Shown here piece by piece: positions 1 to 64,000 of a stretch of 64,000 bases of DNA. The position numbers and the translations under genes are program-made. The stretch is from Capitulum mitella. Lineage: Eukaryota > Arthropoda > Thecostraca > Pollicipedomorpha > Pollicipedidae. The stretch is from positions 10,189,501 to 10,253,500 of the forward strand of contig CP099848.1 of the NCBI GenBank assembly GCA_030062745.1, written 5' to 3'. The notes below the pieces were generated by a model. That model did no database searches. It was not told where the DNA came from and was given only the letters and a program-made list of their open reading frames with translations. Numbering within the stretch: position 1 is the stretch's first letter; every line of letters begins with the position of its first letter.

Positions 1-3000
1 CCGGCCAGGTCGATTTGGGTCACACCATGCTGGGCACGCTCACTTGCGGCCTGGTCCAGTGCAGGTCGGTGCCCGGCGCGGAGCGGCCGCCCGCGCTGGC
101 TGCGGTGCATGGCAGAGTGCTCACGGCTCGGCGGCCGCTCGGCCATCGCTTTGTTCGCACGCGCTAGTTGCGTTCTTTTGCTCAATTTTGTTCGGCCTCT
201 TCGCTTCACCTCTGCCCATTCAGTGGCCGGGGATTGATTTGCCCGCGTAAGCTCCATGTTGCTTACGTAATGGCTCGCCTCGCGTCGAACCAGCACGCCA
301 TAGATCGTCGCTTGCGACGGCTCCGTTCTGCGCGCTCTCCACTGCCCGGTTGTCGACTGGGGTCGCTGTGCTGGTCGGCGGCCAGATGGGTACTCGGCCC
401 CGGCGAACTTGGGCAGGCGAGCCACGCCCTGTCCGCCGCCCGTGCGGAGTTGCCGTACGACCGGCGTCGCACGCGGCCGCCGACATCGATCGCGACGTCG
501 CGTGGCTCTCAAACCGAACGGGCCCGCGGGGGTCCGACCGCCAGCCGGCGATCTGAGTCGAGAGCCCCTGGGCGGTCGCCGCACGAAATCGCCCACGGTG
601 CCGACATGGTGCCGCGGGCGAGCGGCCGCCTGCGGTGCCGAGATGGGCCGGTCACTTGCACCCAGGCCACGGCCGTCGCCATGGCGACGACACGCCTCGG
701 GTGACGGCGCGGCCCGGCCCGGCTCCGTCGGTGATCGGTGACGATCACACGCGTCGACGCGGCCGATATCGATTCCGACGGCCCTGTCGTGCCGCTGTCG
801 CCGGGCGGAGCCGGTGGTCGTACGGACGGGAGCCGGGGCCGGGGGCCGGGGGCCGCCGATTGGGGGCCCCGCCGGCCGTGACGGACTGCCGGACCGGTTT
901 GTGCCGCATGGTCGGCCTTGTTACGGCCGTCAGTCGCCGGACAGACCGCAGCGCCGGACCGGGCGCGGATTTCCCGAGCCGAGGCGGCGGCTGACGATGT
1001 CCGTGACGGCCGGCTGTTCGTGCGTCTGCCGACGTCGTTGCTGCCCTCGGTCCGGCCGGTGCCCTGCTGTGGATCACTGCCCGACCGTCCGCCGTGTCGC
1101 CCTGGCTAATGTCTAATGGTGCCTCTCCCCCCCCCCCGACCGGAGGAGTTACTGACCGGTCCGGTGGCCGACGGGCGGCGGTGACTGAGCGGTGACAGCG
1201 GGCCGGTCTGGCGGCCGAGAACAGCGGTGGGCGGAGCGCACCTCTGTGCCGCCGTCGGCTGCCTCGTCCGCCGGACGCGCGGGCCCGGCACCTCGGGCCG
1301 TGATTATTATTGTCCGGCGACGCGGCGCCGGTCATCGCCCGCCGGCGCGGAGAAAGTCGGCCGCCGGCCGCGGCCGGCCGGCGCTACGGCTGCCTGTCGG
1401 CCGGACTGTCCGGGAGGCGGCGCGGCGCCGATCGCTGGCCGGCTCCGGACAGCCGTCACGGCGGCGGCGGCTGTGACGCGCGGATGCGTTCCGGCCGGTG
1501 ATCCGTCACGGCGGCGCCCTGCCGAACCGTCTCCGCTGCGAGTGGGGCCGCGTCCGCCGGCGGCCGGCGCGGGCGAACGGACGGGGGGGGACGGGACGGA
1601 ACTGACGCCGGGTCTTAGGTGCCGGTCGAGGTGATGATGGAGGATGTTGAGACCGTGGACGGCGAACGGTCAGACTGACCTGACTCCCAGAGTACCCGGA
1701 CAGTTCCACTGGTCGGGGTGCAGTTCTGAAGACTGTCCGGTATTGCTGCAGCCGCTGCTGCTGGTGCCAGGTCTGCCCGTCCCAGCGTCGGGGCATGGCC
1801 GGGAGACCGGCACGTGACCGCCTGTAGCACCATCGGCAGCGAGTCGCCGGCCTGTGCACCGTCAGCGCGCTCTGCTCCGCTCACGCCCGCTGTGTGTCGG
1901 ACGGCACTGAGATACGCGCGTGGCAAGGGCGTGGCCAGCAAGGCCAGGGAAATGTTCTCCCGGCCGAGAGATACCTCAACGCACTAAACAAAGAGCCCTG
2001 TGCACCCCTCCCTCTCCGGCAGAGTCCACTTTAACCCGCGTGACGCTACCACGCGGTACGCCGGGTATCTCCAGTTGGTCGTCTTTTGTCTATTGTCGTC
2101 CTGGTCCTTCCGGACTGGTTGCCGTAGTGACGCCTATGACGTGCGTCACGAGACAGGCGCAACACAACAACACACAACACGGCACTCGTCCCCGGCGCCA
2201 GACACCGGCGAATCGTCGTCCTCGATTACAGGGGAATGGCGCCGCACGGGCTACTGAAAGGGCTTGGAATGTTGATCGTGTAAATGCAGAAGTGTTTGCT
2301 TGGCCACCACCGGAACGTGACTCTGCAGCTTTCGCGAGGTCCCAACGCCTTTGGCACCCGCACACTGGTCTTAAATTGGAAGCGTCTGATGCGCATTCTG
2401 AAGAAGACTGTCATACCATCGACGTTGCTTGGGTTTCCAGACGCACTACGTGGATGGTACGAAGTTCAAGCAGGACTGGTTACGCTAGGTTTTGTTTTCT
2501 CAGATTAGTGCTGTTCACATTTTGAGCAGCTGTTGATTTGCGACGTACGCGTATGTCGGTGGCTGATCGGCGCCCACTTTGGCGGCAATACGAGGTAGTT
2601 CACTGCGGCCAGATTCGCAGTTTTGATTGGAAAATGACACCTAAGCACGAAAATAGATACATCCTAACTGTGAAAACATTACATCTGGAGATCATTTCGA
2701 CATCAAATTGCATGCGCCCAAGTCCTGATGTATCCTTGCGGTGCATTTTTCAGTCCCAGTGCATCTTTCCCTTCGGGATTTTGACATCCTTCAGCAGTTT
2801 TTGTTTCTGCACACATAATCAGAAATGCATTTTGAAACATTGTGCCTGTCGGGAGCCTTTATTTTTGCCATGGCCACTAAAATATTGACATCTTTTGATT
2901 TTTTGCTACATCTTGGCATCCAATGCAAAATTAATTTGGCCTCACTGAGGTAGCACAAGTATGCATGCGTCTATGTAATTCTGTCTAATTCGGTAACAGT

Positions 3001-6000
3001 GCTAGCAAACTTCCGCGCTCGCATTCGATGCGCGAATAATGCTCCAGGGTTTCGCTGTCGGCCGCTGCCGGGTCTGCTGAGGGCGGCCGTGGCCGCGGCA
3101 GAGGCGCGCGCTGCCGGCCGGAGCGCTGGTGCCGGCCGCTGCGGCTGTGCTCCGCCGACACCATCCATCACGTGAACGAGCCGAGAGCGGCCTCATTAGC
3201 CGAGCGACGCGGCGTGGGTGCCTGGCCTGCGCCGGCTTGAGCGCTGACAGCAACCCTCCCCCCCGGTCACGGCTGGGGGCGCTGGGACGTGGTGTTGGCC
3301 CCGCCGGCCCTGACACCGCTACCCAGCCGGCGTGACCTGACCCGACGTACCGCGACCGTCTGCGTCCAGCTGGTGGTGAAGGGGACTGAACTGGCCCGTC
3401 GGCTGCCGTGAGAATATCGTGATCGGTGACGGTCGTGGTCGCCCTGTTATGCGGGCGTGAGTGTTCGGTGGGGGACTGCTAGTTTTTACTGTCGTTGGTG
3501 TGCCGGGAGACGGCCGTGTCGGTGCTGCTCCAGCCCGTCACGTCACGGCTCGCGTCTGACGCGTGCCGCCCCGCCGGCCGCTGAGCGGGACGGAATCCGA
3601 TCTGCCGGCGCCGGAGGCGCGTCCAGCTGCACCGAGCCGGTGTCTGAACGGCCGCGCTGTTCACCTGCACCGCGCCGGCAGAGGGGGCCACCGTCCGGCG
3701 TCGGCCGGCCGGCAGCGGCCGCCGCCGAGCGGGCGGAGCTGCGGCGCCGCGGATCGCGGCCACGGTCGCGCCGGGACGCGGCCGTTCGTCACCAGAGCGG
3801 CGGCGTTTCCGGCGCGGCCGTCGTCGACCGCGGCCTGTCGGCGTCGGCCGCGGACCGGGCGCAAGTGGGTCGTCCCGCCCGGCCCGGCCGCCGGGCGGCG
3901 GACGCAGGGATGGTCCGGCGAATTAGGCGGCAGGGGACGATCGATCGGCGCCACTTGTGCGCCGGCCGGCGGCCCGGCGGGTCCCTGGGCGTGGCGGCGG
4001 CGCGCCGACTGGTCCGGTCGCCGGGTACGGCAGCGTTGTACGATGGGCGGGCGGGGATGGAGAGTTTGTGCGGGTGCCGACTCATCGCAGTCGATGAAGT
4101 TTGCTGCTGTCGTCGCTGAGCGGGTGTTACGGTGAAACCGGGCGCCGGCCCGCCGCGTGGACGGCCGCTGTAGAGCCAACCGTTCAGTGTTGCCGTGACG
4201 CCGGCGAACCTGGCGCCTGGGCGCGACGCCATCCCGCCCCGCCGACAGTGGCGCCACGCGTTGCGTCTCGCGGAACTAAACACGGCCGGTTTAGACCGGC
4301 CTGTCGGACGGGACTGTGTCCGGCAGGCTGCGCCGGCGTAATGCTATGCGCGGCGTGAGCTGTCGACTGCGCCGGTTCGTTTGGTCTCAGTTTGTCTTGT
4401 CAACGATCGTCATGGCCGTCCGTCCCCGTCATACCCCGTCATGGCCGCTCCGTACTTAGGCGTCACGCTAAATCTGACAAATGACTCGGTAATGCCCTCG
4501 TGCGGCGTTTATGCATGCGATCTGCGGGGCTCATCTCATAAATGCGCGCCGGCGTGACTCTGCGGTCTTCAAAAGCCGAGGTAACGCGTGTCATCCGCCT
4601 TTCACGCGCTTTGAAGCGGCGACTCTGAAGCGCGTCGTCGGACGTCGAACCCACCGCAGCCGGCGCCTCCCTGGCCTGCCACCGGCCGGGGAGGGGCTCG
4701 GCGTCCGGACAGGTGACAAATAACGACCCGGGGGTGGCACCTGCCGCCGCTCAGCTGCGCGCTGAGCCGCCGACGGGAGCGACGCCAGCGCCGGCGCCGG
4801 TCCGGCCGACACGTGCTGTCGGCGGCGGCCAGACGCCGCGGCCGCCGGCCCAGATGTGGCCCCGTCTGCGGCCCTCTGCTGGTCCAGATGTGGTCCCGTC
4901 TCGGTCGTCGGCTGTTCCAGTTGTGGTCCCGTCTCGGTCCTCTGCTGGTTCAGATGTGGCCCAGTCTGCGGCCCTCTGCCAGGCCAGAAGTGGTCCCGTC
5001 TGCGGCCCTCTGTTGGTCCAGATGTGGTCCCGTCGCGGTTCTCCGTTGGTCCAGATGTGGTCCCGTCTGCGGCCCTCTGCCGGTCCTGATGTTGTCTGGT
5101 CCTCGGTCCTCGGCCTGTTCAGAGTGACCGCGTGTTGATGTTAGGTGGTTTGGCGGCCTCCGGGTGGTGAATGAGAGACGCGCATATTGCGGCGTCGTCG
5201 GACGGAGTTGGGCACGATCAGGGTGTCCGCCGCCGGGAATGGTTTGTACCACCTGTAAAGCTTGCCGCTTCTGGAAGCCTGGAAGGCGTTTTCGCGGCAT
5301 AGACACACAGGATATCTGTGTCAAACGGGCGGTTTCGTAACGGTCTCGGCTACCGCCGCCGAACGTGTCGCGAAAACGGCGAGTTTCTGCATCACTGAGT
5401 CGCTCGGCGTAGCGGTGTTTTTGCCTCGTCGGTTGTGCTGGCCCCAGCGTGGCGAACGTCGTCCGTGGCGGCGACGCCACATGGCCGCAGTGGTTTAGTG
5501 CGCCGTTGCAAAGCCCGGTGGACATACGAATGGGTCTGTTAGTCTCGGCTCGGTTTGCAAAGTCTTGGGACTGGCTGTGAGAGCCAAGGCGTTGGGGTGT
5601 GACTTGCCGGCTAGGAGATGTGCTCTTTCGTGCCGATGTCATCATATCACATATCAGTCATGTGCCGGATGCAGCCCTGCTTTGATCATCATTAACGAAG
5701 CGCCGGGGACCTGGTGCACGTTGCGGGATACGGTTCTCTGACGGGGCACCTCACGGCCAACGAATCGCCCTCAGCCGTCATCACTCGGACCCCGTGCTGC
5801 GTGTGTCGACCGAGGCTGCCGACAACCCCGGCTCGTCTGTCGCCGGCAGCCGGCCGCGGCCTGCCAACAACAGCGGCCCACCTGGCACCGGCTCGGGCCG
5901 GGCCGGACCGCCCGCCGTCGCCGCCGGCGGCGCGGCCGGCTCCGAGCGCCTGGGCTCGCTCGGCGGCCTGGACCGGGCGTAGCCGGTCTGGCGGCGGCAG

Positions 6001-7076
6001 GGACGCGGTCGCGTGTTGTCCCGTCCGGCGCTGGTGCGGCCCGGCAGAGCGAGATGCTGGACTCGCGATGCACGGCGGAGCGCCGGCCGGTGGGGCGTGC
6101 CGAGACCGGTCAGCGGCGGGCGGCGGGTCCGTCGACCTGAGCCGCGGTGGCTGGGCTGTTCGGATTGTCGGGAACGTCCGGAACGCGGGACGGTTGGCGC
6201 AACGGTCGGCCCGCCGAGAACCAAACCGCATCCCGTCCGAGCTGCACGGCGCCGGCAGCGCTGTGAATGACAAGTACACAGGACCGGTCTCCAAGGCCGG
6301 GAGGCGGCCAGGCAGGGGACCGCGCCGTCCAATGGCGCGTGCAGCGAAAACCTCCTCCGAGGCAACAGGAGAACCGCTTCCCACGGGCGTGGGAGAACAC
6401 GTGCCGGCCATGGGACCCATCGCGGTGCATGTGCAATGGGCCGATTTTGAGTTGACCTCATGCACGGAGAATGATTTGGGTTTTGTTTGTAGGTCGGGGT
6501 GTTTGAGGTTTTACTTGCGGCGACGTTAATGAGTAGCAATTAGGGACAGACCACCATTGCTTGCGAAGTCAATACGACTGGGAACGCGGCTCACTATCGA
6601 CGTGTTGTTGTGGAAACCGGAGAGTTCGTGTATGCCGTGTCTGTCTTGAGCAATTATTTGTATCCGTCTGGTAATCATATTTTCAGGTTGTTGTCATTTT
6701 GTTTGGTACGGAATTCGTTGATGCATAATGAACCCAGAAGGGGAGTTCCAGTCAACGTTGACTAGTGAGTGGCATATTTCGGAGCAGCGGAAATGCTCCT
6801 CCCGGCACCGATCGCAGTCCAGCTCCGTTAAGCTCATTTTGAGCAGGCTTTTGCCACGTCCGATGTCACCTGCCACCGACGGCCCTTTTTCGTGACATCC
6901 CTGAAGAGCTCATCTCCTCACCGGTCAGTTCCCGACCGTGTGTCCGTCGGATTACTTCACGCCCGCCGTCCGCCCAGTCAGGCCGCCTGCCGCCCCAGGC
7001 GTGAGCGCGCCGTCCGTTGGCCGCCGGACGGGCCGCAGCGGGCCGCCACTGACCTCAGCCGGCCGCCCGCAGCCGG
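1..7076. other. GC/CpG-rich region upstream of hts, no supported gene
   Basis: Very GC-rich DNA from about 250 to 5,300 produces many overlapping open frames on both strands, but none shows a recognisable domain or plausible codon use. An AT-richer block lies at 2,500-3,000. The 33-bp minisatellite at 4,851-5,119 is the only clear structure. Non-coding first exons and the promoter of hts probably lie here, but I cannot place a start site. Confidence 0.5.
4851..5119 (+). repeat. 33-bp minisatellite, about 8 copies
   Basis: The unit is about 33-34 bp, beginning ccagatgtggtcccgtctgc and ending ccctctgctggt, with point variants. Because the unit is close to a multiple of three and lacks stops, several frames stay open through it. 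I do not treat those as genes. Confidence 0.85.
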
Positions 7077-7247
7077 ATGGAGGCGCCGGCCACGAGCAAC
7101 GGCAGCGGCGACGCGCCCGGCACCAACGGCCTGACCGAGGAGGAGATGGAGCGCCAGCGGATGCGGCCCGCCGACGTGGACGCCGACATGCGCGAGATGG
7201 CGCGCAGGAAGCGCGTCGACGCCATTCTCAGCTCCAAGACGTTCAGG
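7077..7247 (+). CDS. hts: hts coding exon 1
   Basis: Residues 1-57, beginning MEAPATSNGSGD and ending RKRVDAILSSKTFR, the typical adducin lead into the head. The donor is AGG|GTGAGT and the exon ends in phase 0. The following intron opens with a poly-G run near 7,276 and contains a TGACGTCA octamer at 7,740-7,747. Confidence 0.88.
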
Positions 7248-10200
7248 GTGAGTCGGCGCGCCGCGTCTTTTGCTGGGGGGGGGGGGTGCAGGCGGGTGTG
7301 GGCTGGTTAATTCTGTTGTGATGACGGGGACTCGCGTCGTAGGCGTGCAGGATGGTGCGCCTGGTACAGCTCATACTGTGCTTGTTACGAGACCCACGGA
7401 GTGAGGGTTCAGCCAGTGTTTCGGGCGGATTTTTTTGTGGCGAACCCATGCTTTGTTTCCCTGCCAAGGCCACCCGATGGTTGCCAGTTGATCCGATCTG
7501 CGGACGCCTCACCTCCGCGGAGTTCAGCTCCGATCCCATGCAGGGCCTCTGCAGCGTGTCCCCCCCCCCCTGTTGTCGGGATGTGTGGCTGTGCCGGGTC
7601 GGCCGGCAGCCGCTCGCCGCCGCCGCCTGGCTGCCGGCCCGCTCTGGCCAGCCGGTCGGCTCCGTATGAATGTTGCATGAGGTGGCCTGAGCGCCGGTCG
7701 GCCCGCCCCGGTGCCGCCGGCTATTTCCGCGCCGACCCGTGACGTCAGCGCGGGGGCGGGGCGTCCGGCAGGCCGCCAATCGGGGACGTCGGTGCGTGGC
7801 CGCTACTGCGCGCGGTCCCGGACTGGGCGGTGGGTTGTTGTTGAGTCCTGTCAGATTGCGGAGGGATTGGTGGCGGTTTCCGCACTGTTGTCACTGAAAA
7901 CCGGTATGCATGCGAAGCATTGCTCTTTTGTGGTCTAAAAAATTCTGGCAACTGACAGTGGAATGCCGCATTCAAAGTTACTACATCATTAAGTGGTTAC
8001 CCTGCGGCGGTTCATGTAGAAGACTGATCTTGGAAACGACTTCGACGTCCATTTTTATGCATGTCATAGATTGAGAGTATATCGAAATGCGTAATGAACT
8101 GAAAGGTGTATCTACTTACAGTCGTTTGTGATTCTTGCTCGGTTTTGCTTAGTGGCTGGCAGTCTTTGTCCGGATGTTTCCAATGAGCTTGCCTTCGTCG
8201 GACCACGTATCTGCGGCCCCTGTGATCACTGTTGCGCCCCGAGTGAAGGGCGCGCCGGCCGGTGGCCGCGGGGCGGAGTGAACGACAGAGCAAGTCGGCC
8301 GGGCGACGGATCGCCCAGGTGTGGGCCGTGAGGGCTGCCGGGGCTTGACGCGGGCCTGTGGATAAAGTGCCGCAGTCCCCACTGCCTGTCGTTTGTGTAG
8401 CCCCTTTGGTGGCGCCTCGGACGGTTTCAGTCGGAGCTGGACGGTCTGCTGGAGGTGAACAGGCTGTGTGTGGAGCTCTGCTGATGATTGTGTCGTTTCA
8501 GTCGGAGCTGGATCGTCTGGTTGAAGCCGGTCTGATTGACGGGAATTCGGTGGGCGGCTGTCTGCAGCAGATCTCCGATATGATGGGCCTGGCCCGCGGC
8601 GGAACGGGCTCCGGACAAGGTCAGCGTGGCCTCCCTCCTCTACGGTGACCGCGTGCCGGCTCTTCATGTCTCCGCCTTCTCATACTCGCATTTTCCATTT
8701 GCGTTCAGGTATCCTGGGCGGAGTGTCACTTGCTTTGGTCGTCCGTGAGCTCAGTCGTTGCAGCCGACATTGCTGCCAGGATTTTCGTTGTTTCCCGTTC
8801 ATGGGCCACTGATTTATAAACTGGTTTGGTTGGATTCAGACGCTTAGTAATCTCGCGATTTATGTCTGTTGGGAGGATCGAATTACCGTCGTGCTAGCGA
8901 AGTCTTCTGCCTTGAATCCTGCCCGGATAGACTGTGAACGTCGTAACTGAGTTTGCCGGTCGTTATAATTTCCTTTGAGGCAGTTTAATCACCGCTTTGT
9001 CAGGCCCTGACCTCGCCGGCTTGTACGTAACCATATGACCTTGCGTAACGTGAGGGTGACATCGCTTGACCCGTGCGACCCGTGTGACCGGCAGCCATGC
9101 AGTGTGTGCAGCCAATCGCCGATCTTCGCGGCGCCGAGGCGTCCCAGTTTTCCAAGACGGAGAAGATGCTGCGCTGCAAGCTGGCCTCGCTGTGCCGCGT
9201 GCTCGACATGAAGGGCTGGGCGCACGGCGTCAGCAATCACATCACGGTTAGTGGTTCTCGGCTGGCGGCGCCTCGCCGGGCTGACGCCGCGTCGGTCGGC
9301 TTCAGAGCGTTTTTGTTTGAAGTTGTCGCAGTGACTTGCCTTTCAGTACTGTGAGCGGGCGTATTGAGACCTGTTGATTGGCCGGAATGTTCGTCTGACT
9401 GTGTGCGGCGGACAAAGTGGCTGCCACGCTGTCACTGCGTGCTTTCTGCCTGCGTGCCGGACCTTTCGGCGCTGTTGACGTGCGTCTCGAGGCGGCGGCC
9501 GGGCGCCGACCGTCCTCTGACCGCCCGCCGGGCCGGCGCCGCAGGTCCGCCTCAGCCAGGACCTGGAGCACTTCCTGGTGAACCCGTTCGGCCTGCTGTA
9601 CGGCGAGGTCACCGCCTCGGCGCTGCTGAAGGCCGACATGCAGGGCAACGTGGTGCACGCCGGCTCGACTGGGCTGGGCCTGGGCGGCGGGTTCGCGCGG
9701 CACGCGGCCGTGCACGCGGCCCGGCCGGACGTGCGCTGCGTGCTGCACGCCCGGCAGCCGGCCGTGGTGGCCGTGTCGGCTCTGCGGGCCGGCCTGCTGC
9801 CGCTGACGGAGGACGCGGCCGCTCTCGGCCCGGTCGCCACGCACCAGCCGCGCGGCGACGGCGACCAGGAGCTGGAGCGGCTCACCCGCGACCTGGGCGT
9901 CAACAGCAAGGTGCTGCTGCTGCAGAACGCCGGCGCCCTCTGCTGCGGCGAGACGATCGAGGAGGCCTTCTTCCTGCTGTCGCGCCTCGTGGCCGCCTGC
10001 GAGAACCAGGTGAGGCGCCGGGGATGGTGTGCTGTGTTTCAGTAGCGCGAGGTGTAAACGAGCGGTATTGTGGCGTGTGTTACTCGTGGTAACGGGTCGC
10101 GGAACGCATGAACGTCATCGTCCTCATTCAGCGGTGGTGTTCAGGCGTGGAATTCAAGCAACGCAGACGTGAATAATTCCCACGATCGACGCGAAACTGC

Positions 10201-13200
10201 AAGGAGCTGAGCTGAGTCGAGTCGCGTTACTGTCCCGACCCGTCCGCTCTGTCGCGCTGTGTCCGATGGACGGCGCCCTCGGCCGGCGGTGGCGACCGGC
10301 CGCGCCTGACGCCCGGCCGGCCGCCAGGTGCGCATGCTGCCGCTGGGCGTCGACAACCTGCTGCTGCTGGACGAGCAGGAGCAGCAGCGCGCGTACGAGG
10401 CGGCGCGCCGCCCGCCGCCGGCCGACGCCGACGCCGAGGCGCCGCGCCACGCCTGGCGCCTCGGCGAGCTCGAGTTCGAGGCGCTTATGCGCCAGATGGA
10501 CCACGCTGGATACCGGACGGGCCACGTTTACCGGCACACGGTGCGGCCCGAGCCGCCGGCCCACCAGAGCGACGTCGAGTACCCGCCGGCGGCCAGCTCC
10601 TACACCTTCGACACGGACGACATCTTCAAGTACAGGTGGGTCGGTGGCGGTGGTGGTGACGTGGGGTTGTCGGCGCGTGGGAGGGTCGGTAGGGACAGTG
10701 TGCGCGGGATGTGGATTGTTGTGGATTGCTGTCTGTATATTGAACTGCCCCGGCTCTTGTCCAGAAAAGGCCGCAAATTGGCACTGGTTTCGGATTTGGT
10801 TAAGGGGTCGAGAATGAGAATTTTCGGAGTCCCTGAGATGTGCGAAGTCCTGTTTAGGACGATTTCCGACTCCGCTCGTTTATGTCAGCATTTAGAAGCC
10901 GCCCACTACCGGCACTGGGCCGGAGTTGTCCGCTGAAATGCTCGCTTGACGGCGTCCTCCCTCCACAGCCCCATGCGGAAGGCGTTTGCCGGCGCGCGGG
11001 CCGGCGAGCGTACCCGCTGGCTGAACTCGCCGAACGTGTACCAGAAGGTGGAGGTGCTGGAGACGGGCACCAGCGACCCCAAGACGATCACCAAGGTATC
11101 GGTGGTGAAGTTTGACCAATGAGCGGCCGGCGACGACAGCGCGCACGGCCGCGGTCACAACGCCGTCGACGGCGGCGCATTCCCAGTAGCGCGCGGGCGC
11201 GGCGGCGGCCGGCCCGGCAGGCGTAGGCGCGGCCGGCCGGCGGCGGGCGGCCCCGGCCGGCCGCCGGCAGCAGCTTAGTTAAGGGAACACTGCCGCATGG
11301 GTGTACTCACGGCGGCCCGTGTCTGGACGGAGCTCGTGGTGCGGGCGGCCGTGTGTGGGTGTGCGAGCTAGGTGGGCCGGCCGGCCGGGAGCCCGCGAGC
11401 TGCGTCTCGTCCGGCTCGGCTGACGGCTCCTGGCGCCGGACCGGCGCCGTAACGCTTGACCTCGGCTGGAGTGGCTGTTCGGTTCTCGGCCTGCTGTCGC
11501 GGCTTCAGCGCTTGATTGACCGTGGTCGGAGGCTGGCGGTGGCGACATTCCGTGGCATGCTGGTGTCCGTCGGGCGAGGCCGAAATCTCCGCTGCCTATC
11601 ATGTGCGCATCGCAGTTTTTGAGGGCACGCGCTTTTTGGCCGGCGATATTTTATGCATTTTATTGTCTCCTGTACGGATCTTGGTGTGTCCGGCTATGTT
11701 GATATTCCAGGTATTCACGGCTTCGAATAAATGACTTGGGGAGCGTTCTGTGTGTTCTCCTGGTGGAAGACTAACCGGCCCGGCCCGCGACATCCCGGAC
11801 TGCGGCGATTCCCGCGCAGGCTCCCCTCCCGCCCGCCGCGCGGCCCGAACCCTACCGCCCTGTCCGCCCACTAACGCAGAGCAAGCACTTGGGGGGTCCG
11901 CCAGGCTGTAACCGCAGCGCCAAGCCGCGATAAACCGCCGATGCCGCGCGCTATTGCCGGCGGACGCCTGGGCGTCAGTTTCGCGCCGGCTCGGCCGCCC
12001 TTCAGGTGCTTGTTTCTGTGTTCTAGTGGGTGGCGGACGGGGCGCCGGCCAAAAGCGGCACTGCGATCAAGGTGGACGCCGCGCTTCAGTTCGTCCCGAA
12101 AAACACCGACCCCAAGGAGTTCAAGCAGGTTCAGAAGCAGGTAGGTGCGCGGAAATGGCGCAGGCGTGGAGCCGTCAGCCACGGCGGGGTGTGAATCGGT
12201 CACGCAGTATCTGGTTTGCTGGCGGGTTGTATGAAGGACTTTGTGTGGCTCAGGCCTGGCTTTGTGGGCGAAGGGTATGTGATCGCGTGGGGCTCTGCGA
12301 GACTCAAGAGTCTTGGTTGAGCCTTCCTTGTTCTGCAGTGATATAATTCGTTGCTTGTTGGTCGGTGTTGCATGCGTATATTCGCTGCGTATCTGAGAAG
12401 TCTTGTTATTCCGGCAGATGTTCTCATACATAGCGTCTTTCCCGTTGCCTTCAGGTGTTGCGTGCATACCAGGTTTCAAAAAATCTGATAGTTTCCTGTT
12501 GCTGTTTCCGCTCTTGCCCACAATGGTGCTCATTTGCTATGCCGAGTCTAGCAGAGTGAGAGATGCGCAGATGGATCGATCCATTTTACCAGCAATGCCT
12601 GATGACCTCGCCAACCCGAAGACTCACGCAAAAGTGCTTCACTTCGGTGCAGGCAGCCTGCAGCGGCACGCTTTTGCAGTCACTTTCCTCCATCCCGCTC
12701 TTCACAAAACCTTGCTTGACCTTGTGTCGCGTAAACACAAGAGAGTGTTGCGTGCTGTCGCGTCTGCTGTTCTCTGTCCGGCTCGCTCGCTGTTGGTTCG
12801 CCGGCGCCGACCGCGCGGGACGACAGGGTCTCTCAGCCGGGCCCAGGGTCAGACGAGATCAGCATGGGTTTGGTCAGGCCAGCAGAGTCCGATCAGGTCA
12901 ACAGGGGTCAAACATGGCCAGCAAGGCCAGAACGGGTCAGCAGGATCGGACCAGATTAACAGGGTGAAATCAGGTCAACAGGGGTCAGATAAGGGCAGCA
13001 TGAATGAATTCAGGTCAGCAGGTCGCCTCAGTTCAGTAGGGTCAGTTAAGGTCAGCATGGACAGATAAAGTAATCAGAATCACGCCAGACCACCAGGGGT
13101 CGGGTCAGGCCATCAGCGGTCAGTTGAGTCATCAGGGGTCAGCTCAGATCATCAAAGGTCAGCTCAGGTCATCAGGACGGTGGCCGCCGGCCGCGTGCTG

Positions 13201-16200
13201 ACCGGCCGGTTGGTGCGCAGATCAAGGAGAACCGGCGTGCCGGAGGCATCAGCGCCGGCCCGCAGTCGCACATCCTGGAGGGCGTGTCCTGGGACGAGGC
13301 CCGCCAGCTGCAGGACGCAGCCGAGTCGCACGCCGGCGACCAGGTCAGCTCACGCCGCGGCTCACAAGGTCACGATAAGTCGCACTGGATCGCCCCGGGG
13401 GCGAAGTCAGGTCGCGCCAGATCATGCCGGGCTCCACAGGATTGTTCTGGGTTGCACTGGTTATCACGCCAGACCACGAAAGATCGGCGAAGCGTGCGCT
13501 GGGTCGCGTCTGTCGTGATAGCGTGAGTCCGATCTTGCAGAGGAGAGGAATTCATAGATAACTTGTTATTAACACTGTAGAAGAGCGCCTCCCGCTGAGA
13601 AGGTCGAATGCGTGGGAAAAGCTCTGATCTGTTCCGTTATAAAACGCTGAAATCAGAAGCAGTCGCGTGCCCGTTCCGTAAATTAAAACATCACTTCCCG
13701 CCTCGATTACTCCTCTGTCCGACGTATGACGCCCCTGCCTGCCGTCGCCTGCAGGTGGTGCTGGTGGGCGCCGCCTCCAAGGGCATCATCCAGCGCAACT
13801 ACCAGCACAACGCCGCCGTCTACAAGACGCCGTACGCCAAGAACCCGTTCGACCAGGTCACCGACGAGGACCTGGAGGAGTACAAGCGCCTGGTGGACAA
13901 CCGCAGCCGCGGCCAGAGCGGTGAGACGCGCACCGACGGCCGGCCGGGAGGCTGGCCGGAACGGACGACAGGGCCGGCCGCTGCCGCAGCGGAACGGAAC
14001 CGGGGCCTCCGCCGGGCGGCTCGGGGGAGCGGGCTTTGGCCGACATTAGCTCTCTGTGAGGGATGAGGGGCCTGGTCGGGGCTAGTTTACCTGGAGTGGG
14101 TTCTGCGCTGTCCTGCCATGATAGCTGTTTAGGAACTCACCGATGCAATAGTTGTATGGTGCGCAGTGAGTCTTCGCTGCGGGGTTCAAGGTGGACTCGA
14201 AACCGTGGACCCTGGTTTCACCCGGACTTAGCGAAGCGGCTCCGCGAGAACATTGCTGGTAATCTGTTTACTTGCCTGGTGGGACCTCTGAGTGCATTAT
14301 GTTGTTCCCCGCTTGGACGATCTTTTTTCGGGCTCATCACGGCGTGTGTTCACATCCGTCTTATCCTGTTGGGTGAGCCATTTTTCCTGTAAGCTGTTTT
14401 ACGTGTCCATACAATAATCTCTTGCTCCTAATCTCAAGGTCTGGTTTGCGAATGGTATGTGCTGGATAGAGAATGCCGATAACTGTCAAATCGCATTCCT
14501 GTTGTGTCAGCCTGTTTGCCACAGCACCTTTAGTGCTTTTCTGTGTGCATAGATGGCGTTGTGTGGCTTCCCTTGACCGACCACTGAACATGTTTTCAGC
14601 CGAGCCTGAAGCGCCGCAGCACCCAGAACGGGTGGAGCTCACGAGTGACGGTGAAGAGGTGGATGTCAGCCATAGTTCCGCGCCAGGTGACCCACCGGCT
14701 GCGCCAGCAGCGCCCGCCGCAGCTCCTGTAGTGGTCCCCGCCGCCGCCGCCCCCGTCTCCGCCCCTGCCGCCGCCCCTGCCGCCGCTCCTGAACCGACGG
14801 CCTCTGAACCGGCGCCCGAGCCCGCTCCGGTCGACCCCCCTGCCCGGTCACCAGTGCATCGGCCGCCGCAGGGTACGTAGCATGCGGACTAACGCGCTCC
14901 CGCTCTCACGGCCTCCAACGGCGGGTCCCCGGGCTGGCACTGCCAGGAATCCGACTGGTGCTTCAGCATACAAATAATTCAACGGTGTCAGCCAGCAGTC
15001 AGTCATGGTTGGCAGCGAAATGTGCTGAGCTCGTTCGGAAAAGGGACATTTAATAATTTGGCTGGTATTGCGTTGAATTGCCTTTAAATTGGAATTTAAT
15101 TTACTGAAATTCTCTTCATTACTATTTCGAATTTTAAGGATTGTGACGTTAACAACTGCAACATAAAAGCAAACCATTATGAATCGCCGAAATTATAATT
15201 TGACAAACACTTTAGACCCAGAATGCGCACATGTCGCTCTCACGTTTAAGCGGGAATCATGGGAGGGCCGGTGGAGGCCGGGTGAGCTGCATGTACGGAG
15301 CGTATGCATCGTTCGAGTGAGCACGTATCTCATTTACCCGGTTCAGCCTCTCAGGATCGTCAGCTGAGAGTCTCACGGATGCCCAGGTGTCGCAGAAGTA
15401 AGAGGAGTCGGTTGTACGTGCCGGACTTTGGCAGCGGACTTTGGTCCCAGGTGGTGGTCGCCCTGCCAACGGCGAGTGTAGCCAGACATGGAGTGGCCTG
15501 CATGTCTAGTCGTGGTGACTCGATGCTCCTTACTCACAGTCTTCACTTCCAGACTGGTGTTGCTGTACTCTTACCAGCAGTTTGTCTGTCACCCATGTGA
15601 TTTTGCAGTCAAGCTTGTTTTTTTTCAGTTTCGCACTTGCATCTTTCTGTTGTTTTGTTACGGTGATTTATTGCACCTTTGTGACATTGGTTTTGCTTGG
15701 CATGTTAGGTGAGAGGGCTGTTGACAGGATACTGCATTTGTTTGCTGATATTTTCGTCTTTAAACGCATGTCATACTGGCTGCAGCTAGCCTGAGTAGGA
15801 CTGAGCTTCTAATCCTGATCAGGTGTTCCTTTTCCTTGCCATATTCCAACACATGCCATCCATAGATCGTAACGTTCCAGCAAATACGAACAAAGTATTC
15901 ACTGAACTTGACACATTTCGTCTGGTGCATTGCGTTTGTGCCGTTTCCATTTCGATGTGTTCGTTACCACGCCAGGTTGCCGCTTGATCAGTTGCATTGC
16001 TTACTGTTTCTCTGTTGGGTATTAGTTGGCAGCTAAAAGGAATGTATTGCCGTTGTGTCTGGTGTCTGTGATAAATTTTTAGTTCTGAGGTTGTTGTATA
16101 TCTCCAGCTGCTGGCCTAACTTCACCTTTACAGTGCGGCACTATGTGCATGACCTCCGTGCCGATGCCAGAGCCGCGCGTTGCCGGGCACGGAACTTTGT

Positions 16201-18813
16201 ACAGGGTCGCTGGGCACCGCCGGCCGTGACCTGTGGCCCCTGAGCCGCGGCCGGCCGTGACCTGTGACCCCTGAGCCGCAGCCGGCCGTGACCTGTGACC
16301 CCTGAGCCGCGGCCGGCCGTGACCTGTGACCACTAAGCCGCGGCCGGCCGTGACCTGTGACCCTGAGCCGCAGCCGGCCGTGACCTGTGACCGCTAAGCC
16401 GCGGCCGCCGTGACCTGTGACCCCTGAGCCGCGGCCGCCGTGACCTGTGACCCCTGAGCCGCAGCCGGCCGTGACCTGTGACCCGTGAGCCGCAGCCGGC
16501 CGTGACCTGTGACCGCTAAGCCGCGACCGGCCGTGACCTGTGACTGCTAAGCCGCGGCCGCCGTGACCTGTGACCCCTGAGCCGCGGCCGCCGTGACCTG
16601 TGGCCCCTGAGCCGCGGCCGGCCGTGACCTGTGACCTGGTTCCGCAGTGCCGCCGCCGCGGGCGCCGCGCGTGGACCGCGTGACGGCCGCGCGCGCGCCG
16701 CGTCCCGCCCAGGCCGTCACCGTCACCCTGTCGCCGGCCGGTAAACGAGTTCGAGTGTCGGCGGTGTGAAGCCGGCCGCCGACCGGAGTCGGCCCGGCCG
16801 CCGGAGCCGGGGGGAGTCCCCGCTATCTGACCCTTGACAGCGGGGTCACTGGACCCTTTAGTACCCACGGGGCCTCGGAGGGCTGCTCCGATACTTGATC
16901 TTTGATACCGCTGCCTTCGCTTAAGGGGCGTTGCCCCTATTTAAGCGTCGTCCAAGCGTAATTGGGATGTGGTGGAGTTTCTGGTTAGAGTTTGCGTTTT
17001 TCCGAGATCTTTGCCGGACGACTCTGTTGCTGCGATCCGCAAAAATGAGGCAACGCAGCTCTGTTACCGGTGTGAGATCTTCCTCAACATTGCGTGGTTA
17101 GGCCCGCAGTCTGCATGGCCGTACATCTAACATATGCACCGTGGTTTGCCTTAACGTTTCCGGCGCACGTTGTACGTCGTTTTCCACTAACGCGGCGCAC
17201 GCTGCCAACGGTCGCCGCTGGAGCGGGCGGTTTCTGCGGCCGTTTCAACTCGCCGCGTGGTCGCGCGGCGTCCGGCGCAGTCAAATCACGCCGCTGCAGC
17301 CCGTGCTCGTCCGTGCCTGTCCGGTGCTGTCTTCCGCCTGTGCGCGCGTGTCCGAGTCGGCCTGTCCGAGTCGGCCCCGCCGGCGGGCCGGCCGTCTGAA
17401 TACAGTCTGGACCGTTCTGCCTGCGCTGTGTCCGTTCGCGTGGCGCCGCCGTGGGCGCAGTATCTCGAGTCAGCCGGCCGCCTGGCCGCGCGTGGTGGGG
17501 CCAGCCGCCGCCTGGGGTGGGGCCCGCAGCCGGGCGGGACCAGCGTGTGAGTAGCACCGCCTGGTGTGGTGTGTGTGCTCTGCTGCGGCCGGCGGCGGAG
17601 GTGTTGGTGCTCGGTGCCGTCGGGCCGGGCGGAGGTGGCGCTGGTGACGGGATGGCCGTGATATTGCCGCCGATACTACTCCGGGGCTGGCGAGAGGGGC
17701 TCCGGATGCTCAGCTGATTCGGTAACGAGGCCCTCGGCCTCGGAGTGTCTGCTTTGCAGGAGGCGGCTCCAGGGGCAGCTGCTGCACGCTTCCGCTCTCA
17801 CGTGTGTTGTCTTCCTCACGTGTGTGCACTGTGTGCGAATGGCTTTGTTTTTTGTTTCTGATTGAGTTTTCTGACCTGATTTCGTCGTTCCGTGCGTGGC
17901 TTTGATTTACTGATGCATGGTTTGTACTCGGTTTGCCGATTTTAAACAGCAGCTTATGTTCCTCTTTACGGCGTGTTCGCTGCTGTGTACTCACGGCCGG
18001 CGGATCCTGTGGGGCAGTCGGACCGTCTCCCAGTTCGGGGCAGTGCTCCGCTGTCGTCTGCCGCCTGACACCGCAGTACCGCTGTACCGCAATACCGCAG
18101 TACCGCTGTACCACGACTGAAGGCCAGAGCGGCAGCACGCCGCCCCATCGGCCGCCGTCATGCCGCGTGGCCGTGACCGTGTGACCGTGTGACCGTGATC
18201 GTGGCCGCCGTGTGTCCGCCAGGGGAGGTGACGACCAACGGTGAGGAGGTGGACGCCGGGCACCTGTCGGCGGTGTCGCACACAGACCAGGAGGTACGGC
18301 GCCAGCGGCCGGGAGGGGCGGGCCTCGGGGAGTCCAGTAGCGCAGACTGAGGTCTGTTTTGGGCAGCGAGCAGAATGCCGCGTGGGGAATTAAGTAATCC
18401 CCCGCGTCGTCGGGTTTTCGTGCGACGGATGAATGTCATCTAGCCATAGGAGCGTCCGCCGCCTATCGAATAAACGCCACACACCGACTCTTTGACATGC
18501 TGTGTGCGTGTGTGTGAGAACGACTTCATACTGATAACAGGGAGAAATGAACTAGAGCTCAGCGTGTTCAACAGAAGAAACAATTTCTTCTTGTCCATAG
18601 ATGTATCAAATCGCGTTATACTTGTTGAGAATGTGCTTCGATGTCTGCTTGACAAGCCTCCAACGTCTTGTTTTCAACGTGCAGGATATTTCTACCAGCG
18701 AAGCTTCAAAGAAGGAAAAGAAAAAGAGGAAGGGGTTGAAAACCCCGAGCTTCCTCAAGAAGAAAAAGGACAAAAAGAAAGAAAAGAAGGAAGCGTTAGA
18801 AGAGTCTAAATAG
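7077..18813 (+). CDS. hts: adducin (hu-li tai shao orthologue), 13 coding exons, 769 aa
   Basis: Adducin caps actin filaments and recruits spectrin to them at the membrane skeleton. Thirteen exons with GT-AG borders join in frame to 2,310 nt. Residues 1-97 are the N-terminal lead. Residues 98-330 are the class II aldolase-like head (DLRG, EKMLRCKLASLCRVLDMKGW, HFLVNPFGLLYGEVTAS, AARPDVRCVLHA, EEAFFLLSRLVAACE). Residues 331-485 are the neck (LGELEFEALMRQMDHAGYRTG, RTRWLNSPNVY, FVPKNTDPKE). The tail includes NPFDQVTDEDLEEYKRLVDN (about 560-580) and a Pro/Ala-rich stretch. Residues 735-769 form the MARCKS-related basic domain around KTPSFLKKKK, the known PKC/calmodulin site of the family. The aldolase zinc-ligand pair reads HAR, so no enzyme activity is expected. 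ATG 7077 opens the frame; it has G at +4. Introns hold minisatellites and no other gene. Confidence 0.95.
8424..8454 (+). other. duplicated acceptor / candidate 24-nt microexon in hts intron 1
   Basis: The sequence gtttcag|TCGGAGCTGG is identical to the exon 2 acceptor 71 bp downstream. It is followed by codons for SELDGLLE and then gtgaac at 8,455. The 24-nt segment is in phase and free of stops, so it could be spliced in as a microexon. It could equally be an inert local duplication, and the donor is weak. Confidence 0.4.
8502..8619 (+). CDS. hts: hts coding exon 2
   Basis: The acceptor is gtttcag|TCG and the donor is CAAG|GTCAGC, leaving phase 1. It encodes residues 58-96, SELDRLVEAGLIDGN through the LQQISDMM helix that precedes the adducin head. 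A near-copy of its acceptor and first codons lies 71 bp upstream (8,424-8,454). Confidence 0.88.
9095..9246 (+). CDS. hts: hts coding exon 3
   Basis: The acceptor is accggcag|CC and the donor is ATCACG|GTTAGT, phase 1 in and phase 0 out. It encodes residues 97-147: PIADLRG, then EKMLRCKLASLCRVLDMKGW and GVSNHIT, the first conserved block of the head domain. Confidence 0.93.
9545..10009 (+). CDS. hts: hts coding exon 4 (core of head domain)
   Basis: The acceptor is ccgcag|GTC and the donor is AACCAG|GTGAGG, phase 0 at both ends. The 155 codons give residues 148-302, the main part of the class II aldolase-like fold: HFLVNPFGLLYGEVTAS, the RPDVRCVLHARQP strand, SKVLLLQNAG and EEAFFLLSRLVAACENQ. 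Codons are almost all GC-ending. Confidence 0.96.
10328..10635 (+). CDS. hts: hts coding exon 5
   Basis: The acceptor is ccgccag|GTG and the donor is TACAG|GTGGGT, phase 0 in and 2 out. It encodes residues 303-404: end of head, an Ala/Asp-rich linker near 331-343, then LGELEFEALMRQMDHAGYRT and SDVEYPPAASSYTFD at the start of the neck. Confidence 0.94.
10969..11095 (+). CDS. hts: hts coding exon 6
   Basis: The acceptor is ctccacag|C and the donor is ACCAAG|GTATCG, phase 2 in and 0 out. It encodes residues 405-447, including GERTRWLNSPNVYQKVEV of the neck. Reading through the donor adds eight codons (VSVVKFDQ) and then a TGA at 11,120-11,122. Confidence 0.93.
12027..12140 (+). CDS. hts: hts coding exon 7
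   Basis: The acceptor is gtgttctag|TGG and the donor is AAGCAG|GTAGGT, phase 0 at both ends. It encodes residues 448-485, including the conserved neck motif LQFVPKNTDPKEF. The intron after it contains a degenerate GGTCA minisatellite (12,846-13,178). Confidence 0.93.
12846..13178 (+). repeat. degenerate about 20-bp minisatellite in hts intron 7
   Basis: Repeated variants of gggtcagctcaggtcatca and aggtcagcagggtcagat fill this part of the intron, ending about 40 bp before the exon 8 acceptor. Unit length drifts around 20-21 bp. Confidence 0.75.
13221..13343 (+). CDS. hts: hts coding exon 8
   Basis: The acceptor is ggtgcgcag|ATC and the donor is GACCAG|GTCAGC, phase 0 at both ends. It encodes residues 486-526, beginning IKENRRAGGISAGPQSHIL, which matches the conserved start of the adducin tail. 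Confidence 0.92.
13755..13920 (+). CDS. hts: hts coding exon 9
   Basis: The acceptor is gcctgcag|GTG and the donor is GAGCG|GTGAGA, phase 0 in and 1 out. It encodes residues 527-581: ASKGIIQRNYQHNAAVY and NPFDQVTDEDLEEYKRLVDN, both recognisable adducin tail motifs. Confidence 0.94.
14600..14872 (+). CDS. hts: hts coding exon 10 (Pro/Ala-rich tail)
   Basis: The acceptor is gttttcag|CC, phase 1. It encodes residues 582-672: VELTSDGEEVDVSHSSAPGD followed by a Pro/Ala-rich disordered stretch. The donor GTACGT at 14,873 keeps phase 1 into the next exon. Ignoring it gives two more codons and then TAG at 14,878-14,880, so a short product without the basic C-terminus is possible. Confidence 0.82.
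16205..16647 (+). repeat. 30-31-bp minisatellite abutting hts exon 11 acceptor
   Basis: About 14 copies of a unit reading ccggccgtgacctgtgaccc then ctgagccgcgg. The last copy merges into the real acceptor (gtgacctggttccgcag). Several units read ccgcag instead of ccgcgg, so each carries its own potential AG acceptor. Confidence 0.88.
16648..16740 (+). CDS. hts: hts coding exon 11
   Basis: The acceptor is ttccgcag|TG and the donor is GGCCG|GTAAAC, phase 1 at both ends. It encodes residues 673-703, a Pro/Arg-rich stretch (PPPRAPRVDRVTAARAPRPA). Support is frame continuity and the total length; the sequence itself is not conserved. A 30-31-bp minisatellite runs right up to the acceptor. Confidence 0.78.
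18060..18112 (+). repeat. short GCAGTACCGCTGTACC repeat
   Basis: Alternating copies of gcagtaccgctgtacc and gcaatacc in hts intron 11. A second small array, gtgaccgtgt repeated at 18,174-18,205, lies just before the exon 12 acceptor. Confidence 0.6.
18223..18293 (+). CDS. hts: hts coding exon 12
   Basis: The acceptor is tccgccag|GG and the donor is CAGGAG|GTACGG, phase 1 in and 0 out. It encodes residues 704-727, GEVTTNGEEVDAGHLSAVSH plus four more. It resembles the start of exon 10 (TSDGEEVDVSH), suggesting an internal duplication of this acidic motif. Confidence 0.82.
18685..18813 (+). CDS. hts: hts coding exon 13, MARCKS-related C-terminus
   Basis: The acceptor is acgtgcag|GAT. The 42 codons and TAG encode residues 728-769, a lysine-rich block centred on KGLKTPSFLKKKKDKKK. 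This is the diagnostic MARCKS-related domain of full-length adducins, needed for spectrin-actin binding and regulated by PKC and calmodulin in studied members. It uses A-rich codons, unlike the GC-rich upstream exons. Confidence 0.96.
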   Translation, partial: DISTSEASKKEKKKRKGLKTPSFLKKKKDKKKEKKEALEESK

Positions 18814-19789
18814 GGGGCTGCAAAAATCATTAAGGTATGAACTAGTCCTCAGCGTAGGTGCATCCAAGGGGAATCAGACCATTGCCGTAGAGCTTCAGTC
18901 GGAAAGAACTTTCTTGCTGTAATCTGTGAGTGAGTTAACCAATGCATGTGGCGTGTTATTATGAAAAGCTACTGTTTTATATCTTTCACCAAAGCTATGC
19001 TTCGACACCCACAATTTCGTGTCCGAGCTAAGGCACATAGGAGCCCGATGCCCACCGCCTGATGGTCTGACCGGGGTCGGTTCCCAATCTGTTGTGTAGT
19101 GAGACAAGGGTCTTTAATTGTCGTATTTCCCCAATCATTTTCCTAACTTCCCTGTAGGCCAAAAGTATTCCCTCGCATCCGAGGTTTTTTGACAATGTTC
19201 GGTTTTATTTTAACGTGAAACCATGCAGTGATTGTAATATTCATGTCATGGGCGTGGAAAGAACTATGCACCGTAGTCTGTGCAACAGATTACCATAACG
19301 GTGTAGTGTTTGGTGTCCGTTGGATTCCTGGCGTCCGACCCAATTTTATGTCACGCCAGCTGTGCTGTCTGAGATCAGTTATTAGTGTTTCCTGGTTACG
19401 TTTATCGTATGATAACATTTCGTCCCGCCCGTTTCCCACGTCTTTCTAGCCAGCTTCTCCCGGAATCGGAGACTGGATCATATATATATATATGTGCGCC
19501 AAAATGCCCCGAAAGTGAGTTTTCCTATCTTGCAGAGCACTGCCCGTCAAGGCTTTTTCACTGTGAGCCAAACCTGACCTGAAGAAGACTGGTGGCGCTC
19601 GTCCGAAGCGAATGCTTGACATCTAGCGACAGTAGCGACGTGGTGTGATACTAACGTTTGGAGGCTTTCCGCGAGGTGGTCGTGTCTCCCAGGCGTTATG
19701 ACCGTGGCCAGGGGTTGACGGGCCCCCGGTGCGCGGGTGACCAGGCTTGCGTTTGCCCTTCAGCGTGCTGTCAGGTTTGCTATCCTGCT
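18814..19789 (+). other. hts 3' UTR / intergenic stretch
   Basis: Moderately AT-rich DNA with no domain-bearing frame and no AATAAA. A short (TA)n lies near 19,480. It is probably 3' UTR of hts, by position only. Confidence 0.4.
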
Positions 19790-20261
19790 GTTTTCTCGGC
19801 GTGCAGGGCGCACTCACAGGCTCGAGATAACCGTGATACGGAGCGGCGTGGTCGGCGGACGTCGACGCGGAAAGGTGATGAACCTCTGGCGTGTGCGCTC
19901 CGCTCGGTGGTGTCTGCTGTCGCCGCCGCGCTCTTAATGTCCGGCTCAGCGCCAGCCGCGCCCCTGGTGTCGCCGCGATGAGGCGCGAGTGGCCGCGTGT
20001 TCCGTGTGTCGGCGCTGGTGAGCGCTGCGGTGCGTTCCGTGGTCGGGCGACGTGCTTCCAGAATTATCCGAACAGCTTCGAGTTGTGCGCGGCGCAGTGG
20101 CCGGCGGCGCGCGACATGCTGTTCCGAAGCGAGCCGGCGCGAAAAATGGCAGCTATGGTGGAACGCTTTATCCGGGAGGGGGTGTTTTTGAGCCACGGTG
20201 TGGGGCCCAGCCTCTTTTGTATACAGACCGTTGTTTTATCTGCGAGCGGTGCGCAATGTGG

Positions 20262-20267
20262 AATAAA
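20262..20267 (+). promoter_or_regulatory. candidate poly(A) signal downstream of hts
   Basis: This is the first AATAAA I find after the hts stop codon, followed by a GT-rich stretch (ggcagtgtgtcacg). It would give a 3' UTR of about 1.45 kb ending inside the left palindrome arm. A second AATAAA lies at 21,123-21,128. No transcript evidence is available. Confidence 0.35.
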
Positions 20268-21136
20268 GTTTTATTGCTATGGCAGTGTGTCACGCCTTTT
20301 GCGACCTTTTACGACGTTTTAACGCTCCAGGCAGGATCGGTGTAAGCTTCTAAGGGACAGGGAAGAAATAGATCGGTGCCGGCCCAGGTTTTCGGCTGGC
20401 GGCAGAGCTCCCTTACGTTCCACGTAGTCTACCCCAAAGGTTGATTTTATGCCGGATTTCGGCCACCGTATTTACGGGTTTAAGCGAAACAAAATAACAG
20501 GCAGAAATGTCGCGTACTGCATGATAAATGTCTCCCGGAATTGAAGGGCAGGGTACTCTTCTGCTGTAGATGATATGGTGGTCGCAAGCAACTCCCCGCG
20601 TCAAGCATATTCGCAAGTGGTTCCCCAAAAACATGTTCTTGCAAAATTGTTATTTTGTCATGGTTTTTTCACCGTTATTGCAAAGATTCCTTCAAATCGT
20701 GAACCGTATTGGACAAGTTATGACGGGTCTTCTGTGTAACGCAGATGGCCTTACTCTTTTCGACCAGAACTGCAATTATGACAATTGCAACTTTTCCTGA
20801 AGAGAAACCCATGTAGGATTTGCGTAAGTTCCCTTCGGCGTAGTAGAGGCGGACGTGGGGTACCAGATTACCTTCGGTACACCTTGGTATCGCCGGGGAG
20901 CTGTCATTGTCATTGCCCCTACAATGAAGGTTTCTGGGCTTCAGACCTCAGAAACGTCACGGAAATGAACGCAGATAAGGCCTGTTCTTTCATATCAGTT
21001 TGATCTTTTGTCACGGCGAAACATTATCAGTCGTGTCTGTGACCAGAATCGGGCTCTGGACCTAAGAGCTTCGATTTAGTGCTACTTGCCCATTTGTATG
21101 GTTGTTTTTTGCAATATATGTGAATAAAAGGATCGT

Positions 21137-21360
21137 TTAACCCTACTGCCGTTTGGGGGTGGGGTGGGGGCTTCAGAAACCCTCCCACTCCACTTTCTTG
21201 CTCGCCATGTCCAGGATTTTTTTTTTAACAGCTTCATAAAGATGTTAATTTTCCTGCCTATTCATCCTACGCATTATGCCCAATTTCCGTCGTTTTATTT
21301 CGCTCAGGAGAGAAACCAGGCCATGTTTTTGGAAGGCACCTCATACCATTTTGGGAAATG
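21137..21360 (+). mobile_element. piggyBac-like element end in left arm
   Basis: TTAA followed by CCCTACTGCCGTTTGG and a G-rich stretch. The next 200 bp resemble the right end of the 22.3-23.5 kb MITE (gaggtgcctcccaaaaacg, then cctggctc, in reverse). Its partner end appears truncated near 21,600. The mirror copy ends at TTAA 26,649-26,652. Confidence 0.6.
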
Positions 21361-22250
21361 TTAAAGGTAAAAGAAGAATGGCTACGAAAAATACCTTTTT
21401 AAGATAGAACTTGTGAGCAGGGGCAAGGGAACTCCTCTTCAGTTGTGGGGGGAGGGGGGTCAGAGAAGCATTTTGGGTCAATTCTTTCCGGTCAACGCCC
21501 ATAGGGTCAATGTTAAGTCTCAAAAAAGTTGAGGGGCTGACGCCCCCTTGGCCCCAAGGCTCCTGCCCCTATGATTGTGAGCGTTTTGTTGAGTACCTAA
21601 CTGAGCATACGTAAAAAAAATTGTTGATCACGGGTTCCAGCCAGCATTTGGCCGGGCTGAGCCCACTTTTTACTTGGACAACATGGGCAAATGCGTTCTG
21701 CTTGGGCATGCCCGAGAACTCAAGTGCACACTTCGAGTTCATGCTTGGGCAAACCGGCGCTGGGCTACAATTTTTGCCCAAGTTATGCCTGCATGGGTTA
21801 ACCCAAGTTCTGCTATGGCATGACTGAGTGCAGTATCTACTTGGGCTGAACCGAGGGCTTCTCCGTTTTGCCTGAAGATGGGACAGTCTCGTTGTCGAAA
21901 TTAGTCTGCCAGCATACCCACCCGAGCCTCGCGTGACGCATTAATGGTCGGCGTTGATAAATTCCGATAGGCCATCAGCATCGGATAGGGTCATATGTGT
22001 GCTGCACCTATGGGCTGCGTTGCTCTTCACTGCATCCAACTATCTGTCCATTTTGAGCATTTTGGAGAAAGTCACTCTTTTTTCCGTTTATCATAAGTCA
22101 CCAAGTATGGACGATACACTCATTAACTGCTGAAACTGGTAAATAGATACATCAAGCAATCAAGCCGAGATTATGGTGAGATGGCCCATGAATGCATTGT
22201 TTTTTATTTATGCATGACGATTGGGGGAAACTCTTGGAACTTGTTATGCT

Positions 22251-23478
22251 TTAACCCTATTCCCGGAGGGCTAGACGGTATGGCCGATTCCCGGCAGGGA
22301 GGGGCGGATTCGGCCCCCCCCCCCTGAGATCTCGAGAACTACTTATCCGATTTCATCGCAACAAACGGCAATCGATTTGCCGTGACGTGAACTACATTTT
22401 GATAAAAAGAAAGTTTCAAAATTTTGAAATTTGTGGATACAGGGGGGCAAAAATGTCAAAATGGGGGGTACTTTTTGACTTCTTATAACTCCGTTGTTTA
22501 TGGACCGATTTCGATGAAACTGGCATCAATCGAGAGATTATGGATAGGGCTTTTACCATAGGTATGAAAATTTGAAATTTTGAGAAAATTCATGGGCGTT
22601 CACAGGGTTTCAAAAATAGGGAGATTAGTTTTCCAATAACGGAATGAACAAAAGAGGCCAAAACACTTTTTTAGCTTCTGCTAGTCATGTTATGCTAAAG
22701 AAGTACAAATCGCATTACAATGTTTGTATAATGTTAGCATAGGCGGTGCCAGGGACATAAAAAAGGGGGAACTGTCATGGTCACACGTTTCTCAGATCAA
22801 CTTGTGACCTTTGACCTTAAATGACCTCCAGTGACCTTGGGGTCACTTGGAATGATGTCGTGTGCATTCAATATTATCTGTAAACGTTTTTAATCGATTA
22901 AATTCACTCTATTCCAAAAAATTCATTTTTTGGCTTTTGCGATATAGGGTACGTGCACTGACATTTTAGGTCATAGCTCCGTGACCTGACCTGATATCAA
23001 GCTGAAACTTGGTACACAAGTAGAGGGCATCTTTCTACGTCATATATATTCCGGGTTTGGCATTTGAAAAAAACGGCGCCGAAATTATAGCGAAAAAAAC
23101 AAATTTTGACTTTTGACCTTGACCTGACCTTGTAAAGTGACCTTAGATAAACAAAATTACATATGCACATTGCCCAACTATTTAGCTATATATTCATATA
23201 AAGTTTTAAGTTCTATCTTAAAAACTCTGTTTTTGGCAGACATTTTCCTTTTACCCTCAACATGGCCAAAAATGACCTGAGGTGCCTCCCAAAAACGTTG
23301 CCTGGCTCCGCCCCTGAGCAAAATAGAATTTCGAAATTTTGTCACGGCGCGTAGAAGGAATAGCTAGGAAAAGTCACCAAGTTTCGTGAAGCTGCGTCAA
23401 AAAGCCTGGAATTGGCAAGCAAAAAATCCGAGGGGGGGCGGATTCCGCCCCCCCCCCCCCTGCCGGGAATAGGGTTAA
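22251..23478. mobile_element. non-autonomous piggyBac-like element (MITE), 1,220 bp
   Basis: TTAA flanks both ends (22,251-22,254 and 23,475-23,478). The terminal inverted repeats begin CCCTATTCCCGG, and the ATTCCCGG part is repeated just inside the left end. The right palindrome arm has an intact tgctTTAAatcg at the matching position, which is the pre-insertion site. There is no transposase. TTAA target duplication and CCC-starting ends are the hallmark of the piggyBac superfamily. The interior is AT-rich with repeated tgacct motifs and a C-tract at each end. Confidence 0.88.
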
Positions 23479-23866
23479 ATCGTTGACAATGCTAAAGAAC
23501 GAACAACGCAGTCGGAAAAAAATATGATGCAATACATAAGAACGAGAGAGCGAAATCACAACTGATGTTATAGACACACGTAACATGGTAGACCTTTGTC
23601 AGTTGGCTGCATTTTTTGGTGGCGCTAATGCTTAATGTAAGAAGTGGATAGATGGCGGCCCCTTCGACGATGATCACATCAAGTTACAAATAAAATTCAT
23701 AGATGGTGCTAGTCTTGAGCCAGCCGTTCACAATAGAAGCTTGGAGCTGCCGATAACGAAGTCGAGTTCTTCATTGTAGGCAAACCGGGAGTGCTCCTAC
23801 GAGCTTCCAATCTTTTTGGACGGCGCAGTATAAGAATAGAGGCATGCTGATTACACAACGAGATGT

Positions 23867-24262
23867 ATGGCCGGAGTCACGAAGCAGCTTTCAGGACCTC
23901 ATGGGATCTGCACGGTACGATACAACAGTTTAAGACATCTGAAGTCGGTCCAGCGTTCCCGCGAGGACATGAAAACGGGCGCAACGACGGCTGCGGCCGT
24001 GCATGCTCCAGGTGGTCACAGCTCTGATCGGCTCGCCACCCTCCGGTCACGTCTCGACGCGCCCCGACCGTTTCCTGGCTGGCCGACGGGGTGGCCAACC
24101 GGCGACCGCGTGCGACTGATACTGCCGTCGCCCCCTCAGAGAAAGCCCAAGGTTCCTAGGGAGTTCAGTCGGCCGTCGTGCGCCCCTCAGATCTGGATCT
24201 GTTCACCGCACCTTTGTATATACAACGTAACACATCGGCATTTGTCGGCACTGCTCCATTAG
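23867..24262 (+). other. 131-codon open frame in left arm, unrecognised
   Basis: The frame begins MAGVTKQLSGPHGICTVRY and ends HRHLSALLH. The same length and stop position are preserved in the right arm. It has no domain I know. It includes a Pro/Arg-rich middle and KPKVPREFSRPSC. Conservation may simply reflect recent duplication. Confidence 0.25.
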
Positions 24263-24365
24263 CTTGGAATGGTGCAAACAAGTTCAACGTTGAATTACTT
24301 TGCCCACGTGTATGTGGGACAAATTGGTAAAGACAGCACTTTCTTTTGTTTGCTGGACTTCCCAA

Positions 24366-24648
24366 CGGTCTCTCTCTCTCAAGCGCGGGTACGCGCTTGA
24401 GAGTGATTTAAATGTCAGTACACTTTTCTCCTTTCAACGACTTTCTCGCCTCCCCCCCCCCCTGGCGCGGGCTACGTTCGGCCGACTCCCCCAATCGAGC
24501 ACGACCCGCGTCCCGCCAGGAGCGACCACCCCCCACATAACACCGTCAGAGGTGCCAACCACGGAGGAAGATGGAAACTAGCTCACACGATGGCAATTTT
24601 CCACGCTATTGCAGATTGGCAACACCAATTTGCTCATAATCAAGACCT
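24366..24648. other. palindrome spacer with central hairpin
   Basis: About 283 bp of non-duplicated sequence separates the arms. It contains a perfect 12-bp inverted repeat, CTCTCAAGCGCG, at 24,376-24,387 paired with 24,392-24,403 across the loop GGTA, followed by a C-tract near 24,450. Confidence 0.8.
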
Positions 24649-24752
24649 TTGGGAAGTGTAGCAAACAACAGAAAGTGCTATCTTTACCAATTTGTGCTTC
24701 ACAACACGTGAGCAAAGTAATTCAACGTTGAACTTGTTTGCACCATTCCAAG

Positions 24753-25148
24753 CTAATGGAGCAGTGCCGACAAATGCCAATGTGTTACGTTGTAGATACC
24801 GGGCTGCGGTGAACAGATCCAGATCTGAAGGGCGCACGACGGCCGACTGAACTCCCTAGGAACCTTGGGCTTTCTCTGAGGGGGCGACGGCAGTATCAGT
24901 CGCGCGCGGTCGGCGGTTGGCCACCCCGTCGGCCAGCCAGGAAACGGCCGGGGCGCGTCGAGACGTGACCGGAGGGTGGCGAGCCGATCAGAGCTGTGAC
25001 CACCTGGAGCATGCGCTGCCGCCGCTGTCGTTGCGCCCGTTCTCACGTCCTCGCGGGAACGCTGGACCGACTTCAGACGTCTTAAACTGTTATATCGCAG
25101 TGTGCAGATTCCATGAGGTCCTGAAAGTTGCTTCGTGACTCCGGCCAT
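24753..25148 (-). other. 131-codon open frame in right arm, mirror of the left-arm frame
   Basis: About 119 of 131 residues are identical to the left-arm frame, with the same start and stop. An overlapping frame in this arm reads FVGTAPLAWNGANKFNVE, faintly like the C-terminal tail of LINE reverse transcriptases, so the region may be eroded retroelement sequence. Confidence 0.25.
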
Positions 25149-26429
25149 ACTTCTCGTTGTGTAATCAGCATGCCTCTATTCTTATACTGCGCCGTCCAGA
25201 AAGATTGGAGGTTCGTAGGAGGAGCACTCTCGGTTTGCCTACAATGAAGAACTCGACTTCGTTATCGGCAGCTCCAAGTTTCTATTGTGAACGGCTGGCT
25301 CAAGACTAGCACCATCTATGAATTTCATTTGTAACTTGATGTGACCATCGTCGAAGGGGCGGCCATCTATCCACTTCCTACATTAAGCATAAGCGCCACC
25401 AAAAAATGCAGCCAACTGACAAAGATCTACCATGTTACGTGTGTCTATAACATCAGTTGTGATTTCGCTCTCTCGTTCTTATGTATTGCATCATATTTTT
25501 TTCCGACTGCGTTGTTCGTTCTTTAGCATTGTCAACGATTTAAAGCATAGCAAGTTCCAAGAGTTTCCCCCAATCGTCATGCATAAATAAAAAACAATGC
25601 ATTCATGGGCCATCTCACCATAATCTCGGCTTGATTTCTTGATGTATCTATTTACCAGTTTCAGCAGGTAATGAAAGTGTGTCGTCCATACTTGGTGACT
25701 TATGATAGACGGAAAAAAGAGTGACTTTTTTCCAAAATGCTCAAAATGGACAGATAGTCGGGTGCAGTGAAGTGCAACGCAGCCAATAGGTGCAGCACAC
25801 ATATGACCCTTCCGATGCTGATGGCCTATCGGAATTTATCAACGCCGACCATTAATGCGTCACGCGAGGCTCGGGTGGGTATGCTGGCATACTAATTTCG
25901 ACAACGAGACTGTCCCATCTTCAGGCAAAACGGAGAAGCCCTCGGTTCAGCCCAAGTAAATACTGCACTCAGTCATGCCATAGCAGAACTTGGGTTAACC
26001 CATGCAGGCATAACTTGGGCAAAAATTGTAGCCCAGCGCCGGTTTGCCCAAGCATGAACTCGAAGTGTGCACTTGAGTTCTCGGGCATGCCCAAGCAGAA
26101 CGCATTTGCCCATGTTGTCCAAGTAAAAAGTGGGCTCAGCCCGGCCAAATGCTGGCTGGAACCCCTGATCAACAATTTTTTTTTTTACATATTCTCAGTT
26201 AGGTATTTAACGAAACACTCACAATCATAGGGGCAGGAGCCTTGGGGCCAGGGGGGCGTCAGCCCCTCAACATTTTGAGACTTAACATTGACCCTATGGG
26301 CGTTGACCGGAAAGAATTCACCCAAAATGCCTCTTTGCCCCCCCCCCCAAATGAAGAGGAGTTCCCGTGCCACGGCTCACAAGTTCTGTCTTAAAAAGTA
26401 TTTTTGGCAGCCATGCTTCTTTTACCTTC

Positions 26430-26652
26430 AAAATTGCCAAAAATGGTATGAGGTGCCTTCCAAAAACATGGCCTGGCTTCTCTCCTCAGCAAAATAAAAT
26501 GACGAAAATTGGGTATACTGCAAAGGAAGAATAGGCAGGAAAATTAACATCTTCATCAAGCTGTTTCAAAAATCCTGGAAATGGCGAGCACGAAAGTGGA
26601 GGGGGAAGTTTTGTACAGCCCCCACCCCACCTCCAAACGGCAGTAGGGTTAA
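26430..26652 (-). mobile_element. piggyBac-like element end in right arm
   Basis: Mirror of the left-arm copy, ending CGGCAGTAGGG then TTAA. The flanking sequence (gatccttttattcac) is also mirrored, so the element end was present before the palindrome formed, or was copied with it. Confidence 0.6.
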
Positions 26653-26660
26653 GCGATCCT

Positions 26661-26666
26661 TTTATT
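26661..26666 (-). promoter_or_regulatory. candidate poly(A) signal facing mthl
   Basis: AATAAA on the - strand, the mirror of AATAAA at 21,123-21,128 in the left arm. It lies about 1.24 kb beyond the receptor's stop codon. Inferred from position only. Confidence 0.25.
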
Positions 26667-27574
26667 CACATATATTGCAAAAACAACCATACAAGTGGGC
26701 AAGTAGCACTAAATCGAAGCTCTTAGGTCCCCAGCCCGATTCTGGTCACAGACACGACTGATAATGTTGCGCCGTGACAAAAGATCAAACTGATATGAAA
26801 GAACAGGCCTAATCTGCGTTCATTTCCGTGACGTTTCTGTGGTCTGAAGCCCAGAAACCTTCATTGTGATGGGCGTCGGAGAACAGCTCACATCTCTCGT
26901 CCTGATACGGAAGTCACTGGCACCAAATCGTACTGCTCTTTAATCATCCGACGTGTAAAGACAAACAGGCGTTAAAACGCCGTAAAACGTCGCAAAAGGC
27001 GTAACACGCTGTCATAGCAATAAAACTATTTCACGATGAATGCCGTTCGCAAATAAAACGACGGACTATATACAAAAGAGGCTGGGCCCCACACCGTGGC
27101 TCAAAAACACCCCCTCCAGGACAACGCGTCCCAAATAGTGTTCGCGCTGGCTCGCTTCGAAACAGCACGTCGTGCATCGTCGGCCACTGCGCCGCGCACA
27201 ACTCGAAGCTGTTCGGATAACTCTGGAAACACGTCGCCCGACCACGGAACGCACCGCAGCGCTCACCAGCGCCGGCACACGGAACACACGGACACTCGCA
27301 CCTCATTGTGGCGACACCAGGGGCGCGGCTGGCGCTGGGCCGGACATTAAGAGCGCGGCGGCGACAGCAGACACCACCGAGCGGAGCGCACAGGCCAGAG
27401 GTTCATCACCTTTCCGCGCCAACGTCCGCCGACCACGCCGCTCCGTATCACGGTTATCTCGAGCCTGTGAGTTCGCCCTGCACGCCGAGGAAAAAGGCCA
27501 ATGACAAAGTTCGACATTTGCGCCCCGGAGACAGTCTTGGTTACGTGCCTGGCTCGCGACATCTATGGTTCAGC

Positions 27575-27855
27575 GATCGGCTGCTCCGTGAGAGGTATAA
27601 CCCACCACAGGAGAGGCAGGCTGCCGCCTCACTGTCCTGCAGCTTCACGGTTGAGCCGGCTGTGGTCCACCCATAAGCTGTTCCGCGACAGGAACATCCT
27701 CTCCTCCTACAGGAGCAGCAGACTGACGCCTCACTGTCGTTACGCTTCCCGAGTGGGCCGGTGTAGCTCGGCGTCAGGCTGCTCCGTGACAGGTGCACCC
27801 AGTTCCTCCAGGAAAGGTGGACTGACGCCTCGTCATCCACCCGCTTCACGGCAGC
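27575..27855 (-). repeat. about 100-bp imperfect tandem repeat in the receptor's 3' region
   Basis: Three diverged copies, each beginning gctgctccgtgacaggt or a variant and ending near cttcacggttgagccgg. They lie 50-330 nt past the stop codon, so probably within the 3' UTR. Confidence 0.55.
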
Positions 27856-27903
27856 GTCGCGACATCAAACAGCCACCCGCAGCTCGGCCGGCGGCCGGCC
27901 CCT

Positions 27904-39656
<11,753 letters not shown>

Positions 39657-39944
39657 GGGCACTGCCGTGTGGTCAACGGTGGCCGTCCCCTTGGCGCCGC
39701 TCCCTGTTTTCACCGTCACGCGGGGTTCGCTGCACTCGGCTGTGTCCGCTGTCTTAGTCCACGCTCGCTGACGCAGCTCGGTCCTCCTCCAGCCGCTGTC
39801 GGCAGACGACTGACGACACCCGGCCCGAGCTGCGGGCTTACCGTGTGAAACGGTGTTACGTCGCACGTGCAGCGGGCGCACCACGCAACCGCCCAGCCGC
39901 GGTCACCACTGGCGGCCGCGCCGCTCCCGGACGGCCCGGCTCCG

Positions 39945-39982
39945 TGACGTCAACGGACGGCCCGCCGGCGCTGATGACGTCA
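39945..39982. promoter_or_regulatory. paired CRE octamers upstream of the Mth-like receptor
   Basis: Two perfect TGACGTCA sites (39,945-39,952 and 39,975-39,982) sit 30 bp apart within a larger inverted repeat (ccgtgacgtca / tgacgtcacgg), 290-330 bp upstream of the start codon. CREs bind CREB/ATF bZIP factors. The start site of transcription is not known. Confidence 0.55.
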
Positions 39983-40384
39983 CGGAGCGGGGAGGCGCCG
40001 CGGTGCGGTCCGCGCCGGGCCGGACTGTGCTGGAAGCTGCGGAGAGTGCGCGGCAGAGGGCCGCCGGGCTCTGTCGGCGGTGATCTCCGGGGAAGCACCG
40101 AGCCGCCCGGCTCCCGATTCCTCCGCTGCTCTACCTTGGGAACGCACACCGCACTATTTCAACCGCTCCGTGGAAACTGAGTGCGTCCGTAGAACCGGGA
40201 GGAGGCAGACCGGCTACGAGGAGTCTCTGGCTTTCCAACGCCGCGGCTGTGGCCTGTTCGGACAACTGGGAGAACGACGGACGTCCGGCGCACCGCTGGT
40301 GGATCGTGGTCTAGACAGGAAAGTAGCCAAGGGGGGGGGGGCATGGGGGCCATGGCCCCCTGAGCCAAGCGGTCTACACTAGAT

Positions 40385-40590
40385 ATATAACGATTTCGCT
40401 CGAATACGGAATAGTGATCATGCGTATGTTGCAACAACAAACATTACACGTATTTCTGGGGGTTAAATATGAGGTGAAATGCGTAAAATTACTGTTTTTT
40501 CCTATCAACTTCGTGATATGGTAGCGGTATATGACAAAATTTGGTATTTGCCCCCCCCTCGCGGGAAGTTCCGGTTACGTGCCTGGGTCT
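40385..40590 (+). repeat. interspersed repeat R2 copy
   Basis: Shares gaatagtgatcat, aacattacacgtatttctgg, atgacaaaattt and the end motif of a C-tract plus gttacgtgcctg with 51,592-51,795. It is probably a short non-autonomous element. Confidence 0.65.
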
Positions 40591-41689
40591 AGACGCGCTT
40601 GATTCGCAGCGATGGTACTAGTGTTAGTGGTCTCAAACTGCAGATCGTCTGCTGATTTTCTGCCGTTTGCATAGCTAACTAACGTTTCCACCACCGCGTC
40701 CTTGACTAGTGGCCTGTGTTGAGAGATGGTAACATTTCCAGTCACCCGGCAAAGCCATAGTCTACCAGAACATGGCGCCAAATGTTCCAATTCCGTTTCA
40801 CTTCCACGGGCAGCAAGGAAGTCCATAGAAGTATCCCACGCTGGAAAAATATTTTACGACTTGACATGGCCTCACGTTGCATTTGGAGAACCTTGCTAAG
40901 AGGTGTATATAGATTTGCTCCTCTGGTTTGAAGGATGAGGGAGGTCAGCGACAACCACTTTTATCACCCATAATGCAAATCAGTCCAACTGTCATCGTGC
41001 ATGTGACCTGGCATGACCTCTAATGTTCACGTGCCATGGTTGTATATCATTTTGGGGACCGTGTCCTAATCCAAATGCCAAATCATCCGTGCCAAATCAT
41101 CCATGCGTTATATCCGTCAATATTATTTTTAAAAAAACGAAGCATGTTCATGCTACCGACCGCAGAGGCGAAAACATGCATGCAAGGGTTCACTTGGACG
41201 TCAATATCTCAACGACCTGACCTAACATGGAAATGGATTTGATGTCAAAATATGTAAAATTGATTGGTGAACAGGCACTGAAAGTTTGTTTCGGCTGGCC
41301 CTAACGGCTAAGCAGTTATTCAGCAGAAAAACCGAGGGGTGCCTTATTTGACACCAGCAGGCGGTGCCGGGTTAACCGAAACAAGTCCATTCACCCGGCA
41401 TACAATCTGCACATCCATCACCAATTTGGGCGGACCTGTGGACATCTCCTGTCGGCCCTGACCGTTCCTCTGTGGTGACTCGGCCGTTTATTATTATCGG
41501 CCGTATTAAGACTCGCTGGCGGCGGCAGCCTTTTTCCTCGGCACGGAGCGCCGGGGACTGCCCGGTGTCAGCGATCCTCCTGACAGTCCGCGCCGAACCG
41601 GGCCGGCGGGCCGAGCCGCCGCACCGACGGCGCCAGCTCGAGGCGGCTTCTGTCTGACCTTGAGCTCCAGCCGGCATACCAACACCGCG

Positions 41690-41902
41690 GGGAGCCGACC
41701 CCGGCCGGATCACGGAGAGGCTGATCTGGTCCGCCGTCAGAATGCGGACAGGCTGGTCTGGTCCCGAACCAGAACACGGACACGCTGGTCTGGTCGCGTG
41801 TCAGAACACGGGCAGGCTAGTCTGGTCGCGTGTCAGAACACGGGCAGGCTGGTCTGGTCCTGTACCAGAACCCGGTCTGGCTCGCCATCAGAACACGGAC
41901 GG
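41690..41902 (+). repeat. 32-bp minisatellite, about 6 copies
   Basis: Units read cgtgtcagaacacgggcagg then ctggtctggtcg, with variants. The two best copies start at 41,798 and 41,830. Confidence 0.8.
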
Positions 41903-43898
41903 TACAGTTTAGTACTACGTGCTACTTACACGATGCTAAATACCGCATTATTATCAGTAACAGTCCGTACTCAGGCCCATTCTGGCGAACTACATCGACG
42001 AGGCGCAGATTCGCGCTAAAGAAACCAGTTATTTTGGTGGGGCTCGCGGTCCACCAAAACGCAAAACGGTGCCCCTGGATACACTGGAAAAAATTACACC
42101 CCTAATGCCGGAAATTTCAGTACAAAAATACCGCCTTTATAAAGCGCCAAGTGAGTACCATGACATTACGGGTGTCGTTTTAGTCGCTTGGCTAGGCGTC
42201 AAAAAGTGTCGTTCAACCTTGATGGCTCCATTAACGCCCTTTAACCCCGCAGTGGAAAAGGGGGTTTCGCACTAACGCGCACTGGAAGGGGGCACCAAAG
42301 TGCTCCCCTTCGATCTCGGCAACGGAAAGAGCTAGAGACATGAAATTTTATGGACAGGGTGGGGCTATAACGATTTATATTGTGTGCAGTTTTCATGACC
42401 CTAGGGTAACATCTTCAAGGTCAAAAGGGGTCGAAAATGTCAATTTTGGGCACTTTCTCGATCTGCACAGGCCATTCCGTACGACTTTTCGAACGAAACG
42501 GGAAAAGGGTGTTTGTTTGGGCGTTAAAATGTGGAATACGACAATTTCCATTCACGTGACGTCTTCACTGAGAATTTCGGGCCGAGGTCATGTCAAGCCA
42601 TTGACCTATGCCGTCATTTTTTCATCTTTTCCAGATCAGATTTCGAGCAACACGGAGCAGCTTGAATGTAAATAAGGGCCCTACACGCATCTTTTGGCGT
42701 ACTTTCAGTGAAGGAAGCCAACATCAGTACATCTGATCACTTCTAGCGTTTATATTTATGTATGTATGTATGTACTGAAGACGTCCACGCCGTGGCTATT
42801 CTGCCCTCTCGTTAAAATTACAAAAACGATGATACACAACCACTTGTCAGGCGAAGTAAAACGCACTTATTTGAAAACGAACGTCAGTCACTGTGTCAGA
42901 TGTTCCAAATGTTTTAAAAACGATGCTCGTGAGGCGGTGTTCGAGACTGCCGGGAGGCAGACGGTTCCAATCCACTGCGGCTCGGTAGGAGAAGAGCCGC
43001 TGGGTCGCCGCCAGCCGCACGCGAGGCAAATGTATGGCACCTGTGCCAATAGCAACCGCACGGGTGCGGCGGCAGCAGACCTGGGCACGCGTAGGGAACA
43101 GAGCACATAATGGCGGACGGGCATGTGGGGGAGCGCAAACCTTTGTAGACCTTCAGGAAGTCACGCGTTCTGACCAGGTCCTCCACCCGACTCCACCCCA
43201 AGGCTTCCAGAGACGGGGTAATGTGGTCCCCGCTTCGCGCCCCGCTCACCAACCTCGCAGCAAAGTTAATTAGCTTTTGCACTCTGCTCAGTTGGCAACC
43301 GGCGGCTCCTCCCCACGCAGTGATACAGTTAAGGATGTGAGGGAAGACGTGGGAGTGAACGAGGAGCTTCATGACGTCTGGAGTGAAGTAGAAACGAATT
43401 TTGAATAGTGAGACAATGATGCTATTACAACGCCGAACAATGGTGGATATGTGCTCTCACCAAGTAAGACGTCGGTCGATGATTACACCAAGTACCTTCA
43501 TAGACTTTTTTGGAATCATGACGGAACCCGAAATGACGATGTGAAAATTTTTGGTCTTTTTTATGGAGGCTCTGGTGCCAATGAGCATGAAGTCCGTTTT
43601 TCCTGAGTTTATTTTTACACTGTTGGACCGAAACCAGTTTTGAAGGCCCGAGATGGAATCCTCGATTCGGGTCTTGAGACATGATAGATTGTGGGTGTCG
43701 GGTGCAGCGTGGTCGAGAAGCTGGGTGTCATCGGCATAGGAAAGGAGTCGGCCATAAGGAAGGAAATTGAATAGGTCGTTCATAAAGATTAGAAATAGGA
43801 TTGGGCCAACGATGGAACCCTGGGCCACGCCATGGGACAAGGGTAAGGTAGCCGAGCCACCAGCGACCACCTGCCTCCGGCCACTCAGGTAACTGGCC

Positions 43899-44000
43899 AA
43901 CCAGTCCGACTCAACACCATACCACTCGAGCTTGTTCAGAAGGGCGGGCGAACCAGTCCGACTCAACACCGTACCACTCGAGCTTGTTCAGAAGGGCGCC
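43899..44000 (-). repeat. 52-bp tandem duplication inside LINE A
   Basis: The stretch aaccagtccgactcaacacc to cttgttcagaagggcg occurs twice (starts 43,899 and 43,951). The length is not a multiple of three, so the RT frame is broken. Confidence 0.9.
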
Positions 44001-44399
44001 GTGGTCAACGCTGTCGAAGGCCTTGCTCAGGTCAATTGTCGTAAGAGATACGACGTGACCAGCATCAATGATCTTTGCTGACCACTCGACCGCGTCAAGC
44101 ACGGCATCCTCCGTAGAGTAGTCGGTAGGCATACTGAGACGGCGACAGTACATGGTGACTATGTAAATGCGCCGACAGTTGGGTGCACACGACTTTTTCT
44201 GTAATTTTTGATATGACTGGTAGGATAGAGATGGGTCGAAAGTTGTTGAGATCGGACCTATCGCCTGACTTGTACACTGGTATGACACGGGCAGTTTTCC
44301 AGGCGTCAGGAAAAGTTCGAGTTCTGATGGAGCAATTAACTATGGTCAGAATGTGTGGCCCGATAACAAAAAAGCATTTCTTCAAGGCAAACAGAGGAA

Positions 44400-44439
<40 letters not shown>

Positions 44440-44440
44440 C
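44400..44440. repeat. (TA)n microsatellite inside LINE A
   Basis: Part of an AT-rich insert of about 100 bp (44,400-44,500) between the linker and RT. The element's own sequence resumes on both sides (TVGP... / ...FALKKCFFVIGPH). Confidence 0.75.
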
Positions 44441-45244
44441 AAATATAAATAACAATATAACAGTGCCAGCAATAAGAAAAATAACAGGGCCAACAGTCTT
44501 GGTCTGACTCAGGCACGCGACAGCCGTGGATGGCTCCGGCAGCGTCACCGGGCGCAGGGTGAGCGCTGCCGCACAGACACGGTGGGGTCGAGGCCCGGCA
44601 GGTGGCGCCGCAGTTAAGGCAGGCACTGCCGCTGCCTCGGCCGCGATCCGGGGGCCCACAGCAGCGAAGTGCGCGTTCAGGTCGTCTGCTCTGTCGGCTA
44701 TGTCAACATCGGTTGGCTTCTGGGCAGGCTGTAGGCCGAACCGTTTGAGGCGGTCCCAAAATCCTCGCCCGTCACTCAGAAGGCCATCGCTCAGGAACGA
44801 GCGTCGCGCGGCCGCGAGCAGGCTTTTGACGCGGTTCGGGCACTGCTGATACGCGCGGCGCGACTCAGGGGTACGCTGATGCTCCCAGGTCTCCCGGGCT
44901 TCAGTTCTTTCTTCCATCGCTGTTGCCACTTCTGGATTGTGTCGTGGCCACGGGCAGCTCGGTCTTCGTGAGGTCACCGTAATTAGTGGACAGTGTCTGT
45001 GGACCGTCTCGTTCCAGATCTCTGTGAACGCCGAGACCTTCTTATCAACAGTGCTAGCGGAATAGACTGGCTGCCAGTCTGCTGCCAACAGGTCCAGCGA
45101 AAGGGCATCCCAGTCAACACGTCTCCATGGTCGTCCGGTAAACGTGGATCGCCGTCGCCACTCTCTCGGGGCCGCTGCACATAGCAAGACTGGCTGGTGG
45201 TCAGCGATGGGCTCGGTTGTATGTATGTATATGTATGGATGTCT

Positions 45245-45720
45245 ATACATGCGAGTATCGATGTGCCAAACGTGTTTTATTACGGTCTTTGAATGCATAT
45301 TCCATACAAATCGATATATTGCAAAGCAAATCTGGGCCCGATCACAAAATAGTTGCCCTTCATCTTTGGTGACCTTGACCTGAAATGATCCTTATATATA
45401 TATATATATATAAGAGTATCCATGTGCGCACACGTGTTTTTATTAGCGTCTTTGAATGCATATTCCCAACAAATCGACATTCGACAACAAAGCAAACCTG
45501 GGACAGTTCACAAGATATTTGACCGTGACATTTAATGACCTTGACCTTCAATGACTCTGGTATATGTAAGTTTATCAGTGTGCGCACACGTCTTATTATT
45601 AGGGTCTTTGAATGCATATTTCATACAAACCAGCATGCATTGCAAAGCAAATCTGGATCAGACCACAAGCTGGTTGGCCTTGGCCTTTGATGACTTGACC
45701 CGTATTGACCCTGGCTTTGG
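45245..45720 (+). repeat. degenerate tandem repeat, period about 155-165 bp, 3 copies
   Basis: Each copy contains gtctttgaatgcatattcc, acaaatcgaca, gcaaagcaaatctgg and ends with gaccttgacct or a variant. A (TA)n separates the first two copies. Confidence 0.75.
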
Positions 45721-48700
45721 TTTTGTTACATCCATCACTTATGTCTGAATGACGTCGCGTGATTGTGTTCAAATGGTAATCTTAGGTGGAATGCTGGTCC
45801 TTTCAGAAAGTTCATATTTGTCAGATACAACCGTCGTTTTTGTTATGTTCGTCTGACTTCAAATGCTTGAAACTTGAAAAATTTCTGGTCGATGTTTAAT
45901 TTTTCTGCGCCAATCGACGAATTATTCAATTGCCATAAATGTCACAAAGTAGCAGCAACCAGCTCTGATCCGTTCTCGAGATATTCAAGAAAAACAGCTG
46001 AGGAGGCATAAAAATACCCCCCTTCCAGTGCTCGTGTTTAAGGACGTAAGGCAACCAAAATGGCTTATTTGAGCAACATTATGAGTGTCATTCAGCACCC
46101 ATTCCAACACCTGTTATGATTCTCATGGTATACGCTTTTGGCTGAAAAAGTCCGAGCAGTACAAAAATCACACCCATTTCGGCTCAAAATCCGCATTACA
46201 CCCGTCGGTTCACCGGAGCCAAAAATTTGGCTCCTACATGGGTGTGCCATGACACCCATTTCAGACGTAGGGTGTAGTCTTGGGAAATTCATTATCTGAG
46301 CATTATCCGAATGGTTTCGAGCATGCAAACCATCTGAGTAAAATGCATTTTAACCAGCATCCAGGTATGGTCATGCGATCAGAGTACATGTCCGGCAGTC
46401 CAAATTGTTGCTCATACCCAGAATCAGCCAAACAGTAAAACAATTCCAATTCAACAGATAATCCTGCACCCGACCTTTTCGCCCACATGCATAACCACGA
46501 AAGGATTTTTGATTCTTACTGCTATGCGACACCGTCCCCCGATTTCAAGTTAACCCTCCTCTGGCCAGCTGCCAGCTGCCCACCGTATAGTGGTCTGGCC
46601 GGACAGTCAGTTTCCATAGAACTCGAATCCATGTGCCACATAACCGAAATCCTCGATATTTTCCCCTTCAGCCACGGAACGGGTATGGTTGAGCCTGACC
46701 CGAATCTCAGTCTGATTCATGTCGTGAATCTGAGCCTGAGTAGACTCAGGCTCAGATTACGCAGCACTAGATCCCGTGCGATGTTTTTTAACTGGTGAGT
46801 CCGAGACGAGTTCAGCAACGCCTTAAGTCCGCACTGCGGGCACCACGCACACTAGATTCCAAGTCCGGTCGGGCTGAAACCTTTAGCGTGGTTAGGATAA
46901 CATGAGATTGTCATATGCATGGAGAAAGCCGCTGCAACGAGCACGCAGTGCAGAATGCCTTAGGAGCCTAGAATTATAACGTCCAAACCAACCTTCGAAG
47001 ACTGCTCACAGCCGACATAGAACGACCTCCCACAGATCATCTTCTTGAGTCCATTGCTAGACCCCAAATGTGTCGGGATCACGCTTCGAAAGGACACAAC
47101 AACATTATTTTGACGGACTTTATTAAAACATATGTCGACGTCAGTTCAAGGAATGGCTATATCACAAATACGTTCCACTGCCGAATCACATTCGTGCTTC
47201 CGAAATGTTTCATATGTTGAAATAGTACCACGTGAATAATTAACTAGCACGGATTAGTTAAGGTCAGATTTACGGTTCCAGTGCCCGCCGGAATGCGCTT
47301 TCACAGCGAGTGCGGAAACGGTGTCAACTGGCGCCTTCGTGGACCGCAGCGCAATGCGTCGCGGACCCAACGCCGCTTCCTACTTCAGCTTCGGCACGAA
47401 GGAAAGGGGTTTTCCGGCGCGTGTATGCCATCCCGGGTTTTCAGAACACAGCGCTGCAGGAACGCCTCCATTGCCCGGTACCTCGTTGAGAACGTATAGT
47501 TAAACACTGAATGGGCGAGCACGAAGCCGACCATCGCCATCTCAAAATTGCTCAAACGTATTAGCGGGCGCCGGAGCTGGAGCAGCTCGCGCCGTCTGCC
47601 GCCGCGGCAGTGGTACCGGCGCACTGCACAAGGCTGCAGAAGGACCCCAACGCATGGAGCGCTCGACTCGCACGATCACCGTCTTGCCGAATAGGCGTCA
47701 TCTTGGACCAGACGTCGCCCTGCCGGGAAATCGGCCCTGCCTCGACAAAAGACCCGCTGATTCGACGGGTTCCGAATGTGGGAAAATGTTAGGGCCCATG
47801 GGGTGTAACGAAATATTTATGTAAATAGATAAAAAAGAACATACATATGTAACAAAATATTTGCGATGTCAGATAGGCAGTTATATAGCCTCAGTATGTG
47901 ATAGGGATGTGTACACAGAGGTGGAGAATGTCGGCAAAAAAAAAACATTCAACAAAATCTTTACAATCAGACAGTCAAAACCCCAGTCAGTATATGGGTT
48001 TCTACCGACATACCTCTGTAAGGTCTCGGCCGCCAGGCTGATGAGACTGATGTGTTCACAGCCTGCTGTCGTCGCCGACCAGTTCGCAAATCGAAAGACG
48101 GTTCGCTGGGCACAGTCTGGTGTCACTGCTCAAGAGCTCGCAACTCAAAAAATGATTCGCTGGGGCTAACGTTATGTTATCGGTGCCATTGGTCCCACTT
48201 AGTGACGAAATTGAGCTGGAGTAAAAACGATAAATCTGTGCTGGCAGCACGGTGCTGGAGTAATGGGAAATACCGGAAAAAATTGATCGTCGTAGGTCAA
48301 CGAAGGCGATTTGGGAAAAACGAATGATACGTGACGATTAAGGCCAGTGTCCTCTTTGATTGCACATACACAACTAAAATTCGAGATCTGACTAGACACA
48401 CTCCCTTTAAAAAGAAGGATATGTTAAAAACGATTCTCAGCAAACAAACAAATAACAACACATAAAAACACACAAACAATAAAGCACAGATCTAGTACTC
48501 CCCATCTAAGTCCACTGTAACTGGTATAAACGTAATCCATATGACTAAACGGTGACGTCCTCGAGATCAAAACAGTGCATACATTGAATCTCTGATCAAC
48601 TGTTCATATTCATGCACTTCAAAAGTAGCATAAAGTCAATGTTTACCAACATTCGTTGTTTGAGAACTATACAGAAACGTGAAACACTTCATGTGTGTAC

Positions 48701-49009
48701 GGAAATTGGTGCACTTCCAATTAGACAACAGCTGCAATTTTCTCCATAGGTCTTTGTGTTGCAAAGGCTCAACATTTAAGGCCATGTTTTCATAACTGCA
48801 TGTCATGCTTGCTATAGCCACAGCCTCATAATTGCTATGCCTCAATGTGCATAGGAGCTTGATATTGGGGAAATGGATTCAAACCAGGGGTGCCGATTCC
48901 TGCAAATGATTTAGAGGCCGAGCCGAGGGCCCGACAACCTAACCTCCCCCAAATGTGGGTTTCTCAATGAATTTAGCCCACATCATTTTGACCATTTGAA
49001 ATTTATTTA
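45721..49009. other. intergenic DNA without a supported gene
   Basis: Mixed-composition DNA with scattered short frames lacking domains. It includes a near-palindrome ggagccaaaaatttggctcc (about 46,216) and a perfect 15-bp inverted repeat at 46,727-46,758. A GC-rich patch at 47,280-47,770 has no recognisable product. Confidence 0.45.
46727..46758. other. perfect 15-bp inverted repeat, 2-nt spacer
   Basis: AATCTGAGCCTGAGT, AG, ACTCAGGCTCAGATT. A related gaatctcagtctgattc lies just upstream. It could be an extruding hairpin or a dimeric binding site. Confidence 0.6.
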
Positions 49010-49574
<565 letters not shown>

Positions 49575-49589
49575 CAACATCAGCAGATC

Positions 49590-51130
49590 TGTTGCTTCTA
49601 TCTAGGTCACAACAATGAGGGCCATAATTTGGTATTCTGATGATACTCGAAAAAACAGTTTTTTGTTATAATAAGACATTGGACTACAATCTGGACATTA
49701 TTTGAGACAACTGATCTTGATTCAAGAGCCAGGCTAGATTACTTATTATTCTCAGACATTTTCCAGTTATCACATTTACCTTGTGCTCACCATCTTTCAC
49801 ACAGCTTATCAACACCTATTTGAGTCATGCTTCATGACCACATTTTTCGTGATCTATGCACATGACCATGTAAATCATGCAACCTCTTGCTTTCATGTGT
49901 GGCCAGCAGTCTACACAAATGAAATACAAATGAAAACAGTCAATCTACACAGTCTTCACAAATTAAATCAGTGTGTCCATGTTTGTACATTAATGCTGGT
50001 GACACAAAACAAATATCTATAGTTTGCTTTTACTAAAGGTTATCCCCCATGCCAAAGAAAAAGGTTCTTTGACATGTCCTTGTTTGTAACTGCTCTATGC
50101 AGCACAATATCTGATGCAAATTCATTTCAACTCAGGTACAAAGGTGTATTACTTGGGATTACCACTACAATGTAGCTGCATGAAATGAGGTTTTGCTTTG
50201 TATAGCATCAAGCAAGCACACATGCCACTATAAAACTGGCACATAGCACAAGGTCAAAGTGCTCCCATAATGATGGCAGCATTGTTGAACATGACATCAC
50301 CACCATCAACACCAATGACACCAGGAGAAACTTGACCACCTGGTTCCTTAAAAACTGTTAAAAGACAACAACATGAAATGTTCTGAAATGGCCAAATGCA
50401 TGTATCCATCAGCTATTTGGGTTCTTCTTGGGGGGGGGAGGGCAGCATAAGTAAAATGCAGCCCCACTTTGATCTTCCTCTGCTCCACATGGTAACCAAA
50501 AGTTTGTGGTCATGGTGATAGTCCTTTTCTGTCATCACCCCACCCACCATGACATACCTGTAGGCCTTTCTTAGGTTTTGTGCCATCACACTGCACTTGG
50601 AGGAGAACCAAAAATAATTTTTTGGTTCCCTATCCTCTTCTTAATTTTTCCAAAGCATGTACCACTTCTCTGTATGGACTGCTACACTGTAAAATAATGT
50701 CCAGCTTCTTTCCAACAAAATGATGGTGATCTTCTGACAGGACAGATATACAAAATACACACTTTTCCTATTACCTAACAGGAAAAATCAGGGTCTTCAG
50801 TGTCTAACAGTGAAGAGATTGTGCAATGAAGACACAAGAGGGCATTGTAACATGCCGTTTTGGTGTGCCATAAAATTTCTGGGTGCTCATACCATCCATC
50901 TGTCTGGAAAATAAGGCACCTTTAGACCACACAAGCAATTGAAAACATAATACTTTGATGAAAGTTTTGAAATATGGCCTGTCAGTGTAATCAGGAATAA
51001 AGAAGAATGACAAAAAACTAATACCACAAACTATGAGAAAACAGTAATATGTCCAGTAAAACATGGGCATAACACTCCCAAATATCAACAACAATGGAAG
51101 GCAATGGGATTGCTATTGAAAAGCAGAATG
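49590..51130 (-). other. CpG-depleted block with protein-like fragments
   Basis: I count only about four CG dinucleotides in 1.5 kb, against dense CpG elsewhere. On the - strand, several short frames read like protein: TDGWYEHPEILWHTKTACYN (about 50,905), EDHHHFVGKKLDIILQC (about 50,740), MAQNLRKAYRYVMVGGV (about 50,580) and, after a good acceptor (cttttaacag) at 50,355, GGQVSPGVIGVDGGDVMFNN to a TGA at 50,254. They are in different frames with stops between. I do not recognise the family. It could be a broken gene or an old methylated element. Confidence 0.35.
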
Positions 51131-53275
51131 TTCGCTTTACCAGCAACCAGGGGAATATAGCTGACCATTACCTGGGTCATCTATAAATTCCCTGTTTCCT
51201 TACTATTCCCCTAGTTACCATGTCAACAACAACCTTATTTTCCCAGGAAATGTCAATAACAACAACCTCAAATTCCCAGAACGTGGTGGCCCATATTAAC
51301 GTTACCCTTTCGGCCCTTCCCTGCTTTAGATTAGCACAAAAATAGAGCACAAAATTAAAGCAAGAATTGTAACTATGTTCTTTTTGTAATCCCTGCGCAT
51401 GCATTCAACCAATGTAGGTTCCCTGCGCGGTGACCGTCATAAGTGCGCCATAGTCGTACCTGAGAAGCGGAAATTATGAACGTCTTGGTATTCCTCAAGA
51501 ACATATTTTTTTCTTTTCGCCCCAATGTCCACGGTTACCATGTGTTCGGGACGGAGGCATATGAACAAAATTGACATTTGCCCCCCCCCCCCTGAAGGAA
51601 ATCCTGGTTACGTGTCTGAATAGTGATCATATATAGCTTGCAAAGGCAAACATTATATGTATTCCTGTGGGTTAGATATGTGGTTAGACAAAATTGCTGC
51701 TTTTTCGTATAAATTCCGTCATACGCCAGAGATATATGACAAAATTTCACATTTGCCCCACCCCCTGAGGGCAATCTTGGTTACGTGCCTGCGTGAGCGT
51801 TTCAGTGTCGAGTCGTACTTCGTTTCCAAACTGTAGAACCCACTTTACCCACTTGCACATGCCGTTACTTTACCCGTCATGTTTCCTGCATCCATACTTG
51901 TCAAACTCCAAACACTGCATGTACGTACTGGATCTAAAACCTATTCATTCAATGGCTATTACGGATATGCATCATTAACGTACAAAAAACGGATTATGTG
52001 GATGTTTACTTCCGATAAATGTTGTTTGTTAAAACAATAAAATTGCTAAATATTGGCTTACCGCGCCGATGTCTAAACGAGCGACAAAGCGTCTGAAACT
52101 ACCGCAAAATCGCCTGGTATGACCCCAGAAATGCCTCCTGGAGCCTCTCTTATGCTATGTAGGAAGTTAAAATGCTTACACGATATGCAAAAAAAATAAG
52201 AAGGAAAAGTCAATACATTTTAACGGAATAGCGCATATAGTTTGGTTTTGGTGTCGGACAAGCATGAGGGAGGGTAGATCCCCACCCCCATGAAACTGGT
52301 GTTAAAAATTCGGACTGCGCCATTACTGTGGTTGGAAAGCAGGCGCCGCATCCTTGAAAAGTCAACCACTCAAGAATCCTGCTAGGTTCCACACCTCCTA
52401 TTTATTCTTCAGTAAATATATCGACACCACACTTTACGTCGTGACGTTGCTGGCATTTTATGTGTTTCATCCACAGGCGTATTATGTGTTCCATCCACAA
52501 GGGGGGTCGGGATCTGCGCCCCCCAGACGCGCAGTTTTTGCGACAACCATTGCACATTGTATTCCCGGCAGGCGGTTTTCGTATTCAGCTCACAATGAGC
52601 TCCGCCCCCCCCCCCCCCCCTTTAAGGAAACCCTGGCTGCGCCCTTGGTTTCATCCGTCATTCTTCACGCCTTTTCACTGATTCCGGTAAACATTCATAA
52701 TATAAAGCTTTCGTTAACGTCACGTTTGTTGAATTGGTTCAAAACTCACCAAATGATGCACCGCAAAAGGCCATCCACCAAATGACCTCAACTCGCGCTA
52801 AATTGGCACACCCGGAAGTGAGAATTGTACAACACTGGTACTAGTGATGACAAATATACTTATATTCTGTAAAAACACACCAGTCCGCCAGTAAGTTTAC
52901 TTGCAACGTGCTTCCATAAACGTGGCCGGTTTTGTTTACATCGCGTAAAATTTGGCCAAACCAGCTGCCGTATACCTAGCTTATTCCATCAAAGACCTCA
53001 TCTGCCGTCTTTGCGTCAGACACGAGTTATCAGCTTAAGCTATCAAGCTCCTGCAATCCATGATCCATCCATTCGTCCATTCATCCATGGACCCATGTTT
53101 CACAAACGCGTTAAATTAGTTTGTTGTCATGCCTATCTTTGTCAAATAGCTGTTTTGCCCGTGCTACTATGGTCTGTTGATTCGAACGGTACCTTGGACT
53201 GATTTTATATGTTCGCCCAAAACTATTCCATTTTTCCTACCAGAAATTAGGAAGTATTTAACCCGGCACCGCCCG
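51131..53275. other. intergenic DNA without a supported gene
   Basis: AT-rich, with repeat R2, a C-tract at 52,605-52,620 followed by an R2-like end motif (aaggaaaccctggctgcgcc), and no domain-bearing frame. Confidence 0.45.
51592..51795 (+). repeat. interspersed repeat R2 copy
   Basis: Aligns with 40,385-40,590 (gaatagtgatcatat, aacattatatgtattcctg, atatatgacaaaatttc) and ends ccctgagggcaatcttggtt acgtgcctg. The same C-tract plus 'ctggttacgtg' motif immediately precedes it, so part may be tandem. Confidence 0.65.
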
Positions 53276-53399
53276 GCGTGTTTTTGTACCATGTAACGGA
53301 AGACAGCCCACATTCAGCCCAGATTCGGCCCAGCCCAGATTCGGTAGGGAATTCCCTTTACGAGCCGATAACTCCCACAGAACTTGAGAAACCTGGCTT

Positions 53400-53990
53400 T
53401 GCCACACATCAAATGAAAGCACTCGTTAACCCAAACACAACTGTGCAAAGAAAAATCACCTGCCTTGTCTATGGGGAAAGTTATAGACGATCGAAAAAAT
53501 CATGTCAATGGGGCGGCCCCTGCGATTTTCTCCAAAATTGACACATGAAATCACCGACACAAGCCCATCATTCTGGCTGAAGAAACCCTATGGGCCATTG
53601 AAATCTAAGGGGTCAAAACCCCATAGGAAAATTAAAAACGGGTTTTACAGCTTAAATAACGCCACGCATAGGCCAAGTGCCACATCAAATGAAAGCACTC
53701 GTTAACCCAAACACAACTGTGCAAAGAAAACACACCTACCTTGTCTATGGGGAATGTTATAAACGATTGAAAAAATCATGGCTATGGGGCGGCCCCTGCG
53801 ACTTCCAAAACTGACATATTAAACCACCGACACAAGCCCATCAATCTGGCTGAAGAAACCCTATGGGCCATTGAAATCTAAGGGGTCAAAACCCCATAGG
53901 AAAATTAAAAACGGGTTTTACAGCTTAAATAACGCCACGCATAGGCCGAATGACACATCAAATAAAAGCACTCGTTAACCCAAATACGTA
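53400..53990 (+). repeat. subterminal tandem repeat, period about 275 bp
   Basis: Copies start at cacatcaaatgaaagcactc at 53,404, 53,682 and (partial) 53,955. Each contains gaagaaaccctatgggccat and aaaacgggttttacagctta. Confidence 0.85.
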
Positions 53991-54659
53991 TATAGTTTGC
54001 TGGTTTCGTGCTCTATTGGCTGCGCTCTCGATCTCCACCACCGTAAGGTAACTATTGTTTACATGTCACTGCCAGATCCCTACATCCATTTCTATGCACT
54101 CAATTAAATGATGCAGATTCTGGTGTCGCAGGAGACTAATCTTGTCGGGTTTCTTGCTGTTTAAGCTATAGCTCCACAGCTTTCACGTACCCGCTGTTTT
54201 TATCACAACCCATCCACAATATCTCGCTTTGAGATGACTGACTAGTGTCTATCTTACTATGCTACTGTCTTGACTTCCAAAGTATAATTGCCTAGCCTGG
54301 TTACGAGACGACATGTCACATTTGAACAAAACACATGCAGCCTGGTGCCAATTAATGCACGGAACGGCAGTAAGAAAGACGATACTGTGCTGTCTCGTAT
54401 TCAGGTGGTTATCATATCAGTAACTGCGAACCGAATTACATACCTGAAATGAAACAAAGATCGACCATGTAATCTAGGGGCTGCACCAGTGAGATTCTAG
54501 AATATATTCAATACCTGCGCACACACGACGACTGGCTACTTAATTTGTGTAAGCGTAATCAAAGACATGCACATGCACACTGCACAGCCGGTGGCACCAC
54601 CAGCGACACCCGTGGCAACAGTCACTAATCACACCAGTATCGCTGTTCATCAACATCAA

Positions 54660-55400
54660 TCTAGCGCTTGAGGAGGGAAAACTTTCATCACTCTTCGGTC
54701 GCGATTTCGGTCGATTCGCCGCCTCTCTGCAGGGCATCCTCGTTCACACTGACAGCTTGGTGGCAGCCGGGTCCAGGCCAGCCAGCGGCAGAAGGCGCGG
54801 GTACAGGTACGGCACCGAACGGCATACCGGCAGCGAGGACACCAGATACATGTGGTACATTTGGCCTGGTCATCCGCAATCACTTTGATCGGCGAGTGCA
54901 TCTGGCCGACGTCCAGTTTGCGCTGCGCGGTTTGCCATACGTCCGCCCAGCGCCGTACGCGGTAACGGGGGCGTCTGGCTGAACGCGCTCAGCGGTGGGG
55001 GATAAGCATTTCCCGGCCCAGGCGGCGCCACCATCCCCGACATCGACGATGGAGGTGTAACGGGTTGCATTTTGGCTCTTTATTGCAGGCATACGCGAAT
55101 TCAAAATCTTTTACATCCTGGCTTCTGAGACGACGCTGGCTTAGCATCGCTGCAGCTGTAGCTCGTTTGTACGGGGCAACATCGACCAGAGGTCCCACAG
55201 GCCGTTTGTGTGACTGAAAAACAACCGGTTAAGATTCCAAATTTAGACCGGCCGAACGCCAAACTCAGATACGCCGGCGTCAGTGGGTCACAAAGCCACG
55301 ATGGGGCCGCAAGGACGGCGCCGGGGCCCGAATGCCTGACCCAGAAACGCAGCCCTTTTTTCCGGGGGCCGGCTGGATACGTCACAAGCTGACGTAAACG
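54660..55400 (-). other. GC-rich interior of the long-TIR element, possible captured sequence
   Basis: On the - strand there are Pro-rich, protein-like stretches in two frames: MSGMVAPPGPGNAYPPPLSA (55,040) and PNVPHVSGVLAAGMPFGAVP (54,870), the latter ending acidic (STEIATEE then stop). They are not joined in one frame and I do not recognise the protein. Confidence 0.3.
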
Positions 55401-57085
55401 AACTGACCAATCACACTGTGCCATGTCGAAGCCATGTGAAGTCTCAGAAGCGGGAGGAGAACAAAGTGAAAAAGGATTTGAGATAGTTCAGTCCGGGAAG
55501 AGTTCGTGGAAGGCCTCCATACAACAGAGTTCGGGAGGAGTTCGTGGGAAATTTGACTGAGAATGGTTGCCAGTCATGAGTGCAAGTTCGAGAGGAAAGT
55601 CCAGCCAGCCCAGAACATCATCCGTGAGTTGAGTGTTACACGGCGCTCAAAATGTCCTGCTTGCACCACGTTTTTTTTGGTTATACGGTCACGCAAAATC
55701 CCAGTCGTAATGACAACCGTCCATCCCACGGAGAGAGCACAGGAACAAGGGGACACCAGGGGCAGTGAGGGCTTGGGATGCATCCCGGGATGGGAAACTT
55801 TTTTTTCTCGTTTCGATGTAATGTTTCGATGTAAATTGTATGTTTGGCGTGTTGAAGTATGAATGTGTGTGAGCTAGTGTTAGTTTAATTTTTTGGGATG
55901 TCCGAGGAAATAAACGTAAAAATCGTATGACCAACTGGATCGTATGATCGATAACGACGAAAAAAGAAAACTGGAAGGCGATTAGCCGCGAGCCATTTCC
56001 GTTCCTTGTGCGAGGCCAGCTGGCCTCATGTACATGCAACGGTAACGTGCTTCTGTTTCTGTCACTGGAGTAACCTCCAGTCCAGCCAAGGACTGACTTC
56101 TGAATTCTGTGTTAGCCGTCGGATGGGGGGAGAGACATTGTGTCCTCAAGATGACAACCATTGTCCAATGCATTTTAAAAATACAGAAAACAAATGACAA
56201 TTGCCACTCACCACTGGATGAGAGTCCGCCGGCACTCTCACTCTCCTCACACCACCCAGACCTCGGCGCTGTCGCGGCATCGCTGCATCCCCTGTTGCTG
56301 GTTCCCTGTCCCGACCAGGTATGGACATGACTTATCTCATGAATTTTCTATTTTTTCATGAAATTTATACTTTTTACCGAGAGCTCTGTTAACAGGTTGA
56401 GCAACGGACCAGCAAATACGCCGACTGCGCGCGACGTTGCAGTGGGGACGCATCGAAATGGCCGCAGTTTTGTTCCCTGGTCCCCTGTCGCGGTTCTCTG
56501 TCCAAGGCCGTTATCCCAACTCCCCTGTTTCCGCATGCGATACCAACACCGGTCTCAATTTCTTAGGTCTTATAGCCCATGTCGTTGGTTCCCTGTCCCG
56601 ATCAGCTATGGCTCGGCCGGGCCCGTCTCCAGGCCACGCACTACCTCGGCCAGGCCGGGATGTGTCATTCGGCCTATCCGTAGCGTTGTTTAAGCTGTAA
56701 AACGCGTTTTTAATATTCCTAGGGGGTTTTGACCCCTTAGATTTCAATGGTCCATGGGGTTTCTTCAGCCAGATTGATGGGCTTGTGTCGGTGGTTTAAT
56801 GTGCCAATTTTGCAGGAAATCGCAGGGGCCGCCCCATAGCCATGATTTTTTCGATCGTCTATAACTTTCCCCATAGACAAGGTAGGTGATTGTTCTTTGC
56901 ACAGTTGTGTTTGGGTTAACGAGTGCTTTCATTTGATGTGTGGCAAAGCCAGGTTTCTCAAGTTCTGTGGGAGCTATCGGCCCGTAAAGGGAATTCCCTA
57001 CCGAATCTGGGCTGGGCCGAATCTGGGCTGAATGTGGGCTGTCTTCCGTTACATTGTCTTCCGTTACATTTTTGTACCCGCGACC

Positions 57086-59239
57086 GCCTGAGAGTGTCAA
57101 AAAGGGTTGTTATATCTTGTTATCACTTGTTATATCAGGATCTGACACTCGGATCTGAACTGGTCTACCACCAGTCGATAGCCCTGAGTCTTGAGATTCA
57201 GAAAATACTATGTTAGCCCTGGTCACGTGATTTATGACGTCACAGGTCAGGTAAAACGCATAACACGACGCCGTAAAACTGACATTGGTTCGTACAGCAT
57301 GTCATTGGCAATACTGGTAGTAGAGCTTCCAGCTGGGCATCAAAAGAAAGGTCTCAGAAATTTCGGCGGGTGTGGGCTATTTTAAAGTTAGAAAAAAGCA
57401 AGTGTTTAACATTACGGATATGATTCCCCTAGCGACACTGCGGCACGAATGATATACTTGAGGTGTTAGTGGGCTTTCAGTCGTCTTTTTTGATTCCCTT
57501 CGTTGCCGTCTCTGGAAACTAGAGTTGAAGACATCTGGTAGCCTTAGGAAGTCTTCAGAAGCCAAAGACTTATGAAAGAAAATCTCTAAGATTTAGAGAT
57601 TTAGAAAACATTGAAATTTGAAGCTTTCGAATACGGGAACTCCAAAGTCATGACGTGAACTTCGTTACAAGCCGCCGATCATTATTTCACATTCATGATT
57701 TGGTGATGTAACTGCTGGATACCGAACATATTTTGACGGTTATCATATGCGAATTATTGTGGCGTGCTGGTGCAGCTACAGGTTTGGTATCTGACTCGAA
57801 TCCGTTATTCCATTCGCATTATTTGTATCTTGCACGCGCGAGGTGCATCGATGTTTTGACGAAGGTGTTCCGCACAAAGACCACAAAACAATGTTTTAAA
57901 AAAGGCAAATGCATAAATAAAAAATAAAAATAAAAAGGCAATACAGGGTGTTGCACGAGCATGAGGACAGGCTGATGGTGTTTCGATCCCGTTAACTTTT
58001 CCTCTTACCTTTGCATGAAAATGGGTGTGATGACTAGGTTGTTTGCTTATTATGAAACTAATACATGGCCATTATTAATGTGGCTGTCAGTAATTCAGCA
58101 GATGTAACTCAGGACGTATTAAGTGTTCTGCCGTTAAACGTGTTTTATCAGGGCAAACACACAAAGGTCACACAGAAGAGTATTAAACCAAAGGAATATT
58201 AGTCTTGACTCGAACAAAGTCACTGCCGTATTTAGAGTATTTTTCACCGGAAATGCGTCATTCCGCATCGTATCTTGGACATTAATTACAATGGTAGGTT
58301 ATCCACGTGTTTTTCAGGCTGCTAAAAAAAAGGGTTTAGCTTCGAACGCGGAAGAACGGTGTCTACGGCATTTGTAGCCCATTGCTGAGCCAACACACTT
58401 TCGTTCACATCTTCAGCATTGTCGTTAGCGTCAAACCACGTGCACGCCTGCTTTACGGCCCTGCCGTTATCAAAAGTCAGCGACGCAGTTCTGTTCAACG
58501 CTGTGAGCCCTCAACGGATTTTGTCGATTACAAAACGCGCGCTTGGCGACGAAGATTCTACAGCATGGCGATACGCCGGCCGCGCACATGGCAAAGGTAC
58601 ACAAATCCCGCACTGGCCTAAACGTTCTGCTGGCTTCGTGGCGCGACGGGTTCGGAGACGAACTGCCGCGTGATGTCCGACGGCTCCGGGCAGCGCGACA
58701 AACGGCCGGCCGGGTCGACTTCGCGTCCCAAGCTGCACTGGTCTCCTGTCAAATTTACGACGAAACATTGGCAATAAAGCTGTCCGCAGTGAATTGTGGA
58801 AGCCGTCACTAAGCCCATCTCATTCTGGGGGCAACCAATATGCATGTACGTTGCTAGTAGAAGCAATGTATCTTTATGGTTTCGGGCATGGGCGTAGGAA
58901 CGGAGGCATAGGTGTTGATCTGTATACTTTTGGGTGGGCCCTCGCCCCCCCCCCCTCCCTAATGGTGCTCCTAACTCCCCCCCCCAATAGTTTCTGCCCT
59001 CAGATTACCTTACTGGTTTAGCCCACGGTAGGAACCCTTAGCAGAGAAATAAGCGTCCCATAAATCTTCCGTCCTGTTGACACGAACCAGTATCTTCACG
59101 TGCGAAGCAGGGGCAGGTCCGCGAAGAGAAGTCACCTCACCTGCGTGACGTTTTTTTTTCTCTTGTTTGGGTGACACTTCGCGGTATCACCGAAATCACA
59201 TTTCAATTCAGTTCTGTTCAATTTGTTTGCGAATCTTTT
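57086..59239. other. intergenic DNA without a supported gene
   Basis: AT-rich with short frames lacking domains. A C-rich R1-like fragment lies at 58,885-58,985. Confidence 0.45.
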
Positions 59240-59323
59240 CAACGCGTGAATTACCAAATGATTATCGTTTCAGTGCAGCACATGCGCAATAGTCATACAG
59301 ATAAAACTAGGCAATCGGACATG

Positions 59324-60425
59324 TCAAGGTACGGGAGATAGCTCTTCAAGTTTGCGTACAAACTCTCCACGGGTTCGAGAGGCGGTGATGTCCGGCGGCA
59401 GGCGGCTCCAAGACGAGACCGCGCGATACGAAAGAGCCCTGCGGGCCAAAGACAGACGGAAAGTCGGCGGCTCTAGGGCGTCGGCCGCCGACGCCCGGGT
59501 GACACACTGGGACACAGCGGTACGATGAGCGAACAGGGACCGGACCACTACCAGAGCACGCGCGTCGTTCAGGGCTCGGAAGACACCAATGCTATAGCGC
59601 CTCGCAACTAGGTCCCGCACCGCGTCAGCCTAGCGTCCTCAAGGATGCCGACGCCGAATCCCGCTTATGAGCCCCGGAGACGACCCTGGCTCCAAAGTTC
59701 ATCACCCTCTGAACTCTGCTAAGGTGGCACGACGCGGTCCCGCCCCAGACCGAAAGGCAGTAAAGGATGTGGGGGAAAACATGTGACTGGATTTGGAGTG
59801 TCCGGACCTTGGGCGTAAGGTGATGACGTATCTTATATAAACAGAGCAAGATGGAGGTGCACTTTTTGGTAACCTTGGATATGTGCTCCTCCCAGGACAA
59901 GGAGCTGTCGATAGTGACTCCCAGCATCTTCACGGACGGAGAAGCGGTAAATGTGTGGCCGGCAAAGTTAAGATGGAAGGATGAAGTCTTCTTGAGGTTA
60001 TGGGCTGTGCCGACAAGGAGCAAAGTTGTTTTGGATGGATTCATTTTCAAGGAGTTGGTTGTAAAGTAGGATCTGACAGCAAGAAAAGTCTCTTCTTGCC
60101 GGAATTTTAGGATGGATAAATGACCAGGATGAGCGAAATCTAGTAACTGGGTGTCATCGGCATAGGATACTAGACGTCCGTGAGGCAAATAGGATGGAAG
60201 GTTGTTCGTGGAGATGCTGAAGAGGGTAGGACCGACAATGGGCCCCTGTGGAACACCGTGAGAGAGAGGAAGGGAGGGAGAACCACCTCTCACCACCTGC
60301 CGCCGATCAGCCAGGTGACTCTCGAACCACTTGGGATCGATGCCATATCATTGGAGCTTGGTTAGGAGGGCGTCATGGTTGACACTGTTAAAAGCTCGAC
60401 CGAGGCCAATCGAGGCGACGGCGGC
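59324..60425 (-). mobile_element. LINE copy B, 3' segment in sense orientation
   Basis: Reads on the - strand from GRAFNSVNHDALLTKLQWYG (about 60,390) through GVPQGPIVGPTLFSI, YADDTQLLDFA (60,150) and the C-terminal SYRAVSSWSRLPPDIT (59,420) to a stop at about 59,322. It belongs to the same family as copy A. Frames are broken near 59,640 and 60,300. Confidence 0.92.
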
Positions 60426-60426
60426 G

Positions 60427-61228
60427 ACGTGGCCACCGTCACTGATGCAGGAGCGGGACAACGCGTATCGGAAGTGGCGTCAATCCCGAACCGAGAATGA
60501 TCTAGCCGCATACCGACGCCTTCGTAACAGCGTTAAGAGCCTTTTCGCTCGGGCTCAGCGCGATTTCCTGTGTGACAATATGCTTGCCGACTTTGCCGGT
60601 TTTTGGAGGGGCATAACAAGCTTCGCCTTTCAGCCCGCCAAGCGGGAAGGGGGTGCCGCCGGGGAAATGTCCGCTGAGCAGGCTGATGACTTCAACAGCC
60701 ACTTTGCGTCCGCGGGCCCTCGTATTGCTGCCGAGCTGGCAGCGGGCAGCCAAGGTGACACCCCACTTCCACCCAGACCACTACGCGTGACCACATCAAG
60801 TCTAAGTCTGTGTCATACGACTCTCCCTGGACTCTCGAGAGTTATGAGTGATTTGTCATTGTTGAGGGCGGTATACGCACGCGGCGTGCTGCCGTAAGCG
60901 CTGCGAAAATGTTTCCCCGTTCTAAGGCCACATTTACTTCATCTAATCAACAGCTCTATCGCCACTTGCGTTTTCCCTTCCTCCTGGAAGATGACCTCTG
61001 TTCTTCCTCTTCACAAATCAGGCCCGCGTGGCATCGCCAGCAATTTTAGACCTATATCTATCTTGCTTGCGCTGTCGAAGATATGTGGAAAAATCATGTG
61101 CACACAGTTGTCTTCTTATCTCTCCACCTACGACCTTCTAGCTCCATCACAATAGCATATAGACCATGCCACTCGATGGCGGACGCCCTGGTTGGCGCTG
61201 TTGAGTGGATGGTGCGTCGGATTGACCC
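60427..61228 (+). mobile_element. LINE copy B, inverted 5' segment
   Basis: Reads on the + strand: MQERDNAYRKWRQ, the linker VKSLFARAQRDFLCDNMLAD, GPRIAAELAAG, then NFRPISILLALSKICGK (about 61,050) and ADALVGAVEWMVRRID (61,175-61,225). In an intact element this segment lies directly upstream of the 3' segment, so it is an inversion of the 5' part. Confidence 0.92.
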
Positions 61229-61447
61229 CAGGTTTGCCTTCTTGTTTTATCTCGTAGTGTTGATCTCTGAACAACAATCTAAGCTGAACACGGGGTCGTA
61301 TTTCTAACATCACACCAGCAACCATTCGGTTCAAATTTATAAAAAATTTGTACATAAAAAATCGCGCACCGGGCTGCCTGCGTCTTCTTGTCGAGTGCTG
61401 TCCGCGGGCCGTCCTCGATAAGAAGACGCGGGCGGCCCGGCGCGCCA

Positions 61448-61449
61448 TT

Positions 61450-61480
<31 letters not shown>

Positions 61481-61490
61481 CTGGCGACCT

Positions 61491-61521
<31 letters not shown>

Positions 61522-61526
61522 ATATA
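61448..61526. repeat. TA-rich microsatellite pair
   Basis: Two (TA)n/(CATA)n runs separated by acataactggcgacct. Confidence 0.85.
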
Positions 61527-64000
61527 ACATAAATATTAGTTTAAACCGAATGGATGCCGGGGTTATGTTAAGATTCGGACCCCGTGCTAAGCATAGCTTG
61601 CTGCACAGACTCCAAACCCCAAACGCAATCGAGCAATTCCATGTCGCGGCTGATATTGTCGCGAAAGATTAACGCTACTCCGTGCTCCTGCGCGACAAGT
61701 ACAATTCCGGGCTGGGAGGAGGAGAAGATTCCATCCCCCTGCGATGTCAAAAACAGTTGGTTCAATTTCCTAGGGGAAAGTGGCGTTCGAAAGGCTCTAG
61801 CGAGGTCCGTATTTCTCGGGAAATAAATGTCAAAAATTCTAAAAGAGGGGAATGGGGGAGTCGAAATGAGGGTGCAAATAGGGTTTAATATATGCCAGTT
61901 TTCCGACCATATTTCATGGCCGATGTGGTTCTACTTTAAGCCATTCTACTGACTGTTGATAGGTCCATCACATATAACAGGAAGAGGTCGATTTTCAAAA
62001 CTCATAGGCGTATCTAAGCCGTATGAAAATGTGTACAAGTTTTAGAAAAATATTAATTTATCCTACAACATATTTGGGATCTGGCGAGCTTATCTGTGTT
62101 CGAAAAACATTACCATGCACATCACATGCCATGTTGCATACATATGACAAATACCATAGGCGGATCCAGCTATCAGAAAAGTGAGGTAGCTTTCTACATG
62201 GTGAACTATTGATAATCGGCTATCATTTTCAAACATATTGTCAACGCTATTTTGTACTGCGCTTAAAACTTGCATTTTGAGTTCACGGGCGTATCGAGTT
62301 TGAAATAACAGAATCATAGGTGTAGCTTGGGCACATAAATGGAGCATTTTTTTTGAAACTGTAGTTTTTTCATAAATTCTGAATCCACATATGTCACATG
62401 CCATATCATGAACACCTCACAAATGTTCATAGGCGGCTCCAGGTATCAGAAAAAGGGTGTATAAACACAGTAGCTCTGTTCTACTCGGTAAATCGAGTCC
62501 GAGCTCAGGAAAAAGAGGAAATAAAATACCCGCTTTTACATTACCTTGAAGCCGCCTCTGATCTTTATTTTCAATGAAATATATAGCATTTCATAAAAGT
62601 ATATGTGGAAATGGCAAAATCAGTCAAACAGATCCACATGCCTGTTACGCCCTGTAACGCGGTTACGTTTACATCACATTCGAGCCCAGTTCAGGTTTGC
62701 CGCCCGGCGGCCATGGCGAAGCCGTGGTCGCCGCCGCGCGAGGCTCGGAGCTTCCATGACCGCTCAGCTTGTCTGCCGTGCCGTTTCCAGCCCCATTTCC
62801 CCAGGGCCATGAACACGGGGGCATTGAAGAAACCAGACGTCGCGAGCCAGCGTCTAGCCGACGGTAACGCAATGTAGCTACAAGAATGTACAATGCCGAG
62901 CGGCCAGACAAAAAAAAAAAACGCCAGCGCCAAGGGCGGAAACCTACAAAAGCGATCGTCCGTTGACGTCAGCCGCCGGCAGCCCCAGTCGAGCCCGAAG
63001 AAGAAAGAACGTTCTCCCACGCCAAGCTGGCTACAGCGAATCAGCAAATGATGTGAAATGGAGTCTCTCTCAAAAAAGTAACGGGACATTTCGGCCAGCT
63101 CTGAGACAACAGCAGGCACCAGCTCGCCCTTGTTGCGGTCCAAAGACCCAGGAATGTGGAGCGGCGGTGAGCTGGGGCGGGATACTTCGTACCCACGTTA
63201 GAGAACGCAGCCAGCCGGAGGGCACAAGCCTCATGCCGGCACCGCCGGCGGCGGGCCGCGACGAAGTTTACCGTCACGCGCACCAATAAGGGAGCAGTGT
63301 GAGGCCGTAAATGCGCGCAGCGGACGCGTCCTTGGCGAACAGGAGGAGCCTGACGGACGGAGCCGAGACTCAGAGTTCCCGTCAGGTGCTGTATGACAGA
63401 GAGAAACAGACTGCCTCGGGTCATGTAGGCGGACGCTTCTGCCCGGGAGCAGTTCGCTGCTTCTCACTCCGCGCAGCAGCAGTAAGCCGGGCTGATTCTG
63501 GTCACCGAAAAACTCAGGCAGCGTTTTGAGGGGCATACCAAACACGCCCCCCTCCCGACAGCGATTAGGGGGTCAAATAGCCATTTGCCCCCTCCCGGAA
63601 GGCATGACTATTACTACTCAACCAGTGTTTGAAGCTGGTGGACGCTCAGAACCCAATCCACGGCCAGCGTTTGCCACAACGACGGCTCGCCAACCATCAT
63701 GCATACCCAGGAAACTAGTTGCCCCCCCCCAAAACGGAGTCGTTGGATCCGCCCTCTGTTTTTTGGATAAGCTGTGTTTCAGGTTAAGGCAAGCGCGTAT
63801 GTGTCGAATGGGCGGTGGCGGCAGATCATGACGCTTATTTCTTGGTATCGGGCGTGTCGTAGTTTGACTAACAATAAACATTTCATTCTATTGATTTTCG
63901 GAATGAACGAAAGGCAAGGACTTCAGAGACCGATGGTGGCAGAGGAGCGCGCGGAGAATGACGAAGGCAATGTTGGTTTTGAACTTAGTTCACCGCTAGG
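61527..64000. other. terminal intergenic DNA without a supported gene
   Basis: Apart from the repeats at 61.9-62.46 kb, it holds a GC-richer patch (62,690-63,480) with overlapping frames on both strands but no domain, and a C-tract at 63,721-63,730. Nothing here supports a gene. Confidence 0.45.
61900..62460. repeat. degenerate repeats with ATAGGCGGATCCAG motif
   Basis: The motif cataggcggatccagctatc followed by agaaaa occurs at about 62,155 and in variant form at 62,428, with a weaker copy near 62,005. Surrounding sequence is partly similar, suggesting diverged tandem or nested elements. Confidence 0.5.

Follow-up and report, generated by a model that had tools for sequence, protein, structure and literature searches.

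What produced the large palindrome that separates two convergent genes in Capitulum mitella, and does it serve a function there? These questions were addressed in a window of 64,000 nt from the forward strand of contig CP099848.1 (assembly GCA_030062745.1, 10,189,501 to 10,253,500), and coordinates below are window positions. The original prediction placed the palindrome between the 3' ends of an adducin and a receptor gene, and it does sit between the stop codons of adducin and a Methuselah-like receptor (Table 1). These names are based on an Aldolase_II domain match at 9521-10042 and a Methuselah_N domain match at 35284-36936, and the adducin tail was identified by its lysine-rich end, which we take to be MARCKS-like.

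Table 1 Features of the palindrome and the adjoining genes, in window positions
Feature	Position	Strand	Remark
Adducin C-terminal tail and stop codon	18742..18813	+	Stop codon 18811-18813
Left arm	19788..24371	+	Putative copy; inner end truncated relative to transposon family
Flank beyond transposon tip, left copy	19788..21636	+	20326-20915 without right-arm match
Near-identical block between arms	21621..21985	.	3 mismatches in 365 columns
Left-arm copy of family left end	21637..24371	+	Interrupted by 1.22-kb insert
TTAA-flanked insert	22251..23478	.	Inverted CCCTATTCCCGG termini; left arm only
Spacer	24372..24642	-	From about 24384 on continues the right arm's transposon
Snap-back hairpin at centre	24376..24403	.	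12-bp stem, 4-nt loop; putative fold-back point
Right arm and spacer copy of family left end	24384..26159	-	Without insert; ends where family members go on
Right arm	24643..27496	-	Putative source; adjoins receptor 3' end
Flank beyond transposon tip, right copy	26160..27496	-	26868-26968 without left-arm match
Methuselah-like receptor, last coding frame and stop codon	27904..28158	-	Stop codon 27904-27906

Architecture of the palindrome

The palindrome is real, consisting of three collinear inverted blocks whose similarity is far above chance: 19788-20325 with 27496-26969 (538 columns, 89.8%), 20921-22254 with 26867-25540 (1,340 columns, 93.6%, 2,005 bits) and 23475-24371 with 25543-24643 (902 columns, 94.7%, 1,403 bits). 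Two predicted values need revision, since the spacer measures 271 bp rather than 283 bp and the arms agree at 94.1% of aligned ungapped columns (162 mismatches in 2,737, or 5.9%) rather than at about 90%. By segment, identity ranges from 89.5% to 99.2%, such that divergence is uneven along the arms (0.8-10.5%). The arms are unequal in length (left 4,584 bp, right 2,854 bp) because the left arm carries a 1,220-bp insert and 590 bp at 20326-20915 that stand opposite 101 unrelated bp at 26868-26968. In 303 kb comprising the window together with fetched loci, which over-represent the transposon family described below, further inverted pairs reach 500 bp or more at 85% identity or more, and the size of the palindrome alone is therefore unexceptional.

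A common transposon end and a private flank

Genome searches reveal that both arms, from 21637 inward (26159 in the right arm), consist of the left end of a dispersed, transposon-like family of about 13 kb. The inner half has 56 genome matches and the tip 40, and other family copies begin abruptly at the tip, have unrelated flanks and run on past 24384, where the palindrome copy stops. The dispersed element ends differently on its two sides, the shared part being an inverted repeat of about 11 bp; three copies display the right end, which is unlike the tip except for this inverted match. The spacer is collinear with the arm in right-arm orientation in 11 of the 12 sequence sets compared, the twelfth (C10) having no spacer match, and among 12 sequences the two arms are sisters with support of 1.000. 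Elsewhere in the window, the sole further match to the family regions lies at 40323-40589 (73%). A Helitron reading of the element's end, suggested by a hairpin and a TC start, was dropped because the base ahead of TC is not constant.

The outer arms behave differently, in that the flank as a unit is found nowhere beyond the two arms in the searched genome. One flank search gave six matches, of which the four beyond the arms cover 40-104 bp each; in a second search, 40 matches were scored out of 2,853 candidates, and none of the 38 beyond the arms covers more than a single piece, 274 query bases long at the most. Copies elsewhere in the genome thus exist for the inner half and were not found for the outer arm, and no whole unit in several copies, as expected of a foldback or long-TIR transposon, was recovered. 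A target-site duplication was not found at the arm ends, where the longest shared direct word is 6 bp and its places do not correspond. Of the two origins that had been suggested, a foldback-type element is disfavored by this missing duplication, by the lack of a further outer-arm copy and by the two different ends of the dispersed element, and an inverted segmental duplication is supported by a flank private to the two arms. Because the inner half is dispersed and the flank is private, the palindrome represents a local duplication, in inverted orientation, of the flank together with the transposon end, with its centre inside the transposon.

Arm divergence and a younger insertion

The divergence between the arms changes at the transposon tip, from 105 of 1,228 columns outside (8.55%) to 57 of 1,506 inside (3.78%; p = 2e-7), and the last outside mismatch lies 6 bp ahead of the tip. 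CpG or homopolymer effects were considered as the cause of this step and rejected, as the step persists once both are removed. Non-CpG divergence also varies within the zones (0.6-6.0% inside, 2.9-10.5% outside). A single duplication event predicts equal divergence, yet a step is seen, and for this reason conversion must be added to the history; the near-identical block in Table 1 is probably a product of arm-to-arm gene conversion. Such mosaic identity, suggestive of arm exchange, is shared with sex-chromosome palindromes, which are reported to hold more than 99% identity, whereas the arms here are decaying (PMC3723533, PMC8981503).

The left-arm insert is 1,220 bp long between two TTAA words and must be younger than the duplication, because the empty site is intact in the right arm, with one TTAA only. 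A duplicated TTAA target, short inverted repeats at the termini and dispersed copies (8 others of at least 1,000 bp at 84.7-95.4%, spread over 6 of the 12 sequence sets fetched) all agree with a piggyBac-like non-autonomous element, which is what we presume it to be from its TTAA and CCCT ends.

Origin of the palindrome

A fundamental question is how a flank and a transposon end came to be duplicated in inverted orientation. We consider it likely that the palindrome arose by fold-back duplication from inside the ~13-kb transposon, followed by drift, conversion and the TTAA insertion, and that it persists as a neutral scar. The spacer is single-copy and its 271 bp continue the transposon of one arm only, and the junction bears a 12-bp snap-back at 24376-24403, which is what an origin by fold-back and template switching would leave. 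Outside (AT)n-type runs, only one other place in the window, 46727, has a comparable hairpin.

In the proposed sequence of events, an element of about 13 kb would have adjoined the receptor 3' end. About 1.8 kb into this element, a DNA end left by breakage or stalling would have folded back through an inverted match of CGCG with CGCG. The folded end may then have copied 8 more bases of its own strand and, by slipping through a GA run, moved to a point about 270 bp back on the element. From there copying would have proceeded outward across the tip and adjoining flank, until the new end met the adducin side and joined it through a short match rich in T. The outcome would be two inverted copies, the right arm being the probable source, on either side of a spacer present once; later these arms would have drifted and swapped sequence by gene conversion while the left arm acquired the TTAA insert. 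Since only one of the 12 other family copies lined up (L011) has both CGCG words, we can only infer that the source copy already carried both before the event. The two-step template switch is read off one junction.

This scheme has published counterparts. Human fold-back duplications are reported to combine a single-copy spacer with 2-8 bp of inverted microhomology (PMC3907307), and yeast breaks can acquire short templated insertions of foldback type (PMC11724301). With these duplications and with yeast foldback inversions (PMC7467729), the palindrome has in common a spacer that is present once between the inverted copies, short matches in inverted orientation where the spacer ends and, at some junctions, repeats. 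However, its arms measure about 3-4.6 kb and it is interstitial rather than a large chromosome-end duplication, and it is old and diverged. Its spacer of 271 bp also falls below the human range of 766-70,466 bp given in PMC3907307, which counts against the fold-back explanation.

Could the palindrome have formed otherwise? One alternative is that a flank palindrome existed earlier and that two left ends of the transposon, joined tip to tip as a dimer, landed at its centre later. Two ages would give the sharp divergence drop seen at the tip, and the same family supplies a tail-to-tail pair, at C1:13843096-13860881, whose flanks are not duplicated. However, this scenario requires insertion at the exact centre; the flanks are inverted rather than direct repeats right up to the tip, leaving no target-site duplication in sight, and the strong variation within each zone fits conversion, so that we regard this scenario as unlikely. 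The C1 pair, which has the same orientation as the two tips of the palindrome, also led us to consider a long-terminal-inverted-repeat or foldback transposon that lost internal sequence, which would explain why two family tips face outward with the interior missing. This reading is highly improbable, in that the flank outside the tips is duplicated too: beyond the tips the arms carry on for 1.3-1.8 kb, in DNA that as a unit was found nowhere else. Moreover, only two close tip-outward pairs were read by eye in 40 tip-match rows, the right end differs from the tip in all three copies that display it, and the arm ends lack a target-site duplication. A chimeric or haplotype-merged inverted join in the assembly, finally, appears very unlikely from the sequence, because arms made by a read that doubled back would be nearly identical, and these are 5.9% apart in a mosaic, with a transposon insertion in one arm and an intact empty site in the other; the arms also lead into different genes.

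Coding potential and transcription

Whether the palindrome has since gained a function can be judged in part from how its arms have changed. Comparison of the arms gives 9 synonymous and 13 non-synonymous codon changes in the inner 140-codon ORF, and 4:14, 7:13 and 5:13 in three outer plus-strand frames. These near-neutral changes, with no Pfam match in seven arm ORFs at E 0.1, led us to reject protein-coding arms. A structured RNA was likewise rejected: the arms have no Rfam match, and for the most conserved block 9 and 10 of 100 shuffles fold at least as well (z -1.30 on each strand).

The original prediction proposed that read-through from either gene may supply endo-siRNA and may buffer transcription. 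A related hypothesis is that the locus is a functional source of hairpin RNA, in which double-stranded RNA made across the centre would yield siRNAs against the transposon family or the 3' sequence of the two genes. The arms are similar enough for a long perfect duplex, with a longest mismatch-free run of 205 columns and perfect right-arm partners for 1,047 of 4,564 left-arm 21-mers; both genes point into the palindrome, and its inner half matches a dispersed family. However, adducin and the receptor each enter their own arm in the same sense, and mRNAs ending in the arms would therefore share sequence and would not pair; only transcription beyond the centre could supply a hairpin. The first AATAAA/ATTAAA after each stop codon lies within the arm that the gene enters, ahead of the centre, a placement in sequence too short for significance that is nevertheless one point against simple read-through; such signals stand at 20262, 21123, 26666 and 26944. 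The 5.9% divergence, the 1.22-kb insert splitting the left arm, the ordinary folding of the most conserved block and the lack of a transposase match in the arms argue against a functional hairpin-RNA locus, which we consider quite improbable. A neutral scar is the likeliest account.

A similar anatomy is found in Mu killer of maize (PMC3440606). Like the palindrome, Mu killer consists of two inverted copies of one transposon end beside a flanking gene, with read-through proposed to form a hairpin; its effective antisense transcripts reportedly do not come from flanking-gene read-through. However, Mu killer contains transposase gene sequence and silences in vivo, whereas no such sequence was found in the seven arm ORFs (Pfam, E 0.1), and the palindrome also duplicates private flank. 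If transcribed across its centre, the palindrome would resemble Mu killer. That it is an animal counterpart, whose read-through hairpin siRNAs would silence the ~13-kb family and feed back on the similar 3' sequence of both genes, would be a long shot. Drosophila hairpin-RNA loci (PMC10317233, PMC10292708) share inverted repeats able to fold as RNA, a likeness at the DNA level.

The locus preserves a readable order of events, in which a transposon came in, a probable fold-back and conversion followed, and a second transposon came in, with a putative template-switch scar at the centre. As it stands, it is an instructive yet ordinary structural scar. If centre-crossing RNA or arm small RNAs existed, the locus could be used, following what has been proposed for Mu killer in maize, to ask whether transposon ends duplicated by accident in inverted orientation turn into silencing loci in animals.

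Anatomy of the palindrome

The palindrome is real. Self-comparison of the window resolves its two arms into three collinear inverted blocks. Among 2,737 columns aligned without gaps, 162 are mismatched, by a transition in 97 cases and a transversion in 65. The spacer separating the arms is 271 bp and not the 283 bp of the original prediction. Because the left arm starts 974 bp past the adducin stop codon and the receptor stop codon lies 407 bp beyond the right arm, the predicted placement between two convergent 3' ends holds. The arms are unequal in size: only the left arm holds 1,220 bp between two TTAA motifs (22251-23478), and 590 bp of the left arm (20326-20915) stand opposite an unrelated 101 bp in the right arm. 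TTAA flanks the left-arm insert on both sides and the right arm keeps one TTAA at the equivalent place; for this reason, the insert is placed later than the duplication.

Palindrome arms, with other repeats and elements observed in the window and on contig C7
Feature	Position	Description
Left arm	19788-24371	
Right arm	24643-27496	
Very abundant short repeat	21397-21584	query containing it: 2,853 first-look candidates
Diverged relative of abundant repeat	38995-39114	
Inverted pair	53288-53686, 56659-57057	399 bp at 94%
Tandem duplication	53404-53984	273 bp, beside the inverted pair
Reverse transcriptase fragments	43460-43987, 59628-60347	RVT_1, both minus strand
Long pure GA/AG tracts and AGAGAC array	28196-28382, 37589-37717, 49021-49569	array of 549 bp
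Two inverted repeats (loci L037-L038)	C7:15490001-15505000	573 bp at 90%, gap 317 bp; 547 bp at 96%, gap 1,658 bp

A private flank joined to a dispersed element

Genome searches covered the assembly of 477,042,490 bases in 16 contigs, in which the window occupies C10:10189501-10253500. Query 19790-20790 gave six matches, namely itself, the other arm (first 536 query bases) and four of 40-104 bp. For query 20916-21680, 40 of 2,853 candidates were scored; the two arms matched in full, whereas each of the other 38 is confined to a single piece of the query, no longer than 274 bases, and 37 of these lie around the very abundant short repeat. Within the reach of these searches the flank unit thus belongs to this locus alone, and the search for other copies suggested in the original prediction found the unit, among scored matches, only in the two arms.

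The inner 897 bp gave 56 genome matches including both arms, of which three non-arm matches span the entire query at 88-89%, one covers 1-890 at 83% and the rest are partial. In 12 fetched sequence sets and aligned ends, this family has an abrupt left end at 21637 (right-arm counterpart 26159), with unrelated flanks. Of the 12 sets, 11 have the spacer following the arm in right-arm orientation, some of them with later inserts in between; the remaining one, on C10, showed no spacer match. Family members continue beyond 24384, where the palindrome locus stops. Three copies have a right end in common, whose sequence is the complement of about 11 bases of the left tip; in one copy the two ends stand about 13 kb apart, inserts included. 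The sharp left end and the distinct common right end point to a transposon-like element with two different ends. A tail-to-tail pair of the same family, tips outward, occurs at C1:13843096-13860881 (loci L017-L019); its members are sisters in the tree (0.992) and its flanks are not duplicated. Comparison locus L028 carries a DDE_1 transposase fragment (7481-8227, minus strand). The surrounding segment, roughly 3.5 kb, recurs at 92% in a C7 copy, at another position of that element.

Origin and divergence of the arms

Followed along the minus strand, the right arm continues across the spacer as far as CTCTCAAGCGCG TACC CGCG, where the sequence turns back. The eight bases after the turn pair with those before it to complete a 12-bp hairpin; then come a GA run and the left arm from 24371. 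Both CGCG words are present in one of 12 other aligned family copies (L011), and, with (AT)n-type runs set aside, one further perfect short hairpin of 12 bp occurs in the window, at 46727 (46727-46760, approximate). The central junction would be explained if the strand folded back at a 4-bp inverted match, copied a few templated bases and then switched template again, and the T run common to both sides of the outer left junction is compatible with a short-homology join. Human fold-back duplications had a single-copy spacer at 21 of 21 sequenced junctions and inverted microhomology of 2-8 bp at 13 (PMC3907307); the spacer here is likewise single-copy, at 271 bp versus 766-70,466 bp. Templated inverted insertions, mostly 5-34 bp, are described at yeast breaks (PMC11724301).

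The two transposon ends of the palindrome are mutual closest relatives (96.2% identity, tree support 1.000), with identity of at most 90.0% to the ten others. Divergence between the arms is uneven. Mismatches number 3 in 365 columns at 21621-21985 versus 49 in 498 just outside, and no window in 5,000 permutations was as free of mismatches as the best observed one. Fewer columns differ inside the tip (57 of 1,506) than outside (105 of 1,228; p 2e-7), a gap that persists after removal of CpG and homopolymer sites. We read this pattern as patchy gene conversion that would have acted from arm to arm. It also weighs most heavily against a single simple event and keeps in play a less likely alternative, an older palindrome followed by a later transposon dimer.

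Coding and RNA potential

Codon changes in the arms look near neutral, with 9 synonymous and 13 non-synonymous in the inner ORF and ratios of 4:14, 7:13 and 5:13 in three outer plus-strand frames. None of seven arm ORFs had a Pfam match at E 0.1, and Rfam returned nothing at gathering score in the whole window or at E 1 in 19500-27800. When the cleanest block was folded, 9 and 10 of 100 shuffled versions did at least as well. Perfect right-arm partners exist for 1,047 of 4,564 left-arm 21-mers, and the duplex potential of the arms is real at the level of sequence. Both genes read into their respective arms in one and the same orientation. Downstream of adducin, AATAAA or ATTAAA first occurs at 20262, and downstream of the receptor at 26944, then 26666; neither motif occurs in 18814-19787 or 27497-27903, a span of only about 1.4 kb in which absence means little. 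Messages stopping at the arm signals would have common 3' sequence and, given this shared orientation, would not pair; only transcripts that cross the centre would fold into a hairpin.

The same anatomy is described for maize Mu killer, an inverted duplication of two copies of one transposon end for which a read-through hairpin was proposed, although the effective antisense transcripts are reported not to originate from read-through of the flanking gene (PMC3440606). Unlike Mu killer, the arms here have no transposase match, and the likeness is one of anatomy. Among the papers listed by a literature search on such structures, none mentioned a barnacle genome, which is not proof of absence. The origin of the palindrome is well supported, and the locus is most probably an ordinary scar, now decaying, whose anatomy is instructive.
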